Below are positions 1 through 64,000 of a DNA stretch of 64,000 bases, in pieces. Positions within the stretch are counted from its first letter, which is position 1; each line of letters opens with the position of its first letter. The stretch is from Armatimonadota bacterium (GTDB lineage Bacteria > Armatimonadota > DTGP01 > JAKQQT01). The notes below the pieces were generated by a model that saw only the letters and a program-made list of their open reading frames with translations, made no database searches and was not told the origin of the DNA. The stretch spans positions 1 to 64,000 of the forward strand of contig DASXVS010000007.1 in NCBI GenBank assembly GCA_036504095.1. The letters run 5' to 3'. The position numbers and the translations under genes were made by a program.

Positions 1-70
1 TGCCACCCTCCAGCACCAGGCTCGCCAATCGTTTCCGTGACTGCATAAGCGATTGCTCCTGAAATGGCAT
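1..70 (-). CDS. N-terminal fragment of a probable IS481-type transposase (runs off the window)
   Basis: Reading leftward from an ATG at 70, the first residues are MPFQEQSLMQSRKRLASLVL and the frame stays open to the window edge. A strong Shine-Dalgarno (GGGAGG) lies 6 bases upstream. The start MPxxE, a Met near residue 9 and an R-rich helix resemble, from memory, the N-terminus of helix-turn-helix/integrase-core transposases of the IS481 group (MPWKE-type starts). Only 23 residues are visible, so this is a weak family call. If right, the terminal inverted repeat of the element should lie between about 90 and 160, next to the hdrA stop codon. An alternative start is the ATG at 46 with its own AGGAG. 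Confidence 0.4.
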   Translation of the reverse strand, partial: MPFQEQSLMQSRKRLASLVLEGG

Positions 71-161
71 CCCACACCTCCCGAGCGAAGTGTAAAGGAT
101 GTCTTGTCAGAAACTGTCCACCATCTATTGTCATCAGACAGAATTGGGGGTTAGGGGGCCC

Positions 162-2183
162 TTAGGCCAGTATCGCGTTCACCTCCGCCCATACCTGCTC
201 GTCCGTGAAGCCCATCAGTTCCACGCTCTTGCTCGGGCACGTCGCCTGGCACGTTCCGCAGCCCTGGCAGACGCCGGGGTTCACGTCCGCGACCACCTTC
301 ACCAGGTTGCCCTTGCGGTCTCGAATCTCCATGCGCGTGATGGCGCCGTACGGGCAGACGCGCTCGCACGTGAAGCATCCGGCGCAGACGTTGGTGTTCA
401 CGCGCGCCACGGTCGGCTCGCGCTCCAGGCTCTCGTTGCTGAACAGTCCCAGCACCTTCGATGCCGCCGAACTGGCGGTCGCGACCGTGTCCGGGATGTC
501 GCGCGGCGCCTGGCACGCGCCGGCCAGGAAAATGCCCGCGGTGTTGGTCTCCACCGGCCGCAATTTCGGGTGCGCCTCGTTCAGGAAGCCGTGCTTGTCG
601 TACGAGATGCTCAGCTTCTGCGCGAGGTCCTTGATGCCGGGCTGCGGGCGCATGGCTGTCGCCAGGACGACCATATCGGCGTCCAGCGTGACAGGTTCAC
701 CGCCCAGGGTGTCGAAGCCGACGACCTTGATCACGTCGCCATCGCGATACATCCGCGAGACGCGGCCGCGCATGTACACCGCTCCGTCTTCCTCGATGGC
801 GCGGCGCGTGAACTCCTCGTAGCCCTTGCCGGCGGCGCGGATGTCCATGTAAAAGACCGTCGCCTTGCCGCCGTGCACCTTGTGTTTGTACAGCATCGTG
901 TGCTTGGCGACATACATGCAGCAGATCTTGGAGCAGTACTCGATGCCCTTCGCGCGGTCGCGGCTTCCGACGCATTGAAGGAATACGATGCGCTTCGGCT
1001 CCTTGCCGTCGGACGGCCGCTGGATCTTGCCGCCGGTCGGCCCCGAGGCTGACGCGAGGCGCTCGAACTGGAGGCCGTCGATCACATCCGGAATCTCGCC
1101 GTAGCCGTATTCGCCGTATCCGCTGATGTCCGGGGAGTCCTGCTGCTTGCCGACCGAGTATAGCGAGTAGCCGGTGGCTACCACGATGGCGCCGACCTTC
1201 TCCTCGATCAACTCGTCCTTCTGATCGAAATCGATGGCGCCGATGGCGCAGGCATCAACGCACTTCCCGCACGCGTTCGCCTTCCCCTTGGCCAGCGACA
1301 TGAAGCCGGCGCACCGCTTGCGGTCGATCACCGGGATGTTCGGGACGGCCTGGGGGAACGGCGTGTAGATGGCGGTCCGTTTGGACAGGCCGGCGTCGAA
1401 CTCGTTGGCCACTCTCTTCTGCGGACAGACGGTCTGGCAAGCGCCGCAACCGGTGCAGAGGTCCGCGTTCACGGAACGCGCCTTCTGGCGGATCGTGACC
1501 GTGAAGTTGCCGATGTAGCCGCCCACCGATTCGACCTCGCTGTACGTCATCAGCTTTATGCGCGGGTGCTGGGCGACCTCCACCATGCGCGGCGTAAGGA
1601 TGCATTGCGAGCAGTCCAGGGTGGGGAACGTTTCGGACAACTGGCTCATGTGCCCACCGATCGATGGGTCCTTCTCGACCAGGATCACGTCACGCCCGCC
1701 GTCCGCGATGTCCAGCGCCGCCTGGATGCCGGCGATGCCGCCGCCGATCACCAGCGCGCGGCGCTCAACCGGGATGGAAATCGATTGCAGGGGAGCGTTG
1801 CGCTTTACCTTCTCGACCATCAGCCGCACCAGGTCGATAGCCTTGGCCGTCGCCGCGCCGCGGTCCTCGTGGATCCACGAGCAGTGTTCGCGGATGTTGG
1901 CGATCTCGCAGAGGAACGGGTTGAGACCGGCGGTGGCGCAGACCTTGCGGAACGTGCGCTCGTGCATATGCGGTGAGCACGAGGCTACGACCACGCCGGT
2001 CAGCATGTGCTCGACAATTGCCTGGCGGATCATCGCCTGGCCAGGTTCGGAGCAGGTGTACTTGTTGTCCGAGGCGAACGCCACGCCCGGGTGGTTCCGG
2101 GCGGCCTCGGCGACGGCAGCGCAGTCCACGGTGCGCCCGATGTTCTCGCCGCAATGGCAGACGAAGACTCCGATACGCGCCAT
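162..2183 (-). CDS. hdrA: HdrA-like iron-sulfur flavoprotein (heterodisulfide reductase subunit A family)
   Basis: A 673-residue protein, full family length. It has an N-terminal CHCG motif at residues 9-12, an FAD-binding glycine motif GGGIAGIQ around 147, a CxxCxxCxxxC ferredoxin cluster at 243-253, a second cysteine group at 291-312, and two C-terminal 4Fe-4S motifs (CAGCFTCERVCP and CQGCGTCQATCP). In the family HdrA carries the flavin that splits or merges electron pairs and passes them to HdrBC. The ATG at 2183 shares one base with the hdrB stop (TGATG) and has AAGGAGGTGG upstream, so translation is coupled; a GTG one codon earlier is possible. No methanogenesis genes are nearby, so the substrate is probably not CoM-S-S-CoB; a role in ferredoxin/NADH or another disulfide system is inference. 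Confidence 0.93.
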   Translation of the reverse strand: MARIGVFVCHCGENIGRTVDCAAVAEAARNHPGVAFASDNKYTCSEPGQAMIRQAIVEHMLTGVVVASCSPHMHERTFRKVCATAGLNPFLCEIANIREHCSWIHEDRGAATAKAIDLVRLMVEKVKRNAPLQSISIPVERRALVIGGGIAGIQAALDIADGGRDVILVEKDPSIGGHMSQLSETFPTLDCSQCILTPRMVEVAQHPRIKLMTYSEVESVGGYIGNFTVTIRQKARSVNADLCTGCGACQTVCPQKRVANEFDAGLSKRTAIYTPFPQAVPNIPVIDRKRCAGFMSLAKGKANACGKCVDACAIGAIDFDQKDELIEEKVGAIVVATGYSLYSVGKQQDSPDISGYGEYGYGEIPDVIDGLQFERLASASGPTGGKIQRPSDGKEPKRIVFLQCVGSRDRAKGIEYCSKICCMYVAKHTMLYKHKVHGGKATVFYMDIRAAGKGYEEFTRRAIEEDGAVYMRGRVSRMYRDGDVIKVVGFDTLGGEPVTLDADMVVLATAMRPQPGIKDLAQKLSISYDKHGFLNEAHPKLRPVETNTAGIFLAGACQAPRDIPDTVATASSAASKVLGLFSNESLEREPTVARVNTNVCAGCFTCERVCPYGAITRMEIRDRKGNLVKVVADVNPGVCQGCGTCQATCPSKSVELMGFTDEQVWAEVNAILA

Positions 2184-3061
2184 CACGCCACCTCCTTCGC
2201 CGCCGCGGCGGGACGATTATCCAGCAGGCTCCGCACGCTCACGAAATGCCGGTCAAGCCCCAATTCCTTCGCCGGCAGGCCCAGAGCCAACCCGACCAGT
2301 TGCGAGATGTAGAAAACCGGCATCGGGGCTTCGCCGCGGTTCGCCATCGCGCTCTGGCGGAAGTCCAGGTTGGAGTGGCACATCGGGCATGCGACCACGA
2401 GCGCTTCCGCGCCGGCCGCGCGGGCATCGGCCAGGATGGCGCGCCCCAGACGGACGACTGAGCCCGTCCTCGGCACCGACATCGAGCCGCCGCAGCACTC
2501 CAGTCGCAGGTTCCACGATACGGGCTGCGCTCCCGCGGCCTTCGCCACGTCTTCCATACACGTGGGGTTCTCCGGATCGTCGCTTCCGCTGACCTCCGGC
2601 GGGCGCATGAGGAGGCAGCCGTAATAACAGGCGACCTTCATACCGTCCAGCGGCTTGGTGGCCTTCGCCTTGATGCTTGGGATCGCCTCGCGAAGGACGT
2701 CCACCACGGTCCGGACCTTTACCGAGTTTGCGAAGGGCCGGCCGATGATCTTGGGCATCTTTGCCGCCAGTTCAGAATCGGTAGCGACCTCGTGACTGGC
2801 GCGCGCCAGGCGGTTGTAGCACGCAGCGCATGGCGCCAACACGGCATCGTGTCCTGCGGACTCGGCCAGCGCCAGATTGCGGGCGGGCAGGGCCAGCGAG
2901 AGGAGGTGGTTCACGGAGTGTGCCGAGGTTGCGCCGCAGCACGACCAGTCGTCCACTTCCTTCAACTCGATGTCCAGCGCGCCGGCGGTCAGGCGGACGC
3001 TCTCGTCGTACTCGCGCGCCGTGCCCTCCAGCGAGCAGCCGGGATAGTATCCGATTGTCAT
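2183..3061 (-). CDS. hdrB: HdrB-like CCG-domain subunit
   Basis: A 292-residue protein starting MTIGYYPGCSLEGTA. It contains two cysteine-rich CCG domains: the first with CCGATSAH and CAACYNRL, the second with LECCGGSMSVP and ACPMCHSN. In heterodisulfide reductase these cysteines hold the two noncubane 4Fe-4S clusters at the disulfide-reducing site. The start codon overlaps the hdrC stop by four bases (ATGA) and the stop overlaps hdrA by one base, so the three form a tight operon. A longer open frame extends upstream to 3535, but that part only shadows hdrC in another frame; the overlap and the family N-terminus fix the start here. Confidence 0.93.
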   Translation of the reverse strand: MTIGYYPGCSLEGTAREYDESVRLTAGALDIELKEVDDWSCCGATSAHSVNHLLSLALPARNLALAESAGHDAVLAPCAACYNRLARASHEVATDSELAAKMPKIIGRPFANSVKVRTVVDVLREAIPSIKAKATKPLDGMKVACYYGCLLMRPPEVSGSDDPENPTCMEDVAKAAGAQPVSWNLRLECCGGSMSVPRTGSVVRLGRAILADARAAGAEALVVACPMCHSNLDFRQSAMANRGEAPMPVFYISQLVGLALGLPAKELGLDRHFVSVRSLLDNRPAAAAKEVA

Positions 3062-3639
3062 TGCCCATCCTCCTCGCACGCCTTGAAGATCGCGCGGACC
3101 TCGTCCACTCCCTCGATTTTCGGCGGCTTCAGGTGGAGCTTGCCACGTTGGAACATGCCCGGACCGGAGGTGGCGTCCGCGAACAGCGCCCCGCTGCGCA
3201 ACTTGTAGCTGACCATCATGCCGAGTTCGGAGATGCGGCCGTGCGCTTTGATCTGGTCCAGGAACGCGTGGTGGAACGCCGAGAACGGTTTGGGCAGGGC
3301 ATCGGGCAGTTGCTCGACCGCCATCGCCTTCAGAGCGTCGATGACGCTGGCCGGATCGCAGTCGTTGGGGCAGCGCGCGGTGCAGGTCTCGCAGCCCAGG
3401 CAGAGCCAGAGCGATTCCGAGGCCAGCAGTTGCTCGCGGCGGTCCAGGCCGGCCAGGCGGAGGACATCGTGCGGCCGGTGGTCGGTCTCCGCGGCCATCG
3501 GGCAGCCGGCGGAGCATTTTCCGCACTGGTAGCATTTGGCGGGGTTGCGGCCGGTTCGCCGCAGCAACTCGTCCGCGAGGGTTGGCAGGTGTGCTGTCGC
3601 GTTCTCGCTTTGAACGGTTTGGGCTTCCGTGGACATCAT
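3058..3639 (-). CDS. hdrC: HdrC-like 4Fe-4S subunit
   Basis: A 193-residue protein with two classical 4Fe-4S motifs, CYQCGKCSAGCP and CLGCETCTARCP, followed by a helical C-terminal half, as in HdrC, the electron conduit between HdrA and HdrB. I chose the ATG at 3639 (MMSTEA) because GAGGAG lies six bases upstream; an in-frame start at 3687 would add a region with no family resemblance. It is the first gene of the hdrC-hdrB-hdrA operon and follows the LysR gene on the same strand after a 182-bp gap. The protein is soluble: no membrane segment is present, so this is not the HdrDE membrane type. Confidence 0.93.
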   Translation of the reverse strand: MMSTEAQTVQSENATAHLPTLADELLRRTGRNPAKCYQCGKCSAGCPMAAETDHRPHDVLRLAGLDRREQLLASESLWLCLGCETCTARCPNDCDPASVIDALKAMAVEQLPDALPKPFSAFHHAFLDQIKAHGRISELGMMVSYKLRSGALFADATSGPGMFQRGKLHLKPPKIEGVDEVRAIFKACEEDGQ

Positions 3640-3702
3640 ACGGGGCTCCTCGTTGTCAGAACCCGGATGGCGGGCACCCGGGCACAACTAATCCTGCCAT
3701 AT

Positions 3703-3731
3703 TATGTATCCGAGCAAGTTCATAACGTCCA
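3703..3731 (-). promoter_or_regulatory. Possible sigma-70 promoter for hdrCBA
   Basis: On the minus strand TGGACG (4 of 6 consensus) and TACATA, running into TAAT, are separated by 17 bases, ending about 64 bases before the hdrC start. The match is modest; the operon could instead be read through from the LysR gene. Confidence 0.3.
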
Positions 3732-3821
3732 GAATCACATCATTCCGCCGCGTCGCCGGCAGGCGGATCTCGGTTTTGAACGCCCCAAAGAGGGTGATTT
3801 CCTGCCGTGGCAGGCAGCACG

Positions 3822-4703
3822 TCACCCCACGATCTCCCGCACGATCCGCAGGAAACGCGGGAGTACGGGCGAAGTTTCGTCCGCGCGGTAGGTGACGCTG
3901 AGATCGACCGTCGGGACGGGCGGCGCGAGCGGGCGGTATACCACACCCTCGCGGTGGAGGTTCCGGGCCGCCGCGGGCACAAGGGCGATCCCGATGCCGG
4001 CCGCAACGAGGCTGACGGCTGTCTGGAGTTCCCCCGTCTCCTGCACTACGCGTGGCGGGACGCCGGACTGCGTGCAGAGTTCCAGAATGAACTCGGCATA
4101 GCGGGAGTCGCGCCGGTGCGGGAACAGGATGATCGGTTGCGATGCGATCTCCGCCAGCGAGACGGAATCCTGGCGGGCAAGGGGATGCAGCGAGGGAAGC
4201 GCGCCCATCAACGGCTCGTTCATCACGCTCTCCAGCACGATCCCACCCTCCGCCACCCCCAGGCGGGAGAAGCCGACGTGAATTCGCCGCTCGCGCAGGG
4301 CCTGGTTCTGGTCGCGGCCCAGAATTTCCATCAATTCCAGCTCCACGTCCGGGTACCGCTCCCGGAACTCGCGCAGGATCTCCGGCAGGTGGCTGTAGAT
4401 CGCCGATGACACAAACCCGATGCCCAGCCAGCCGGCTTCACCACGCCCCACGCGTCGCGCCCGCTCGCCGGCCCGGTCTACACGATCGAGGATGTCCTGC
4501 GTATCGGTCAGGAATGCCTTGCCCGCGTCCGTGAGCTGAACGCGGCGGCTGGTCCGCGCGAACAGCGGCGTTCCAATTTCGCTCTCCAGTTGGCGGATCT
4601 GCTGGCTCAACGGTGGCTGCGCCATGAACAGGCGCTTCGCCGCGCGACCGAAGTGCAACTCCTCCGCCACGGCCAGGAAATAGCGCAAGTGCCTCAGCTC
4701 CAT
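3822..4703 (-). CDS. LysR-family transcriptional regulator
   Basis: A 293-residue protein of normal family length. Residues 1-60 form the winged helix-turn-helix (MELRHLRYFLAVAEELHFGR, then AAKRLFMAQPPLSQQIRQLE), resembling the BenM/CatM/AlsR branch; the rest is the periplasmic-binding-protein-like effector domain. It is transcribed divergently from the MFS transporter at 4833 and lies upstream of hdrCBA on the same strand. LysR proteins usually control the divergent neighbour, so the exporter is the likeliest target, with the dyad at 4726-4749 as candidate operator; control of hdr is also possible. SD is AGGAGGTC (plus-strand gacctcct at 4712-4719) just before the ATG. Confidence 0.93.
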   Translation of the reverse strand: MELRHLRYFLAVAEELHFGRAAKRLFMAQPPLSQQIRQLESEIGTPLFARTSRRVQLTDAGKAFLTDTQDILDRVDRAGERARRVGRGEAGWLGIGFVSSAIYSHLPEILREFRERYPDVELELMEILGRDQNQALRERRIHVGFSRLGVAEGGIVLESVMNEPLMGALPSLHPLARQDSVSLAEIASQPIILFPHRRDSRYAEFILELCTQSGVPPRVVQETGELQTAVSLVAAGIGIALVPAAARNLHREGVVYRPLAPPVPTVDLSVTYRADETSPVLPRFLRIVREIVG

Positions 4704-4725
4704 GGGATAAAGACCTCCTGAGTCT

Positions 4726-4749
4726 CAATATAGCCTGAAACAGATATTG
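4726..4749. promoter_or_regulatory. Dyad CAATAT-N12-ATATTG, candidate LysR operator
   Basis: A perfect inverted repeat with 6-bp arms and 12-bp spacer lies in the divergent gap, 22 bp upstream of the LysR start and 83 bp before the MFS frame. Its AT-rich arms contrast with the surrounding GC-rich DNA. Position and symmetry suit LysR autoregulation and activation of the divergent gene; it does not contain an exact T-N11-A at its centre. Confidence 0.5.
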
Positions 4750-4832
4750 GACGTATCAGTGAGCGCGACGGATCATGAGTATAGGCATGCGCGGGTTTCG
4801 ATACGCCGCGCCGGACGGAACGGAGTCACAGA

Positions 4833-6077
4833 TTGAGAGAAGAAGCAGGCGTTGCCGTGCTCTCGCGCCCCGCGGCGCGGAGCGCGAGGATCGAAACAAG
4901 AGAGGCGGTGGAACGGGATCGGCTCACGACCCCGCTGCTCGTCACGATGGCTGCGGCGTGCGCGCTTGGCATCGCCAACCTCAATTACAGCCAGCCTCTG
5001 CTCGGTCAGATGCAGCGCAGTCTGCACACGTCCATCCGGGCCGTCGGCTCGCTTCCGATGCTGACGCAAGTGGGATTCGCGGTCGGCGTTCTCTTCCTGG
5101 CGCCCCTGGGCGATATCCTCGAACGCCGCCGGCTCATCCTTGCGATGCTGGCCCTCGTGACGATCTCACTGGCGGCCGCCGCCCTGGCACCAAGCCTGCC
5201 GTTTCTCTGCGGAGCCAGCCTCGCCATCGGCGTCACCAGCGTCATCTCGACGCTCGTCCTGCCTTTCGCCGTTTACCTGTCGCAACCGGATCAGCGCGGG
5301 CGGACGGTGGGAACCATCGCGGCTTCCATGCTCATCGGCCTCCTGTTGTCCCGCACTATCAGCGGGATAGTCGGGCAGGCGTTCGGCTGGCGTGTGATGT
5401 ACGGCGTGGCCGCGGGCACGATGATCGTGCTCGCTCTTGTGTTGAAGGCGCTGCTGCCACGGAGCCGGCCCGCCTCGGCGATGTCCTACGGCTCGCTCAT
5501 CCGGTCAACGCTTGGGCATATCCGCACGGAACCCGTCTTGCGCGCGGCGACCCTCAACGGGATGCTCCTCTACGCTGCGTTATGTGCGTTCTGGGCAACG
5601 CTGGTCTTCCTGGTCGAAAGCCCTTCGTACCGCATGGGATCGGCTCAGGCCGGGTTGTTCGGTCTGCTGGGCGCCATCAGCGCGCTGGCGGCTCCGTTTG
5701 TCGGCCGCCTGGCCGACCGGCATAGCCCCCGCATGCTCGTGGGCGTCGCGTCGCTCGTGATGCTGGCAGGCTTCGTGTTCCTGGCGGTCGCCGGCGCCCA
5801 CCTTGCCGGGCTTCTGGCGGGAATCGTCCTCCTCGACGTCGGCGCCCAGTCCGCCACGATCTCCAACCAGGCGAGTGTGTACAGCCTTGCCGAGGAAGCG
5901 CACAGTCGTCTCTACACGGTCTATCGCGCAGGCTACTCGCTGGGCGGGTCCGTTGGCGCGTTTCTGGGAGTGTACGCCTGGAGCATCCGGCAATGGGCCG
6001 GCGTGTGCGCTGTCGGGATCTCCCTGGTGACGGTCGCGTTGCTCGTTCATCTCCGTACCAGCCGGGCACAGCGGTAA
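4833..6077 (+). CDS. MFS transporter (drug/aromatic efflux type)
   Basis: A hydrophobic protein of up to 414 residues with about 12 predicted membrane helices. The loop between helices 2 and 3 contains GDILERRRLI, a form of the MFS signature motif GxxxDRxGRR. The start is uncertain: the TTG at 4833 has no clear Shine-Dalgarno, while a GTG at 4908 (VERDRLTTPL) comes just before the first membrane helix, as is usual in this family. It is divergent from a LysR regulator, a common arrangement for inducible exporters. The substrate cannot be read from sequence. It ends about 30 bp from the convergent HEAT-repeat gene. Confidence 0.88.
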   Translation: MREEAGVAVLSRPAARSARIETREAVERDRLTTPLLVTMAAACALGIANLNYSQPLLGQMQRSLHTSIRAVGSLPMLTQVGFAVGVLFLAPLGDILERRRLILAMLALVTISLAAAALAPSLPFLCGASLAIGVTSVISTLVLPFAVYLSQPDQRGRTVGTIAASMLIGLLLSRTISGIVGQAFGWRVMYGVAAGTMIVLALVLKALLPRSRPASAMSYGSLIRSTLGHIRTEPVLRAATLNGMLLYAALCAFWATLVFLVESPSYRMGSAQAGLFGLLGAISALAAPFVGRLADRHSPRMLVGVASLVMLAGFVFLAVAGAHLAGLLAGIVLLDVGAQSATISNQASVYSLAEEAHSRLYTVYRAGYSLGGSVGAFLGVYAWSIRQWAGVCAVGISLVTVALLVHLRTSRAQR

Positions 6078-6107
6078 GGGTGGGGGCGCCTCCCGCCTCC
6101 GCCCGGC

Positions 6108-6965
6108 TCACATGTTTGGTGGTCTGCCGGTACCGATCGGCGTCCGCCGCGGGGGGATTCCCCTGGCCCTGTCTGCGGCGTATCGAAGGGTGTACACGAT
6201 CAGTCCCTTCACGTCCGGGTCCGTTTCGCCCGGCAGGGCGTTGCGCAGAACTGCCAGCGCCTCTGCGGTCCCGATGTCGGCCAGAGCGATCACGGCATTG
6301 GTGCGGTCAACAGGACGCGACGCCTTGCTCTGGAGCACCTCCCCAACGGCCGATGCCCAATTGACTTTCTGCCCACCGTATGCGGCCCCGGGCAGTTTCG
6401 CGTACAACCGCACCGCTGTCAGGGCCCTGCTGACAAGACTCGGCGCCTTCAGGCTCTCCACGACGATCGCATATTGCGATGCGTCGCCCAACTGCCCGAG
6501 CACCTCCGCCCCTTCCAGGCGGGCCAGGGGCGTTTTCGCCTCGGCCAGGATGTCTCGAGCGGAAAACAGAAGGCGGCTGCGCGTGTTCAGGCTGAGCCCA
6601 CCGGACCTCTGCGCGATGCGCGCGGCCGCCAGGATCGCGTTCCGCCGCACCTCTTTGCCGGTGGCATCGCTGGACCTTGTCTCGGCCAGAGCCATCACGG
6701 GGCTCAATTGCTCGAATTTACCGATCCGGCCCAGCGCGACTAACGCCGCGATCCTCGCCGACCACGAAGGGCTGCGGAGTCCCAGAACCAATCCGGTGGG
6801 CGTCGCCGCGATACCGTGGCTCTGTAGTGTGCGGAGGAGGTCACGCGGAATGGCCGCATCCAGCGGTTCCGCGGGCTGAAACTGCGCCCGCCCAGCCGCC
6901 CCCGCCGTCAGTGCGAAGTAACCGGCGCCAAGCAAAGCAGCGATCGTGCACAGAGTCCTTCTCAT
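6108..6965 (-). CDS. Secreted HEAT-repeat-like protein
   Basis: A 285-residue protein taken from the ATG at 6965 (MRRTLCTIAALLGAGYFAL), which gives a typical signal peptide ending near AGAAG. The body is all-helical with repeats of the type SPSWSARIAALVALGRIG, RNAILAAARIAQ, LARLEGAEVLGQLGD and RTNAVIALADIGTAEALAVL, which are HEAT/PBS-lyase-like scaffolding repeats. It probably binds another protein outside the cytoplasm. The open frame continues upstream to 7040 but that extension would hide the signal peptide. No enzymatic motif is visible. It is convergent with the MFS gene and has no operon partner. Confidence 0.7.
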   Translation of the reverse strand: MRRTLCTIAALLGAGYFALTAGAAGRAQFQPAEPLDAAIPRDLLRTLQSHGIAATPTGLVLGLRSPSWSARIAALVALGRIGKFEQLSPVMALAETRSSDATGKEVRRNAILAAARIAQRSGGLSLNTRSRLLFSARDILAEAKTPLARLEGAEVLGQLGDASQYAIVVESLKAPSLVSRALTAVRLYAKLPGAAYGGQKVNWASAVGEVLQSKASRPVDRTNAVIALADIGTAEALAVLRNALPGETDPDVKGLIVYTLRYAADRARGIPPRRTPIGTGRPPNM

Positions 6966-7166
6966 TCGTTTTGCCCCCGGTTGGATTCCGCGACCGCGAT
7001 TTCCGGGCGGAGCACGCGCGACAAGGCGTTCCGCTCTCACGCGATTTTACCCCTCCGCCGGCCCGTTTGTCGAGGCTTCGCAAGGAGGGGTACCCGTTCG
7101 GCAGAGACTTGAGTTCAAGGGCTTCGATCCTGCATCAACCTGCGAAGTATGGCCGCCCCGAAACCC

Positions 7167-8762
7167 TTACAGCCCCACAGACTGACGAAGCAGGCGTACG
7201 GCATCCAACAGGTCAACGCGGCCCGAAGCAACCGCATCCAGCGTGGCCGCATTGTTGCGGTTCACGATGGACATGCCGGCGGCTATCGCCAGGGCAGCGG
7301 CGGGTGCGTCGGGGGCCACGAACGACCATTGCTGATTGTCCCCTCCGCTCCACGCCCACTCATTGAGGAGGGTGCCTGGCAGAGTGCTGCTGTCCGGCAC
7401 GTTGATCGCCCCGCCGCCTCCCCTGGAAACAAGCCTCCAATAGCCATCCGTTGTCTGCTCGATGAGCCAACGCTGGCAGTTGTTGTTAAACCATGGATAC
7501 TGGTCGATGGCGGTTCCATTCCCGGTGTTGCAATTGTACAGGTCAACGACCTTTCCGCTTCCGGCGGACGTGATCCTGCAGTATCCGTCGAGCCCGGTCT
7601 GGGGGGTGCCGCCCACGGTGTTCATCACGTACCATTTTTGAAACGCGCTGCCGGTGTAGGCGCTCTGGTCCAGGGCCGCGCCGTCCGCGGTGCCGCTGTC
7701 GTGAACCGTGAGCGCGAGTCCGCTCGATTTGGAGATGATCTTGTACGTCCCGCCGGGCAGTTCGTATCCGGCGACCGGCCAGCCGTCCGAGCCCCACAGC
7801 AAGGTCTGGAGGTTCAGCGTGCTTGCGCCATAGTTGGTGCCGTCCGACTCCAGATGGTAAGTGAACCGCTCAATCGTGCCGTCGTTGTACACGCCCATAT
7901 GGCCCGGCCCGATTTTGTTGCCGGCCGAGGCGAGAAAAAGAGTCCCGCCGCCGCTCAGCAGGTTCTTGCCGGCCTTGTCCAGGTACGGCCCGGTGATGCT
8001 GGCGGAACGCCCCATCATGATGTGGTAGGTACTGTTCGCGCCCGCACAGCACGTTCCCGCGTTATAGAAGAGGTAGTAGTAACTGCCGTGCGGCAGAATG
8101 TACGACGCCTCGATGTTGCTGGAAGCGAGGTGGTAGATCGCCGAGGCCGGGGAGAGCCGCAGTCCGGTCGTGTTGTCCAGCCTTGTGAGACCGATGCCAT
8201 AGCCGTTGTAAGAACCGTAAACCAGCCACAGGTTCCCGCCGCTGTCGTAGACCGGCGCGGGGTCGATGCAGTTCGGGCCGGCGGTCGAGGTAGACGACTG
8301 CACGATCATTCCCTGATCGGTCCAGTGGTAGCTCGCGTCGCCGGGATCCAGCGTCGGATTCGTCATCAGCCCGATCACGGAATTGGGGCTGCCAAACGTG
8401 GAAAAGGACCAGTAGAGGTGGTACAGCCCGCCGAAATACACGATGTCCGGCGCCCAGCACACGTTTCCCGTATTTCCGGGCGAGGCGTTGCGCGCCCATT
8501 GAGGCACGCCGTTCGCGGAATCGTTGGCCGCGAGCACAGACTGGCCGTTGCTCCAGTGCACCAGGTCGACGGAATAGCGCATCTGGATGTTGGCCCCGGT
8601 GGCGTACACGTAGTACCGCCCGTTGCACTTGATGATCCGTGACGGGTCGTGTGTGCCGAACTGCCCCTGCAGGACGATGGCCGAAGCAGACGACATGGCG
8701 ATCCAGGCCGCCAGACCAGCGGCCACCAATCCGATCATCGAGGCGCGAAGGCGTTGCAGCAT
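7167..8762 (-). CDS. Secreted GH43 endo-1,5-alpha-L-arabinanase with ricin-type lectin domain and C-terminal dockerin-like module
   Basis: A 531-residue protein with a signal peptide (residues 1-28). Residues 30-350 form a GH43 five-bladed propeller: the expected catalytic acids are D39 (GTHDPSR), D167 (NCIDPAP) and E218 (NIEASYILPHG), and TGPYLDKAGK is typical of arabinan endo-1,5-alpha-L-arabinosidases, which cut the arabinan side chains of pectin. Residues ~360-485 form a ricin-B-like trefoil with QKW, QRW and QQW. The last ~50 residues are the two-part module shared with four other proteins here (APAAALAIAAG, then DAVRLLRQSVG). SD AAAGGAG precedes the ATG at 8762; the frame continues upstream but without homology. 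Divergent from the GH43-like gene at 8907. Confidence 0.9.
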   Translation of the reverse strand: MLQRLRASMIGLVAAGLAAWIAMSSASAIVLQGQFGTHDPSRIIKCNGRYYVYATGANIQMRYSVDLVHWSNGQSVLAANDSANGVPQWARNASPGNTGNVCWAPDIVYFGGLYHLYWSFSTFGSPNSVIGLMTNPTLDPGDASYHWTDQGMIVQSSTSTAGPNCIDPAPVYDSGGNLWLVYGSYNGYGIGLTRLDNTTGLRLSPASAIYHLASSNIEASYILPHGSYYYLFYNAGTCCAGANSTYHIMMGRSASITGPYLDKAGKNLLSGGGTLFLASAGNKIGPGHMGVYNDGTIERFTYHLESDGTNYGASTLNLQTLLWGSDGWPVAGYELPGGTYKIISKSSGLALTVHDSGTADGAALDQSAYTGSAFQKWYVMNTVGGTPQTGLDGYCRITSAGSGKVVDLYNCNTGNGTAIDQYPWFNNNCQRWLIEQTTDGYWRLVSRGGGGAINVPDSSTLPGTLLNEWAWSGGDNQQWSFVAPDAPAAALAIAAGMSIVNRNNAATLDAVASGRVDLLDAVRLLRQSVGL

Positions 8763-8906
8763 TCTGAGCGCTCCTTTCCTTCGATCAAGTGTAGCAATCG
8801 GCGGCGGAATGCTGCCGCATATCAGCACTTCGCGATTCTCCGCTGGCATCTCCCGGCGCCGAAGCGCACATATTGTGGGCAGTAGTCGTTCTTGAAAGGA
8901 TATCCT

Positions 8907-9908
8907 ATGCCGTCCCTTTTCACTTTCGCGCTCGCCTGCGTAGCCGTCGCGCTGCCGTTCGCCGCCGTGGCCGCCGAGAGTACCGCGCCGGCAGGGCCGG
9001 ACGCCGTGACCGCCGGAAAATTCACCAAGGTCTACGACCCCGGCATCGGTGAAGAGAGCAACTGGTACATCAACGACCACTGCATCATCCGGGGCAGCGA
9101 AGGACTATGGCACATGTTCGGCATCACGCACGCCGAGCCGCTGAATCCCGGTGATGAGCGCCATTTCGCGCACGCCACGGCGAAGACCTTGCTCCAACTG
9201 CCCTGGCAGAAGCAGCCCTATGCCCTGTCTTTCGACCCGTCAAAAGGGGAAACGCACCTGTGGGCGCCGCATGTGGTCGAGAACAATGGGACGTATTACA
9301 TGTTCTACTGCGCCGGTGGGCCGGACGGCGCGCACTCCCGCATCCACCTCGCCACGTCGAATGACCTGTTCAAATGGACACGGCACCCCGCCAATCCGAT
9401 GCTGATCGACGGTTTCGACGCGCGCGACCCCATGGCGCTGAAGGTCGGCGGCAAATGGGTGCTGTACTACACGGCCAACGCGAAGCCCGAGGGCGGCAAC
9501 CACGTCGTGGCTTATGTGACCAGCGATGACCTCGTCCACTGGAGTCACAAGGGCGTCGCGTATACGGATCCGGAAACGGGCACGTTCGGCGGCCCCACCG
9601 AGTCGCCTTTCGTGGTGCGCCGCGGCAAATTCTGGTACCTGTTCATAGGGCCGCGTGGCGGTTATAGCGGCACGGACGTCTTCCGCAGCACCGATGCGTT
9701 CCACTGGGACATCGCGGAGAAGGTGGGGCACATCCCGTCCCATGCCGCAGAGGTGATTCGCGATACCGATGGCAAGTGGTATGTCACCCGCGCCGGTTGG
9801 GGCGAGGGAGGCCTCTACATCGCGCCGCTGAACTGGAACGACGGCCAGAGCGACGCCGACACATCCATGCCGCCGCCCCGCAAGAGTCGCACGCCCGCCG
9901 CGCGCTGA
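8907..9908 (+). CDS. Secreted GH43/GH32-like glycosidase
   Basis: A 333-residue protein with a signal peptide ([20 protein letters not shown]). The rest is a five-bladed propeller of the GH43/GH32 superfamily: blades contain [19 protein letters not shown], a candidate catalytic Asp in FDARDPMAL and a candidate Glu in [12 protein letters not shown]. It is closer to beta-fructosidase/arabinosidase-like glycan enzymes than to the endo-arabinanase next door, and it lacks lectin and C-terminal modules. The ATG at 8907 follows AAAGGA by six bases; a TTG at 8892 is unlikely. The 144-bp gap to the divergent arabinanase gene suggests shared control of a small arabinan or pectin-side-chain degradation unit (inference). 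Exact substrate unknown. Confidence 0.8.
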
Positions 9909-10323
9909 ACAGGTCTCGGACCCGGGTGTGTGATCCGCCGTGCCGGACCCCGGCGCGCTTGGCTGCCGCAGCCCATCACGATTCACACATTTGGTCATCT
10001 CGTCATACACAAAAAGTATGGCGGAAAAACCACCGCATAGTGTATAATCGTTCTTTATGGAGGCTCACGAGCTGCCGGGAACCGGGAGCCACTTGTTTTC
10101 GTTACGTATTCACAAGGTTTTTTGGGGATGGCTGCGAATACCTGAAGCTGAAGAGGGCGCCCCGGCGGCGTTCTTCAGCGGTGAATAATGCAGATATAAG
10201 GGGTGTATGAGCGACGGGCGTTTCCACGCGTGCCCGCCGGTCTGCGGTTGAAGGAGAGGTCTGGTTATCCGGAACAGGCGTCTGGTTGCCAGAGTGTCGG
10301 ATGAATCGCAAGGAGGACCAATA
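9909..10323 (+). promoter_or_regulatory. Long leader of the pseudopilin gene with -10 element and small hairpin
   Basis: This 415-bp gap has no convincing gene. A perfect TATAAT sits at 10043-10048 but no good -35 is found at 16-18 bp. Just upstream GCGG-N8-CCGC (10021-10036) can form a small hairpin. If transcription starts near 10055, the pseudopilin mRNA has a leader of about 270 nt, long enough for RNA regulation. The antisense open frame across it is a composition artefact. Confidence 0.4.
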
Positions 10324-11169
10324 ATGAAGTCCAAGACCAGGTCGCAATCGCCAGGGTTCACGTTGATCGAACTTCTGGTAGTTATCGCAATCATCGCTAT
10401 CCTCGCCGCCATTTTGTTTCCCGTATTCGCGCGCGCCCGTGAGTCCGGCAAGCAGGCGACCTGTCTGAGCAACCTCAAGCAGATCGGCGTCGGCATCAAT
10501 CTGTATCAATCGGACCACGAAGACCGGTTCCCCCTGGGAATCGATTTCACGGACGCCGCCATCGGCGGGCTGGGCGGCTGGAAGGGCGCTTTCCCAAACT
10601 CGGGTTACTACGTGAATAAGCTGGCCATCGCGAAAGACCCCGTGGACGGCGACATACACGGTGGCTATCTCGAGCACGTCATGCGATCGTATGTCCGCAG
10701 CGAAGAAGTCTGGCGCTGCCCCGGCGACACGGGAATCGGAGGCATCGGCTACGCAACGGCGACAACCTACAAGCTCCCCTTCGCGCCGAAAGACCTGTCG
10801 AAGCCTGTGTGGCGCGTGTCTCGCGGCGCCGCGAAGTGGGGCGGCACGAGTTACGTTTACCGCACAGAACTCGGCCTCTGGGGCGCAACGGCCGGAAAAC
10901 GCCTGGATCAGATCATCTACCCAGCCGGCTGTAACGTCGTTATGGACGCGGCGCACTATTGGCACCCGCGTCTCAAGCGCTCGCCGATCAGTGACAGCCA
11001 GACCGGCAACGCTGCGGACCTCGCGGACTACAGCAAGGGCAGCTTCAGCGTTTTGTTCGTCGACGGCCACGCGGCAAACGTGACAACGAAGGCTTACGAT
11101 GAGGCGTGGAGCAAGACCACGCACTATATCCAGACAAGCTCCGGACAGGCTACCACGCCGTTCAAGTAA
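10324..11169 (+). CDS. Type II pseudopilin-like protein with DUF1559-like/H-X9-DG C-terminus
   Basis: A 281-residue protein. Residues 11-45 hold a class III prepilin leader: cleavage is expected after the G of [10 protein letters not shown], leaving N-methyl-Phe and E5, followed by a hydrophobic helix ([20 protein letters not shown]). Then comes [20 protein letters not shown], the form common in Armatimonadota and Planctomycetota. The C-terminal [12 protein letters not shown] is the short DG-containing tail element of such proteins. It needs the prepilin peptidase and a type II/IV machine, neither of which is in the window. SD AAGGAGG lies seven bases before the ATG. Function is probably surface or secretion related; these proteins occur in dozens of copies per genome. 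Confidence 0.9.
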
Positions 11170-11726
11170 CAAGTTACAGAGCGTGTGAAGAGGGCTCGTG
11201 GGAAGCGCTTCGCGGGGAGCTGGGCGTCCCCTCCGCGGCAGCCGCTGATGCGGGCCCTCCGAAGTCCGTGAGGTTTGGCGGAGATGGCCGTACCTGCGGC
11301 CACGCCGTAGGAGCGCAAATGACACCGATTGAGTGTTCTCCGCGCGATAAGTCAGCCGGCAAGGACGCCTTGTCCCACCGGTTGAACTTCGAAAGACTGC
11401 ATCCGGACCCCTCGAGTCCCGGGTGCAGCAAAAGTGTCGGGCCAGCGTTGGCCCGGCGACCCGATCCCGCCGTTTCGCCTGAATGCCCTGGTGCAATGGA
11501 CGTCAAGCGTGCATTCGTACATTTGTCTGGAACGGAACATGGGTCGATTGGCATAAATTGGCCGGTTCGATTTCCCGGGCGCTGCCACTCCATCGGGTGG
11601 CAAACGCTTGCTAGCGGGGAAAACGGTCCGGTCTGAGCCCGCGCCACCGCGAACGGGTGGCGGCTATGACCCTGACGACGTTGGCCTGTACACAGGCCGC
11701 CATGATTGAATTGAGGAGACACGGAC
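11170..11726 (+). other. 557-bp structured intergenic region (several hairpins, no gene)
   Basis: No supported gene. Several inverted repeats are visible: 11397-11428 (12-bp stem with one bulge and a G-U pair) and 11439-11454 (GGGCC-N6-GGCCC) could terminate the pseudopilin transcript. Then two look-alike hairpins GCCAC-N8-GTGGC (11584-11601) and GCCACC-N7-GGTGGC (11643-11661), and GGCCTGT-AC-ACAGGCC (11683-11698), lie within 145 bp of the giant gene's ATG. They may be a leader RNA. I do not recognise a known riboswitch class. Confidence 0.5.
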
Positions 11727-14700
11727 ATGACCGTTTCGAAAGGATCGAGGTGGATCGCAACTGCGTTTCTCCTCGGCATCGCCGGATATTATGCGGCGTA
11801 TGCGCAGACTCCGCCATGGGCGGATAGCAACTACCGCTACCGGAGGCCGTTGACCATCAGCAATACCGCTGGCGCGGCCATCAACACCGGTGACGTGCTC
11901 GCCTACTCCTACATTCCCGGCTACGGGCCGTTCGACGGCAAGATGAGCACCAAAGATATCAAGATCTTCTGGCAGCCGGACAACGACATTACAGCGACCC
12001 ATACGGATGTCAAGCAGGCGATGGTTGACCTTGGCGCTACCTCCGCCAAGATCCTCTTCTCCGCCAAGGCGCCCATCGCGGCCGGCACACCTCGCCCCTT
12101 CGCCAAGGGAACGGACAGCTCCACATTCCAGGAGACGGGCACGCCGCAGGGGTTGAACGCGGACGAAGAGGTCCGGGTTCTCACGATCCCGTTCTCGTTC
12201 CCCTTCCTCGGTGCGAATTACACCAAATTGACGGTGTCCACCAACGGATGGATCGCCTTCGAGTCCGGGCTCACAGACACCCATTATGGCGACCTTTCGC
12301 TGAAGAACGTTCTTGAAACTCGCAAGTTCATAACGCCGCTCGGGTACGACCTCGACACCAGTTCCTATGTCACCGGCGCAGATGTGTTCTATGACACGTC
12401 CGTCGCAGGCCAGGTAACGGTTCGATGGAAAGCGGACACATTCACGGATACCACGGTTCGGGCCCCGAGGATAAACACTTCGGTGACCCTCTTCTCGGAC
12501 GGCCGGGTGCGGCTCAACTACGGGTCGGTGGTTACGCCGATCGCCAACCAGGAGCCGCCGTTTGGCTGCGACCTCGGGATCGCTACAGGCAACGTTAAAG
12601 ACGACCTGCTGATCCACCTGCCGGTGCCGTACGACCTCAGTAACCACGCGCCGATCCTCTTCACGCCGAACCCGCGCAACGTTGTCACCGATTCGACCTA
12701 CTACGTCTATTACGGCAACTCCACAGACACGGGCATACGAACCCCGCCCGATGCAGCCAACCTGACATACTACTCCTTCAAAACCCTCCCGTCGTCGTCG
12801 GCGCAGGGCGGATGGGTCGCAGCGTCCGGCAACCCGGACACGGGAACCATCTCCCGCGCAACCATCACGGGCGGGGGTTCGGTCATGAAGGTCGCCCCGC
12901 TTACCTCAACGGGGATGCCGCTCGCAATCGCCGCCGCGGGCCCGGATTTCACGGACCAGACCATCTACACCCGGCTTGAGCCTACGGGCTCGGGCGGCGT
13001 GGGCATAATGGCCCGTGCCAACGCCAACAACCAGGGCTACGGATTCGTGCTGAATGATTTCGCGAATCTGGACGGAGTCGGCACCACGACGCTGGAGCAG
13101 GGTATCATCGTTCGCTCGTCGCCCGCCAATACGCCGCCCGACTACACCGTAATCAGCGCCCACGCAGACGGCGCGGTGCCCACCACCAACTTCGCCAACG
13201 TGATTCTCCGCGTTGTCGGGTCCGCCGCCACCTCCAACATCGACGTCCAGGCGAAATCCTACTTGAGCGGCGGCATTGAGCCGGCCGGCTTCCAGTACGA
13301 AACAATCCCGGCTGCCGCGCTACCGCAGTTAAGCAGCGGCAAAGTGGGTGTTACCGGATCCGGTGGCGGGGGAACGGTCATCAGCGTTCCCCAGGTCAAC
13401 TACGTCTACGTCGTGCCGAATGGCTTCGCGGAATACATTTCGGTTGCCACCGGCGCGGACAACACGGAGATCCAGCAGCCACCGCCGCCCGGCAAGGGTA
13501 CGCTTGCCGGAACCGTTACGGACGCCGCGACCACGGCCCCCATCCCGGGAATCACCGTCACGATCACGCCGTCCGGCGGCGGTACGGCGATTACGCCGGC
13601 CCCGACGAATAACGCCGGTTTCTACACGCTGTACCTGGACCCGGGGACGTATAACGTGTCCTTCGCTTCACCGGGATACACCGAGCTGATTCAGACCGTA
13701 TCGGTCGTGGCCGCGCAAACCGCAACCCTGAACGGCGCACTCGTCGCGCCCGAATTGGTCACCAACGGCGGCTTTGAGACGCCTGATCCGGCTGCGCCGG
13801 CCTATAAGCCGCTGGGCTGGTACCGCCGCGACTACGTAACTCCTGTTCCGGCCGGCGAGACCATTCCGGAGCCGAACCCCGCGGGCGAGGTTTACAACCC
13901 GGGCTGGAGATACGTCACCAACCAGGGCCACACGGGCACCCACTGCGTCGAACTTCGCGGCCCGTTCTACATTTCCTACCCCCAGACGAATGGCACCCCG
14001 ATTATCTCGTGGGAACCGGAAGGCACGGTCCTTTCCATTAATGCGGACCCGACCTCCTTCGGTGACTGCCGGAGCAAGGGGCCGATGATTCCCGAGGCTT
14101 CCGGCGCTACATTCCACGTCACCGCGTGGGTGAAGAAGGTTGTCGATTCCGGTGCGACGGCGGGAGGCCAGGCGATCCTGCGCCTCCGCCCCGACATTGG
14201 CGGAGACGACCCCAGCGTCCTGCTCGGCGGCAACAGTGGCGTCCAGATTTCGAAAGACGGCAGCTTTGACTGGACCCAGCTGAGCTACAACTTCACCGTG
14301 CCATCTTCGGTGAATGGCAATTTCCTGCAGACGCGCCTCTACGGCTCCAGCCTGCTGGACGGCAACAGCGTGTTCTGGGACGATGTCTCCGTGCACCGCA
14401 TTCAACTCCCGGTCTTCCGAGGCTCGCTGCATTCGTCGCCGGCGCCAGACGGGACCGTGACTCTCCTCAGCGGCGTAACCGTTGGGGTCCGCGAAGCGGG
14501 AGCGAACGGCATGTCTTCGCCGCTCGCGTCCGTGGATACGGATGCCCTCGGCCGATGGAGCCTCTCCTTCCTGCCCGATCCCGGCGTGAGCTACGTCGTG
14601 CAGGCCTACCCGGACGTCGCGTATGTGAACCAGCACGTGTCAGCCAGCGCCAACTTCCCGCTGCAACCCGCAACCAGCGTCACGGATATGACCTACGATC

Positions 14701-16145
14701 CGGCTCCGACGACCGATATCGCGCTGTTCCGGCCCGTGCTTGCGTATTCCTCCAGGGCCAATACGTCAAGTCTCCCCGGCAACGCCTTCGACGACGGCAA
14801 CACCAGGTGGACCACGGATTCCACAACGCCTGCCGGCACCAACCCGCGCGGATACAATTTCCCGCAGTTCCTGGTTGTTGACCTAGGCCAGACGTACGAC
14901 TTCTCCAAGATCAGCCAGATCGCGCTCCAGAGCTACAACAACGGGCCGGACCATTATCAGTGGCGGGTCAGCAACACACCGCCGCCTGCCAACCCCGACC
15001 TGTTCACGTACGTTGAAGCGGCCACCTACGGCACATTGCTCTACGACTCCCCGCAGAGCATCGGAGCCCGCTGGGCCCAGACACCCGGATATCAGGCCTA
15101 TATGGACCTGGTGACCGCGCCGCAGCTCAAGCCCGTCTTCGGCCGGTACCTTGAGCTCTACATCGACAAGTACTACGGCTTCAACACGAACTTTGATTTC
15201 TATGAGATCAAGGTCGAATCCCTACCAGTGACGATTACCGGCAAGGTCGTCGACAGTGCCGGCAACCCGGTTGCAGGCGCCAAGGTCGGCCAGTTCCCGG
15301 ATCCACCGGGCGTATGGACGACAAACGCTCTTGGTAACTTCACCGCCACGCTGCCGGGTACGGGAACGTACACCTTAACGGCGCACATCCCGTCGTCTAC
15401 CGCCGCCACCGTTCAGCCGTTGTCCACCCCCGGCACCCTCACGCCGTATCCGGGCATGGCCGGCCCCGTTCTGATGCTGCCCGCTGAGGTTCCAAACCTG
15501 GTTGTCTCAGTCCTCGCGGATCCGGCGCGCACCGACCTCCAGACTGCAGGAACCAACCTGCCCGCCGCGGCAGGCGACAAGGACTTCACCACAAAGTGGG
15601 AAACCGATATCATCGCCGAAGCGCCCCCGGCGCCAACCGTCTCCCTGGATAATCCGGTCCACATCACCGCCGACCTCGGATCCGCCCAGCCGTTCAACCA
15701 GGTGATTCTCAACTGGGAGTACGACACAACGGCGTTCCACGTCGTCAACGCCACCCAGGACTACTCCATCGATGTCTCCAACGACAACACAACCTTCACC
15801 CCGGTGTACACCACGTTTGGCGGCAATGGCGGGTACAGGGCCGACCTGACCACGACGAACTGGCGCCTCGTGGCGCCCATCAAGTTCCCGACGCAGACCG
15901 CGCGATACGTCCGATTGACCATGTCCGGCCACATCGGCGACATCCTCGGCATGTGGGAAATGCAGGTGGGCAACGCGCCGGCAACCGTCGCGCCGTTCAC
16001 CGTGGCGGACGTTCAGCGAGCCCTGCAGATTGCCTCCGGTTTCATCGTGGCAACACCTGCGGACATCTCGCGCCTCTCCAAGGACGGAGTCAAGATAACC
16101 ATCCCGGACGCCGTACGCATCGACAAGACGGCCAACGGCCATTGA
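11727..16145 (+). CDS. Giant secreted multidomain protein (DUF2341-like, CarboxypepD_reg, CBM/F5-8C domains) with C-terminal dockerin-like module
   Basis: A 1472-residue protein with an N-terminal hydrophobic signal (IATAFLLGIAGYYAAYAQ). In order: a DUF2341-like start (WADSNYRYRRPLTISN), a jelly-roll region (~60-330), a laminin-G/CBM-like region, a carboxypeptidase-regulatory-like fold at ~590-665 (LAGTVTDAATTAPIPGITV), a carbohydrate-binding-like domain beginning NGGFETP (~675-890), a second regulatory-like fold, an F5/8-type discoidin domain (~990-1160, NAFDDGNTRWTTDS), a third regulatory-like fold (ITGKVVDSAGNPVAGAKVG), a second discoidin domain (~1255-1420) and the shared terminal module (DVQRALQIASG, DAVRIDKTANG). 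It looks like a glycan-binding surface protein. SD GAGGAGAC precedes the ATG; a strong terminator follows. Confidence 0.85.
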   Translation: MTVSKGSRWIATAFLLGIAGYYAAYAQTPPWADSNYRYRRPLTISNTAGAAINTGDVLAYSYIPGYGPFDGKMSTKDIKIFWQPDNDITATHTDVKQAMVDLGATSAKILFSAKAPIAAGTPRPFAKGTDSSTFQETGTPQGLNADEEVRVLTIPFSFPFLGANYTKLTVSTNGWIAFESGLTDTHYGDLSLKNVLETRKFITPLGYDLDTSSYVTGADVFYDTSVAGQVTVRWKADTFTDTTVRAPRINTSVTLFSDGRVRLNYGSVVTPIANQEPPFGCDLGIATGNVKDDLLIHLPVPYDLSNHAPILFTPNPRNVVTDSTYYVYYGNSTDTGIRTPPDAANLTYYSFKTLPSSSAQGGWVAASGNPDTGTISRATITGGGSVMKVAPLTSTGMPLAIAAAGPDFTDQTIYTRLEPTGSGGVGIMARANANNQGYGFVLNDFANLDGVGTTTLEQGIIVRSSPANTPPDYTVISAHADGAVPTTNFANVILRVVGSAATSNIDVQAKSYLSGGIEPAGFQYETIPAAALPQLSSGKVGVTGSGGGGTVISVPQVNYVYVVPNGFAEYISVATGADNTEIQQPPPPGKGTLAGTVTDAATTAPIPGITVTITPSGGGTAITPAPTNNAGFYTLYLDPGTYNVSFASPGYTELIQTVSVVAAQTATLNGALVAPELVTNGGFETPDPAAPAYKPLGWYRRDYVTPVPAGETIPEPNPAGEVYNPGWRYVTNQGHTGTHCVELRGPFYISYPQTNGTPIISWEPEGTVLSINADPTSFGDCRSKGPMIPEASGATFHVTAWVKKVVDSGATAGGQAILRLRPDIGGDDPSVLLGGNSGVQISKDGSFDWTQLSYNFTVPSSVNGNFLQTRLYGSSLLDGNSVFWDDVSVHRIQLPVFRGSLHSSPAPDGTVTLLSGVTVGVREAGANGMSSPLASVDTDALGRWSLSFLPDPGVSYVVQAYPDVAYVNQHVSASANFPLQPATSVTDMTYDPAPTTDIALFRPVLAYSSRANTSSLPGNAFDDGNTRWTTDSTTPAGTNPRGYNFPQFLVVDLGQTYDFSKISQIALQSYNNGPDHYQWRVSNTPPPANPDLFTYVEAATYGTLLYDSPQSIGARWAQTPGYQAYMDLVTAPQLKPVFGRYLELYIDKYYGFNTNFDFYEIKVESLPVTITGKVVDSAGNPVAGAKVGQFPDPPGVWTTNALGNFTATLPGTGTYTLTAHIPSSTAATVQPLSTPGTLTPYPGMAGPVLMLPAEVPNLVVSVLADPARTDLQTAGTNLPAAAGDKDFTTKWETDIIAEAPPAPTVSLDNPVHITADLGSAQPFNQVILNWEYDTTAFHVVNATQDYSIDVSNDNTTFTPVYTTFGGNGGYRADLTTTNWRLVAPIKFPTQTARYVRLTMSGHIGDILGMWEMQVGNAPATVAPFTVADVQRALQIASGFIVATPADISRLSKDGVKITIPDAVRIDKTANGH

Positions 16146-16167
16146 TGACGTAGCGGATTCTGTCAGA

Positions 16168-16201
16168 GAAGAGCGGCGGCCCATCCGGACCGCCGCTCTT
16201 C
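16168..16201. terminator. Bidirectional hairpin terminator
   Basis: GAAGAGCGGCGG and its exact complement form a 12-bp stem with a 10-nt loop between the convergent giant gene and the VOC gene. There is no long T run, so efficiency is uncertain. Confidence 0.75.
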
Positions 16202-16214
16202 TACGCCAAAGAAG

Positions 16215-16679
16215 CTATACCGCCTTCAACAATCCCTCGATGTCAATCTTGACCATTCCCATCATCGCCTTCATGACGCGCTGCGACTTTTCGGGATCGG
16301 GATCGTTCAGCAGTTCGCCCAGCACCCTGGGGATGATCTGCCAGGTTACCCCGAATTTGTCTGTAAGCCATCCGCATTCGATTACCTGCCCTCCGGCGGA
16401 GAGTTTATCCCACAACTCGTCCACTTCCTCCTGCGTCTCGCAGCTCACGAAGAACGAGATGGCCGGCGAGAAGTTGAACTCCGGCCCACCATTGAGCGCA
16501 TAGAACTCCTGTCCCTCCAACTCGAATGTCACGTACAAGACCGATCCTTTCGGTCCTGGCCCTGCGTCTCCAACACGCGTAATGGTCCCTATCTTCGAAT
16601 TCGCGAAGATGGAGACGTAGTAATTCATCGCCTCTTCGGCCTGGCCGTTGAACCACAGGAACGGGGTGATCTTCTGCAT
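16215..16679 (-). CDS. VOC/PhnB-like family protein
   Basis: A 154-residue protein starting [20 protein letters not shown], matching the PhnB/3-demethylubiquinone-methyltransferase-like group of the vicinal-oxygen-chelate superfamily: two beta-alpha-beta-beta-beta halves ([20 protein letters not shown] and the WGQ-like ending [12 protein letters not shown]). Members are small dimeric proteins often of unknown substrate. The ATG at 16679 has AGGAGGAG eight bases upstream; an upstream extension to 16739 is not supported. It stands alone, convergent with the giant gene and divergent from the metzincin gene at 16876. Confidence 0.9.
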
Positions 16680-16875
16680 TACGCTCTCCTCCTTTTCTGA
16701 CGAGCAGCGCTCATTGGCGCCATCTGGTGAATGTGACATGGAACCATACCCGTTCCGCGCAGTGCTTAACGGTCCTACCGCCCGATCGCTGTCCTCATCA
16801 CGGACAACCGTACTTCGGCATACAATACCTCAGCGCGGCCCTTTGCCGCGCGTGCATTCAGTTTGGAGGAACCGT

Positions 16876-19440
16876 GTGAAGTCACTTCTCATCGTTATCA
16901 GCACGCTGATCACACTCACCGGCGGCGTCCGGGCGCAAAAACCGGTTGTTGTCACGGAACCGGATGTTTTCACCGATGCTCCGGACGTGGACGTCACCTA
17001 CATCGAACGCACACCCCGATACGCGGCCTATACGCTCAGTTACGACGCGCCCGGTAAGAGCGGTCTCGGTGTGCCTACCAGCCCGAAGACAGGCAAGGTC
17101 ATGAGCGCCACGGAAAACGCGGCCATGCAGCGCTGGCCCAAGGTCGGCGAGGAAGTGACCTACACCGCTCACTTCATCAACAAGGGGCAGCGCGACTATC
17201 CGGCCTTCCCGTACAAATGGCTGCTCGATGGCAAAGTGATTCAGGCGGGAAATCACAAGGATGTCCTGCCTTCGAGCGTGGAATCCACTGAGACCATTCG
17301 CATGACGTGGCAGAAGGGCCAGCACACCCTGGAGTTTCAGGCCGATCCCCTCACCACACTGGCGGATCGCTTCCCCGCGAACAACCGCCTCGCCATCACG
17401 ACGGACGCGATGACCTTCATCTGGGCCGTGGACAAGGTAACTTACGAAGGGTTCAACAAGGTTCGGAACTTCACCGGTTCCTACTCGTTCGAAGACTGGT
17501 GCAACTGGCACGTTCAGCGCATGAACGAGCTGATCCGCATCAGCCCGTCCGCCATCCAGCCGAATGGCGGCGGCCACACCCGCGTGCGGGCGGACCGGAT
17601 CGTCGTGCTGGACGATCTGGAGAAGGAATGGGAGCCGCTGGGTGGCCCGTTCGGCAAACTGGCGGCCGGTTTCGACGGCTCGTGGCCGTTCGGGCGCAAC
17701 CCGGACGTGCGGATGTGGGCGGCGCGGCCGGACTGGGGCCTCATCCACGAGTGGGGGCATCAGTTGGGGCTTACCGACGAGTACGCTCTGGATCGCGCGG
17801 CGTCTGTCAACCTTGTGCCGGACGCAAACGGCAACCCCTTGCTGCTGGGACGCCTAAGCAACCTGACAGGCTACATGATGCACGGCCACGGGCCGGTCAT
17901 GTTCTCCCCGGAGTGCTCCGCCGCCCTCGAGATCCAGTACAGAGACGGCGTGCGCCGACGCGGGTACTACGGCGATTACTATTACGACACTCCGAAACAG
18001 ACAACCATAAAGGTCCTGGACAACTCCGGAAAACCGGTGCCGGATACGGCGCTCACGTTCTACCAGGCGAGCGATGAGACCGGCGGAGTGTTCCGCAACC
18101 CGGTGTTCTCCGTAAAGACAGCTGTCAACGGTGAAGCCGTGCTGCCCAACCGGCCGGCGCCGCAACACACTACGGACCATGGTTTCACGCTGCACCCAAA
18201 CCCGTTCGGCAAGATCAACGTGGTCGGCGGCAACGCTGTGATGTTCATCAAGGTCGAAGCGCGCGGTCAGACCGACTACGCGTGGATGGACATCACCGAA
18301 CTGAACATGGCCTTCTGGGAGGGTCGGCACGACAAGGCGACCTTCACCAAACAGACGCACATCCCTCCGGCCGGCGCCCCAACGGCGCCCAGGAATCTGC
18401 GGGCCCAAGTGGACGAGAGCGGCGTTCGCCTCACGTGGGAAGGCAAGGGTCCGTTCAACGTCTATCGCGCGGCGCCGGACCGCGCCGAGTACACGCCGGT
18501 CGTGAAGGCCACGAACGCGATCGCTTTTGCTGAGCCGCTGCCCGGTGGCGGGCTCTACCACTACGCCGTCACCACGGCCGGCCAGAAGGAAAGCGCGTTC
18601 AGCAACGTGGCCGGCGCGATGAAACTGGTGGACCCCTGGGGCATCGCGATTTCCGCCAACGGTTCGCGCTTCGTTCGCGATCGAGGCTTCGAGCAAACCG
18701 TCCTCCAGAAGCCGGACGGCTCGTTCGTTGGGCGGATCGGCTCGGTTCACTATCACTTCGAGGGAAGTGACGACCTTGCCCTGGATGCCAAAGGCCGTAT
18801 CTATTGTGCGAAGGACGGCGACGGTTACAGCCCGCAGCCCGGCTTTCGAATCCTGAACCCGGAAGCGAATATGATCGTTGACCACCGTGCGGACGCCGGT
18901 GATGGGCCGCAGGACTTCCGCAAGCCGGCCGGCATCGACGTGACGAAAGACGGAGTCTTCTTTATCACGGATCGGGAACTCGGCCGAGTAAGCGTGTGGA
19001 AGTTCGTCGAACGCAACGCCACGGAGGCCGACGCTCGTTTCCTGTACACTATCGGGGAAAAGGGCGAGGGCGACGGCCAGTTCCAGTCACCGATCAAGCC
19101 GCTCTTCGACGCCGCGGCGAAACGCCTGTACGTTTCCGACAGCGGCGCCAATCGCATTGTCGTGTTCGCTTGGGAAGGTGACATCGAGTCCGCCGCACCG
19201 AAGTACGTGACCTCTTGGGCGCCCGGCCTGAACAAGCCGTTGGGTATGGCGCTGGACAGGCAGGGTCGCGTGGTCGTTGCGGACAGCGGCAACTCGCGCG
19301 TGTTGACAATCGACGCGAACGGCGCCATCGTGGACACGTGGAGCGAAGGCCTGAAAGAGCCGCGCGGCGTCTCTGTGACGCCAGACGGCACGATCGTCGT
19401 CGTGGATGGCGCCCGCAAGCAGGTGCTCACCCGAAAGTGA
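16876..19440 (+). CDS. Secreted metzincin-like protein with fibronectin-like and NHL-propeller domains
   Basis: An 854-residue protein beginning with GTG (VKSLLIVISTLITLTGGVRA), which gives a signal peptide and has TTTGGAGGA seven bases upstream; the open frame to 16648 is an artefact. Around residues 290-305 is HEWGHQLGLTDEY, a zinc-protease motif of form HExxHxxGxxD, the variant of the metzincin site seen in snapalysin-type enzymes. A CARDB/Ig-like region precedes it (EVTYTAHFINKGQRDYPAFP). Following are a beta-rich region, a fibronectin-III-like domain near 585-660 (PTAPRNLRAQVDESGVRLTW) and a C-terminal NHL six-bladed propeller (GMALDRQGRVVVADSGNSRV, GVSVTPDGTIVVVDG). It may act on surface glycoproteins. 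No shared terminal module. Confidence 0.8.
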   Translation: MKSLLIVISTLITLTGGVRAQKPVVVTEPDVFTDAPDVDVTYIERTPRYAAYTLSYDAPGKSGLGVPTSPKTGKVMSATENAAMQRWPKVGEEVTYTAHFINKGQRDYPAFPYKWLLDGKVIQAGNHKDVLPSSVESTETIRMTWQKGQHTLEFQADPLTTLADRFPANNRLAITTDAMTFIWAVDKVTYEGFNKVRNFTGSYSFEDWCNWHVQRMNELIRISPSAIQPNGGGHTRVRADRIVVLDDLEKEWEPLGGPFGKLAAGFDGSWPFGRNPDVRMWAARPDWGLIHEWGHQLGLTDEYALDRAASVNLVPDANGNPLLLGRLSNLTGYMMHGHGPVMFSPECSAALEIQYRDGVRRRGYYGDYYYDTPKQTTIKVLDNSGKPVPDTALTFYQASDETGGVFRNPVFSVKTAVNGEAVLPNRPAPQHTTDHGFTLHPNPFGKINVVGGNAVMFIKVEARGQTDYAWMDITELNMAFWEGRHDKATFTKQTHIPPAGAPTAPRNLRAQVDESGVRLTWEGKGPFNVYRAAPDRAEYTPVVKATNAIAFAEPLPGGGLYHYAVTTAGQKESAFSNVAGAMKLVDPWGIAISANGSRFVRDRGFEQTVLQKPDGSFVGRIGSVHYHFEGSDDLALDAKGRIYCAKDGDGYSPQPGFRILNPEANMIVDHRADAGDGPQDFRKPAGIDVTKDGVFFITDRELGRVSVWKFVERNATEADARFLYTIGEKGEGDGQFQSPIKPLFDAAAKRLYVSDSGANRIVVFAWEGDIESAAPKYVTSWAPGLNKPLGMALDRQGRVVVADSGNSRVLTIDANGAIVDTWSEGLKEPRGVSVTPDGTIVVVDGARKQVLTRK

Positions 19441-19517
19441 GCCGCAGCCATGCCTCTATGAATCGGTTGTGGTCTCAGGCTGAGGCATCCTGAGCGGAGT
19501 GGTGCGAGGATCGAGCG

Positions 19518-19562
19518 GAACGGAGTCGATGGACGGATCCCCGCCGTCCATCGACTCCGTTC
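19518..19562. terminator. Perfect 19-bp hairpin between convergent genes
   Basis: GAACGGAGTCGATGGACGG (19518-19536) and its exact complement (19544-19562) enclose a 7-nt loop; an outer pair TGAGGCA/TGCCTCA lies at 19481 and 19564. It sits between the stops of the metzincin gene and the cupredoxin gene and can terminate both. Confidence 0.75.
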
Positions 19563-19598
19563 GTGCCTCATGTCGTTCAGGATTTCCCCCTGGGTGCG

Positions 19599-21020
19599 TT
19601 ACGGCACCGGCAGGCCGAACAGCTTCCCATCGACGGTGTTGGCGATGACTCTGTCTACCCCCGATGTCGTGCCGGTCGCGGCGACGGCGCCGCCCGCCGC
19701 GGATCCCATCTGTAGCGCGAAACTGCCGCCAGCCATGCCGAAGTCGCCCACGGCATCTGCCGCAAAGGTATTGGCGCCAAGCAGCAGAGGCGAAACCAGA
19801 GCGCCCGATCCGAACGATACGGTTGAGGCGAGTGAGGCTGGTGTCCCAATGCCGTGCGCCGAAATGTAGTACACGGACCCGTTCTTGCCTCCAAATGCCG
19901 CCGTGTCAGTCGCGGCAGTGTAAAATGGCTCGGACAATGGTGATGCCGCGGCCGGCAGACTAACGGCGGCGCCATCGGTGGCGCCGGTCGCAAGGTTGAT
20001 CTTGTACACCTTGCCGCTTGACCCGCCGACGAGTGCCTCACCGCTCCGGGATACCACGGGTGAGGTGTTGAGAGCGTCTCCCGAAGCCGGGATGGACTGC
20101 GGCGTCAGCGCCCCCGAAGAAGGATCGACCCGGAAAGTGCGCACATCGGCGCTCGTACCGACAACCAGGGTTCCGTCGAAGATGGCAGGCGACGAGCGAA
20201 TGGTTACGGTGGAAACCCCGAGGGTGAGGGGCGCGGAAAACGCGCCCGCTCTCGACCGTACGAGCGCGGGGCCCGTAGCGGTTTGGATGCCCCAGTACAC
20301 GTCATCGCCGCCTGTGTGGTGCACAAAGGCGGGCGCGGTCGGAATGGAGGCGCCGGCCATCGTGGAATCCGTCAGGATCCCCCCTGACGCAACGTCGAAG
20401 ACGAGGGCGCGGCCGGAGTTGGTTCCGACGGCCAGCGCAAGCGCTCCGCCCACGCTTCCGAAGGATGGCCGCCCGGATACCGTTCCACCGAGATCCTTGC
20501 CGCCGGCCCAGTTGGCGGCATCCCCGAGAAGTGAGTCCAGCGCGTTCATCAGGTACAGTTTGGTTCCGGATGCGGCGGCGAGCAGCGTCTTTGCTCCGCT
20601 GCGTGCGGTAGCCACCGAGTTCTGTGAGGCGCCTCCAAGCGTGCGATAGGGCGTGGCGGCGCCGCTCCTCACCACGATGCTCGAGTGCATGTTGCAGCAA
20701 GCCCCGTGGAACTGGCAGTAATACGGATACGTGCCTGCCTGATTGAAGGGATATCCGGCTGTCCCGGGAGAAAGGGTGAACGTCGCGTCGTAGCTGTCCA
20801 TCGCTCCGTCGAACTTGCCATCAGGACTGCCGACGGTACCGCTGGTCACGGTGTGATATCCAGCGTGCCACTGCCATGTCACCGTGTCGCCGGCGCTGAT
20901 TGTCACGGACGCGTTGCTCGCGCCGAAAGAGTCGTTGGTTACGCCGATCGTTACGGTCGCCGCCATTGCGCCGGCCGCGAATACAGTGGCCATCAGAACC
21001 AATACGCATATTGACCGCAT
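19599..21020 (-). CDS. Secreted cupredoxin (plastocyanin-like) fused to a PQQ/WD-type beta-propeller
   Basis: A 473-residue protein starting MRSICVLVLMATVFAAGAMA (signal peptide; GGAGG seven bases upstream). Residues 21-125 form a plastocyanin/azurin-like domain: GDTVTWQWHAGYHTVTSG supplies the first copper His, and YYCQFHGACCNM gives Cys, His and Met of a type 1 copper site. The doubled cysteine before the Met is unusual. Residues 130-473 look like a propeller with repeats such as ALAVGTNSGRALVFDVASGG and EALVGGSSGKVYKINLATGA. It may be a periplasmic or surface copper redox protein docked to a scaffold. Convergent with the metzincin gene. Partner unknown. Confidence 0.8.
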   Translation of the reverse strand: MRSICVLVLMATVFAAGAMAATVTIGVTNDSFGASNASVTISAGDTVTWQWHAGYHTVTSGTVGSPDGKFDGAMDSYDATFTLSPGTAGYPFNQAGTYPYYCQFHGACCNMHSSIVVRSGAATPYRTLGGASQNSVATARSGAKTLLAAASGTKLYLMNALDSLLGDAANWAGGKDLGGTVSGRPSFGSVGGALALAVGTNSGRALVFDVASGGILTDSTMAGASIPTAPAFVHHTGGDDVYWGIQTATGPALVRSRAGAFSAPLTLGVSTVTIRSSPAIFDGTLVVGTSADVRTFRVDPSSGALTPQSIPASGDALNTSPVVSRSGEALVGGSSGKVYKINLATGATDGAAVSLPAAASPLSEPFYTAATDTAAFGGKNGSVYYISAHGIGTPASLASTVSFGSGALVSPLLLGANTFAADAVGDFGMAGGSFALQMGSAAGGAVAATGTTSGVDRVIANTVDGKLFGLPVP

Positions 21021-21183
21021 GTGTTTGCCTCCTCTGCAATCAGTGCTTTCATCGCGGCCTAACGAAAGCGGGCAACTCAGAGTTCCGGGCAGACGGTTCG
21101 ACACGTCCGGCGCCGTCTGTCTGCGTTGATGGCGCACTCCAACGTGCTGCCGCGCTACAATGCTCCTGAAAGGGGACCGAACT

Positions 21184-22953
21184 ATGAACCTTCCGGAGTG
21201 GGCGCTCACCCTCAAGGAGCGGTATGAAGCCGGCGTGGCCGGCGTCTTCCTCCTGCACGGCAACGTGCGTGACTATTACCGCCTCGAGGACCAGTACGAA
21301 CTGCTGGTCCCGTACCTCTACAGCACGTTATTGGGAGCGGGTTCGGCCCCCGGCCACGGTAAGCTCGTCGTCATCTACAGCTTCAGCGGCGGGCTGCGCT
21401 GCCCCACGCCTGGGATGGAGGCGGAACTCCAGCGCGAGATCTACCGGTTCCGCGGCACGCGTACCGGCGCCGATATGATGGTCCCGGCCAACAGCGATGT
21501 GGCCACCACGCTCAACTACTACACGGACCCCGCTGAGGCCTTCCCGCTGCTCGAATTCCTCATCACCACGCACGAGCACATCGCCATTGTCATTGAAGAG
21601 GCCGAGGCCATCGCTCCGGCCAGCGACCTGGGCCTGATGAACGCCACCATCGCCCGCAGCCTGATGACGCTTCGGCGCTGGGCTGGCGATCCGCACCTCA
21701 GCCGGAAGGATGCGGTGGTCATCCTGGTCGCCGAAAACCTCTCGGACATTCATCCGAAGCTCCTGTCCGCGTCCGCCCGGCTCGAAACGATCCTCGTGCC
21801 GCTTCCCGACAGGGACAACCGCGCAGCCTACATCAATACGTTTCTGGCCCACGCCGGGTGGCCGAACGCGCTCAAGGATCTCACCGAGGAGCGCGTCGCG
21901 TCTTTGACCGGGGGGCTGACGCTGGAACAGGTGGACGACCTGCTTCGCACCGCGCGGTACAAGCAGGAGACCCTTTCGTTTGATTCCGTCATCCACCGTA
22001 AGAAGAGCCTGGTGGAGACGAGTGTCGGCGACCTGGTGGAAGTCATCCAGGGCGGCGCCGGCCTCGAGGCCGTCGGCGGCATGGAGCGCCAGAAGGCCAT
22101 CCTCGGCCGCATCGTGGACGATATCAAGGCGGGGCATACGCGTCGCATTCCCAAGGGCATCTACATGCAGGGCGCGCCGGGCACCGGCAAGACGTTCCTC
22201 ATGACGGCATTCGGAAACGCCAGCGGGCTCGTTACCGTCGTGCTCAAGTCTTTCTACAACAAATACGTCGGCGGCACCGAAGCCAACGTGGAACGCCTGC
22301 TTGGCATCCTCGAGGCGATGGGCCCGCTTCTCCTGATTCTGGACGAGTACGATCAGAGCTTCGGGCATCGCGGCTCGGGCGATGAAGGCGATTCCGGTGT
22401 CCGCCAGCGTGTGTGGGGCATGTTCAGCGCGTTCCTGTCTCGGCCCGACCTCCAGGGCATGGTTATCCCGGTCGCTTTGCTCAACCGTTCGGACCTCGTG
22501 GATGTCGCCAGCAAGCGGGCCGGCCGGTTCGACCTCCGCATGCCACTCTTCCTTCCGGACAAGGACGAGCAGCTGCTGATCCTGCAGCGCGCATTCAAAA
22601 ACAACGCCGTCACGCCGGATATCCCGGATTGGGCGCCCGTAGCGGCCAAACTCGCCGGCAAGGGCTACTCACCCGCGGACCTCAACAAAATCGCGCAGCT
22701 CGCCGATGAACGATCCGCCGGGCAGGACCGCGAATCAGTCGCCCCCGAAGACCTGCTCTGGGTGATGGATGACTACGTTCCGAGCGAGGAGGAGGATCCC
22801 GAAACCATCGAATATATGGAGCTCCTCGCCGCCCGCTCCAGCAGCAGCAAATCCTTCCTGCCGGACCACTACCGCCGGATGCTGGACGAAGGCACGCTGG
22901 ACAACCGCCTTCGCGAACTGCGCGGCAGCCTCCAGTCCCGCGGAGCGCTGTGA
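21184..22953 (+). CDS. AAA+ ATPase, function unknown
   Basis: A 589-residue cytoplasmic protein. The N-terminal half (MNLPEWALTLKERYEAGVAG, VFLLHGNVRDYY) resembles a degenerate or regulatory ATPase domain: it has LVVIYSFSG where a P-loop might be and IAIVIEEAEAI where Walker B might be. The C-terminal half (~300-530) is a full AAA+ module with Walker A QGAPGTGKTF, Walker B LLILDEYDQS, a possible arginine finger in KRAGRFDLRMP and a lid domain (GYSPADLNKIAQLADE). This double-domain layout recalls unfoldase/remodelling ATPases such as the FtsH/p97 branch, but no protease domain is present. It has its own SD (AAGGGGA) and a hairpin-rich spacer after it. No function can be assigned. Confidence 0.85.
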   Translation: MNLPEWALTLKERYEAGVAGVFLLHGNVRDYYRLEDQYELLVPYLYSTLLGAGSAPGHGKLVVIYSFSGGLRCPTPGMEAELQREIYRFRGTRTGADMMVPANSDVATTLNYYTDPAEAFPLLEFLITTHEHIAIVIEEAEAIAPASDLGLMNATIARSLMTLRRWAGDPHLSRKDAVVILVAENLSDIHPKLLSASARLETILVPLPDRDNRAAYINTFLAHAGWPNALKDLTEERVASLTGGLTLEQVDDLLRTARYKQETLSFDSVIHRKKSLVETSVGDLVEVIQGGAGLEAVGGMERQKAILGRIVDDIKAGHTRRIPKGIYMQGAPGTGKTFLMTAFGNASGLVTVVLKSFYNKYVGGTEANVERLLGILEAMGPLLLILDEYDQSFGHRGSGDEGDSGVRQRVWGMFSAFLSRPDLQGMVIPVALLNRSDLVDVASKRAGRFDLRMPLFLPDKDEQLLILQRAFKNNAVTPDIPDWAPVAAKLAGKGYSPADLNKIAQLADERSAGQDRESVAPEDLLWVMDDYVPSEEEDPETIEYMELLAARSSSSKSFLPDHYRRMLDEGTLDNRLRELRGSLQSRGAL

Positions 22954-22954
22954 C

Positions 22955-23090
22955 GTTCCGAGTTCCGAGGTCCGCGGCCCGAAACTTGGAACTCGGAACT
23001 CGGAACTGAAGCCACGAGCGATGAACTGTGAGTGTGCGGTCCGGAATTCATCGTTCATCGCTCCGCGTTCATCGCTTCCTCGCCTTCAGT
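22955..23090 (+). repeat. Heptanucleotide repeat hairpins after the AAA+ gene
   Basis: Starting two bases after the stop codon, GTTCCGAGTTCCGAGGTCC (22955-22973) pairs with GGAACTCGGAACTCGGAAC (22988-23006): 19 bp with one mismatch and a 14-nt loop, built of 7-bp units. A second set follows: GAGCGATGAAC (23016-23026) is complementary to GTTCATCGCTC (23053-23063), and 23050-23090 reads as ATCGTTC, ATCGCTC, CGCGTTC, ATCGCTT, CCTCGCC. Both probably act as terminators or mRNA 3' structures. A short ACCC-N5-GGGT element follows near 23107. Confidence 0.8.
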
Positions 23091-23175
23091 CGTCCGTTTT
23101 CGCTCACCCATTCACGGGTACCCCAGTATTCAGGACCACAAGGTTCTGATTACACGATTCCAGGAGGTACCGAAT

Positions 23176-23757
23176 ATGGCGTCCCGAGCAACGGCCCACA
23201 AGGTCAAGGAAACAACCGTCCGTCACCCGGACGGTACGATGAAGATGCAGATGCGGGCTCTCTCCACCCCGCCCCAATTGGATACACCCACTGACCTCAC
23301 GGCGGATGAGCGTGAAGCCATCGCCGCCGCGGTTAACCCGATCATCGCCGACGCCTTCGCTCTCTACGTGAAGACCAAGAACTTCCACTGGCATCTGGCC
23401 TCGTCGCGTTTTCGCGACCTGCACCTGATGTTCGACGAGCAGGCCGAGTCGGTGTTCGAGCCCATCGACGTACTCGCGGAGCGCCTGCGCAAGATCGGCT
23501 GCACCACGATGCGCAGCATCGGCGACATCGCGCGTACGCAGACGATCCCGGATGACGACGACGCGTTCGTTCCGGCCGAGGAAATGGTCTCCCGCCTTCT
23601 GGCGGACAACCGCCGGATGGCCAGGGCGATTCGTGGGGCCATCGAACTCACCGAGGAGAAGCGGGATACGCCTACCAGCAATCTCCTGCAGGAAGTCCTG
23701 GACCAGACGGAACGCCGCATCTGGTTCCTGTTCGAGGTCGGCGCCGACGCGTCTTGA
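23176..23757 (+). CDS. dps: Dps family DNA-protecting ferritin-like protein
   Basis: A 193-residue protein with a ~40-residue basic/flexible N-terminus and a four-helix ferritin core. The Dps ferroxidase ligands are present: KNFHWHLASSRFRDLHLMFD gives His and Asp/Glu residues of the inter-subunit iron site. Dps dodecamers store iron and bind DNA in stationary phase or under peroxide. The ATG at 23176 has CAGGAGG ten bases upstream. Sixteen bases after its stop comes the small gene at 23774, so the two are probably one stress operon. Length is slightly above the usual ~165 residues because of the N-terminal tail. Confidence 0.93.
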   Translation: MASRATAHKVKETTVRHPDGTMKMQMRALSTPPQLDTPTDLTADEREAIAAAVNPIIADAFALYVKTKNFHWHLASSRFRDLHLMFDEQAESVFEPIDVLAERLRKIGCTTMRSIGDIARTQTIPDDDDAFVPAEEMVSRLLADNRRMARAIRGAIELTEEKRDTPTSNLLQEVLDQTERRIWFLFEVGADAS

Positions 23758-23773
23758 TTGAGGGAGGTGTTTG

Positions 23774-24067
23774 ATGCCAAGGGGTGACAAGTCCGCCTAC
23801 ACTGGCAAACAGAAGCGGATGGCGGAACACATCGAGGATAGCTACAAGGAACGTGGCGTATCGGATGATGAGGCGGAGCGCCGGGCCTGGGCCACGGTAA
23901 ACAAGGAAACGGGCGGCGGCAAGCTCTCCGGTTCGGGTCGCGCGCGTTCGGGGGCCGGTGTTACCGCGCGCACAGGGGGCTCAATGACTTCGTCAACGCG
24001 CCCAACCGCGGATCGGAGCGCCGCCGCCAAAAAGGGATGGCAGACCCGGCGGAGCAAGGTGGGGTAG
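23774..24067 (+). CDS. Small charged stress-type protein (family often annotated plasmid stabilization protein)
   Basis: A 97-residue hydrophilic protein: MPRGDKSAYTGKQKRMAEHI, then ERGVSDDEAERRAWATVNKE, then a Ser/Gly/Arg-rich tail ending in a basic patch (KKGWQTRRSKVG). The N-terminal half matches, from memory, a widespread family of short proteins in soil bacteria carrying the misleading name plasmid stabilization protein; the basic tail suggests nucleic-acid binding. Its place right behind dps with a good SD (GGGAGG) points to co-expression and a protective, chromatin-like role (inference). Confidence 0.75.
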   Translation: MPRGDKSAYTGKQKRMAEHIEDSYKERGVSDDEAERRAWATVNKETGGGKLSGSGRARSGAGVTARTGGSMTSSTRPTADRSAAAKKGWQTRRSKVG

Positions 24068-24457
24068 TGCCCTGATGACCGGCCTGCCCCGGGCGGGCAC
24101 CTCGTCGCAGGCCCGGGATCTGACAGGTGGTTAGCGCGGAATGCCCGGAGCACCTTTGCTTCGGGCATTCCGACATCCTGTGGCTCGCGTCCGCGAACAT
24201 CAACCCTCAACGCTCGCCTCGTGTTCCACCGGCACGCTCTCGCATAGCCGCTCGACTGATGGACAGATATGTAACTCGCCGTCTAAAATGGGCAGTCGAA
24301 CAGTGGAACACCACGCTGGATTTTCTCTCCTCCCTCGTGTTCGCTGTACGCTGCGCCAAATCTGGGCCAATGGCGTCGCGGACCGCGCTCCCCGCGCTCC
24401 GCCGTATCATACTTGCCGGTCGCGTTCTCAGCGTCGGCTGGCGAAGGGGTGGGTGTG
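24068..24457 (+). other. Gap between the dps operon and the kelch gene
   Basis: This 390-bp region holds GGCCTGC/GCAGGCC (24091-24119) and a REP-like hairpin (24138-24171), then about 285 bp with no supported gene. Overlapping open frames here have no recognisable features. The kelch promoter presumably lies here; TAAAAT near 24279 and TATCAT near 24404 are weak -10 candidates without -35 boxes. Confidence 0.5.
24138..24171. repeat. REP-like palindrome, copy 1 (upstream of kelch gene)
   Basis: GGAATGCCCGGAGC pairs with GCTTCGGGCATTCC (14 bp, one G-U) around a 6-nt loop. A near-identical element lies at 26540-26571 on the other side of the kelch gene. It follows the dps operon and probably also terminates it. 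Confidence 0.75.
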
Positions 24458-26521
24458 ATGATGAGTTCAGTCCACCGTGGGAGCCTCTCGAGGCGCTCGG
24501 CCCCCACCTGCTCTTTCCGCGAGGCGATCGCCGCGGGATGGAGCAATTCGCAGGCGTGGCTGCAAGTACTCCTCGCTCTTCTCGGTATCTCTTCCGCCTT
24601 TCGAGCCGTCGCGGAGGAACAGCCCCAGTGGCGCCAGGTGCAGCCGCCTCCGCGTCTCCTCGCTTCCATGGCGTTTGATAGCCTCCGTGGAAAGGCAATC
24701 CTCTTCGGAGGCCTGAATGGAAGTGTCGCGCTATCCGATACGTGGGCCTGGGATGGGCGCACCTGGACGCAGGTGGCCACCACCGGTCCTCCCGCCCGCA
24801 ACGATGCGTCAATGGCCTACGACATCGCTCGCGATCGGGTGGTGCTCTTTGGCGGCTCAGGCGGCGCCGGTGGTCTCGCTGACACGTGGGAGTGGGACGG
24901 AAGCGCCTGGAAGCAGGTTGCCAGCACCGGACCGGTGGCATTGCACGCTGCTTCGATGGCGTATGATAGTGCGCGCGGCCGGACGGTGCTCTTCGGAGGC
25001 TATGCGGGCGGCTATCTTGCGGACACCTGGGAATGGGACGGGATTTCCTGGGCGAAGATTGCCGCCAATCGGCCTCCTGCCCGCTCAAGCGCCCCGATGG
25101 CATATGACAGTGCCCGAGGTAGAACCGTCCTTCACGGCGGCTATAGCGGTGGTCGCCTCACCGATACCTGGGAATGGGATGGAAGCGCATGGACGCAGGT
25201 CGCCACCACCGGGCCGACCTCCCGCGAATCCTCGTCTATGGCCTATGACAAGGCGCATGGCAGCATGATTCTCTTCGGAGGGTCCAATGGCAGTTATCTT
25301 GGCGACACCTGGGCGTGGAACGGGAGCGCATGGACGCGGGTTGCCACTACCGGTCCCCCCGCCCGCCTCTGCGCCTCGATGGCCGGAGACACAGTCCGGG
25401 GGAAGATCCTTCTCTTCGGAGGGTCAAATGGTGGGTGTCTCGCTGACACATGGGAGTGGGACGGGAGTGCGTGGAGCCTGGTGGCCGATGCCGGCCCTTC
25501 CGCCCGGTCATATTCCGCGATGGCATTTGATAGCGCTCGGGGAAAAACCGTGCTCTTTGGCGGATTGGATCCGGACAGTGTGAATCTGTACGATACGTGG
25601 GAGTGGAACGGCAATACATGGAAACCAGTCGCCATAACCGGCCCTCCTGGCCGGTACGCCGCAGCGATGGCGTACGACAACATCCGGGGGAAGACCGTCC
25701 TTTTTGGCGGGTATGGTAACAGCGGCCGTCTGGGCGATACGTGGGAATGGGACGGAAGCGCGTGGAAACAGAGGGAAGTGTCCGGGCCTCCGGCACGCGA
25801 CGTGGCGTGCATGGCCTATGACAGTGCGCGAGGCAGAATGGTCCTGTTCGGAGGCTTTGGGAGCAGCAGTCGCCTGAACGATACCTGGGAATGGGATGGC
25901 ACGATCTGGCGTCAGGTTGCTGTCGACGCGCTCGCACCGTGGCCCCGCGATTCGGCATCCCTGGCATACGACAGTTCACGGGGCAAGACCGTCCTCTTCG
26001 GAGGCTGGGATGACAGATATTATGGCGACACGTGGGAATGGGACGGGAGTTCATGGAGGCTGGCCGCTACATCCGGTGCGCCTGCACGCTCGATGGCATC
26101 ATTGGCGTACGACAGCATCCGGGGGAAAACCATCGTCTTCGGTGGTTGGGGGGCTGCCGGTCGTCTCTCTGACACGTTGGAGTGGGACGGAAGCACGTGG
26201 AAACCGACAACCACCGCCGGGCCTCCGGCGCGTTACTCCGCTGCGATGGCGTATGACAGCGCCCGAGGCAAGACCGTTCTCTACGGAGGGCAGGGTGTCG
26301 CCGGCCGCCTTTCGGATACGTGGGAGTATGGCGTATACAGGGTGTTCACCACGCAGGATGCGCTCGCATCTCTCCGAATCGCTGCGGGTATCACCGGGGT
26401 CAGCCAGGATGCGATGAAGACCCTGGACGTGGTGCAAAGTGGTTCATCGGCCGGCCGTGTTGACATGAACGATGCCGTGGCGATCGCCCGCAAGGCCGCC
26501 GGCCTCGATCCGAACCTGTAA
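24458..26521 (+). CDS. Secreted 12-repeat kelch-type propeller protein with C-terminal dockerin-like module
   Basis: A 687-residue protein (ATG at 24458 or 24461 after AAGGGG). A long, Arg-rich N-terminus leads to a hydrophobic stretch (WLQVLLALLGISSAFRAVAE), a probable signal sequence. Residues ~65-625 are twelve repeats of about 47 residues with the pattern PPAR..ASMAYDSARGKTVLFGG....L.DTWEWDG; twelve kelch blades would give two six-bladed propellers. The repeats are also visible in the DNA as ~141-bp units, implying recent duplication or gene conversion. The end is the shared module (DALASLRIAAG, DAVAIARKAAG, GLDPNL). Likely a surface protein binding ligands through the propeller. REP-like palindromes flank the gene. 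Confidence 0.85.
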   Translation: MMSSVHRGSLSRRSAPTCSFREAIAAGWSNSQAWLQVLLALLGISSAFRAVAEEQPQWRQVQPPPRLLASMAFDSLRGKAILFGGLNGSVALSDTWAWDGRTWTQVATTGPPARNDASMAYDIARDRVVLFGGSGGAGGLADTWEWDGSAWKQVASTGPVALHAASMAYDSARGRTVLFGGYAGGYLADTWEWDGISWAKIAANRPPARSSAPMAYDSARGRTVLHGGYSGGRLTDTWEWDGSAWTQVATTGPTSRESSSMAYDKAHGSMILFGGSNGSYLGDTWAWNGSAWTRVATTGPPARLCASMAGDTVRGKILLFGGSNGGCLADTWEWDGSAWSLVADAGPSARSYSAMAFDSARGKTVLFGGLDPDSVNLYDTWEWNGNTWKPVAITGPPGRYAAAMAYDNIRGKTVLFGGYGNSGRLGDTWEWDGSAWKQREVSGPPARDVACMAYDSARGRMVLFGGFGSSSRLNDTWEWDGTIWRQVAVDALAPWPRDSASLAYDSSRGKTVLFGGWDDRYYGDTWEWDGSSWRLAATSGAPARSMASLAYDSIRGKTIVFGGWGAAGRLSDTLEWDGSTWKPTTTAGPPARYSAAMAYDSARGKTVLYGGQGVAGRLSDTWEYGVYRVFTTQDALASLRIAAGITGVSQDAMKTLDVVQSGSSAGRVDMNDAVAIARKAAGLDPNL

Positions 26522-26539
26522 GGGGAATTTGGAACGAGC

Positions 26540-26571
26540 GAATGCCCGGGGCAACCTTGCTCCGGGCATTC
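26540..26571. repeat. REP-like palindrome, copy 2 (downstream of kelch gene)
   Basis: GAATGCCCGGGGC pairs with GCTCCGGGCATTC around a short loop, 19 bases after the kelch stop. It shares 28 of 32 positions with copy 1 at 24139-24170 by eye. Probable terminator of the kelch gene. Confidence 0.75.
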
Positions 26572-26628
26572 ATTCTGCCTATTCAGTTACGTGTTGGGGG
26601 CTATCCCGTTTTCGGTAATCGTGTTCAG

Positions 26629-26689
26629 TTCCGGGTTATGGTCTTCCATTCCGGGTTGTGGTCTTCCGTTCCGGGTTGTGGGTATTCAG
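26629..26689. repeat. Three 20-bp tandem repeats
   Basis: TTCCGGGTTATGGTCTTCCA, TTCCGGGTTGTGGTCTTCCG and a third, 21-bp copy beginning TTCCGGGTTGTGGGTATTCA follow each other directly, with one or two changes between copies. They lie between the convergent kelch and sigma-factor genes. The word TTCCGGG recurs in the 7-bp repeat array at 55740. Confidence 0.8.
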
Positions 26690-26715
26690 TTCCTTCGATG
26701 TTCTGTCATCCGCCT

Positions 26716-27240
26716 CTACTGTACGACGGCCAACTGGTTGCGAAGGTTCTCTCGGGCGCGGAAAAGGCGGCTGCGGACGGTGCCGATCGGGATTTTCAGC
26801 TCGGCCGCGATGTCCTCGTACGGCCGGTCCTCGATCGCTGCGCGCTGGAGGACGGCGCGGTGCTCCGGCGAGAGGCGTTCGATTGCTTTCTGGATGCGCT
26901 CGTCGCGATGGCGCTTCCAGAACATCGCTTCGGGCTGGCGGTCTTCGTGATGGTCCGGCACCATCGCCACGCCGCTTTCGGTCTCGCAGAGGCCGTCCAA
27001 ACTGAGGGTTTCATTGCTGCGGTGGAATCGCCGGAAACGGTTGATCGCCACATTGCGGGCGATAACGGCGGTCCAGGCGTTCATGTTGGTTTCGGGCTGA
27101 AATTGCTCACGCTTGCGAAAAGCGCGCACGATGGTCTCCTGGGCGATGTCTTCCGCCTCATCGGTGTCTCGCGTCCAACCCATGGCCAGCCGGCGGAGCC
27201 GGGGCCGTTGCAGTTCCAATGCCTGTACGAAAGCGTCCAT
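26716..27240 (-). CDS. ECF-type RNA polymerase sigma factor
   Basis: A 174-residue protein. Region 2 is MGWTRDTDEAEDIAQETIVR with AWTAVIARNVAINRFRR; region 4 is LSPEHRAVLQRAAIEDRPYE followed by a helix-turn-helix (IAAELKIPIGTVRSRLFRAR). It lacks sigma region 3, as ECF factors do. I took the ATG at 27240 (MDAFVQALELQ), with AAAGGA nine bases upstream; the longer frame to 27366 adds nothing recognisable. No anti-sigma factor gene is next to it, which is less common. A good sigma-70-like promoter lies at 27402-27431, so basal expression looks housekeeping-driven. Confidence 0.92.
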   Translation of the reverse strand: MDAFVQALELQRPRLRRLAMGWTRDTDEAEDIAQETIVRAFRKREQFQPETNMNAWTAVIARNVAINRFRRFHRSNETLSLDGLCETESGVAMVPDHHEDRQPEAMFWKRHRDERIQKAIERLSPEHRAVLQRAAIEDRPYEDIAAELKIPIGTVRSRLFRARENLRNQLAVVQ

Positions 27241-27576
27241 GTCAACGTATCCTTTCCCTGTTCCGCGGGTGCGGAAACATTCAGCAGGAAAAACGAAAAA
27301 ACGCCCTGCAAGCGGATGCACTTCCGCGACAGGACGCTCATGGTCATGGCCGTGTCCCGCGATCATGGCGGGGGTGGCCGAAACTCTCTTGAATTGGAAT
27401 TATTGTAACTCGTATCTCAGAATGCCGTCAATAATTCCTGTCATATTTTTTTCTAATATATACGGGCCGTTCCACATGGTCGAGCCAGGCATTACGGTCG
27501 GCTTCGAATGGCGCCTCGTCACTGCTGAAGGCCCGAAAGCAATCACTCTATACCCACCGTGGAAGAGAATCAACCT
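27241..27576 (-). other. AT-rich intergenic region upstream of the sigma factor
   Basis: A 336-bp gap without a supported gene. Its central part (27390-27470) is strikingly AT-rich for this genome and contains the promoter at 27402-27431. The leader of about 160 nt carries no obvious hairpin. Confidence 0.6.
27402..27431 (-). promoter_or_regulatory. Sigma-70-type promoter for the ECF sigma gene
   Basis: On the minus strand TTGACG (5 of 6) and TACAAT (5 of 6) are separated by 18 bases, in AT-rich DNA about 160 bases before the ATG. Confidence 0.65.
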
Positions 27577-28194
27577 CTATTTCGGTTTCCCTATCCCCAG
27601 CGCCGCGCGAAAACTCTCGTCAGCAGCAATCACGTCGTGCGCCGTGATTTTGAGCGTTTTACGCGTACTGCGAGCGAGCCCCTGAAGGTGTTCGAACGCA
27701 TCCTGCTCGGGCAGGCTCAGCCGTTGCATCACAACGCCTTTCGCGCGCTCTATCAGCTTCCGGGTCTCCATCATATCGCGCAGGGAGTCGGCCTCCCCTC
27801 GCGCTTCCATCAGCATCGCGAATCTCGCCTGTGCGATACGGATGGCCGGGAGTAGCTGCTCGCGCGTTACCGGCTTGACCAGGTACGCGGCGGCGCCGGC
27901 CTCCAGGGACGCATTCACGGTTTCCTCGCTGCTGTATGCGGTGACCATGATAATCGGGACCGGCCGCGCCGCCGTGATCGCCTCCGCCGCCTTGATCCCG
28001 GACAGCACCGGCATGTTCACATCCATCAGTATCAGGTCCGGGAGCGTTTCGTTCGCCAGGCGGATCGCTTCCTTGCCGTCGGCCGCCTCGCCGACCACGC
28101 GGTACCCGGCGGACTCGAGCGCCTTCCGCAAATGCATCGCGGTGATGTCTTCGTCTTCGCAGATGAGCGCTGAAAGGGGCTTTGAATCGGTCAT
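27577..28194 (-). CDS. ANTAR-type response regulator (RNA-binding antiterminator)
   Basis: A 205-residue protein. Residues 1-125 are a receiver domain with acidic pocket ICEDED, phospho-acceptor D58 (LILMDVNMP), T/S switch MVTAYSS and KP (LVKPVTREQL). Residues ~140-195 are an ANTAR domain (TRKLIERAKGVVMQRLSLPE), the fold of AmiR/NasR/EutV that binds paired hairpins in leader RNAs and prevents termination when phosphorylated. Its ATG overlaps the stop of the histidine-kinase gene by four bases, so the two form a cognate pair like EutW-EutV. I could not identify the target RNA within the window. Confidence 0.93.
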   Translation of the reverse strand: MTDSKPLSALICEDEDITAMHLRKALESAGYRVVGEAADGKEAIRLANETLPDLILMDVNMPVLSGIKAAEAITAARPVPIIMVTAYSSEETVNASLEAGAAAYLVKPVTREQLLPAIRIAQARFAMLMEARGEADSLRDMMETRKLIERAKGVVMQRLSLPEQDAFEHLQGLARSTRKTLKITAHDVIAADESFRAALGIGKPK

Positions 28195-29936
28195 GCCAGT
28201 TTGCCTCCGGGAAGTGTGACGCGGACGACGGTGCCGTTGTCTCGAAGGTAGGCAACGCTGCCTTTCAAGTGGCGCCGCGCAAGTCGTAAGACGAGTTCCG
28301 TGCCGAGGTGCCCATCCCGTTCCGGGTCGAAGTTCTGGGGCAGGCCTTTGCCGTCATCGTGAACCTCCAGCACAATCCCATCGGCTCCGCTGTGCAGGCG
28401 CACCCGCACGATGCCGTTGGGATGCTCCGCCAGACCGTGCTCCACCGCGTTTGCGACCAGCTCCGTCACGATGAGCGCCAGCGACGTGGCTTCCTTGCTG
28501 GGCATCACCACGTCGTCCGCCTCGATGACGATGCGAACCTCCTGCTCGGTGCGCCTGTGCGACGAAATGGCCGCCGGCACGAGCGATTCCAGCACCGGTC
28601 TCACGCTGACACCCCGCACGTCGGCGTCCTGGCTCAGGAAATCGTGTACCAGCGCGATGGCGCGTACCTGGTCCGTAACGCGGTGCATGCCGGCGCGCAG
28701 ATCGCCCGGCTGCATCAGGTGCATCTCCAGCAGCGACGATATTGCCTGGAGGTTGTTCTTCACGCGGTGGTGCGTCTCTTGGATCGCCGTTGCCAGCAAC
28801 TCGGAACGCTCTTCGGCGGCGTGCAGCAGACGGGCATTGTCCAGCGCCAGGCCCACCTGCTGGCAGATGGACCGCAGCAATTGGAGGTCGCGAACGGTGA
28901 ACTCGTGGTTGTGGACGCTGGCGACGCTCAACACTCCGAGGGTTCGGCCGCGCGCGGTGATCGGCACGCTCGCGGCGTTGTCCACCGGGCGGCCGAAAAT
29001 GCGATCGTAGCAGATGCGCGCGCCGGGATCCTCCATCTCGGAAAGGACAGTCGCCTCGCCGCGCTGAAGGACGCACAGATCGGGGTTGGGATCGTGGCAG
29101 CAGTGCGCCTTGTCGGCCAGCGCCGGGAGGCCGGCCACGGCGGCCACACGCAGGCGTCCGTCCTCTTCCAGGTGGATGATGCCGGCGTCCAGGCCGGTAA
29201 CCGCCAGAACCGTCTGCAGAACGTCCGTGGCGATCTCGTCCGACCGCATCGAGCGCGCCATCATTTGCGCCACACCGTTCAGCGCGGCCAGTTCCGCGGC
29301 GCGATTTTCCGCTTCGGCCGCCTTTCGCGCAAGATCCGCCGTCCGCTCCGCCACCTGGCACTCAAGATCCGCCCTGGCGCGCGCGGCCTCCTCAAACAGG
29401 AGCGCGTTCTGGATGGCCACTGTCGCCTGCGCGGCGAAAACACCCAACGCCTCGAACTCATCCTGGGTAAGGATTCGCGTCGACAGCATCGCCAGGATGC
29501 CGAGGACCTCGCCGCGGAACATCAGCGGATAGGCGGCGAGGGACTGAATGCCTTCCCAGCGGATCCACTCGAAATCGGTGTCCCGCCGATGCTCGGCCAC
29601 ATCAGTCCGGAGCACGGGCCGGCGGTCGAACGCCACCGCCGAGATACTGGTGTGGCACAGTGGCATGCGATGGTAGAGCTCATTCACGTCGGTGGAGAGG
29701 CCGGCGCTGGCGTACAGGTGGAGCGCCACATTGGCCAGCGGCGTCAAGTCATCCTCCAGGCAGAACGCGCAGGCCGAATTGGGCTGAAGGAGCCAGATGC
29801 GCGCGAGGGCGGCCCCCATCTCTTCGGTGAGGCCGTGCGTCACCGCGTCCAGCACGTCCTTGAGGGAATGGCTGGATATGGTCTGGTAGGCGATGCGGTC
29901 CATCGCCCGCCGGGGATTGAGTTCGGTCTTCGGCAT
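28191..29936 (-). CDS. Cytosolic two-GAF histidine kinase (HisKA_2 type)
   Basis: A 581-residue protein without membrane helices. Residues ~15-180 and ~215-370 are GAF domains; between them is a coiled-coil linker (FEEAARARADLECQVAERTA). The phospho-His lies in ETHHRVKNNLQAISSLLEMH near 390, the HisKA_2/HWE-like form usually found with ANTAR regulators, followed by an HATPase domain (TELVANAVEHGL, DDGKGLP). Both GAF domains carry unusual cysteines (NSACAFC and PLCHTS in GAF1, AHCCHDPNPDLC in GAF2), suggesting a redox, metal or haem ligand sensor (inference). First gene of a two-gene operon with the ANTAR regulator. Confidence 0.93.
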   Translation of the reverse strand: MPKTELNPRRAMDRIAYQTISSHSLKDVLDAVTHGLTEEMGAALARIWLLQPNSACAFCLEDDLTPLANVALHLYASAGLSTDVNELYHRMPLCHTSISAVAFDRRPVLRTDVAEHRRDTDFEWIRWEGIQSLAAYPLMFRGEVLGILAMLSTRILTQDEFEALGVFAAQATVAIQNALLFEEAARARADLECQVAERTADLARKAAEAENRAAELAALNGVAQMMARSMRSDEIATDVLQTVLAVTGLDAGIIHLEEDGRLRVAAVAGLPALADKAHCCHDPNPDLCVLQRGEATVLSEMEDPGARICYDRIFGRPVDNAASVPITARGRTLGVLSVASVHNHEFTVRDLQLLRSICQQVGLALDNARLLHAAEERSELLATAIQETHHRVKNNLQAISSLLEMHLMQPGDLRAGMHRVTDQVRAIALVHDFLSQDADVRGVSVRPVLESLVPAAISSHRRTEQEVRIVIEADDVVMPSKEATSLALIVTELVANAVEHGLAEHPNGIVRVRLHSGADGIVLEVHDDGKGLPQNFDPERDGHLGTELVLRLARRHLKGSVAYLRDNGTVVRVTLPGGKLA

Positions 29937-30031
29937 ACCTTCAGTATGCCGGGTGTGCGAAGAACTTGCCCAACGGGAGCGGTGGAAGGCGGATGGGGGG
30001 TTGGCAGTCTAGGGCAAGGCATCCAGCATCC

Positions 30032-30069
30032 AAACCGGGCGGCCCCTCTTGCGCCTGGCCGCCCGGTTT
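30032..30069 (-). terminator. Terminator of the 33783-30090 operon
   Basis: AAACCGGGCGGCC and its complement GGCCGCCCGGTTT form a 13-bp stem with a 12-nt loop, 20 bases beyond the last stop codon, with T-rich flanks on both strands. It may also act on the kinase side. Confidence 0.75.
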
Positions 30070-30089
30070 TACGTGTGAGGTATTTTACC

Positions 30090-30986
30090 TTACCTCTTCT
30101 TCGGCGATGCCTCTGTAGCCGCGGGCTTCGAAGCCGAGGCGGAAGGGATCCTCGCCTTCACCGCATCAAGTACCTGCTTCCGCTCGTCGCCGGTCAACGC
30201 AGACCCTTTTAGGCTGGCCTGAAGCTCTTTGAGGTCGTAAGGCGGCGAGGAGTACGCCACTATGAGGAACTGAACGATCTGCCGCCCAAATTGCTTGTCC
30301 AGGTCGTGAAGTTCCCGCTGGGTGGAGAACTCTTCAATATGGCGGTTATTCTTCTCGACAGCTGCTGAATACTGCGAACGCACCTGTGGATCCTCGATGT
30401 CATTTGGGTCCATCCCTGACACAAAATTCACCCGCGCTCCTGGCGGCAGACCCACGTTAAGCATCGGCACATCGTTGAAATCGTATTCCTTGATCACTGT
30501 GGCTCGCACTTCGTGGAGGAGGGACAGACAGTGTAGCGCATCCTCCTTGCGATTGGATTGCCAATCCTGTTTCGAGATCCAAGCCGAATCGTTCAGGAGA
30601 ATGCCTGTCAGTTGGTGCACCAGGCTAATGGGAATCGCGTTACTACGGTCGAGAGCCGAAACCGCATAACCCCGAACCACCGCATACGTGTTGGGATCGG
30701 GTAGTCCCTTACTCAGTTGCTGGCACGCCGTCACCATCAGCGCAGCGTACAAATCCGCGTCGTGGTGAGCCCATTTCCGCTCGATCTCGGAAGCGGCAAG
30801 TTTCAAATCGTCCTTGTTGGCGGGGTCAATGGCATCCAAGCGAGCACGATCTTGCTTGAACTCTAGCTTCTGCGCCTTTTCAGCAGACAGCCACATGCGC
30901 GGAGGCGCAGCGGCCGCCCGTTGGGTCTGCTCGATCGACGCAATTACGCACAGCACACCGATCGTGATGCGCAGCATACGTAGCAT
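30090..30986 (-). CDS. Secreted protein of unknown function
   Basis: A 298-residue protein taken from the ATG at 30986 (MLRMLRITIGVLCVIASIEQ), with AAGGAGGG six bases upstream; the signal peptide ends near RAAAA. The mature part is mostly helical and charged, with no motif I recognise; it ends in a low-complexity Ala/Ser/Lys tail (SASASKPAATEASPKKR). It is the third gene of an operon with a TPR protein and a Cys-rich secreted protein, so it may belong to a surface complex with them. Confidence 0.7.
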   Translation of the reverse strand: MLRMLRITIGVLCVIASIEQTQRAAAAPPRMWLSAEKAQKLEFKQDRARLDAIDPANKDDLKLAASEIERKWAHHDADLYAALMVTACQQLSKGLPDPNTYAVVRGYAVSALDRSNAIPISLVHQLTGILLNDSAWISKQDWQSNRKEDALHCLSLLHEVRATVIKEYDFNDVPMLNVGLPPGARVNFVSGMDPNDIEDPQVRSQYSAAVEKNNRHIEEFSTQRELHDLDKQFGRQIVQFLIVAYSSPPYDLKELQASLKGSALTGDERKQVLDAVKARIPSASASKPAATEASPKKR

Positions 30987-31093
30987 AATACCCTCCTTAT
31001 TGGTCTGAGGTCCGGGTTTCCGATACACTAGGCAACGGACGGACCACGAAGTGTTCCCGCGGTCGACCACGCATTGGGTCACCTTTCCAGTGG

Positions 31094-32557
31094 TCAAGGC
31101 TCGAAACCATGGGTCTGGTCAGTAGCCAACCTGATAAACGGTCCGGCACCCGCCTTGGTAAGCGTCGCTATTCCGTTGGCGTCGGTCTCCACATGGTGGT
31201 TGACAGTACATATATCGTGGGCCGTTGTTCCGTCAAGTGTGTACTCCCACGGGATGGCCCAGTTAAAATAGCCACCTTGTGAGTTGAATGGGGGCACTTT
31301 CTGCGTGATCACTTGATCGAGCCATAGCACGCGACAGCCTGTCGATGCGTTGCCCCTGCTGATCTGCGACCATGCACTTGCCGGGTGAAGCTTGTCCACC
31401 CAGTCAAGGAAGAAATACGTTCCCGTCGCTTTGCATTCATTCTCCCGAAACCCTGCTTTCCAAAATGATACGTCGTACGGTGCCAGGTATATCCATCCCT
31501 CGAAGCCCACACTGCACAACCCCAAAGTGTGCCAGATTCCCGTGCCAGGAATCTGGGCCTCATAGGAAGCGGCCGAGGGCGCCACCACGGTTGCCGGCCA
31601 ATCGAAATGCCATCCGCAAGACGGCCCGTCCGTGCAAGTCAGGTGGATTGTAACCGCGCCCGGAAGGCCCACCGTGTAGGTCGTACCAGAGGTCGTGCCG
31701 GTACCTTCATTCCACCACACCCACTGTGCGGGGTCGACGCATCCAGGCTGATCTGAGCTGTACGACAGGTTTACGGTTTCGCCCACTCCATACCTAACTC
31801 CGCTTCTTCCTGTGAAGACATCCTCTGGCAGCACGTAAGTGGCCATGTTATACACGCAGAGATTGACGGTCTTGGTGTCGCAGCACGTAGCCTCCACAGA
31901 CTGCTGCCCTGAACCCGATACCGTGAAGGTCTTTGTTGTCCCGGATCCAGTGACACCGGCCGTACCACCCCAAGTAGGCTTGCTAGCCGGATAGGCCTCG
32001 GCAGGAATGACGCGGAGGTTCAAGGTGGTGCCAGACAATACAGAAACGCCGTTAGCGCTGGCCCATTCCTGCGTACACGGATTCTGGTATTGTATGTCCG
32101 TAATTGGCGGGCACACATTCACGGTGCAGAACGCGGTTTGGGTGCCCTCCCCGCCTGGCCCGGTGTCTTTCGCGGGTGTCCCAACATCCGCGCACGTGAT
32201 GCCAACGGTTTTCGTACCGCCGGTGGCATACGTATGGGAAGCGGGGATGGTGGTTGCGCCGCAGCTGGAATACGTATCAGTTGCGCCGTCCCCCCACGTC
32301 ACGGTCGTGGTAACGGTATCCAGGACCCTGCCAACCCCATCACCGCAGTAGTCATAATCTACGGATGGGCTGATGGTGAACGCTGACACGCCAACGCAGA
32401 CATAGTCTTCCTCTGGCCCTGTTATACTGCAACCCGTTAAGGCATCACCTACCTGGCAGTTCTGCCCTCCGGGCGGCTTCGCCTCGGTAGTTCCAACCAA
32501 CCCGAACACCGCGCACAGGATGATTGAGGTGCGGGCTAATGTCTTTAGCGTGGCCAT
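31094..32557 (-). CDS. Secreted Cys-rich PKD/Ig-like repeat protein
   Basis: A 487-residue protein starting MATLKTLARTSIILCAVFGL (signal peptide; AAGGAGA upstream). The N-terminal part has PKD-like features (VTWGDGATDTYSSCG, SHTYATGGTKTVGITC) and several Ig-like beta-sandwiches, with about 20 cysteines that suggest many disulfides and an extracytoplasmic site. The C-terminal ~150 residues (GIWHTLGLCSVGFEGWIYLA, HHVETDANGIATLT) are a separate domain I do not recognise. Its start overlaps the TPR gene stop by 13 bases, so the two are co-translated. A structural surface role is likely, without proof. Confidence 0.7.
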   Translation of the reverse strand: MATLKTLARTSIILCAVFGLVGTTEAKPPGGQNCQVGDALTGCSITGPEEDYVCVGVSAFTISPSVDYDYCGDGVGRVLDTVTTTVTWGDGATDTYSSCGATTIPASHTYATGGTKTVGITCADVGTPAKDTGPGGEGTQTAFCTVNVCPPITDIQYQNPCTQEWASANGVSVLSGTTLNLRVIPAEAYPASKPTWGGTAGVTGSGTTKTFTVSGSGQQSVEATCCDTKTVNLCVYNMATYVLPEDVFTGRSGVRYGVGETVNLSYSSDQPGCVDPAQWVWWNEGTGTTSGTTYTVGLPGAVTIHLTCTDGPSCGWHFDWPATVVAPSAASYEAQIPGTGIWHTLGLCSVGFEGWIYLAPYDVSFWKAGFRENECKATGTYFFLDWVDKLHPASAWSQISRGNASTGCRVLWLDQVITQKVPPFNSQGGYFNWAIPWEYTLDGTTAHDICTVNHHVETDANGIATLTKAGAGPFIRLATDQTHGFEP

Positions 32558-33783
32558 GTCGATATCTCCTTCAACGCGAGCTGCAGCCACTCGTTGCCGG
32601 GATGCATCTGACCCAACTCATCCCACGACTTCTTCGCGGACACCCTATCCTTCGCCAATACGTATTGGCGGCCAATGGCATACCTGATCCACGCGTCCCA
32701 TTCAGGGACGGGGCACGGGTATTTGACCAAGGCCTCCTTGTAACGTGCAGCCGCCTGGAGGTAATCCCCTTGCACACTGTAAGTCGATGCAATGTCGCTG
32801 GCGATTTCGATCGCTAGATTGTCCTTTGGATAGAGCGGCAATATCTCCGCGAGGATATCCCTCGCCTTCAATGGCTGCCGAAGCTGGTTCTGCAGTGTGA
32901 AAGCGATTCTGTATTTTGCCAGATAGACCTGATACGGGTCCCTATTTTCATCGATGACCTGTTGAGCTATCTTCATCGATGCCTGAGGATCTTTGATGCC
33001 CTCAGCAATGGCCTCGGCTTTATAGACCCGGATTCGGGCGGTCAAGTTGGGGTATGACACGGCCATCCCATCAAGGTAATCTATGGCCTCTTTGTAACGA
33101 TCGGCGTAGCCCAAGTCCTCTACCACGCGGAAGGCGGCTTCCTCGAATTGTGGAGTAGCCGGATACTTATTCACGTATGACTGTCCGGCCGTGATGGCTT
33201 CTGTGTATTTGCCGGCCGAATGCGCCGTGTAGGCTATCTGGAAAAGGATATCCTGAGCGTGCTCGGGATAGGACGACTGGATGCTCTGGAACTGCTGATA
33301 TGCCGCAGTCCAGTTGCCAGTCTGTTTGAAGTAGTCGCCGATCAGAAGGTCGGCGCGGGCCCTATCGGCCCGAGCCGATGATGCGCCGCGGCGCAACTTC
33401 AATTGGTCAAGGAAATACTTCTCCTTGGCCGCGTCACCCTTGGCGTGGTACCGCATCGTCAGTTTGTGAAGCACCTCCGGCCAGCGGTAATCGGGACTGG
33501 TGGACGAAAGCAGTTCGAATGTTGCGATGGCATCGTCATCCAGACCGGAAGACTCCTGAACGATTCCCGACCAAAACAGGGCCTGCTGTTGGAGCTCGGC
33601 TTTGGGGTTGGCGGCCAGAATGGCCTTGTACTTGGCAAGGGCTTCGGTGGCCTTTCCAGCCTTGAAGAGTTGGTAGGCGGCGCCGAGGTCGGCTGCTGTG
33701 GGTGCCGTCGTTTGCGCGCGGACGGGGCAGGCGAACAGAAGCAGAAGGGAGAGGGCCGTGAAAAGGCGCACGCGAACTCGCAT
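32545..33783 (-). CDS. Secreted/periplasmic TPR-repeat protein
   Basis: A 412-residue protein with a signal peptide (VRLFTALSLLLLFACPVRA). The mature part is a run of tetratricopeptide repeats (AYQLFKAGKATEALAKYKAI, AAYQQFQSIQSSYPEHAQDI, AARYKEALVKYPCPVPEW), resembling BamD/YbgF-like outer-membrane assembly proteins. It probably holds partner proteins in the periplasm. The ATG at 33783 has GAGGAGGA seven bases upstream; the frame to 33837 is longer but would bury the signal peptide. First gene of a three-gene operon driven by the promoter at 33868-33896. Confidence 0.83.
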   Translation of the reverse strand: MRVRVRLFTALSLLLLFACPVRAQTTAPTAADLGAAYQLFKAGKATEALAKYKAILAANPKAELQQQALFWSGIVQESSGLDDDAIATFELLSSTSPDYRWPEVLHKLTMRYHAKGDAAKEKYFLDQLKLRRGASSARADRARADLLIGDYFKQTGNWTAAYQQFQSIQSSYPEHAQDILFQIAYTAHSAGKYTEAITAGQSYVNKYPATPQFEEAAFRVVEDLGYADRYKEAIDYLDGMAVSYPNLTARIRVYKAEAIAEGIKDPQASMKIAQQVIDENRDPYQVYLAKYRIAFTLQNQLRQPLKARDILAEILPLYPKDNLAIEIASDIASTYSVQGDYLQAAARYKEALVKYPCPVPEWDAWIRYAIGRQYVLAKDRVSAKKSWDELGQMHPGNEWLQLALKEISTWPR

Positions 33784-33867
33784 AACGTTCCTCCTCGCGA
33801 TCAAAAAGTGCGCATAGTGGCGTGTCTTAGTGGTCACATCGCGCGAGAAGAGTAATGGCTCACAGGG

Positions 33868-33896
33868 ATTCTACCCCCCCGGTGCCTATTTGTCAA
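33868..33896 (-). promoter_or_regulatory. Sigma-70 promoter of the TPR operon with a G7 spacer tract
   Basis: On the minus strand TTGACA (6 of 6) and TAGAAT (5 of 6) are exactly 17 bases apart, 85 bases before the TPR start. It is the best promoter in the window. Seven G residues next to the -10 box make the spacer prone to length changes. Confidence 0.75.
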
Positions 33897-33995
33897 CGAT
33901 TTGATATATAAGAGTCTCGTATGCCATGCATCAGGGCAATAGACCGGCAACTCCCTCCAATGGGGGTCGGCTATCCCGATGCGATTGAGAGGCCC

Positions 33996-34331
33996 TTACG
34001 CTGCCTGAATGGCGCTGGCGGCCCGCCAGGCAACCTTGAGGTCTTCGGTATCGGGGAGCCCCTCGGCGGTCCAGACCTCGGCGCCGTCGGTGAGGATCTT
34101 GACCGTGGGGACGCGCTGCACGTGATGGGCGTGCGCGGTAACGGGGTTCGTGTCCGTGTTGAGCGAGATGACGGCGCTTTCGCCGGCAATCTCGGCGGCG
34201 GCGTGGCAGAACCGGCTCATATCCTGGCACTCGCGCGCCCACGGCGCCCAGAACACCAGCACAGCGTGCCGTCCCGCGCTACGCAAGTCCTCACCAAAAG
34301 TCTTGTCACTGGATTCAAGCATTCCCGGCAC
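33996..34331 (-). CDS. Thioredoxin-like protein lacking the N-terminal active-site cysteine
   Basis: A 111-residue protein with the thioredoxin fold: beta strand VLVFWAPW, then ARECQDMSRFC where thioredoxin has CGPCK, then VISLNTDTNPVTAHAHHVQRVPTVKILTDG with the conserved cis-Pro in VPTVK. The first catalytic cysteine is Ala and the second is kept (AREC), so it cannot form the usual intramolecular disulfide. It may act as a monothiol, chaperone or redox sensor. The start is GTG at 34331 with GGGGGA upstream, or the ATG at 34322. Usual thioredoxins are 105-110 residues, so it is full length. Confidence 0.75.
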   Translation of the reverse strand: MPGMLESSDKTFGEDLRSAGRHAVLVFWAPWARECQDMSRFCHAAAEIAGESAVISLNTDTNPVTAHAHHVQRVPTVKILTDGAEVWTAEGLPDTEDLKVAWRAASAIQAA

Positions 34332-34556
34332 CGGTCCCCCGCTTGGAATGGGCCTTGGGCTACCCCAGGCAACGGACCTGTACTACCGCCATCAAGCGTA
34401 AACGCGCGGCCCTGGATGCGCCTCCGTGGCTGGTGACCGGCGCGCCAGGTCCCGACGCTTTTGTATGCTTCGGCTACACTCAATCACGCCTCCGAGTTCC
34501 CCGTTACACGAGGCGCTCGTGCGTGTATCATAATGGACCGGGGGGCAATCGGCTCG
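34332..34556 (+). other. Intergenic region upstream of the ABC ATPase unit
   Basis: No supported gene lies here. It separates the divergent thioredoxin-like gene from the small open frame at 34557 and contains the promoter candidate at 34504-34531. Long open frames across it on both strands have no recognisable features. Confidence 0.4.
34504..34531 (+). promoter_or_regulatory. Promoter candidate for the small ORF and ABC ATPase
   Basis: TTACAC (4 of 6) and TATCAT (5 of 6) with a 16-bp spacer, 26 bases before the ATG at 34557. Confidence 0.45.
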
Positions 34557-34796
34557 ATGGCGTACCACATCTGCAAATGGGGCGGTGACTGGCACTCGGC
34601 CCCATGGGCGAGCGCAAAGGGGGTATGGGTAAAGCTCAGTCCCCAGGCGGAGGAGGAGGAGGCCCGGACGTGGGAAGACGCCGCGTGCGAAGACGGGCGC
34701 CTCCTGCGCGTCCTCTGGTGCGAACTCTGCCAACTGGCCGGCGACGTGGGTTCGGTCGCGCGGCCTTGCAAACCCGAACCGCCGCGTAGTATCTAG
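34557..34796 (+). CDS. Small Trp/Cys-rich protein, unknown
   Basis: A 79-residue open frame (MAYHICKWGGDWHSAPWASA) that ends six bases before the ABC ATPase start. Third codon positions are strongly G/C, as in nearby real genes, and a promoter candidate precedes it. It contains five or six Trp, several Cys (LRVLWCELCQLAG) and an acidic run. No family is recognised. A start eight codons earlier at 34533 is possible. The Shine-Dalgarno is weak (GGGGGG about 12 bases upstream), so it could be a fortuitous frame. Confidence 0.4.
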   Translation: MAYHICKWGGDWHSAPWASAKGVWVKLSPQAEEEEARTWEDAACEDGRLLRVLWCELCQLAGDVGSVARPCKPEPPRSI

Positions 34797-34802
34797 TAAG
34801 CT

Positions 34803-36305
34803 ATGGAAGAGACCAATGGCCCAGTTCTCGTCATGCACGGGATCACAAAGAGTTACCCGGGTGTCAAGGCGCTCAAGGGCGTCGACTTCGACCTCCGTCC
34901 GCGCGAAGTTCACGCGTTGGTGGGCGAGAACGGGGCGGGGAAATCCACCCTTATGAAGGTTCTCGCGGGCGCTGAGCACCGCGATGCCGGAGAGTTGACA
35001 GTCAACGGGCAAAGCGTGGAAGCGCTCACACCCGCCGCCGCCCAGGAACTCGGGATCGCCATTATCTACCAGGAGTTCAACCTGGTCCCGCACCTCACCA
35101 TCGCGGAGAACATCTTTCTAGGCCGCGAGCCAAAGGCTGCTATCCCCGGCTTCGTGAACTACGGCGCGATGAACGGCGAGGCGGAAGCGCTGCTCAAACG
35201 CCTCAAGGTGAATCTCGACCCTCGGCGCGAAGTCGCCACGCTTGCCCTCGCCGACCAGCAGATGGTGGAGATCGCGAAGGCCCTTTCCCAGGAGGCGCGC
35301 ATCATCGTGATGGACGAGCCGTCCGCCGCCCTCACCGAGCACGAACTGGAGGCCCTTTTCGATCTCATCCGCGGCCTGCGCGCGGAAGGCCGGTCGATCG
35401 TGTACATCTCCCATCGCCTGGAGGAGGTGTTTGCGATCGCGGACCGCATCACCGTGATGCGCGACGGTGCAGAGGTGTCCACGCTGCCGACGTCCGAGGT
35501 GACGCGGGACAGCCTGATTCGCGATATGGTCGGTCGCGAAATGACGGAGACCTTCCCCACGCGTGCGCCGGAGATCGGCGAACCGATGCTGGAAGTGAAG
35601 GGCCTCCGCCGCGAGGGCGTGCTAAAGGACATCAACCTGACGGTGCGAAAAGGCGAGATCGTGGGGCTGGCCGGGCTCGTCGGCGCCGGCCGCACGGAAT
35701 TGGCCCGGTGCATCTTCGGGGCCGACCGGAGAGATGCGGGCGAGATCGTTCTGGACGGCAAGACTATCCGCCTGCGCTCCCCGAAGGACGCCATCGCGAA
35801 CGGGATCGGATTGGTGACAGAGGACCGCAAGCAGCAGGGCCTGGTGCTCGGGATGGCCGTGCGCGAGAACACTACCCTGGCCAACCTGCAAAGCCTCACA
35901 AGCCTCGGTTTCGTGCAGGGCGGACGTGAACGGGCAATCTCGGCCAAGTATATCAAGGACCTGGACATCAGGACGCCTTCCGGCGAGCAGGCCGTCCGCA
36001 ACCTCAGCGGCGGCAACCAGCAGAAGGTCGTGCTCGCGAAATGGCTCTTTACCGAGAGCAAGCTCCTGATCTTCGATGAACCGACGCGCGGCATCGACGT
36101 CGGCGCCAAGTACGAAATCTATCTGCTGATGCACGAACTGGCGTCGCGCGGCAACGGCATCCTGATGATCTCCTCCGAACTTCCGGAAATCCTCGGCATG
36201 AGCGACCGCGTGGTCGTGATGCACGAGGGCCGGATCGCCGGCGAACTGCCGCGAGACAAGGCCACCTCCGAGGCCGTCATGCACCTCGCAACCGGAGGAC
36301 TCTAG
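34803..36305 (+). CDS. Sugar/nucleoside ABC transporter ATP-binding protein (RbsA/NupA family)
   Basis: A 500-residue protein with two fused ATPase domains, the hallmark of the CUT2/BMP-type importers. Domain 1: Walker A GENGAGKST (41-49), Walker B IIVMDEPSAAL. Domain 2: degenerate Walker A GLVGAGRTE, signature LSGGNQQK, Walker B LLIFDEPTRGIDV. The energised permeases are normally encoded next door, but none is present; the next gene is a UroD-family protein. The BMP-type binding protein at 50690 could belong to the same transporter, but it is 14 kb away. No clear Shine-Dalgarno precedes the ATG, so it may be translated from the small upstream frame by coupling. Confidence 0.93.
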   Translation: MEETNGPVLVMHGITKSYPGVKALKGVDFDLRPREVHALVGENGAGKSTLMKVLAGAEHRDAGELTVNGQSVEALTPAAAQELGIAIIYQEFNLVPHLTIAENIFLGREPKAAIPGFVNYGAMNGEAEALLKRLKVNLDPRREVATLALADQQMVEIAKALSQEARIIVMDEPSAALTEHELEALFDLIRGLRAEGRSIVYISHRLEEVFAIADRITVMRDGAEVSTLPTSEVTRDSLIRDMVGREMTETFPTRAPEIGEPMLEVKGLRREGVLKDINLTVRKGEIVGLAGLVGAGRTELARCIFGADRRDAGEIVLDGKTIRLRSPKDAIANGIGLVTEDRKQQGLVLGMAVRENTTLANLQSLTSLGFVQGGRERAISAKYIKDLDIRTPSGEQAVRNLSGGNQQKVVLAKWLFTESKLLIFDEPTRGIDVGAKYEIYLLMHELASRGNGILMISSELPEILGMSDRVVVMHEGRIAGELPRDKATSEAVMHLATGGL

Positions 36306-36306
36306 T

Positions 36307-36373
36307 CAGCATTCAGCATCCGGCATTCAGGATCCGAATCGGCGCTGAATCCTGACCCCTGAATCCAGAATCC
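36307..36373 (+). repeat. Heptanucleotide repeat array after the ABC gene
   Basis: One base after the stop, 7-bp units CAGCATT, CAGCATC, CGGCATT, CAGGATC lead into the near-complementary CTGAATC, CTGACCC, CTGAATC, CAGAATC. The two halves form an imperfect hairpin between the ABC gene and the UroD gene. Confidence 0.75.
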
Positions 36374-36395
36374 TTCGTCCACGAAAGGCACCCGT

Positions 36396-37451
36396 TTGAA
36401 CAGAGAATACTACCTCCGCCTGGCCAACGAGGGTCTGCGGATGCCCATAGGAAGCGACCTGGTGTTGCACGAGCAGCCCGATCCCGCCGCTGTGGTCGTG
36501 GACGGCGAACGCCTCGGCAAAGTCATCGAAGAGACGGCGCGCCGTTATAACACGCCGATTGCGGTGTCCCGCATGGACCTTGAGCTCGAGAAGGCCGTGC
36601 TGCTCAAAATCCTGGGCATCCCGGAAGCCGATATCCCGAAGTACCAGTTCACTTCGTGCCCAACCGATGCGCAGGTCGCATCAGTCGGGAGCGGTTTCAG
36701 GCCCGGCATCCACCCGAAGATGGACGCACACATCGATTCCATCCGGTACATCGCCGCAAACACGGACCTCGTGCCGGTTGGCATGACGATCGGTCCGTTC
36801 TCGCTCATGACGAAACTGGTCCGCGACCCCATCTCGCCGATCTACATGGCGGGGATGGGGCTCACGGCGGAGGAAGAGCCCGAACTGGAGATGGTGGAGC
36901 GAGTGCTGGAGATGGGCACACGCCTGATCCTTAAGTCAGTCTCTGCGCAGATCGACGCCGGCGCCAAACTCGTCTTCATCGCCGAACCCGCCGCCAACAA
37001 GGTCTACCTCTCGCCCAACCAGATAGAGAAGGGCTCGGACATCTTCGACCGCTACCCGATGAAGTACCTGAAGCGTATCAAGGCCTTCCTGGACGAGCGG
37101 AACGTGGACCTGTTATTCCACTGCTGCGGCGAACTCATCGACGTGATGGTGGCGAAGTTCACCGAACTGCGGCCGGTCATCCTGAGCCTCGGCAGCAGCC
37201 GCATCCTGTGGGAGGATGCCGCGCTGGTGCCGAAAGACATTGTGCTGTACGGAAACCTGCCGTCCAAGCGCTTCTACGACGACGCCCTTATCTCGCTGGA
37301 GGACGTGGTGCGCACTTCGGAGGACTTGCTGGCGAAGATGCGGGAGGCCGGCCATCCGTTTATCCTCGGCAGCGAGTGCGACGTGCTGAGCGTTCCCGGC
37401 TGTCAGGACACGTTGATGCGCAAGGCCGACGCCATCGCCGGCCTCAACTGA
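36396..37451 (+). CDS. Uroporphyrinogen decarboxylase-family protein, corrinoid methyltransferase-like
   Basis: A 351-residue TIM-barrel protein of the UroD/MtaA/CmuA superfamily, starting at TTG (AAAGG seven bases upstream). True HemE substrate-binding residues are not apparent; instead it has LFHCCGELIDVM and LGSECDVLSVPGC, resembling the zinc-binding HxC...C of MtaA/MtbA-type methyltransferases that move methyl groups from corrinoid proteins. It is therefore more likely a methyltransferase or demethylase than a haem enzyme. No corrinoid protein or MtaB/MttB partner is nearby. Together with the HdrABC genes at the left end this hints at C1/corrinoid metabolism (inference). Confidence 0.8.
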   Translation: MNREYYLRLANEGLRMPIGSDLVLHEQPDPAAVVVDGERLGKVIEETARRYNTPIAVSRMDLELEKAVLLKILGIPEADIPKYQFTSCPTDAQVASVGSGFRPGIHPKMDAHIDSIRYIAANTDLVPVGMTIGPFSLMTKLVRDPISPIYMAGMGLTAEEEPELEMVERVLEMGTRLILKSVSAQIDAGAKLVFIAEPAANKVYLSPNQIEKGSDIFDRYPMKYLKRIKAFLDERNVDLLFHCCGELIDVMVAKFTELRPVILSLGSSRILWEDAALVPKDIVLYGNLPSKRFYDDALISLEDVVRTSEDLLAKMREAGHPFILGSECDVLSVPGCQDTLMRKADAIAGLN

Positions 37452-37474
37452 TCGCACACGTATACCTCTGGGCG

Positions 37475-40400
37475 TCACGGATTGGGGTCGAGGCCCATGG
37501 CTTTCCGGGCGATGCGCGCGGCATCTACCACGCCGATCGGCGCGGAAGCCAGCCCGAGATGCGCGATGTCCACCGGCGTCGATGCCGTCAACCCGCCCGC
37601 GATGGCAAGCGCACGGGATGCATCCGGATCCCAAATGCGCCCGCCTCCACGTACTCGTACGCGCCGATATCAACGTGCGCGCCGATCTTGCGCGCGTTGC
37701 CGGCCAGATCGAGCGCGGCCAGGGTAACCACGCTGTCGTCTCCGGCATCGATACACGGCGAGCCGGCCTGAAGCTGGTAACCCTGCCCCGAACGGTTCAC
37801 GAAGAGCGGATCGACGGACAAGGTGCCCGGTGGAGCGCTGAGGCCGTTCCAGTCCGCGTCCGTGTTCCCGTACATGTCATTGTCGCTGTATGTCGTGTTG
37901 AGATTCAGCATCGTGATTCCGGATGAGTTGAACGCAACGATGTTGTTGGCGACGACGTCGGGTACCACAAGCCCTCCCCCGTATTCGATGCTTAAGGCGC
38001 CGCCTGGACCGGTGCCGATATCGGTCGCTTCGGCCGCCGAGGAGTTGCCGATGAACGTGTTGTTCAGCACCCTTGCGCCGGACTGTACGTCGGCTCCGCC
38101 TCCGAACGTTCCGGAGGTATTCTGGGTGATGAGGTTATCTTCTATCGTCGACGCAAGCATGATGCCTCCGCCGGCGAACGCCGATTTGTTGCCCTGGATG
38201 ACATTCCGGGAAACGAGGTCGCATGAGTAAGCGCCTCCTCCGGACTGCGTTGCGGTGTTTGCGGATATCGTGTTCCCGATGACGCTGCCCGCACCGTAGA
38301 CGCCGCCACCGATGTCGCTGGTGTTGCCCGTGATGACGTTCGCCTGGACATCTACCGAAGCGCCGGCAAACACCCCGCCACCGTGGCTGGGCGTCGATGA
38401 ACCGGAGGGAGGCTGATTGTTCCGGATTGTGTTCCGAGCGATCTCGCCGGTGGACGCAGCAGCGTAGATGCCGCCGCCTTGTGCGCCGGCGTTGTTCTCG
38501 ATAACGTTGTTGACTACGCTGAGAGTCACCGGCCCGCAGGTCATCCCGCCTCCGACCGCTTGATCGAGACCATTGACCACGTGGAAACCATCCAGGACAA
38601 AGGCGTCGAACCGGCCCGCCTCCGAGTCATCTACATAGATGCTGCTGCCAAGCAGATGGCCGTCAACGGCCGTCGCATTCGTCGCCCAGTTTCTCGCATC
38701 GCGGGTGACCTCCGTGCCGGCGAATCCGCCATACACCTGGACCGGCGCTCTCGCCGTGAGCGGCCCGTCGTATGTCCCGGACGACACCCAGATTTCGGCT
38801 CCACCCAGCGACCACGCGGTGTCCAACGCGTTCTGAAGCGTGCCCTTGGCGGTTGCCCAGGTGAGGCCGTCGTTCGTATCCGTGCCGGTTGATGATACGT
38901 GGAGCGGTCCACGCGTTGCCACCAGCGTGGCGCCAAGGCGCTCGAAAGCTCCGAGATCCACTGCCTTTCCCATCAGGCGTGGGAAGCCCTCCCGGTCGGT
39001 CGAGCTGCCCGGCACAAGACCCGAATCCCCAACATCGACGCAGGGTGAGGCCGGTCCCAGCCGGAAGTCGCCGATCGACGGATCTACGAAGCCTGGGTCG
39101 ATCGATATGTTGCCATCGCGGCCGGTTTCGCCCGGGATTCCGAGGTAGTCCCCGCCTCCATTCGCGTAGACGTCGTTGAATCGAACGGCAACCCTGGCTC
39201 CGTGAATGTCGATACCGGATTGGTTGTCAGCGACGATATTGTTCTCCAGCAGGATCCTCTGCGAGAAGCCGCCGCCGCCGCTCAGCGTAACGCAGCCGAG
39301 CGGTGACGTGTTCAGCGCGATCGTGTTGTTCTCAATCACGGAACTGCCGCCGATCGACAAGGCGGCGCCGTTCTGACCGGCCACGTTGTCCGTCAGAACG
39401 CAATCGCGCAGGAATCCAAGCGAGTTGGCGGACGCAACCGCACCACCGGACAGCGCCGAATCCAATCGGAATGTGCATCTCACCACAGTGCAGGCTGCCG
39501 TAGCGGAAATTCCGCCACCTCCTGCATTCGCGCTGTTTCCGGTAAAGACGCAGTCGGTAACCGATCCACCGCCGGCGAAACCGCCTCCATTCCCTCCTGC
39601 CACGTTCGCATCGAACACGCCGGACCTGATCTCCGCCGTCCCGCAAACACCGCCACCGTCCGTGCCGGCTGAGTTGCCGCGGAAGATATTCCCGGAGAGC
39701 AGCATGGGCCCTGCTGCAGCGTCCGAGCTTGCAGGCGGAGCGATGTCCACGCCGCCTCCCGTGAACACGGCAGTGTTCCCGCTAACGATATTGTCGGTAA
39801 GCACAGGCGACGACCCAACACAATACACGCCGCCGCCATGCTGCCCAGCGTTGTTGGAAATGATGTTACCGGCTATGTATGGCGACGCGCCGGCCGCCAC
39901 GTAGATCCCACCGCCGTCGCCGGCCTGGTAATAGTAAGCCACACTGTGGCAGCTCACGCTGCCGGTCATCGCGGAGTGTGCCGTGGAGTTTCCCGTGATG
40001 ACGTTGTTTGTGATGGTCGGAGATCCGCCCGGTACCATCACGGCCCCACCGCGGAATTCCAGATAGACCTTTCGCCACCCGCCCCCGTCGCGGCCGCTGC
40101 ATGCCCCCGACTGCGATGCAATCTGAACAGCCTTGCCCCCACCGTTCGTGATGGTGAAGCCGTCCACCATCGTCTCGGGAGTCGCCGCCATCGGCAGCAT
40201 AACGACTGTGGCCGACGCAGACGGAGCACTGGAGATACCGGGGCCCATCAGGATGGTTTTGTTACCGACAGGATCCCTCGCGCTGCCGGTTGCTTCGGTG
40301 TCCGCGAAGCCTCCCAGGAGCGAGACGCCGACGGGAATGGCAACGGACTCCGTGTAGGTGCCGGCGGCCACCCAGACTTCGTCGCCGGCAATAGACTTAT

Positions 40401-40557
40401 TCAGTGCGGCCTGGACGGTGGGGAAAGCAGACGTCCAGGTTAGCCCGTCCGGAGAAGCCGCCGTCGACCGCGAGTCGACGCGGAGAACGGACGCCTGCCC
40501 CGCTGCGGCGAGAGCGGCCCATAAGGTCAGCGCCGCAATGCGGCGGATTGTAACCAT
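37475..40557 (-). CDS. Secreted right-handed beta-helix protein, C-terminal dockerin-like module split off by a one-base frameshift
   Basis: About 1027 residues if the frame is repaired. MVTIRRIAALTLWAALAAAG is a signal peptide (CAGGAGA upstream). Two similar halves follow, each opening with a DUF1565-like block (DGLTWTSAFPTVQAAL / DGLTWATAKGTLQNAL and GVSLLGGFADTE / VQVYGGFAGTE) and continuing with parallel beta-helix rungs such as NNVITGNS and GGGVYC. The intact frame stops at 37588, soon after HVDIGAYEYVEAGAFGI. In another frame, from about 37635 down to a stop at 37475, the DNA encodes DASRALAIAGG, then DAARIARKAMG, then GLDPNP: exactly the terminal module of the paralogue at 55873. One missing base near 37632-37640 explains it. 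True mutation or sequencing error cannot be decided here. Confidence 0.8.
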
Positions 40558-40786
40558 TGGTTCTGTCTCCTGGCCAAACTGGGCCGGCCCAACGAACCAG
40601 CCCCTAAGAATAACTGTGATAAGTAGACCCACATAATTGGCCGTATTCTCATCCCCATGTTGAGTCGTCACCAAACCCCGACCGGGCGGTATGGTGTAGT
40701 CGGGCGCCAGGTTTCCTGCTGGAATGAAGGTGGGGGTCACGTCCGGGGTCTGATACTCCGACAGCAACTACTCAGAGGAGGCAAAA

Positions 40787-42526
40787 ATGCGTTACGTGTG
40801 TCTATTCGCCGCCGCGATTATCGGTGCGCCGGCCTGGTCCGTTCCCGCGGCGCCGATGAGCGCGCTGGCCCGTATGCCGGTGAAGGAGATCACCGTCTTC
40901 AAGGACGGCCACGATTTTGTGCTGCACGAGGGAAAAATGCCCACGGATGCTTACGGCAACGTGGTGATGGACTACCTGCCGACGCCCATCCTCGGCGCCT
41001 TCTGGCCGTACTCGTCCGATCCCGCCGCCAAACTCACCGCCGTCACCGCGCGCCAGCGCCGCGTGCTGGTGGAACACACCGCCCTCACTCCGCGCGACCT
41101 CATTGAGGCCAATCCGGGCGCGAAAGTGGGCATCTACGAAGACAAAGACCTCGGCTACGGCGGCGAGATAACCGGCGTGCCCACGCGTTCTTCCGATGAA
41201 CTCGCCGCCACGGACCCGCCCGGCGCGGCCGAACGCCTGCCTGAAACGGCGGCCGTCGTCCTCATCAAAACGGTGGAAGGCACCACCGTTCTGCCGTTCG
41301 ATCGAATCAAAGAGGTTACCTTCAAAGGCGAATTCAAGAAGTCGCTTGCCCAGGAGGAGTTCCGGAACCTTCTGACTCTGAAGCTGGACTGGGGTGGCAA
41401 GACCCCGGCGAAAACGGCCGACGTTGGCATGATCTACGTTCAGAAAGGCGTGCGCTGGATTCCATCCTACAAGATCAGCGTGGACGGCAAGGGTACCGCA
41501 ACCATCAAGTTCCAGGCCACGCTGGTGAACGAACTGACGGACCTGGATGACGCCACAGTCAACCTCGTCATCGGCGTTCCGACCTTCGCTTTCAGCGGCA
41601 CCCCGGACCCCATCTCGCTTCAGCAGACGTTCGCGCAGTTGGGTCAGTACTTCGACCAGCACGGTAGAAGTAACTACGGCCTATCGAACGCGATTATGAC
41701 GCAGGCCGCGGGCTTTACCGCGGGGCAGGCGTCCTATTCTGTCGACGGCCCGGCGGAAGCACAGCAGCCCGAGGTGGCCGGTTCCGTCGCCAGTGAGGAC
41801 CTGTATGTGTTCACGGTGAAGCACGTCACCCTGCGCAGGGGCGAGCGGATGGTCCTGCCGGTGGAGCAGTATACCGTGAAGTACAAGGACGTGTATGCGC
41901 TGGACATCCCGTTCGCGCCGCCGCCGGAAATCCGGGGCAACAACGTAGGCCAGGACGATCAGGTCGCCAAACTCCTCGCCGCTCCGAAGTTCATGCACAA
42001 AATCCGGTTCGAAGCGCCGAAGGACCGTCCGTTCACCACGTCACCGGCCCTCATTCTGTCGGGCGACAGCGTGCTGGGGCAGGGGACCATGACCTACACG
42101 GCGCCGGGCGCCGAGACGGACCTCGCCATCACCACAGCCGTGGATATCGGCGTTAAAAAGAAGGACAAGGAGACGGCCCGCACGCCCAACGCCGCCAATT
42201 GGAACGGCGATATTTACAGCCGCATTGACCTTGCCGGGACCATCACCATCACTAACCGCCACGGCAAACCGGTGGACCTGGAGATTGTCCGAAATGTCCT
42301 CGGGAACGTCGGCACGGCGGACAACCATGGCGTAGCGGAAATGCTCAACGTCTTTGAGAACGACAGCTACATGGCCGGCAACTACCGTCCGTCCTGGTGG
42401 GGCTATTACAACTGGCCCGGCTGGTGGTACCATTTTAACGGCGTAGGTTCCGTAACGTGGAAACTCACTCTGGACACCGGCAAGAGCGTGGACCTGGGCT
42501 ACACCTGGAACTACTACTGGCGGTAA
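40787..42526 (+). CDS. Secreted DUF4139-like protein
   Basis: A 579-residue protein with a signal peptide (MRYVCLFAAAIIGAPAWSVP). The first residues after it (PVKEITVFKDGHDFVLHEGK) match the start of DUF4139/mucoidy-inhibitor-like proteins, and the later beta-sandwich region (KGVRWIPSYKISVDGKGTAT, ATLVNELTDLDDATVNLVIG) is characteristic of that family. The C-terminus is rich in Trp and Tyr (YRPSWWGYYNWPGWWYHF). Function is unknown; the family is extracytoplasmic. The ATG has AGAGGAGG six bases upstream. It is divergent from the beta-helix gene, with a 229-bp gap. Confidence 0.75.
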   Translation: MRYVCLFAAAIIGAPAWSVPAAPMSALARMPVKEITVFKDGHDFVLHEGKMPTDAYGNVVMDYLPTPILGAFWPYSSDPAAKLTAVTARQRRVLVEHTALTPRDLIEANPGAKVGIYEDKDLGYGGEITGVPTRSSDELAATDPPGAAERLPETAAVVLIKTVEGTTVLPFDRIKEVTFKGEFKKSLAQEEFRNLLTLKLDWGGKTPAKTADVGMIYVQKGVRWIPSYKISVDGKGTATIKFQATLVNELTDLDDATVNLVIGVPTFAFSGTPDPISLQQTFAQLGQYFDQHGRSNYGLSNAIMTQAAGFTAGQASYSVDGPAEAQQPEVAGSVASEDLYVFTVKHVTLRRGERMVLPVEQYTVKYKDVYALDIPFAPPPEIRGNNVGQDDQVAKLLAAPKFMHKIRFEAPKDRPFTTSPALILSGDSVLGQGTMTYTAPGAETDLAITTAVDIGVKKKDKETARTPNAANWNGDIYSRIDLAGTITITNRHGKPVDLEIVRNVLGNVGTADNHGVAEMLNVFENDSYMAGNYRPSWWGYYNWPGWWYHFNGVGSVTWKLTLDTGKSVDLGYTWNYYWR

Positions 42527-42530
42527 CGGT

Positions 42531-42598
42531 CAGAGGGAAACGGGGAAAGGAGGAAACGGGGAAATGACCACGGCCATTTCCCCGTTTCCCCATTTCCA
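42531..42598 (+). repeat. Heptad repeat and perfect 15-bp hairpin after the DUF4139 gene
   Basis: GGAAACGGGGAAATG (42552-42566) and its exact complement (42575-42589) enclose an 8-nt loop, preceded by GGGAAAC GGGGAAA GGAGGAA units. It starts a few bases after the stop codon and is probably a terminator. Confidence 0.8.
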
Positions 42599-42631
42599 TC
42601 TGAGCGTTCCACAATGCCCTTGGGAGGATAC

Positions 42632-43633
42632 ATGAATCGCTACTGGGTGATCCGTACCGATAAGGCTTCGACCGACTGGATATGGAGCGAACTGCAGGAA
42701 GGACGCTTGCGACAGGGCTGGGGATATCGCGACGATCAGGACCTCCATCAGATTTCCGCGCTGGCGGCGGCCGGCACGCCGCTGAACGACGATCAGCGGT
42801 ACACATGGCGCGGCAATCGCCGCCTCTTGGAGACGGAGCCGGACGGCGTCACACCCGGCGACTTCGTCCTCCTACCTCACTTGCCCTCCCAAGGCTCGTG
42901 GTCGATAGCACGTGTCTCCGGCCCGTACCGATGGGAGAGCCCCAGCTTCCCGAACGCCGGTGCAGATCCGGATTTCGGGCATATCCTCCCGGTTGAGCTC
43001 GTTTCGAAGCGGCCAATCAACCCGTTCGAGGACGCTGCATCAGCGCGCCTGCGCCAGACTATGCACGTGCTTTCGCGCATGTGGAACATCGACAGTCTCG
43101 CGGCGGACGTTGAGGAACTCGTTGAGGCGGCCGGAACGGTGTTGGCCGAACCACCCCTCACGTCGCTTGATCGGTTGCCTAAGGTGCTCTCCGCCATTGA
43201 GGCCGCCGCATGGGAGGCGCTTCAGAAGCAGTTCCACGGCGCGGAGTTTGAGCGACCGTGTGTTCTTCTACTGGAGAGCCTCTACGGCGACGAGAACGTC
43301 GAGCATACCGGGGGCTCCGGAGAGCGCGGCGCCGACGCGATCTGCAACTACACGGACCCCCTGGGATTGAGCCACCGCCTCGTGGTCCAGATCAAGATGT
43401 GGAACTCGGAAGCCGACTGGACGCGCCCGCTTGAACAGCTTAGCCAAGCGTACGAGGCCTACGATGGCATCACCGGCGGTGTCATTCTCTCGACCTCAGA
43501 GAGCGTTAGCGATCGTTTCGAGGCACTTCGGCGCGAACTGGAAACCGAACTCCACATTCCGATCAAGGTCATTCTCCGTCGCGACCTGATCCGGCTCTTT
43601 GTGGCGCACCTGTCGGAGCTTGTAGAATCCTAG
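42632..43633 (+). CDS. Mrr-type restriction endonuclease with N-terminal reader-like domain
   Basis: A 333-residue protein. The C-terminal ~110 residues contain an Mrr_cat-like PD-(D/E)xK core: HTGGSGERGADAIC, LVVQIKMW with the QxK pair, and a following helix (QLSQAYEAYDGITGGVILST). The N-terminal domain (MNRYWVIRTDKASTDWIWSE ... TPGDFVLLPHLPSQGSWSIA, ARVSGPYRW) resembles EVE/PUA-like modified-base readers. The combination suggests a type IV, modification-dependent enzyme that cuts methylated foreign DNA. No methyltransferase or other defence gene adjoins it, as expected for type IV. ATG with GGGAGG upstream; an earlier start at 42614 is less likely. Confidence 0.8.
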   Translation: MNRYWVIRTDKASTDWIWSELQEGRLRQGWGYRDDQDLHQISALAAAGTPLNDDQRYTWRGNRRLLETEPDGVTPGDFVLLPHLPSQGSWSIARVSGPYRWESPSFPNAGADPDFGHILPVELVSKRPINPFEDAASARLRQTMHVLSRMWNIDSLAADVEELVEAAGTVLAEPPLTSLDRLPKVLSAIEAAAWEALQKQFHGAEFERPCVLLLESLYGDENVEHTGGSGERGADAICNYTDPLGLSHRLVVQIKMWNSEADWTRPLEQLSQAYEAYDGITGGVILSTSESVSDRFEALRRELETELHIPIKVILRRDLIRLFVAHLSELVES

Positions 43634-43692
43634 CGATTGCTCCATCTTAGGAGCGCCGCTTGCGTAACTCCATTTTCCCGGTTTGCCGTACA

Positions 43693-43716
43693 TTTGTGTC
43701 TTTGTGTCTTTGTGGT
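43693..43716 (+). repeat. TTTGTGTC octamer repeat
   Basis: TTTGTGTC twice and then TTTGTGGT, between the Mrr gene and the oxidoreductase, 26 bases before the latter's start. Similar runs occur upstream of genes in other bacteria, from memory. Confidence 0.7.
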
Positions 43717-43741
43717 TAGCATTCACCGTAGGAGGTTCCCT

Positions 43742-44749
43742 TTGAACAATTGGAGAGCACTGCTGGTGGGCGCGGGCGGGATGGGCCGCGCGTGGGGAAA
43801 AAACCTGCACGATTGTGAGCGGGTGGAACTCGCCGGCTGGGTGGACATCCTGCCGGACGCCGCCGTTCAAGCAGCGGACGAACTCGGTGTGAAGATGCAC
43901 ACGGGCGAAGACCTCTCCAAGGCACTCGCGGAGGTCAAGCCCGATTTTGTAGTGGACGTGACCGTGCCGGAAGCTCATCGCGAGGTGACTTGCGCCGCCC
44001 TTGCCGCTGGTGTGCCGGTCATCGGCGAGAAACCGATGGCCGAAAGCATGGACAGCGCGCGGGCAATGGTCGCCGCGTCCGAAAAAGCCGGCAAACTCTA
44101 CATGGTCAGCCAGAGCCGACGCTACGATGCGCGCATCGCCGCCTTCCGCAAACTTGTTGCCGAACGCGTCGGCCCGCCCGAGATCCTCAACTCCGACTTC
44201 TATATCGGCGCCCATTTTGGCGGTTTTCGCGACGAAATGCCGCACGTCCTGCTTCTGGATATGTCGATCCACACGTTTGACGCCGCGCGCTACGTATCCG
44301 GGGCGGATCCCGTAAGCGTTTACTGCGAGGAATTCAACCCATCGTGGTCGTGGTACAAAGGCGCGGCGTGCGCGACGGCGATGTTCGAGATGACCGGAGG
44401 CATTCGCTATACGTATCGCGGCAGTTGGTGCGCCGAGGGCCGGCACACATCGTGGGAGGCGGATTGGCGCGCGGCGGGTCCGGCCGGAAGCGCGACCTGG
44501 GACGGGCAGAACGCGCCGCTGGCCGATCTCGTAACCGGCACGGAGGGCTTCCATCGCGACACCGTAACGATCGAGGGGTACGTGGAGGACGGCGTGCCGG
44601 CAGGCATCGCCGGGTCGCTGCGGGATTTTCTGGCCGCGCTGGATACCGGCCGGCTCCCGATGGGCGAGTGTCACGACAACATCAAGAGCCTTGCGATGGT
44701 CTTCGCGGCGATCGAGAGCGCCGAAACCGGCCAACGGGTGCGAGTCTGA
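43742..44749 (+). CDS. Gfo/Idh/MocA-family oxidoreductase
   Basis: A 335-residue protein starting with TTG (GTAGGAGG six bases upstream): NNWRALLVGAGGMGRAWGKN is the Rossmann NAD(P) motif GxGxxG. The family Glu-Lys-Pro is present as GEKPMAESMDSA, and the dimerisation sheet region is present. These enzymes oxidise or epimerise sugars and polyols. The sequence SIHTFDAARYVSGADPVSVY belongs to the sugar-binding half. It stands between an Mrr nuclease and the RHS locus, without other sugar genes, so substrate is unknown. Confidence 0.92.
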   Translation: MNNWRALLVGAGGMGRAWGKNLHDCERVELAGWVDILPDAAVQAADELGVKMHTGEDLSKALAEVKPDFVVDVTVPEAHREVTCAALAAGVPVIGEKPMAESMDSARAMVAASEKAGKLYMVSQSRRYDARIAAFRKLVAERVGPPEILNSDFYIGAHFGGFRDEMPHVLLLDMSIHTFDAARYVSGADPVSVYCEEFNPSWSWYKGAACATAMFEMTGGIRYTYRGSWCAEGRHTSWEADWRAAGPAGSATWDGQNAPLADLVTGTEGFHRDTVTIEGYVEDGVPAGIAGSLRDFLAALDTGRLPMGECHDNIKSLAMVFAAIESAETGQRVRV

Positions 44750-44805
44750 GGGGAATAGACCGATCTGGTGTTCCCTCGATACCCTCGGTTGGATTTCATG
44801 GAAAT

Positions 44806-44840
44806 GGGTATAAATACCCTGCCACCCATTAGCGAGTGGC
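44806..44840 (+). promoter_or_regulatory. Palindrome pair upstream of the RHS gene
   Basis: GGGTAT-AA-ATACCC (44806-44819) is followed at once by GCCAC-N10-GTGGC (44821-44840). The second resembles the hairpins at 11584 and 11643 before the giant gene. Possible operator or leader hairpin. Confidence 0.5.
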
Positions 44841-44904
44841 AATACCCGAACGTGCTGGGCAAACGTGGAGCGCCGTCTCATACGACGCGGTGAAAGGAAT
44901 CGCC

Positions 44905-47900
44905 GTGAAGACAGTAGATTTCGCCGAACGCAAGTTCGCTCCCCCCCCCCCCTCCGCCTGCTTGCTGTACTTAGCATCGTGGGCCTTCTCTCCGTAGACG
45001 CCCCCGCCACACCCCCCACACCGTGGCAAGGCTCTGACCTTCCCACGCCATACACCACCGTGAACACTCTAACGGGTTCTGCCTGCACGGCTGTGCCCCT
45101 CGCTGGTTGGAAGGGCCGCGGTTTGTCAGTGGCCCTCGCATATTTCCACAACGACTCGCCCTACACTGGAACGCCGGAATGGCGCCACTCCTACGATTAC
45201 CAACTGCTTCCGCTGGAAGACGACGGATGGCGCCTCGTTGAACCGAACGGCCTCACGAAGGATTTCACTTACGCAGACGGTTTCGTCGAGGTAGCAGGAT
45301 ACTTCGATAAGCTCTATATCTCGGCGAACTATTCAAATGCACTCTCGGAGCTGACTGTCGAGAGAAAGAACGGCACGCGCCTCATCTTTGCCTCCCTGGA
45401 CCCTGCTGCGGAAGATCCCATTGGGCCGGATACACCGATTGGCGTCGAAAGTGAGGACCCGCCTCTCCTATTACGCCAGATAGTGGATCGGAACGGGAAC
45501 GCCATCACCCTTCATTACGGGACTGGATCCTACGCGGCGAGGCTGAATCAGGTAACAGACCCTACCGGCCGGAACCTTAACTTCAGCTACAACGGCGCAA
45601 CCACCACCATTACTGACCCATCTGGGCAGACCTGGACCGTTAGCCGCGGGAGCGCGGCGGAAATCACCAGCATCGTCAACACCCCGGCCACAACGTCGCC
45701 GGCCACAAGCCCGTCCAGCAGAACGTTTAGCTTCACTTATAACACCAACCACACCATCGCCGCGATGCGGGACTGGAAGACCAACGCCACCCGCACTGGT
45801 CAAAACGCAAGCGACACAACCTACTCCTATACCTATAATTCGGGAGTCATTTCCCGTGTTGACGGGCCGAGCTGGCTAACGGCCAACGAACGGCCTGCCA
45901 CGGCATATTCCTTCAGCGGAAATCCGCAGACGACAACCATCGGCCAGAAAACGGGCTACACCGGCAGCGCTGATACTTTCAGCACCACAACGCAGCTTTA
46001 CCTTACAACAGGGGAATTGGGCACGGTAACGAAGTGGATGGGCTCCAGCAGCAGCCAGAACGATCCACACACCGATTACACATATACCGACAACCACCTT
46101 CCGGCAGGAATGGCACGGTCAACAGGAGGCGAAGTTAACATTGACTACGTCGATACGTCAACAGGCGACATTTCCAAAGTCTATCCGATGGGCACTGTCA
46201 ATGGAATTACGTATACATATTCCGACGCAAATAACCCTCACCTTCCGACGCTCGTAAACGACATGTGGGGGTGGGGCACAATCTACAAATACGATCCTTG
46301 CGGTAACTTGACCGATGTCTGGGATGCGAACCACACCGCACAGGCGCCGGATCCGGCAGATGATGCCGATCCCGATTTGACCCGCCTGCACACACACTAC
46401 AAGGTGGATTCGCACGGGCAGATTTTCGCGGCATCCAACACTGCCGTGAGGGCATACACGTTGAACAGCCAGGACACTGACGCCGATCCCATGCCCAATC
46501 AGTGGCGATACCACTACGATAGCCATGGGAATCTGGATAAGGTGTGGCGGCCGAATGGCACGCCATCTGGGACTTGGTATTCCACGACTACGCCGGACCA
46601 GACGGCTCACTACATTTCAGCCCTATCGCGTCGTGACTGGTCCAAGAAATCCTCGACCGATGCGCAGGTCAACTTTCACTACGATGGATACGAACGTCTG
46701 AAGGGGATTGACATCGATAACACGGCGGGCGATGAGATCACATATTCGTATGATGAGAACCATTTGCTCGCCGGGATGGTCGATCCGACGGGAGCCACGT
46801 CTTGGACGCTGGACGCCCTGAACCGCGTCACGCAGGAAGGCAAAGACAGCGGTACTCTGGGCTGGACCTACCGTGCCGATGGCCAGCTCAACACGTTCAC
46901 CAATCGCGACAACGTCACCACAGCGTTCACTTATACCGATGGTGGTCTGCTGGACACGGCAACGGGTCCGTGGGGCACAGGCAATCCCGTTGAATTCCTG
47001 CACCGCGAATGTGCGTGCAGCGGTAATGTTGACGGAGTAAACTACCCGGGTGATCCTGGTATTGCATGGCGCAACGCCGCCGATGCCTACGGTGGGTCGC
47101 ACGGAGGCATCTATTACGAACGGGATAGCAATCCTCAGCACGAATACAATGCAGCGATCGACCCCCAACTGTTCTGGGAGAAGATACATACGCTGACTCT
47201 GAACGAATTTGGGCAGGATCCATCTGCCGTCAAGATGATTCAGAGCAGCGGACCGGACAACCTCTCACGTGTCGAGATGTTCAGTGACACCGTCGATCCG
47301 CTTCATCGAACTACGGACGACGAAGTCTCATACGTGACATACTTCGATCCTCAGAACCCGGAGACCCAGACGCTGGGCGACGCTATCAGTACCCGATCCT
47401 ATACGTTCGACGACACCGGCAGTCCCGGCAACCGTTACCAAGTCCGGAACGCCGGCAATTCCTTGCTGGAGACATACTCCTTCGATTCCCTTGGGCGCAA
47501 CCGGCTGGACACTGTGGCGTACCCAGATTATGTTACCGACTACTACTCATATGACGCCGCCGGCAACGTAAGCGACGTATACTCAACCCCTAGTGTCGGC
47601 GACCGAATCTACACGTCCGATGCTTTGAACCACCTGGCATCCATCCAAGCCCCTGATGCTCCCGGCTACGGGCGCGTACAGTTCGTATTCGACGGTTTGG
47701 GGCGGCTTGCTCAGGTCAAAGACGATTACGGTACCCTCATTGGTCGATTCTACTATGCGGGTAACCGCCTGGTGTATCAGGACGACGGCCAGAACTACAC
47801 TTCAGTCTCGTACCAGTGGGCAGGCGGCAGGCTCCTGTCGCAGCAGCAAAACAGCGCCATCTTCTGGTACTTGCTGGACACTCGCGGCGACGTCGTTGCG

Positions 47901-48737
47901 TTAGTCGATGCTTCTAATAATCTCGCGGCGCATTACGTGTACGACGCATTCGGGCAGGAACTTCAGGACAGTTTCGAAGGCGACGAGATCCTGGTCCCCA
48001 ACCCCCTCCGGTATCGCGGAAACATCGGCTACATGCAGGTCTTCCAGTCTTCAGAAGGTCCGGCTTTCTCCCTCTATAATGTCGGCGCCCGCACCTACCA
48101 TACCGGCACCGGGCGGTGGATGCAGGAAGATCCCCTTCTTGGCTTCCAGTCTGATCCTCTCTCGTTCAACCGATACCTGTATTGCAACGCTGATCCAGTC
48201 TTGGCATCAGACCCAAGCGGACTTGCGCCATTCAATTATGGAATGGCGCCAAGTTGCTTTGGTTCATTCGTCCCCTGCAACCCAAATGACCCGGCTGATC
48301 AACCACCAGGATGGTGGGGGTACGTGGGGGCCGGCGCGGGTGTTTCCATCGGCGCTTACGGATTAGGAATGCTCGGCATTTCCGCGGCTGCGGCCGCGGC
48401 CGGCACAGGCGGCGCGGTTGAGACTGCAACAACGGCGGGAACCTCTGCAGGGGGTTATATGGGTTTGGGTAGCCTTATCACCGGAGTCGGCACCGAAATT
48501 GCGGCGGCGTTCGACAAAAAGTCCAATGAGCTCTTCTGCGCGATGGTGGACGCGGTCGCCAGGGCCATGATACTCGGTGACAAGTTGCCTAAGAACCTAG
48601 TGTTTCCTAATATCGTCGCGTTCGGTTTCTTGCGTTGTTGTGTTCGCGTGGCCCCAGAGTGCCTATCGAAGACCGCTTCGTGGCATATGGCGGAACGAGG
48701 AAGGGCAGAGAGCGCCGAACTCACTGCCCTTCCATAG
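44905..48737 (+). CDS. RHS/YD-repeat protein, start separated from the body by a C12 tract (phase-variable or miscounted)
   Basis: About 1277 residues if in frame. The best start is GTG at 44905 (MKTVDFAERKFA), with AAAGGA six bases upstream. It runs into twelve Cs (44941-44952); in this sequence the frame then ends at a TAG near 44997. Adding one C (or removing two) gives PPPPLRLLAVLSIVGLLSV, a good signal peptide, and the long RHS frame. The alternative GTG at 44865 has no Shine-Dalgarno. The body has YD repeats (YHYDSHGNLDKVW, YSYDENHLLAGMVDPTG), the RHS core ending (GARTYHTGTGRWMQEDPLLG, NRYLYCNADPVLASDPSGL), then a Gly/Ala-rich hydrophobic region and a ~100-residue C-terminal tip I do not recognise. 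Such tips are often toxins. Confidence 0.8.
44941..44952 (+). repeat. Poly-C tract (12 C) in the RHS signal-peptide region
   Basis: The longest homopolymer in the window. 13 or 10 Cs would join the SD-equipped start to the RHS frame; 12 does not. Confidence 0.9.
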
Positions 48738-48943
48738 CCTAACATATCCCAGATGGGTTTTCGTCAGGTGCTCGTTGGCCCGGTCGTTGTGTGGAGGGGC
48801 GCAGTGGAAGCGCTCAACCACGGCAGGCTGACAAGATTCCGACACGCCCGAGGGGAGCGTATTTCGCCTACAGAGCGGGCGTGCTTCAAGCCTTTTTTGC
48901 CTTCACGGTTTTCATGCCATTTGATCGGTTGGAGGTATTGGCA

Positions 48944-49237
48944 ATGCCGTACATCATCGTTAGTGTTGTATACGCAATCCTTGCGTACGTTGGAGGGCTC
49001 GCCGCAGTCAAAATGAATCGGCCACGCGCTTCGGGAATCTTCATGGCGATCTGGCAAGGGAGCTGTGTCTTCTTGGTCGTGTGCGCCGTAGAGATGGTGA
49101 CGGAGTCACCGCGTACCGGCTGGAATCTCCAGACCGCAATCCACGCTGTGGCTATCGTATGGGTCATTGCAACATTGCTCGGATTGCTTACCGCATGCGG
49201 AATGAGCATTCTTTGGCGCATCCGAACCACTCGATGA
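48944..49237 (+). CDS. Small three-helix membrane protein, candidate immunity protein
   Basis: A 97-residue protein starting at the ATG with TTGGAGG eight bases upstream. Three hydrophobic segments are visible: IIVSVVYAILAYVGGLAAV, IFMAIWQGSCVFLVVCAVEM and AVAIVWVIATLLGLLTACGM. It lies 200 bp behind the RHS gene, the place where polymorphic-toxin systems encode an immunity protein; for a membrane-acting toxin, a small polytopic protein would suit. The link is positional only. The frame extends to 48791 but without SD. Confidence 0.65.
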   Translation: MPYIIVSVVYAILAYVGGLAAVKMNRPRASGIFMAIWQGSCVFLVVCAVEMVTESPRTGWNLQTAIHAVAIVWVIATLLGLLTACGMSILWRIRTTR

Positions 49238-49273
49238 CGGGTCCTCTTCCTTGCGTTGGGCTAGAATGAGGCC

Positions 49274-50083
49274 GTGAGTCTTCAGGTCTGGTCATTGGCG
49301 AGCGGCAGCAGCGGGAACGCCTTCCTCATCCGGGGAGGGCGGACCACCGTGCTGCTTGACGCAGGCTTTCCGATGCGCACGATCCGCGACAAGATCGCGT
49401 CTGTGGGCCAGAGCCCCCTCGATGTGCAGGCCGTGCTCCTGACCCACGAACACTCCGATCACTGTTCCGGCGCTGGGCCGACCTGCCGCGCCCTGAAGGT
49501 GCCCCTCGTCGCCAATTCCGCCACACTGGAAGCCGCTTCCCGCATCGTGGGTTCCACCCCGTCGACCGAATTGCCCACGGGCTCTGAGATGGAGATCGGC
49601 GACCTGCAAGTGCGGTCGTTTCCTGTGTCACATGATGCCGCCGATCCGGTGGGATATGTGTTCTCCTGCGGCGGCGCACGTGCATGCTACGTGACCGACA
49701 CTGGAACGCTCACGCCGGTCATCACGTCGAACATGATGGGAGCTCAGCTTGTCATCGTTGAAAGCAATCACGACGTGCTACGCCTGAGCCAGTCCGGCTA
49801 TCCCGCGGAATTGAAGCGGCGGATTTTGGGAAACCGCGGGCACTTGAGCAACGTAGTTACTGCGAGGGAGATCGCGCGGCTATCCCTGGAGAGCGCCCCG
49901 TGCGTGGTGTGGCTGGCACACCTCAGTGAAGAAAACAACTCGGAGCGCCTGGCGATGACCACGAGCCGCAATGCGCTGAACGCCGCGCAGCCGGCCAATG
50001 TCAGGCTGGCCCTCGCGAAGCGCAACGTGGTGAGCGTACACTGGAACAGCGCCGACAACTGGTGGCAAGGCAGCCTGTTCTAG
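49274..50083 (+). CDS. Metallo-beta-lactamase-fold hydrolase (YycJ/WalJ-like)
   Basis: A 269-residue protein starting at GTG: SLASGSSGNAFLIRGGRTTV is the typical opening of the YycJ branch. HEHSDHCSG is the HxHxDH metal motif; SHDAADPVGY, TDTGT and ESNHD supply later ligands. YycJ-type enzymes are two-metal exonucleases or phosphodiesterases in the cytoplasm, linked in Firmicutes to cell-wall signalling and mismatch repair. There is no WalKR nearby. A run of eight in-register heptamers follows its stop. Confidence 0.9.
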   Translation: MSLQVWSLASGSSGNAFLIRGGRTTVLLDAGFPMRTIRDKIASVGQSPLDVQAVLLTHEHSDHCSGAGPTCRALKVPLVANSATLEAASRIVGSTPSTELPTGSEMEIGDLQVRSFPVSHDAADPVGYVFSCGGARACYVTDTGTLTPVITSNMMGAQLVIVESNHDVLRLSQSGYPAELKRRILGNRGHLSNVVTAREIARLSLESAPCVVWLAHLSEENNSERLAMTTSRNALNAAQPANVRLALAKRNVVSVHWNSADNWWQGSLF

Positions 50084-50088
50084 GCTCC

Positions 50089-50144
50089 GGAACTCGGAAC
50101 TCGGAACTCGGAACCCGTCACCCGTCACCCGTCACCCGTCACCT
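50089..50144 (+). repeat. Eight consecutive heptamers (GGAACTC/GTCACCC)
   Basis: GGAACTC three times, GGAACCC, GTCACCC three times, GTCACCT: exactly 56 bp, starting six bases after the MBL stop and ending five bases before the ATG of the next gene. Two different repeat words are joined without losing the 7-bp register. Confidence 0.9.
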
Positions 50145-50148
50145 GATT

Positions 50149-50652
50149 ATGAACTGGACATGCCCGCAATGCGGTGAAACCAACCCGGACACGACGAAGC
50201 TGTGCGGCCTCTGCGGCGAGATGCGCCCCGCCGTGAAGGCCGAGCAGGTGGTCGTTCGAGCGATGGGGCCGTCACCATCGGCCACGCTGCCAACGGTAAC
50301 CCCCGGCTCCGACCGATGGGCTCCCCGTGACCCGGCGCGCCCATCCGAAGCGGAAAAACAGCGGCTCGCGGAGCAGGCCGCTCAGCAGATCATGGGCACG
50401 ACCGCTCCTGCAGGGCCCTCAACCGTTGGCTGTGGCAACCTGGCGATGTTCATCATGTTCCTGCCCTGGTCGCTGTTGGTGCTGCCGATGCCGGGCGGCC
50501 TTCGCAACAGGAACGTTGGAAGGATCCTGCTGGTGATCGGCGCGATGGCGGTGTTGGTGGGGATACTCTCGCTCATGGCAGTGGCGCCCCACGTCATGAA
50601 GCTCGCGCACGACATCTCAGCCGGCTATAACGTGCCGGACACCGGTAACTAG
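50149..50652 (+). CDS. RanBP2-type zinc-ribbon membrane protein
   Basis: A 167-residue protein. Residues 1-25 (MNWTCPQCGETNPDTTKLCG, then LCG) form a zinc finger of W-x-CxxC...CxxC type. A charged linker follows, and then two hydrophobic helices (LAMFIMFLPWSLLVLPMPGG and ILLVIGAMAVLVGILSLMAV). The N-terminal finger would be cytoplasmic. Function unknown; similar zinc-ribbon membrane proteins are common and poorly characterised. No Shine-Dalgarno is seen because the heptamer array occupies that place, so translation initiation is unusual or the start is leaderless-like. Confidence 0.75.
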   Translation: MNWTCPQCGETNPDTTKLCGLCGEMRPAVKAEQVVVRAMGPSPSATLPTVTPGSDRWAPRDPARPSEAEKQRLAEQAAQQIMGTTAPAGPSTVGCGNLAMFIMFLPWSLLVLPMPGGLRNRNVGRILLVIGAMAVLVGILSLMAVAPHVMKLAHDISAGYNVPDTGN

Positions 50653-50660
50653 AAGCTGGG

Positions 50661-50688
50661 CGTTCCTCGCCCATCGCTCATCGTTTCC
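50661..50688. repeat. Short heptamer run between convergent genes
   Basis: CGTTCCT, CGCCCAT, CGCTCAT, CGTTTCC: four 7-bp units using the same word (ATCGYTCATCG) as the array at 23050-23090. It starts eight bases after the zinc-ribbon stop and ends at the BMP gene. Confidence 0.65.
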
Positions 50689-50689
50689 T

Positions 50690-51682
50690 TCACGCGCTTT
50701 GCTTCACCGTCAGCGCGCCGGAGCGGATCTTCTTCTCCGCATCCTCCACCTTCTTCAGCACAGCCGGCGGTATCTTCGTTTTGAGGGCGGGGTTGAAGAT
50801 CACATCCACGTAGCCCTCCTTCATCCCCAGCGTGCGCATGATGCCCTGGAACCGGTTCGCTTTCACCTCCTGGGCCACGGCTTCGAAGGTCTTGCCGAGT
50901 TCCAGCACGGCGCTTGCCAGGCACACATCCGGCGCAACGGCAGTCTGGTCGGCGTTGCTGCCGAGCGCATACACCGTCTTTCCGGCCTTGTTGGCATCGC
51001 TCACCGCCTGGAACATGCCGATTCCCGCGGCGTCCGCGTTGTGGAAGATAACGTCCGCTCCCTGCCCGATGAGTGTCGCCGTCTGGCGGTTTGCGGCGCC
51101 GGTATCGGCCCACGAGTCCACATATGCGAACGTGACGGGTGTGCCGGGCCTAGCGCTGTCAACTCCGGCCTTCAGGCCGTTGAACGTGCTTTCCACCACC
51201 GAAATCTGTTTGCCGCCCACGCAGGCGATTCGTCCGGTCTTGCTCATGCCCGCGGCGAGCACTCCCAGGCAGTACGTCGCATCCTCAAGGCGGTAGGCCA
51301 GCGAAGTCACGTTCGGAGCGTTGACCCGGCCGGCGGTAATGACGAAGTGCGATTTGGGGAAGTCCTTCGCCACGCGCATCGCGGGTTCGCCGTATTCATT
51401 GCCGTGGCCAAGGATGATGTCGTAACCGCGGCTGGCGAAACCGCGCAGGGCGGCTTCTATCTCGCCTTCGGATTTCACTTCCTGCTCGGAGACTTCGGCC
51501 CCGGTATCCTTCTTCAGTTGTTGTGCGGCATCGTGCGCCAGTCCGTTCCAACCGTGATCGCTCACAGGTCCCGAGGTCACCAGGGCCACCTTGAGGGCAC
51601 CCGGCGCGGAAGTAGGCGGCGTCTGCTTCGTGCATCCTGCCAGGAGCGCGGCCGAACCTAATATCAGAAGGAATCGCTTCAT
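50690..51682 (-). CDS. BMP-family ABC transporter substrate-binding lipoprotein
   Basis: A 330-residue lipoprotein: MKRFLLILGSAALLAGCTKQ has a clear lipobox (LLAGC). The body is a type I periplasmic-binding fold of the basic membrane protein group (KVALVTSGPVSDHGWNGLAH, GNEYGEPAMRVAKDFPKSHF), which binds purine nucleosides or similar ligands for RbsA-type ABC importers. No transporter genes adjoin it; the only RbsA-type ATPase in the window is at 34803. ATG at 51682 chosen for spacing to GAGGA; two further start codons lie just upstream. Confidence 0.92.
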   Translation of the reverse strand: MKRFLLILGSAALLAGCTKQTPPTSAPGALKVALVTSGPVSDHGWNGLAHDAAQQLKKDTGAEVSEQEVKSEGEIEAALRGFASRGYDIILGHGNEYGEPAMRVAKDFPKSHFVITAGRVNAPNVTSLAYRLEDATYCLGVLAAGMSKTGRIACVGGKQISVVESTFNGLKAGVDSARPGTPVTFAYVDSWADTGAANRQTATLIGQGADVIFHNADAAGIGMFQAVSDANKAGKTVYALGSNADQTAVAPDVCLASAVLELGKTFEAVAQEVKANRFQGIMRTLGMKEGYVDVIFNPALKTKIPPAVLKKVEDAEKKIRSGALTVKQSA

Positions 51683-51692
51683 CATCACATCC

Positions 51693-52700
51693 TCAAATCT
51701 CGACGCTTACCGACCGCGTCGGGCTGTTGATCTCGCTGCTGTGGCCCGGGAACACAAGCGCCTTCGGATCAAGCGTGTTCTTGGCGAAATTGACGGCTAT
51801 CGCCGCCTCGCCCACACCCGTGGCTATCAGCTTGATCTTGCCCTCGTGCCACACAACATCCCCGGCCGCGAAGACGCGTGCGATGGTCGTCTGCATGTGT
51901 TCGTCCACCACAACACTGTTTCTGGAAATCTCCAGGCCCCAGGACTTGATAGGGCCCAGATCCGCGGAGAAGCCCAGGAAAAGCAACACGGCGTCGCATC
52001 CAATCGTTTCCTCCCCGAGGTTTCTGTTGTGCGCAAGCGTGACCGCTTCAACCCTGTCCACGCCGTGTACTTCCTTGACCTCGCGGAACAGCTTGAATGT
52101 GATCCTGGGGTTCCGGGTGCACGCGACGACGGACTCCTCATGCGCCCGGAACGCATCTCGCCGATGGACGAGGATCACCTCGGCGGCATTCCCGGCGAGG
52201 TTGAGCGCCCAGTCGATCGCCGAATCGCCACCTCCAACCACCACAACGCGCTTGCCGTCGTAGACCGATTTGTCATTTACGTAATGCTCAATGCCTTTGC
52301 CGGTCAGCTCGCGGACGCCCGGAACGTCCAGAGTTTTCGGCTCGAATGCGCCGACGCCGGCGGTGATCAGCGCCACGCGCGCGTGGTGAACCGCCTTGTT
52401 GGTTGTGAGCGTCACCTTCTCGCCATCGGAGCACAGCCCGGTCACTGTTTCCTCCAACCGGACCGTTGGCTCGTACTGCATCGCCTGTTCGATCATATTG
52501 GCCGCGAGGTCCCGGGCCAGCACCTTTGGGAAGCCCGGCATATCGTAGATGAACTTCTCGGGGTAGAGCGTTGCCAGTTGCCCGCCCAGTGTGGGCAGCG
52601 AATCAAGAATCAGCACGCGCATACCCCGCAGGCCCGCGTAATATGCCGCGAAGAGGCCCCCGGGGCCCCCGCCGATGATTGCGATGTCATAAAGGTCCAA
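51693..52700 (-). CDS. Ferredoxin-NADP+ reductase, thioredoxin-reductase-like (type 2)
   Basis: A 335-residue flavoprotein starting at TTG (GGGAGA eight bases upstream): LDLYDIAIIGGGPGGLFAAY is the FAD GxGxxG motif and VVVVGGGDSAIDWALNLAGN the NAD(P) motif. The GD motif is in RVFAAGDVVW. The CxxC pair of thioredoxin reductase is absent at the expected place (CTRNPRIT instead), so this is the YumC-like type 2 ferredoxin/flavodoxin reductase, which exchanges electrons between NADPH and ferredoxin. This may connect to the ferredoxin-dependent HdrABC complex. Confidence 0.9.
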   Translation of the reverse strand: MDLYDIAIIGGGPGGLFAAYYAGLRGMRVLILDSLPTLGGQLATLYPEKFIYDMPGFPKVLARDLAANMIEQAMQYEPTVRLEETVTGLCSDGEKVTLTTNKAVHHARVALITAGVGAFEPKTLDVPGVRELTGKGIEHYVNDKSVYDGKRVVVVGGGDSAIDWALNLAGNAAEVILVHRRDAFRAHEESVVACTRNPRITFKLFREVKEVHGVDRVEAVTLAHNRNLGEETIGCDAVLLFLGFSADLGPIKSWGLEISRNSVVVDEHMQTTIARVFAAGDVVWHEGKIKLIATGVGEAAIAVNFAKNTLDPKALVFPGHSSEINSPTRSVSVEI

Positions 52701-52911
52701 TGTAAATATCTCCCGGCGTTCATTATACCCGGTTGAGAGGCATGAGGCAGGGTGAAACGGCGGGACGCAGGCCGCACCGTGGTGGCCCCCCAAACTCCCA
52801 ACTCCGAATGCACGGCTAGACAGCGAAGCGCGGCCCGCAGACACAATGCAGTGTGCGGACGGCAGCGGCCTTCCGCCGCGAGTTCATCGTTTGTCCTGCA
52901 AGGAGATAACC

Positions 52912-53538
52912 GTGTCGAAACTGCTTTTGCTCGGCGGATTGACCACCGCTTACCACTATTTCGGCGAGTTGGCGCCGGTCATTACACGTACCATTGCCCC
53001 CGCCGGTTTCGAGGTCATCTGCTCGGAAGACCTGTCCGTGCTCAGCGAGGCCAACCTTAAGAACTACGCCGGCGTGGTCAACTACACCACGAACCGTGAC
53101 CTCTCCGATGAGCAATGGGCCGCCCTCAAGGGCTTCATCCTCGGCGGGGGTGGCTATATCGGCATCCACAATGCCACGGACACGTTCAAGAACCAGCCCG
53201 AAGCCATCAAAATGATCGGCGGCATCTTTGTAACCCACCCGGCACAGCTGGATGTTCCCGTGGAGATTGCGGCCCTGCACCCTGTGACCGAGGGCGTCGA
53301 ACCGTTCACCGTTCACGACGAGCTCTATATCATGGAGCACCACCCGGACACGTATACCCTGCTGGCCAGGACACCGGCCGAAGGGAGCCAGCCGATCGCA
53401 TGGGTGCGTGAAGAGGGCGGAGGCCGGGTCTTCTATCTGGCGCTGGGGCATAACACCCAGGTGTATGAAAACCCAAACTACGCAAAACTGCTGCAACGCG
53501 GCGTCCAGTGGGCCACCCGCTCCGCCGTGACGGCCTGA
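52912..53538 (+). CDS. ThuA-like domain protein
   Basis: A 208-residue protein starting at GTG (AAGGAGAT upstream): SKLLLLGGLTTAYHYFGELA, then GGGGYIGIHNATDTFKN, then HPVTEGVEPFTVHDELYIM and GRVFYLALGHNTQVYENP, the class-I-glutamine-amidotransferase-like fold of ThuA. Rhizobial ThuA works in trehalose catabolism; many bacterial members sit in uncharacterised sugar loci. Short intergenic leader. Catalytic residues are not settled for the family. The next gene, prolyl oligopeptidase, follows after 68 bp on the same strand. Confidence 0.9.
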   Translation: MSKLLLLGGLTTAYHYFGELAPVITRTIAPAGFEVICSEDLSVLSEANLKNYAGVVNYTTNRDLSDEQWAALKGFILGGGGYIGIHNATDTFKNQPEAIKMIGGIFVTHPAQLDVPVEIAALHPVTEGVEPFTVHDELYIMEHHPDTYTLLARTPAEGSQPIAWVREEGGGRVFYLALGHNTQVYENPNYAKLLQRGVQWATRSAVTA

Positions 53539-53606
53539 ACCCGCGTATTCCGGATCCGTATGCTGTCACCGCGCGCGCAATGGGTGCCGCGCGGAAGGAG
53601 GCCCGA

Positions 53607-55739
53607 ATGGTGCATCGTCTCTTGTGTGCCGCCGCGCTGAGTGCGGCATCTACGGTCGTGGCGGCCCCGCCCGCGCTGCCTCCCACCCCGAAGAAACCGG
53701 TTGCCGACGTCTACCACGGGGTCTCGGTGACGGACGACTACCGCTGGCTGGAGGACGGCAACGATCCGGCGGTGCGCAAGTGGAGCGATGCGCAGAACAA
53801 GCGCACGCACGCCATCCTGGACGCCCAGCCACAGCGAAGCCCAATCGCGAAGCGGCTGCGCGCGCTCTATGCCGGCAAATCGGTCAGTTACTACGATCTC
53901 CAGTTGCGGGGCGGCACGCTCTTCGCCATCAAGAGCCAGCCGCCGAAACAGCAGCCGTTCCTTGTGGCCCTGAAGTCCACGGAGGAGACCAGGTCGGAGC
54001 GCATCGTGCTCGATCCCAATTACCTGGACGCCTCCGGTGATACGACGATCGATTTTTACGCTCCGTCGATGGATGGGACCAGGGTCGCGGTCTGCCTCTC
54101 GAAAAATGGCAGCGAGGACGGCAGCGTCCATGTGTACGACACCAGGTCCGGCAAGGCGCTTGAGGACATCGTGCCGGGCGTCAACTACCCCACGGCCGGC
54201 GGCAGCGTGGCATGGCGCGGCGATGGCGCCGGCTTCTTCTACACGCGCTACCCCAAGGGCGAAGAACGCGCGCCGGAGGACTTGCATTTCTACCAGGAGG
54301 TCTTCTTCCACAAGCTGGGACGCCCGCTCTCCGAAGACGCCTATGTGCTGGGCGGTGATTTTCCGCGCATCGCGGAGACGGATTTGGAGACATCGGACGA
54401 CGGCAGATTCGTCCTGGCCACGGTCTCCAATGGCGACGGCGGCGAATACGCCCACTACGTCCTGCAGCCCTCCGGCTGGTGGGCGCAGGTGACGACCTTC
54501 GCCGATAAGATCACAAGCGCCGCCTTCGGGCCGAACGACACGCTCTATCTCCTCTCCCATCAGGGTGCACCGAGGGGCAAGGTTCTGCGCGTTCCGCTGA
54601 TCGAACCGAAACTCTCGGAGGCAGTGCTGGTGATCCCGCAGAGCGATGCGGTTGTCCGCCAGGTGATCCCCGCGGCGGACCATCTCTATGTTGTGGACGT
54701 CATCGGCGGGCCGTCGCGCATCCGGGTCTGCGATCCTGCCGGCAAGCAGACCGCGATTGTGCCGATCCCCCCCGTGAGCGCGGTTGGCGGGGCTCTCCGG
54801 GTGGGCGACGCTCTTGTGTATAACGTTTCCTCCTTTACGCTGCCCGGCGCGTGGTACCGCTACGATCCCGCATCCGGGAAGTCCACGCGAACGGCGTTGT
54901 TCCGCACGTCGCCCGCCGATTTTGCGGACGCGGAGGTTGTCCGCGCCACCGCTGTGAGCAAGGACGGCACGAAGGTCCCATTGAGCATTCTGATGCGGAA
55001 GGGAACGGTACTCGATGGGAAGAACCCGCTCTTACTCACCGGTTACGGGGGCTATGGCATCGTGGAGTCGCCCGGTTTCAACGCGGGCCTGCGGCTGTGG
55101 CTCGATGCGGGCGGCATTTATGCCTCGGGGAACATCCGCGGCGGCGGCGAGTTTGGCGAAGACTGGCACCTGCAGGGCAACCTTACGAAGAAGCAGAACG
55201 TCTTCGACGACTTCACGGGGTGCGCCCAATACCTGGTGAAGGCCGGATACACGAGCGCGGACAAACTGGCGATCCAGGGGGGCAGCAACGGCGGCCTCCT
55301 TATGGGCGCCGTGCTGACGCAGCATCCCGGCCTCTTCAAGGCTGTCGTGAGCCAGGTGGGCGACTACGACATGCTTCGCGAAGAATTGACCGACAACGGC
55401 CAGTTCAACGTCACGGAATTTGGCAGCGTGAAAGATCCGGAACAGTTCAAGGCGCTTTATGCCTACTCGCCGTACCACCACGTGAAGGACGGCACGCAGT
55501 ACCCGGCAGTGTTGTTTACCGCCGGTGATAACGACGGCCGCGTTGCCCCGTGGAACAGCCGAAAGATGACAGCGCGTCTCCAGGCCAGCGGCACGAAGCG
55601 CCCGGTGCTGCTGCGGACCAGCGCCAAATCTGGCCACGGCATCGGCGATTCCCTGGATGAAAGCATCGCCGAAGACGCGGACATCTACGCGTTCCTCTTC
55701 TGGCAGTTGGGAATGACACTCCCGCCGGCCAAAAAGTGA
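53607..55739 (+). CDS. Secreted prolyl oligopeptidase (S9A)
   Basis: A 710-residue protein starting MVHRLLCAAALSAASTVVAA (signal peptide; GGAAGGAGG upstream). The N-terminal propeller opens with VYHGVSVTDDYRWLEDGNDP, typical of S9A. The C-terminal hydrolase has the nucleophile in IQGGSNGGLLMGA, Asp in TAGDNDGRVAPWNSRKM and His in KSGHGIGDS, in correct order. It cleaves peptides after proline. Unlike cytoplasmic relatives it is exported. Immediately after its stop begins a heptamer array. Full family length (about 690-730). Confidence 0.95.
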   Translation: MVHRLLCAAALSAASTVVAAPPALPPTPKKPVADVYHGVSVTDDYRWLEDGNDPAVRKWSDAQNKRTHAILDAQPQRSPIAKRLRALYAGKSVSYYDLQLRGGTLFAIKSQPPKQQPFLVALKSTEETRSERIVLDPNYLDASGDTTIDFYAPSMDGTRVAVCLSKNGSEDGSVHVYDTRSGKALEDIVPGVNYPTAGGSVAWRGDGAGFFYTRYPKGEERAPEDLHFYQEVFFHKLGRPLSEDAYVLGGDFPRIAETDLETSDDGRFVLATVSNGDGGEYAHYVLQPSGWWAQVTTFADKITSAAFGPNDTLYLLSHQGAPRGKVLRVPLIEPKLSEAVLVIPQSDAVVRQVIPAADHLYVVDVIGGPSRIRVCDPAGKQTAIVPIPPVSAVGGALRVGDALVYNVSSFTLPGAWYRYDPASGKSTRTALFRTSPADFADAEVVRATAVSKDGTKVPLSILMRKGTVLDGKNPLLLTGYGGYGIVESPGFNAGLRLWLDAGGIYASGNIRGGGEFGEDWHLQGNLTKKQNVFDDFTGCAQYLVKAGYTSADKLAIQGGSNGGLLMGAVLTQHPGLFKAVVSQVGDYDMLREELTDNGQFNVTEFGSVKDPEQFKALYAYSPYHHVKDGTQYPAVLFTAGDNDGRVAPWNSRKMTARLQASGTKRPVLLRTSAKSGHGIGDSLDESIAEDADIYAFLFWQLGMTLPPAKK

Positions 55740-55783
55740 TTCCGGGTTTCGAGTTCCGGGGGCGGAAATTCGGAACCCGGAAC
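55740..55783 (+). repeat. Heptamer array with hairpin after prolyl oligopeptidase
   Basis: From the first base after the stop: TTCCGGG, TTTCGAG, TTCCGGG, GGCGGAA, ATTCGGA, ACCCGGA. The two halves pair over about 17 bp with few mismatches. Confidence 0.8.
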
Positions 55784-55872
55784 GTTGTCCGTTGCCACTC
55801 GTCTTCACAAGGGAGCATCGTTGCCCATCGGGAGCCCCACGGGCAGCCAAAACGTCGAAGAGGAGAACCGCT

Positions 55873-58689
55873 GTGCGCAGAACCTCCAGAGCCCTCGCCG
55901 GACTCGCCGGTATTCTGATCGTCGGCCCCGCCGGCGCTGCCACCGTTTACGTCAACCGCGATGCGCCAGGCGTCATCCAGGACGGCGCAACCTGGCAGAC
56001 CGCTTTCATCACCATCCAGCCCGCCCTGGACGCGGCCAAGCCGGGCGACGAAGTCTGGGTAACCGGCAACCGGTATGCCGGAGGCCTCACGCTCCGCACC
56101 CCGCATGTGGCTTTGTATGGCGGCTTCTCCGCCGGTGACACGAACAAAGACCGGCTGAACCCCTCATTCCAAACGCGAATCCTGCCACTCAACGCCGATC
56201 CGCTGGTAACCATCACACCGGAAGCGCTCGGCGCCGTCTGGGACAACTTCGATCTGGCACGCGGCGAAGACAGCATGTGGGCGCACTGGGCTACCATCCC
56301 TGGCCCCGGAATTATCATCCAGGCGGCCGATTGCACAATCAGACGTGACACGATCCATGGCTGCGGCGCCATCAATGCCGAATCCGGAGGCGTCTCTTGC
56401 ATGGCAGGTTCCTCGGCGACGTTCGCGGAATGCATCATCTGCAACAACACGGCGAGGGACGGCGGCGGCATCGTCGCGAAGGGCGCCGTGCTGACCGTCG
56501 TCAACAGCACCGTGCGGGAAAACGACGCGATGGCTTCCAGCACGAACGCGCCCGAGTACATCTGGGATGGCCGAGGCGGGGGAATCGCGGTACTGGGCGG
56601 GTCGGCCAACATCGTCCACACAACGATTACCGGAAACGTCTCCCGGCACGGGGGCGGATTGTGGGCCGATGGCGCCGCCGTTTCCTTCGCGCGCAACTGG
56701 GTGGAGGACAACGCCGCCCTTCGCGAATCGCCCAGCAATATGGGGATGGTCGTTCAGGTCTCCGGTGGCGGTGTCGGGCTGAGTAACTGCACCGCGGACG
56801 TCCGGAACAACGTGTTCGCACTGAACATGGTCTATGGCGACGCCCTGCCCGGCATCTTCAGCGTTGCCGAGGTGCAGGGGGGCGGACTTGCTTTCATCGG
56901 CGGAAGCGGGAGCGTCGTCAACAATACGTTCGTCGGCAACCTGGCCAGCGCTATTGGGCTGCAGTTCAGCGGTAATGGATCCACGTGTATGGGTGGCGGA
57001 GCCTCGATATGGGCGACCGCGAACGTGGCCAACAACATCTTCTCTGACAACCGAGCCACGCTTGAGCCTGACTCCACGGCGTACGGTAACGCGCTGGCAT
57101 CAAACGGAACCGTTCAGGCGTTCAACCTGTATGATACGAATGTCGTGTCGGACCCTTCGCCCAGCCCGTTCGAACACGGCTCCATAGAAGCGAACCCGAT
57201 GTTCCAGGCGGGGTCGCCCCGGTATAAGCCCATCACCACATCTCCGGCAGTGGACGGTGGGGAGGCGAGCTTCGTGCACCCCGGTGAGGTAGATATTACC
57301 GGCGCGTCCCGTATTCAGGGCCTGCGTGTGGACATGGGGGCCTACGAGGCGGCCACGCCGCCTGGTCCCAGCCGTGTTTACGTTTCTCCGTCCGGCAGCG
57401 ACGCTAACGATGGGACCACTTGGGCGACCGCCAAACAGTCCATCAGGGCTGCGTTGAGGGCCGTCGCGATGGACGGCGCCGTGTGGGTGCGTGAAGGTGT
57501 GTATCAGGCAGGCTTAGACATACCCAGCCACGTGTCGTTGTACGGCGGCTTTCAGGGCGCCGAAGACCGGTTGGAACAGCGGGACTACTTCCACCACGCC
57601 TCCGTCATCGCGGGAGATGGCGGAGGAACGCTTATCTCCATCTCCAGCACCGCGCAGACCGTCCGAGTGGACGGGTTTACGATCCGCGGCGGAGGCGCAA
57701 CGGGTGACATGGGTGCTTACAGTGCTAGCGGAATCACCAGTGCCGGGAAGGACGTGGTTATCGTCAACAACACCGTCTCGGATATCGCCGCCAGCTACTA
57801 CGAGGACAACCCATCGGCATGGGCAAGCGGTATCAACGCAGGCGGCGGTCCAGTGACGATCGCGAACAACTCCGTCCGGAACGTCAGCGCCACGGCCATC
57901 CAGGGAATGACGTATCCGCAGTTTTCCAACTACGCCTCCGCCTATGCGGTCGGCATCACCGTGGGCGGAGGAGACGTGACCGTTGCCAACAACGTCGTCG
58001 CGGGAGTCACCGCCAGGGTTGGCGGCGCCCCTTCCAATTTCGGGGTCGAGGCGGACGGTATCGCCGGTGGCAACATAGCGGGACGGATCGTGAATAACAC
58101 AATCGTGAACAGCCATGGATCAGCTGTCTTCTTCAGCTACCCGGCTCCGGACGCGTACGGCTATGGCATCTCTCTCGGAGGAAACACCACGGGTCTCACG
58201 GTGGCGAACAATGTCATCGCTTACAACTCAACTGGCGTGAGCGCCTCATCAACCGATGCATTCAGTCACAATTGTTTCTACGGCAACATCTATGGCAGTG
58301 CCACCGGAGGCGCGGATCCCATAGGCGTCAACGGCAATATCCTCGCCGATCCGCTGTTTGCGAGCCTGGGAGCCGGCGACTATCACCTGCAGCTTCTATC
58401 GCCGTGTGTGGACGCGGGCGATAACGCAGCCGTCTGGGGCGACACGGACCTGGACGGGCGCACTCGCGTCATCGCCGGCACGGTCGACATCGGAGCGTAC
58501 GAGACAACGTACGCAGCGGCATACACCATTGCGGACGCAGCCAGCGCGCTGCGCATTGCGGCCGGCTTAAGTGCGCCGAGTCCGGCGCTCGTGGGGCGTC
58601 TAAACGTAGCGGGGGATAACAGCCGCGTGGATGTGGCTGACGCCGTGCTGCTGGCGCGAAAGGCCGTCGGCAAAGACCGAAACCCGTAA
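55873..58689 (+). CDS. Secreted right-handed beta-helix protein with intact C-terminal dockerin-like module
   Basis: A 938-residue protein starting at GTG (RRTSRALAGLAGILIVGPAG; AGAGGAGA upstream), with a signal peptide. Like its paralogue at 37475 it has two halves, each opening with a DUF1565-like block (DGATWQTAFITIQPAL ... VALYGGFSAGDT and DGTTWATAKQSIRAAL ... VSLYGGFQGAED) and continuing with beta-helix rungs containing NNT and GGG motifs. Such proteins often bind or cleave acidic polysaccharides. The end is the shared module (DAASALRIAAG, DAVLLARKAVG, GKDRNP). It shows how the frameshifted paralogue should end. A long heptamer array follows. Confidence 0.88.
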   Translation: MRRTSRALAGLAGILIVGPAGAATVYVNRDAPGVIQDGATWQTAFITIQPALDAAKPGDEVWVTGNRYAGGLTLRTPHVALYGGFSAGDTNKDRLNPSFQTRILPLNADPLVTITPEALGAVWDNFDLARGEDSMWAHWATIPGPGIIIQAADCTIRRDTIHGCGAINAESGGVSCMAGSSATFAECIICNNTARDGGGIVAKGAVLTVVNSTVRENDAMASSTNAPEYIWDGRGGGIAVLGGSANIVHTTITGNVSRHGGGLWADGAAVSFARNWVEDNAALRESPSNMGMVVQVSGGGVGLSNCTADVRNNVFALNMVYGDALPGIFSVAEVQGGGLAFIGGSGSVVNNTFVGNLASAIGLQFSGNGSTCMGGGASIWATANVANNIFSDNRATLEPDSTAYGNALASNGTVQAFNLYDTNVVSDPSPSPFEHGSIEANPMFQAGSPRYKPITTSPAVDGGEASFVHPGEVDITGASRIQGLRVDMGAYEAATPPGPSRVYVSPSGSDANDGTTWATAKQSIRAALRAVAMDGAVWVREGVYQAGLDIPSHVSLYGGFQGAEDRLEQRDYFHHASVIAGDGGGTLISISSTAQTVRVDGFTIRGGGATGDMGAYSASGITSAGKDVVIVNNTVSDIAASYYEDNPSAWASGINAGGGPVTIANNSVRNVSATAIQGMTYPQFSNYASAYAVGITVGGGDVTVANNVVAGVTARVGGAPSNFGVEADGIAGGNIAGRIVNNTIVNSHGSAVFFSYPAPDAYGYGISLGGNTTGLTVANNVIAYNSTGVSASSTDAFSHNCFYGNIYGSATGGADPIGVNGNILADPLFASLGAGDYHLQLLSPCVDAGDNAAVWGDTDLDGRTRVIAGTVDIGAYETTYAAAYTIADAASALRIAAGLSAPSPALVGRLNVAGDNSRVDVADAVLLARKAVGKDRNP

Positions 58690-58695
58690 TGCGCG

Positions 58696-58779
58696 GGGTT
58701 CGAGCCCCGAGTGTCCCAACTCGGAACCCGGGAACCGGAACTCGGAACTCGGAACTCGGAGCCCGGAACTCGGACCTCG
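58696..58779. repeat. Twelve consecutive heptamers between convergent genes
   Basis: GGGTTCG, AGCCCCG, AGTGTCC, CAACTCG, GAACCCG, GGAACCG, GAACTCG three times, GAGCCCG, GAACTCG, GACCTCG, all in one register, seven bases after the beta-helix stop. The left part is partly complementary to the right part. The longest array in the window. Confidence 0.88.
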
Positions 58780-58905
58780 GTGATTCCTTCCGGCAGTTGG
58801 GGAACGCATTCTCAAGCCCGAGGCACAGAAAAAGGGGCGCGTTGAGACACGACCCGACACACGGATTCGTGGTGTACACCCAACCGACGCCCCTGTTCAT
58901 CTGAT

Positions 58906-59559
58906 CTATCGACCAGCTGAACCGTTTTCTGAATCACTTTTTTCCTGGCTCAGCGCCGGTTTGGCAAGATTGCCCACATGGCGCGGGCTCTCCAGCATCA
59001 CGGACGTTCCGCGGTTGTGAACGAATATCTCCTGTGCCGTTCTCACTTCGCTGTCTCGCTGGATGATGGAATACGTCACCGCGAGGCCCTGCGCCTCGCT
59101 GTCGTAGGCGCGGATGCGGCCGCCCCAACTGGTGCGCGGCGCCAGTGGGTGCAGGCTGGGGTGCAGCCTGCGGAACTCCGCGCTGGTCATGCGTGTGGTC
59201 GCTCCCTTGTTGGTCACGTACACGAGGCTTTGCGTTGCGATCTGCGCCACGGTGTCCTTCACGTAGTACACCTTAAGCACGTTTCCCCAGTTGCCGTGGC
59301 CCAGCGAATCGGTCTGGTACGCTTCAATCGCGCAGCCTGCTTGCTGGTCCATCCACGCGCCGGGTCCCCCGGCCTTGCCCTTCAGAAGCGGCTCGGAACC
59401 CACGGCCTCCATGGCGTCGTGGACTTCCTTCACCTTCATACCCAGTGCGATAACGCCGATCCGCTCACCGGGTTGAATTCGGTGCCGCTCAGCGTCTGCC
59501 CGCGCGCCGGCGCATGCGACGAGCCCTGTCAGCAGGAATATGTAGCGAGTCAGTCCCAT
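58906..59559 (-). CDS. Secreted protein of unknown function
   Basis: A 217-residue protein from the ATG at 59559 (MGLTRYIFLLTGLVACAGAR; GGGGGAG upstream), with a signal peptide. The mature part starts HRIQPGERIGVIALGMKVKE, a beta-alpha unit seen in small periplasmic proteins, with VYVTNKGATTRMTSAEFRRL later. The C-terminus is hydrophilic and disordered. No enzymatic motif. It lies downstream of the acyl-CoA synthetase, on the same strand, with a 110-bp gap. Confidence 0.65.
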   Translation of the reverse strand: MGLTRYIFLLTGLVACAGARADAERHRIQPGERIGVIALGMKVKEVHDAMEAVGSEPLLKGKAGGPGAWMDQQAGCAIEAYQTDSLGHGNWGNVLKVYYVKDTVAQIATQSLVYVTNKGATTRMTSAEFRRLHPSLHPLAPRTSWGGRIRAYDSEAQGLAVTYSIIQRDSEVRTAQEIFVHNRGTSVMLESPRHVGNLAKPALSQEKSDSENGSAGR

Positions 59560-59669
59560 GCGGATTCTCCCCCTCGTGAAAGGAAACCGGTCAGTCTCCA
59601 CAGTCTCCTGATTTCCGGCTTCCGGAATCTGGCCGGCTCCGTACTTCCTTTGACGGTGGCCGCCTGGCG

Positions 59670-61520
59670 TTAGTTCATCAAATCCGCCAGGATATCCTTG
59701 TACCGGGCCGTCAGCACGTGGCGTTTCACCTTGAGGGTGGGCGTCAACTCCCCGTTTTCGATGCTGAACTCATGATCCATGAGCGCGAACTTGCGCACCT
59801 TTTCAAAATCGGCCAGGTGCACGGACAACCGATCGAGTTCTTTCTTGATGAACCGGCGCACCTCCGGGTCCGAGGCCAGCGCTGCGCGGTCCATAGGCGC
59901 CCCGTTCTCTTCCTGCAGGCGGTCGAATGCAGGGACGATCAGCGCCACAACGCTCTGGCTCCCGTCGCCCATCAGCGCCAGGTCTGTGATGTACGGACTC
60001 GTCTTCAGGTTGGCTTCGATGTCCTGTGGCGCCACCTTTTTCCCGTTGCTCAGGACGATGAGGTCCTTCTTGCGCCCGGTGATGCGGATGAATCCATCCT
60101 CGATGTAGGTGCCCAGATCGCCGGTGTGGAACCAGCCGTCGGCGGTGATCGCCTCCGCGGTCGCCTCCGGCTTGCGCCAGTATCCGCGCATCACGTTGCC
60201 GCCGCGACACAGTATTTCCCCGTCTTCCGCGATGCGGATTTCGTTATTGTCGCCCGGCAGGCCAACCGAGTTCGGGCGGATGTTGTTCGCGCGATTCGCG
60301 ATCGCCAGCGAAGACGTTTCCGTCAGGCCGTAGCCCTCGATCATCATCAAGCCGCAGGCGTGGAAAAACTCCATGACGTCACCTGCCAGCGGCGCCCCCG
60401 CCGATACCAGATACCTGATGCGCCCGCCGAAGCGTTCCCGGACCGTATGGAGGACGAGCTTGTCCGCCAATGAGCGCTGTATCGCGGTCGCCCGGTCCAC
60501 CTTGCCTCCGCGCATCTCGATGCGGGCGGCCTTCAGACCCACGCCGATGGCCCAGTCAAACACCTTCTTCTTCTTGGGACCCGCCTTGGCCGCCGCGTCT
60601 TCAATCTTTTCCTTCATCTTTTCGTAGAGGCGCGGCATCCCGAGGAAGATCGTAGGCTTGACCTCCACGAAATTGAGTGGCAACTTGGCGATGCGCTCCA
60701 CGGATGAGGAGCCTTCCACATACACGATTTGCGAACCGCCCGTAAGCGCCAGGTAGTACCCCGCCGCCCGCTCGTAGATGTGGCACAGCGGCAGGAAGGA
60801 CAGGAAAATGTCCGTCTCGTCCCACGGAATGATCGTCGGGACCCCCGAGATCACATTCATGAAGTTGCCGTGCGTCAACTCCACGCCCTTCGGATCGCCG
60901 GTGGTGCCGGAGGTGTAGATGATGGTGGCAAGGTCGTCGGGCGTCACGCCGCTCCACGCTGCCTTGTAGGCATCGTCGGTCAGTGGAAAGTCCCTGCCCA
61001 GCGCGATAAACGAGTCCAGATCCCGGACGCCCCCCTCGGCCGCGCCGGAGATGAGCACCACTTCCTCGAGATCGGGGCAGTCCGCGCGGACTGCCTTCAC
61101 TTTTGCCAGCTGCATGGCGTCGCCGGCGAAAACCGCCTTGGCGCCGGAGTCCCGGAGCATGTACGAAACCTGGTTGGCCGGAAGCGTTGGGTAAATGGGG
61201 ACAACAACCGCGCCGATGGCGAGAGTGGCGAGGTCTATCCTGGCCCAGTTCATGCCGTTTTCGGAGAGGATCGCAACGCGGTCGCCTTTGTGGATGCCGA
61301 GACCGTTGAGCGCGGATGCGATCATTTGTATGTCGGATGCGAGGGCCGCATAGGACATGGGGCGGAACGCGCCGTCCCGTTTGGCGCTCAGTGCGGGCCG
61401 GGTGGGGAACCGGCGCACCGAGTCCTGGATCGCCTGGTTGAGTGTTGGTGCAATGTGAACGCCGGCGTTATGTGCGCCGGTGGAAGCACCCTGCGTCGCC
61501 ACGGTCAAAGCGGACGCCAT
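59670..61520 (-). CDS. Long-chain acyl-CoA synthetase (AMP-forming)
   Basis: A 616-residue protein, normal length. ATP/AMP motifs: IIYTSGTTGDPKGVELTHGN, GYGLTETSSLAIAN, and DGWFHTGDLGTYIEDGFIRI followed by GRKKDLIVLSNGKKVAP. It activates fatty acids to acyl-CoA for beta-oxidation or lipid synthesis. It is FadD15-like, with a short linker (KKKKVFDWAIGVG) typical of the branch. No signal peptide; AAGGAGA precedes the ATG at 61520. Upstream of the SD a stable hairpin (61537-61555) may affect translation. Confidence 0.95.
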   Translation of the reverse strand: MASALTVATQGASTGAHNAGVHIAPTLNQAIQDSVRRFPTRPALSAKRDGAFRPMSYAALASDIQMIASALNGLGIHKGDRVAILSENGMNWARIDLATLAIGAVVVPIYPTLPANQVSYMLRDSGAKAVFAGDAMQLAKVKAVRADCPDLEEVVLISGAAEGGVRDLDSFIALGRDFPLTDDAYKAAWSGVTPDDLATIIYTSGTTGDPKGVELTHGNFMNVISGVPTIIPWDETDIFLSFLPLCHIYERAAGYYLALTGGSQIVYVEGSSSVERIAKLPLNFVEVKPTIFLGMPRLYEKMKEKIEDAAAKAGPKKKKVFDWAIGVGLKAARIEMRGGKVDRATAIQRSLADKLVLHTVRERFGGRIRYLVSAGAPLAGDVMEFFHACGLMMIEGYGLTETSSLAIANRANNIRPNSVGLPGDNNEIRIAEDGEILCRGGNVMRGYWRKPEATAEAITADGWFHTGDLGTYIEDGFIRITGRKKDLIVLSNGKKVAPQDIEANLKTSPYITDLALMGDGSQSVVALIVPAFDRLQEENGAPMDRAALASDPEVRRFIKKELDRLSVHLADFEKVRKFALMDHEFSIENGELTPTLKVKRHVLTARYKDILADLMN

Positions 61521-61536
61521 TGGCTTGTCTCCTTGG

Positions 61537-61555
61537 CCGGCCCTCGGAGGGCCGG
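61537..61555 (-). promoter_or_regulatory. Hairpin next to the Shine-Dalgarno of the acyl-CoA synthetase
   Basis: CCGGCCCT-N3-AGGGCCGG: perfect 8-bp stem, ending four bases upstream of the SD. It could modulate translation or stop upstream transcripts. Confidence 0.5.
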
Positions 61556-61802
61556 ATATTGCTCCGCTTCGCCCAATCGAGCGAAACGGAAGCGTCAGCC
61601 GGGCAGCGAATTCGGCGCCGGCCAATGCCTACGTCACAATTAAGATGACTTTATATCATAGCATCTGGGACCGTCATTCGAACCACAGGCCGCCTGCTGT
61701 ACGCGGCCGCGAAGCCGGAGTTCCGCAGTCGTCCGGGTGTTTTCTGAAGCCTGTTCGCCGGCTGGCGACGCGAACGGCCTCGAACCGCCTAAAATGGAAC
61801 AC

Positions 61803-63419
61803 ATGAAAACCAGAACCTTCATCACCCTGGCTCTCTGCGCCAGTGTGGTCTACCCTGCCACGGCGGCCAAACATTCCGGCGCCGTGCCGGTGCACATCCT
61901 CGCCTTGAATGATTTCCACGGACATATCCAGGCCGACCGGACAATCACCGTGCGCGGGCAGAAACTACCCGTCGGCGGAGCGGCGTGGTTGACCGGCATT
62001 TTCCGTGCGAGACGCGCGGCGCAGCCAGGTACGCTCCTTGTGGACGCCGGCGATATGGTCGGCGCCAGCCCTCCCGTCTCCAGCCTGTTCCGCGACGAGC
62101 CAACGGTCGAATTCCTGAACATGGCCCATTTCGACGTTGGTACGCTCGGGAACCACGAGTTCGACAGGGGCATCCCGGAAATGCGGCGCCTCTGGGGTGG
62201 AGGAGTTTCCAAATCCAGCCGCTACTATCCCAGGCCTTTTCCGGGCGCTCGATTCCCCATGATCTGCGCCAACATCCTGGACGAAAAGACCGGGAAGACC
62301 CTCTTTCCGCCTTATCTGATCAAGACGGTAGGCGCGGCCCGCGTCGGGTTCATCGGCGCGGTGACCGGCGAATTGGCGGCGGTTACCTCCGCGGCCTCCC
62401 GTAAGGGAGTCCGTGAGATTGACCCCGCGACGGCCATCAACCAGTGGGCCCGGTACCTCGGCTCGCACGGTGTCCATTCCATCGTAGTGCTCCTCCATGA
62501 GGGCGGCACGCAGGAGCCGCCAACGCCGGAGGGGACGCTCACCGGCGCCGTCCTGGACGTTGCGGACAAACTGGATCAGGACGTGGATGTAGTCGTTTCG
62601 GCGCATTCCCATCAGTACACCAACGCGTTTCGCGGGAAACTGCTGATTACCCAGGCGCGCTCCTACGGCTCGGCCTTCGCCGCGATCGATCTCACGGTTG
62701 ACCTCGCGTCCGGCGACATTGTGCGTAAGAAGGCCACCATCGTGGACGCGGTGCATGATGGGGTAAAGCCGGCGAACGACGTTGCGGCGATGGTCAAATC
62801 CTACGAGGATGCCGCCGCGCCTCGCATTAACAAAGTTGTCGGCGAACTCGGCGCAGACATGCCGACGGATCGCGGGCCGAACTCGCTCCTGGGCGCGCTC
62901 ATCGCGGACGCGCAGCGTGAATCGGTGCATGCGGATGTCGCATTCATGAACCCGGGCGGCGTGCGCGCCGGCCTGACGAAGGGGAAAGTGACTTGGGGCC
63001 AGGTCTTCACTTGTCAGCCGTTCAACAACCAGGTGACAGTGCTCCATATGACGGGCGCGCAGATAAAGACGGCGCTCGAGCAGCAGTGGGGAGCCGGCAG
63101 TGGCGGTGAGGCGCGAGCGACCGTCCTTTATCCGTCCGGGCTGACCTATGACTTTGATGAATCCCAGCCGTACGGAGCACGGGTGCAAAATCCGACGGTC
63201 GGTGGAGCACCGCTAGCGGAAACCCAGGTCTACGCGGTCGCCATGAACTCGTTCCTGGCCGGCGGCGGCGACGGATTCCCTGAATTCGCCACTATCAAGG
63301 ACCGCAGCCTTGGCCCCAATGACCTCGATGCGCTCATCTCGTACCTGGCGGCGCACCCCGGAGTGATCCCGGAAGCGGGGCGAGTCCATGCCGCGTCAGC
63401 GCCGAAAACCGGCGGATGA
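61803..63419 (+). CDS. Secreted 5'-nucleotidase/2',3'-cyclic phosphodiesterase family protein (UshA-like)
   Basis: A 538-residue protein with a signal peptide (MKTRTFITLALCASVVYPAT). The N-terminal metallophosphatase domain contains LNDFHGH, DAGDMVG, GNHEFDRG and VVSAHSHQYTN, the two-metal motifs; the C-terminal 5_nucleotid_C domain contains MNPGGVRAGLTKGKVTWGQV and MNSFLAGGGDGFPEF. It hydrolyses nucleotides outside the cytoplasm. The ATG at 61803 or the one at 61794 is the start; the SD is weak. It overlaps the next gene by four bases. Confidence 0.93.
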   Translation: MKTRTFITLALCASVVYPATAAKHSGAVPVHILALNDFHGHIQADRTITVRGQKLPVGGAAWLTGIFRARRAAQPGTLLVDAGDMVGASPPVSSLFRDEPTVEFLNMAHFDVGTLGNHEFDRGIPEMRRLWGGGVSKSSRYYPRPFPGARFPMICANILDEKTGKTLFPPYLIKTVGAARVGFIGAVTGELAAVTSAASRKGVREIDPATAINQWARYLGSHGVHSIVVLLHEGGTQEPPTPEGTLTGAVLDVADKLDQDVDVVVSAHSHQYTNAFRGKLLITQARSYGSAFAAIDLTVDLASGDIVRKKATIVDAVHDGVKPANDVAAMVKSYEDAAAPRINKVVGELGADMPTDRGPNSLLGALIADAQRESVHADVAFMNPGGVRAGLTKGKVTWGQVFTCQPFNNQVTVLHMTGAQIKTALEQQWGAGSGGEARATVLYPSGLTYDFDESQPYGARVQNPTVGGAPLAETQVYAVAMNSFLAGGGDGFPEFATIKDRSLGPNDLDALISYLAAHPGVIPEAGRVHAASAPKTGG

Positions 63420-64000
63420 GGTTCAGAAAACGAACGAACGAGCGTCCTCGCCGCCGCCGTGTGGTGGTGGCGAGGGTGCTCCTGGCCGTCCTGCTCGTCG
63501 CGGCGGCCGCGCTGGGAATCGCCGCGTGGCGTATCCGCCAGGCTAACGGGGGTGTCTGGGCGTCGGATCTACACGTCTGGCCACCGCCACGCCGCGGCGA
63601 CAGAATCCTCATCTTCGCGCCGCACTGCGATGACGAAACCCTTGGCCTGAGCGGCCTCACCCAGCAGGCCGTCGCGGCGGGCGCCGATGTCCGCGTCGTG
63701 TTCGTGACCAATGGCGACGGCTTTCCGTATTCCGCCGAACGGGAATACCAGAGGCTCCGCTTGAAGCCGTCCGACTACGTGAAGTTCGGCATGTCCCGCC
63801 AAGTCGAGGCGCTTCAGGCGGTCGCGGCATCGGGGGTTGCGCGGAACCACGTCACGTTCCTCGGCTACCCGGATGGGGGCGTCTCGGAACTCTGGCTGCA
63901 CAACTGGACGCCCGCACGACCGTACAAGTCACGTTTCACATCCCGAACGCGCTCTCCCTATCCCAATAGCCGCACACGCAACGCGGTGTACTGCGGACAG
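63416..64000 (+). CDS. PIG-L family deacetylase, truncated by the window end
   Basis: The ATG overlaps the 5'-nucleotidase stop (ATGA), so the two are co-translated. A basic N-terminus and one hydrophobic helix (RVLLAVLLVAAAALGIAAW) suggest membrane anchoring. LIFAPHCDDETLGLSG is the zinc motif AHPDDE of LmbE/PIG-L deacetylases, which remove acetyl groups from N-acetylglucosamine-containing compounds. 195 residues are visible and the frame is open at the end of the window. The variant PHCDDE (Cys for Pro) is found in part of the family. Confidence 0.9.
   Translation, partial: MRFRKRTNERPRRRRVVVARVLLAVLLVAAAALGIAAWRIRQANGGVWASDLHVWPPPRRGDRILIFAPHCDDETLGLSGLTQQAVAAGADVRVVFVTNGDGFPYSAEREYQRLRLKPSDYVKFGMSRQVEALQAVAASGVARNHVTFLGYPDGGVSELWLHNWTPARPYKSRFTSRTRSPYPNSRTRNAVYCGQ

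Follow-up and report, generated by a model that had tools for sequence, protein, structure and literature searches.

Our analysis of a 64,000-nucleotide stretch of Armatimonadota DNA (the window) shows a single indel-type break that lies between the choice-of-anchor Q domain of a beta-helix protein and the C-terminal module that follows it, leaving the protein without its module. We consider it probable that a chance indel, arising either as a mutation in the cell or as an error in the assembly, severed a dockerin-derived C-terminal surface-retention tag from this protein. The features at the break are as follows.

37588..40767, minus strand: severed beta-helix protein, long open frame (frame reading; Beta_helix PF13229 match)
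37651..37782, minus strand: choice-of-anchor Q domain (NF041518), residues 996-1039, ending in DIGAYEY
37625..37650, minus strand: linker holding the frame change (frame reading)
37588..37650, minus strand: end of the long frame, read out of register, with its stop (frame reading)
37475..37627, minus strand: severed dockerin-derived C-terminal module and its stop (-1 frame; profile and homologue comparison)

The long minus-strand frame extends from 40767 to 37588 and comprises 1059 codons when counted from the first TTG. The true start of the protein is likely the ATG at 40557, where the encoded sequence (MVTIRRIAALTLWAALAAAGQA) resembles a signal peptide as judged by eye. The body matches Beta_helix (PF13229; E 8.4e-19), indicating a right-handed beta-helix, and is followed at its C-terminal end by the choice-of-anchor Q domain, which scores 76.3 bits against NF041518 (cut-off 25) over residues 996-1039. 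A TGA at 37588-37590 closes the frame after DIGAYEYVEAGAFGIRMHPVRLPSRAG. The codons of the module (DASRALAIAGG...GLDPNP) are found in the -1 frame with respect to the long frame; this second frame is open from 37669 to 37475, terminates at a TGA at 37475-37477 and overlaps the long frame by about 80 bases. A sequence-only reading of this DNA had reported the same two stops, and our re-reading gave the same result. Because DIGAYEY ends at 37651 and the module's conserved DA begins at 37624, we place the frame change in the 26-base linker 37650-37625, an interval that contains the position near 37632-37640 proposed earlier. Third-position GC content does not discriminate among frames (0.776 for the module frame versus 0.729 and 0.604 for the others). 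A search of a plasmid collection gave no match.

To assess the severed protein we compared its body and its module as two separate pieces, with no base re-inserted. We found that the module is undecayed, as the sequence-only reading had proposed from its codons: a profile built from 70 module copies recovered it from its own genome at E 6.9e-18, its leave-one-out score of 62.7 bits ranked 48 of 75 (range 25.7 to 88.4), and it retains 24 of 30 majority columns, a number exceeded by only five of the 70 copies. Comparison with close relatives had been suggested as a check. The best homologue of the body is a protein of a sister genus (L126 in genome G001), 980 amino acids in a single frame, in which body and module are collinear: the alignment covers body residues 3-975 and then module residues 7-55. 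This is the closest homologue of the severed protein; neither a closely related orthologue nor a second assembly of the species was found. Given the E value in the own genome and the collinearity of L126, the match to the module is not due to chance, and the existence of intact copies such as L126 identifies the fused form as the expected one.

The severed module is one member of a C-terminal family of roughly a hundred copies, most of which lack calcium loops. The genome that holds the window (G000) comprises 4.68 Mb in 80 contigs and is 98.6% complete. Using the severed module as a query, we obtained 78 places in this genome and judged 75 to be real, three (C24:145279, C40:17305 and C80:51200) being dropped as false by eye. 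Besides the severed copy, the window itself holds four modules that are read in frame.

55792..58689, plus strand: intact choice-of-anchor Q paralogue whose module is read in frame (domain scan)
58516..58686, plus strand: the paralogue's in-frame module, YTIADAASALRIAAG (module search)
26339..26518, plus strand: in-frame module of another window protein (module search)
15990..16142, plus strand: in-frame module of a 1472-aa F5/8-type C protein (module and domain search)
7170..7322, minus strand: in-frame module of an arabinanase-like protein (module and domain search)

Near the break, at 44865-48737, the window also encodes a 1290-aa RHS-repeat protein (PF05593), which is not among the five window genes in which a module was detected.

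In 71 of the 75 copies the module lies no more than 20 residues from the stop codon, and of the 72 frames with an observed stop, 38 terminate in NP. The proteins that carry it are unrelated and mostly of extracellular type: a Pfam scan of the bodies ahead of all 75 modules found beta-helix (12), CarboxypepD_reg (8) and Kelch (4) domains as well as single GH53 and RCC1 matches, and Choice_anch_Q stands just upstream of the module in 21. A signal-peptide rule was passed by 47 of 53 module frames, but also by five of nine window controls, and thus does not discriminate. For the alignment used to build the profile we retained 70 copies, omitting four that were not C-terminal or were cut off and one that was short.

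Profile comparisons indicate that the module descends from the type I dockerin (PF00404) and that its calcium loops have mostly been lost. Aligned with hhalign, 17 loop-less copies matched seven dockerins of the same genome with a probability of 98.3% and E 1.3e-14 over 47 columns; the score was 66.8, and none of 60 column-shuffled controls exceeded 25.4. Loops of the DxNxDG type are rare among the 75 copies (the first in seven, the second in four, both in one), and the severed module has neither. Pfam Dockerin_1 matches six of 70 modules at E<=0.1; a Pfam search gave no family for the severed module (E<=1) or for the paralogue's module (E<=0.1). No NCBIfam model fits the modules, and none of the sorting-signal models in that library matches any of the 70. 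Nor did we find a membrane-spanning stretch in the 70 modules at a 19-residue mean hydropathy of at least 1.6 (the highest value was 1.56). A PDB profile search returned dockerins as its best two chains, at non-significant E values of 0.035 and 0.097. The predicted structure of the module has three helices and is of modest confidence (AF2 with a six-sequence input; pLDDT 70.8, pTM 0.39), and its top Foldseek match was the dockerin 1ohz_B, but at E 2.3; with VIA-align the same dockerin reached Z 2.2, a value that homeodomains equalled and 2af7_D surpassed (2.8).

The distribution of the module among relatives suggests when the loops were lost. At E<=0.01, the profile matches at least 105 places in the genome of the window (223 candidates, of which the best 105 were scored and all 105 matched), at least 92 in G001, a member of the same family but of the sister genus (105 candidates scored), and at least 61 in G002, which belongs to the same class but lies outside the family (105 candidates scored). 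Apart from these three, three of 61 genomes searched have one weak match each, and in a survey of the phylum at E<=1e-6, at least seven of 291 genomes match, with at most the best 22 candidates scored per genome. Dockerin_1 matches at E<=0.001 number 53 in G002 versus 15 in G001. The six G002 modules that we read mostly keep their loops, whereas the seven read from G001 do not; five of these seven have the NP ending. The simplest history for these three genomes would be that the calcium loops were lost in this family after it diverged from other members of the class. Cohesins over the cut-off are few: one in G000, none in G001 and four domains in G002. The sole G000 cohesin protein (L087 1000-1782, on contig C24) is 260 amino acids long and itself ends in a dockerin-type module with a calcium loop. 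Among the papers listed on dockerins in Armatimonadota or Armatimonadetes, mostly non-subscription, no title or abstract opening describes the module.

How, then, did the frame come to be broken? The sequence-only reading had offered a recent shift, an assembly error, or a switch, programmed or phase-variable, by which the protein alternates between an anchored and a released form. The last of these we regard as very improbable. In its favour, the change is in the -1 direction and the two frames overlap, but we found no in-phase slippery heptamer (X XXY YYZ) in the linker, no repeat that would mark slipped-strand phase variation (the longest run within 37690-37590 is 3 bases), and no RNA structure there that folds better than shuffled sequences (z 0.58). 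Moreover, L126 reads through in one frame, and the severed copy is the only one of the 75 own-genome modules to be cut off by a change of frame; no second case appeared among these copies, nor did the short frames inspected in G001 yield one. In that search, C2:197503, C48:136450, C63:16928 and C71:338778 from the own genome and L119, L120, L121, L123 and L125 from the sister genus were rejected as further severed modules: each has the appearance of a small secreted protein that is complete. The frames of L118, L122 and L124, also from the sister genus, extend past contig ends. As a single case among 75 modules that lacks any signal for a programmed shift or for slippage, the break is most simply an ordinary indel, and we infer that it reflects either a chance mutation or a mistake in the assembly rather than a switch.

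Each of these two origins is nearly an even proposition. If the assembly is at fault, the gene is intact in the cell and the break is confined to the contig. A module that keeps all its key residues undecayed would fit this explanation, as would a single isolated indel in an assembly of 80 contigs, yet long homopolymers, which would make an error of this kind more likely, are absent from the linker. A real frameshift mutation, whose chances we likewise put only just below one half, would yield a truncated, unanchored protein, either an early pseudogene or a released form. The same genome does contain other module debris, a 5'-truncated fragment at C80:139129, and the absence of decay so far would make the mutation recent; against it, the long body frame likewise shows no sign of decay. 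The fragment in question (L085 2437-2797) is the other bodiless copy, a 5'-truncated choice-of-anchor Q fragment with its module intact. It lies directly behind another module-bearing gene.

We propose that the module is a dockerin-like helical pair that would bind a partner at the cell surface and so serve as a C-terminal surface-retention tag. This reading is supported by where the module sits, by its many copies, by the unrelated bodies ahead of it and by its descent from dockerins. If the module is such a tag, the module-less product of 37588-40557 would leave the cell without being retained on the surface. The anchoring role implied for the module by the sequence-only reading is plausible, as suggested by the choice-of-anchor Q ending and the dockerin descent, while a switch between anchored and released forms is unsupported. 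Alternatively, the module might not be a docking tag at all but a cap that passively aids the folding or stability of beta-helix and propeller proteins. We think this unlikely: the module does come after many repeat-type bodies, but it is also found behind glycosidases, lectins, metalloproteases and short proteins with repeats, and the domains to which it is related serve in docking. Taking the retention-tag reading further, we tentatively suggest, as a possibility that falls somewhat short of an even chance, that in this Armatimonadota family the entire dockerin secretome has become a tagging system that works without calcium, read by a surface receptor or export machine other than a classical cohesin. 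Such a system would comprise about 100 unrelated extracellular proteins per genome that share the same loop-less C-terminal module, often ending in NP.

The position of the putative tag resembles that of known sorting signals. In choice-of-anchor domain proteins, the domain is followed by an LPXTG, PEP-CTERM or T9SS C-terminal signal, and where the module follows Choice_anch_Q it occupies the place of that anchor signal. In contrast to those signals, the module matches no sorting model and contains no membrane-spanning stretch. Like the type I dockerin, to which its profile-profile homology is clear, it is a predicted two-half helical unit at the C-terminus of secreted proteins, and a few copies still score as Dockerin_1; it differs in that most copies lack calcium loops, about half of the frames share a set ending in NP and cohesins are nearly absent. 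A non-cellulosomal system of cohesins and dockerins, the 'planctosome', has been proposed, and its cohesin-dockerin pairs are assumed to be calcium-dependent (PMC6461901). Both systems place dockerin-type modules on extracellular proteins that are not cellulases, whereas most modules of the present family have lost the loops and there are hardly any cohesins to pair with.

As a frameshift the break is unremarkable, but it exposed a C-terminal module for which the Pfam and NCBIfam libraries consulted have no model of its own, and which a single genome carries on perhaps a hundred proteins of secreted type. If the module is a calcium-free offshoot of dockerins, it would offer a test of how cohesin-dockerin pairs drop calcium and switch partners, and a starting point for learning by what means an uncultured phylum keeps its secretome on the cell.

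Modules also terminate a set of small, secreted-looking proteins (L065, L082 and L116 in the own genome; L119, L121 and L123 in G001), most of which consist of tandem repeats resembling AVSREVS or AVGREFTVFN ahead of the C-terminal module. Three of the larger proteins encoded upstream were scanned and gave no convincing Pfam match. Each of the small proteins lies directly downstream of such a larger gene, whose product has a conserved C-terminus (..VNVPxxWxVxLRVxP..VSGD..), and the two together form a recurrent two-gene cassette.

What the first reader, a model, noticed from the sequence alone, without database searches (positions are those of the whole stretch)
44905..45000. C12 tract places the RHS gene out of frame with its only good start
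The GTG at 44905 with AAAGGA leads into 12 Cs; at 13 or 10 Cs translation enters a textbook signal peptide and the 1277-residue RHS protein, at 12 it stops within 31 codons. Established: poly-C/G tracts in surface-protein genes switch expression by slipped-strand mispairing (Neisseria, Campylobacter). Inference: this population is phase OFF. Alternative: homopolymer miscount in a consensus assembly.
Basis: partly seen in the sequence, partly recalled or inferred. Interest (0 to 1): 0.75.

Follow-up and report, generated by a model that had tools for sequence, protein, structure and literature searches.

The report
Poly-C ON/OFF switch in an RHS gene
A run of 12 Cs inside the secretion signal of a giant RHS surface protein in an Armatimonadota bacterium leaves the gene out of frame, and similar G- or C-runs sit at the same place in RHS genes of its relatives, most of them also out of frame, which points to an unrecorded random ON/OFF switch for RHS secretion in these free-living bacteria.

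Summary
C12 lies at 44941-44952. From GTG 44905 (AAAGGA) the 12-C frame stops after 30 codons; 10 or 13 Cs enter a Sec-type signal peptide and a 1276/1277-residue RHS protein (TIGR03696, PF05593). The tract is not chance. The 4.68-Mb genome has only eight C/G tracts of 10 or more; three lie in signal peptides: this gene and two RHS-type 5' ends. The sibling genome G001 has a fourth (C10, out of frame).
In other Armatimonadota, 20 RHS 5' ends share one layout: Shine-Dalgarno, start, signal peptide, Arg-Gly-Gly, G8-G12, TAAA. Three are in frame, 8 are off by one and 9 by two. Two genomes share a 3.1-kb identical RHS block whose only difference is G11 versus G8. Pairs that include OFF genes keep purifying selection downstream (dN/dS 0.17-0.20). 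This argues against decay, fixed-direction frameshifting and a one-off miscount. The best reading is slipped-strand phase variation gating RHS secretion, assembled OFF here.
A miscount of this one tract cannot be excluded without reads. The mechanism class is known; the RHS signal-peptide setting and the phylum appear new.

The parts
44893..44898 (+). Shine-Dalgarno-like AAAGGA, 6 nt before the GTG
44905..44907 (+). GTG start codon of the phase-variable gene (inferred start)
   Evidence: only start with a Shine-Dalgarno that leads into the signal peptide (in frame at 10 or 13 Cs)
44941..44952 (+). C12 homopolymer tract (the switch), translated as poly-Pro in the signal-peptide n-region
44953..45008 (+). 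hydrophobic core and c-region of the Sec-type signal peptide (LRLLAVLSIVGLLSVDAPA; its first Leu codon begins with the last C of the tract), read after 44905 only in the ON frame
   Evidence: translation; recognised by eye, no signal-peptide predictor available
44995..44997 (+). TAG that ends the 30-residue OFF product at C12
45009..48737 (+). mature RHS/YD-repeat protein, open through 48734, stop at 48735-48737
   Evidence: PF05593, TIGR03696
46749..46853 (+). RHS repeat, PF05593 best stretch (residues 629-663 of the 44865 ORF)
47940..48224 (+). RHS-associated core domain, TIGR03696 (residues 1026-1120 of the 44865 ORF); variable C-terminal tail follows to 48734
44865..44867 (+). alternative in-frame GTG that a gene caller would choose at C12; judged unlikely
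   Evidence: no Shine-Dalgarno, Arg-rich leader

Best explanation
The C12 tract is a contingency (phase-variation) switch. Slipped-strand mispairing at replication adds or removes Cs. When the count is 1 mod 3 (10, 13), translation from GTG 44905 runs through the signal peptide into the RHS protein, which is then secreted. At the other counts, 12 included, translation ends within about 30 codons and no secreted RHS is made. The assembled consensus is OFF. It belongs to a wider arrangement in Armatimonadota in which a poly-C or poly-G tract in, or at the end of, the signal peptide gates RHS secretion cell by cell. Shown: sequence, frames, recurrence, length difference in identical DNA, purifying selection on OFF genes. 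Inferred: the slippage mechanism, secretion, and any benefit (probably varying a large cell-surface or inter-cell effector against phage, predators or competitors).
For: Tract and frames exact. Eight C/G tracts of 10 or more in 4.68 Mb; three are in signal peptides: this gene, C56 (C13, MRYPFALAFGMAAFCC-APPPP-ALAGP..., ON) and C72 (C11, MKRHVVWYPLAAIAATLF-APPP-AVAGP..., ON). Sibling genome G001 has C10 in MQFKPLPLAISLVAVTLITPPP of a homologous gene, OFF; its ON frame is at least 625 aa with a DNRLRE domain. An RHS search not selected for tracts gave 29 loci; 8 of 10 tracts of 8 or more lie within 250 nt of the frame's 5' end, p = 6e-8. GGGGGGGGTAAAD occurs 54 times against 16 for the reversed control; in the two richest families 22 against 1, and 20 of those 22 are RHS 5' ends. 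Frame states of the 20: 3 ON, 8 and 9 in the two OFF frames. L193 versus L194: no substitution over 3.08 kb, only G11 versus G8, while 170 substitutions lie in the flank. dN/dS of an OFF/OFF and an OFF/ON pair 0.20 and 0.17 at dS 0.94 and 0.62. The complete genome AP024673.1 carries one ON (G9) and one OFF (G11) copy.
Against: No reads, so no mixture shown in one population. The G11/G8 difference is 3 nt and leaves both alleles OFF. Most genomes are MAGs, whose homopolymer counts can err by one. The window gene has no close orthologue, so neither its own length variation nor its dN/dS could be measured. ON is rarer than one third (3 of 20), which could partly reflect decay. No sigma-70 promoter was found upstream of the window gene.
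Confidence: 0.82

Rival explanations
1. Assembly miscount: the real tract is uniformly C13 and the gene is always in frame.
For: C12 is one base from the ON length; the source is an 80-contig assembly. A published parallel: an annotated G11 proved to be 37% G11 and 59% G12 in the population (PMC9187656).
Against: Independent assemblies give OFF in 17 of 20 related genes, in both wrong frames and with different lengths. One-off miscounts do not explain why such rare tracts sit at this one place in RHS genes.
Confidence: 0.1
2. Translation starts at GTG 44865, in frame at C12, so the gene is simply ON.
For: The frame is open from 44865 and leads into the same hydrophobic core.
Against: No Shine-Dalgarno; the leader is a 26-residue Arg-rich stretch typical of an out-of-frame reading of the ribosome-binding region; relatives start with a Shine-Dalgarno shortly before a compact signal peptide.
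Confidence: 0.06
3. Programmed ribosomal frameshifting or transcriptional slippage on the tract makes the full protein constitutively.
For: Tracts followed directly by a stop in the zero frame (GGG GGG TAA) resemble recoding sites; homopolymers are slippery.
Against: A fixed-direction shift needs one frame offset; relatives show offsets 0, +1 and +2 (3, 8, 9 of 20) and lengths of 8 to 13. Heterogeneous transcriptional slippage could work at any length and is not excluded as leaky background expression.
Confidence: 0.06
4. The gene is a decaying pseudogene; the tract is an ordinary frameshift.
For: The genome holds RHS 5' fragments (C56, C72) and 3' fragments (C26, C69).
Against: More than 1240 codons remain open after the tract. 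Related OFF genes show dN/dS of 0.17-0.20. Decay does not place frameshifts repeatedly at a homopolymer in the signal peptide.
Confidence: 0.05

Closest known systems
Bifidobacterium breve sortase-pilus G-tract switch (PMC9187656)
   Same: Intragenic G10-G12 tract, replication slippage, ON/OFF surface structure, consensus differing from the population
   Different: Pilus gene of a gut commensal; here an RHS protein of free-living Armatimonadota, with the tract in or right after the signal peptide
Homopolymer contingency loci of Neisseria and Campylobacter surface genes (from general knowledge; phasome paper PMC5953494 listed, not read)
   Same: Poly-G/C near the 5' end of surface-protein genes, frame-dependent expression
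   Different: Host-associated pathogens and commensals; no RHS example was found in my searches
Homopolymeric tracts as a general regulator in prokaryotes (PMC2831843)
   Same: The general proposal that tracts in coding genes act by frameshift
   Different: Only the start of the abstract was seen; a genome-wide proposal rather than a conserved gene-specific module
RHS/YD-repeat polymorphic toxins
   Same: RHS repeats and RHS-associated core, variable C-terminus
   Different: Sec-type signal peptide with a tract switch; no toxin domain recognised in the C-terminus and no immunity gene identified

Membership tests
Homopolymer phase-variable (contingency) locus | Long G/C tract in the 5' coding region, beyond chance | tested here: met
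Homopolymer phase-variable (contingency) locus | Length changes switch between full ORF and early stop | tested here: met
   for the window gene; for relatives
Homopolymer phase-variable (contingency) locus | Tract length differs between otherwise near-identical alleles | tested here: met
   L193/L194 G11 vs G8 in 3.08 kb without substitution; not testable for the window gene itself (no close orthologue)
Homopolymer phase-variable (contingency) locus | Both ON and OFF states occur | tested here: met
   3 ON / 17 OFF among 20 poly-G loci; poly-C loci: 2 ON / 2 OFF
Homopolymer phase-variable (contingency) locus | Mixture of lengths within one population and reversible expression | not testable with these tools
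   needs reads or culture
RHS / YD-repeat protein | RHS repeats and RHS-associated core domain above curated cut-offs | tested here: met
   PF05593 29.1 bits vs 22; TIGR03696 50.3 vs 32.5
RHS polymorphic toxin with immunity gene | Recognisable C-terminal toxin domain plus adjacent immunity gene | tested here: inconclusive
   No Pfam toxin domain in the C-terminus; the next ORF (48791-49237) has no Pfam match
Programmed frameshift gene | One conserved frame offset across homologues | tested here: not met
   offsets 0/+1/+2 = 3/8/9

The most novel reading that the evidence does not exclude
Armatimonadota, a phylum of mostly free-living and hot-spring bacteria, carry a module in which the end of the RHS signal peptide is itself a mutable G/C tract (Arg-Gly-Gly or poly-Pro, with a stop waiting in other frames). 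Each cell then secretes a random subset of its RHS repertoire, most copies being OFF at a time. The window genome also has homopolymer spacers in promoters of a paralogous secreted-TPR gene family (TTGACA-N7-G9-TATAAT).
Probability: 0.6. Interest if true: 0.72.

Novelty: new variant of a known kind. Interest (0 to 1): 0.64.

Why it matters
Phase variation is mostly studied in host-associated pathogens and commensals, where immune evasion is the usual explanation. A conserved tract switch on RHS proteins in free-living, largely uncultured, partly thermophilic bacteria suggests another driver (phage, predators, kin competition). It also means that standard annotation mis-starts or truncates many of these genes. 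It can be tested directly from existing metagenome reads by counting tract lengths.

Tried and rejected
A genome-contig scan with the whole window RHS found no relative. A signal-peptide/tract DNA pattern (CCCCCCCCYGCNNTNGCNGGNCC) found only the two known copies plus apparently unrelated one-mismatch hits. Plasmid records held only distant RHS proteins, about 23-25% identity in the rows listed. The RHS fragments on C26 and C69 are 3' remnants without a usable 5' end. A homologue in G234 (L259) has the signal peptide but no tract, so the tract is not universal in this subfamily. L193/L194 could not give a useful dN/dS: only 2 differences in 956 codons, because the block was recently exchanged. 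Literature: no paper in the held library joins Armatimonadota (or Armatimonadetes) and phase variation. Two papers joining RHS with phase-variation terms were searched for RHS and did not describe an RHS switch.

Full report
OBSERVATION. The window holds C12 at 44941-44952, shortly after a GTG (44905) that is preceded by AAAGGA. Read at 12 Cs the product stops after 30 codons at TAG 44995-44997; at 10 or 13 Cs it continues for 1276 or 1277 residues. The protein passes the curated cut-offs of PF05593 (RHS repeat) and TIGR03696 (RHS-associated core). The only in-frame alternative, GTG 44865, gives 1290 aa but has no Shine-Dalgarno and an Arg-rich leader.

MORE THAN CHANCE. C/G runs in the window decay about 5-fold per base, so about 0.1 runs of 12 or more would be expected in the whole genome (my extrapolation); four exist. 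The genome has 48 C/G runs of 8 or more and eight of 10 or more, and no A or T run of 10.

THE OTHER LONG TRACTS OF THE GENOME. (i) C56:557-569, C13, inside a signal peptide (MRYPFALAFGMAAFCCAPPPPALAGP) of an RHS-type N-terminal domain, in frame, ORF ending after 169 aa. (ii) C72:4815, C11, inside MKRHVVWYPLAAIAATLFAPPPAVAGP, in frame, where the RHS-type start is followed after a few codons by a type IV pilin-like gene, apparently a recombination remnant. (iii) C22 and C67: G11, G11 and G12 on the coding strand, about 90 nt upstream of paralogous secreted TPR-like genes (MRFHLGLF...); a fourth member on C43 has TTGACA-AGCAGGC-G9-TATAAT, a 16-nt promoter spacer made mostly of the tract. The two C67 copies have the same 60 bases before the tract and near-identical sequence after it, but differ G11/G12. 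(iv) C19, C16, intergenic; (v) C54, C10. RHS fragments on C26 and C69 are 3' pieces only.

SAME FAMILY. In G001, the only other genome of the same family in the search, a homologue of the C56 gene has C10 in its signal peptide (MQFKPLPLAISLVAVTLITPPP...). It is out of frame; the ON frame runs at least 625 aa to the contig end and holds a DNRLRE domain. A more distant homologue in G234 has the signal peptide without a tract. So four poly-C RHS-type 5' ends are known in this family: two ON, two OFF.

ACROSS THE PHYLUM. A search with the window RHS N-terminus, blind to tracts, gave 29 loci in other genomes. Of the ten C/G tracts of 8 or more in 91,880 bases, eight lie within 250 nt of the 5' end of the RHS frame (7.9% of the sequence; binomial p = 6e-8). 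Six share one design: Shine-Dalgarno, start, signal peptide, then ...RGG encoded by G8-G12, then TAAA. The word GGGGGGGGTAAAD occurs 54 times in 291 genomes against 16 for the reversed control; in families f4 and f33 it is 22 against 1, and 20 of the 22 are RHS 5' ends. Of these 20, three are in frame, eight have one base too many and nine two. When OFF, the product is the signal peptide plus RGG[G] and an immediate or early stop. Named records place them in Armatimonadota (Fimbriimonadales KatS3mg016/018, Chthonomonadia Ch118, HRbin15/16, JP3_11). Some copies are likely not independent: they sit in the same genome or are ends of one repeat, so the counts are of loci, not events. The named-genome set was found with a query built from tract-bearing genes and is biased towards them. 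One non-Armatimonadota RHS gene (L254, Hydrogenedentota) also has G11 right after a signal peptide, out of frame; most RHS loci of other phyla had none, though many starts may not be visible.

TRACT CHANGES FASTER THAN THE REST. L193 (KatS3mg016) and L194 (JP3_11) are identical over 3.08 kb that include the signal peptide and most of the RHS gene, except for G11 versus G8, whereas the 1.9 kb upstream hold 170 substitutions. The block was probably exchanged recently; since then the tract changed and nothing else did. This is the strongest sign of hypermutability, with the caveat that the change is 3 nt and both alleles are OFF. The complete genome AP024673.1 has one ON (G9) and one OFF (G11) RHS gene.

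OFF IS NOT DEAD. For L154/L149 (G8 and G10, both OFF) dN/dS of the RHS frame is 0.20 at dS 0.94; for L161/L158 (OFF/ON) 0.17 at dS 0.62. Selection therefore acts on a frame that the assembled sequence cannot translate from its start, which fits genes that are switched back ON.

MECHANISM. Slipped-strand mispairing on the tract changes the frame from signal peptide to RHS, so the switch decides whether the RHS protein is made and exported. Programmed frameshifting with one direction is not compatible with three offsets. A single miscount cannot explain the recurrence, but it could still be true for this one C12. Slippage, export and benefit are inferred. A published case with the same logic is the Bifidobacterium breve pilus G-tract, where the annotated G11 was 37% G11 and 59% G12 in cells (PMC9187656).

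NOVELTY. Homopolymer phase variation is well known, and tracts in coding genes have been proposed as a general regulator (PMC2831843, abstract start only). I found no paper on phase variation in Armatimonadota and none describing an RHS gene switched by a signal-peptide tract; the library holds open-licence papers only. I rate it a new variant of a known kind.

Noticed in passing
L066 (G000:C43) + strand 4267-4275; L013 and L010 (G000:C67, C22): A paralogous family of secreted TPR-like genes (MRFHLGLF.../MQSRLGRF...) has G9-G12 between TTGACA and the gene; on C43 the tract fills most of a 16-nt TTGACA/TATAAT spacer. Copies differ in tract length (G9, G11, G11, G12): a likely second, promoter-type phase-variable family.
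   Followed up: partly
L014/L052 (G000:C72) about 4760-5600: Signal peptide plus start of an RHS-type gene (with C11) is fused in frame to a type IV pilin-like gene ([31 protein letters not shown]): recombination just downstream of the tract.
   Followed up: partly
L009 (G000:C19:51788-51803): C16, the longest tract of the genome, is intergenic, 137 nt before a secreted TPR-like 394-aa ORF.
   Followed up: no
L254 (Hydrogenedentota JACPGD010000291.1) 362-372: G11 directly after a signal peptide of a 1690-aa RHS frame, out of frame: the arrangement may extend beyond Armatimonadota.
   Followed up: partly
L193 versus L194, 1865-4943: About 3.1 kb around an RHS gene is identical between two genomes that differ by 170 substitutions in the adjacent 1.9 kb: recent exchange of an RHS gene.
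   Followed up: partly
L153, L163, L166: Orphan RHS 5' cassettes with intact signal peptide and G9-G10 tract but only 63-67 codons after it.
   Followed up: no
window 50088-50143, 58718-58780, 22955-23007: Perfect or near-perfect 7-bp tandem repeats (CGGAACT, ACCCGTC, AACTCGG).
   Followed up: no
L168 residues 42-89 after the tract: A dockerin type I domain lies near the N-terminus of a poly-G RHS protein.
   Followed up: no
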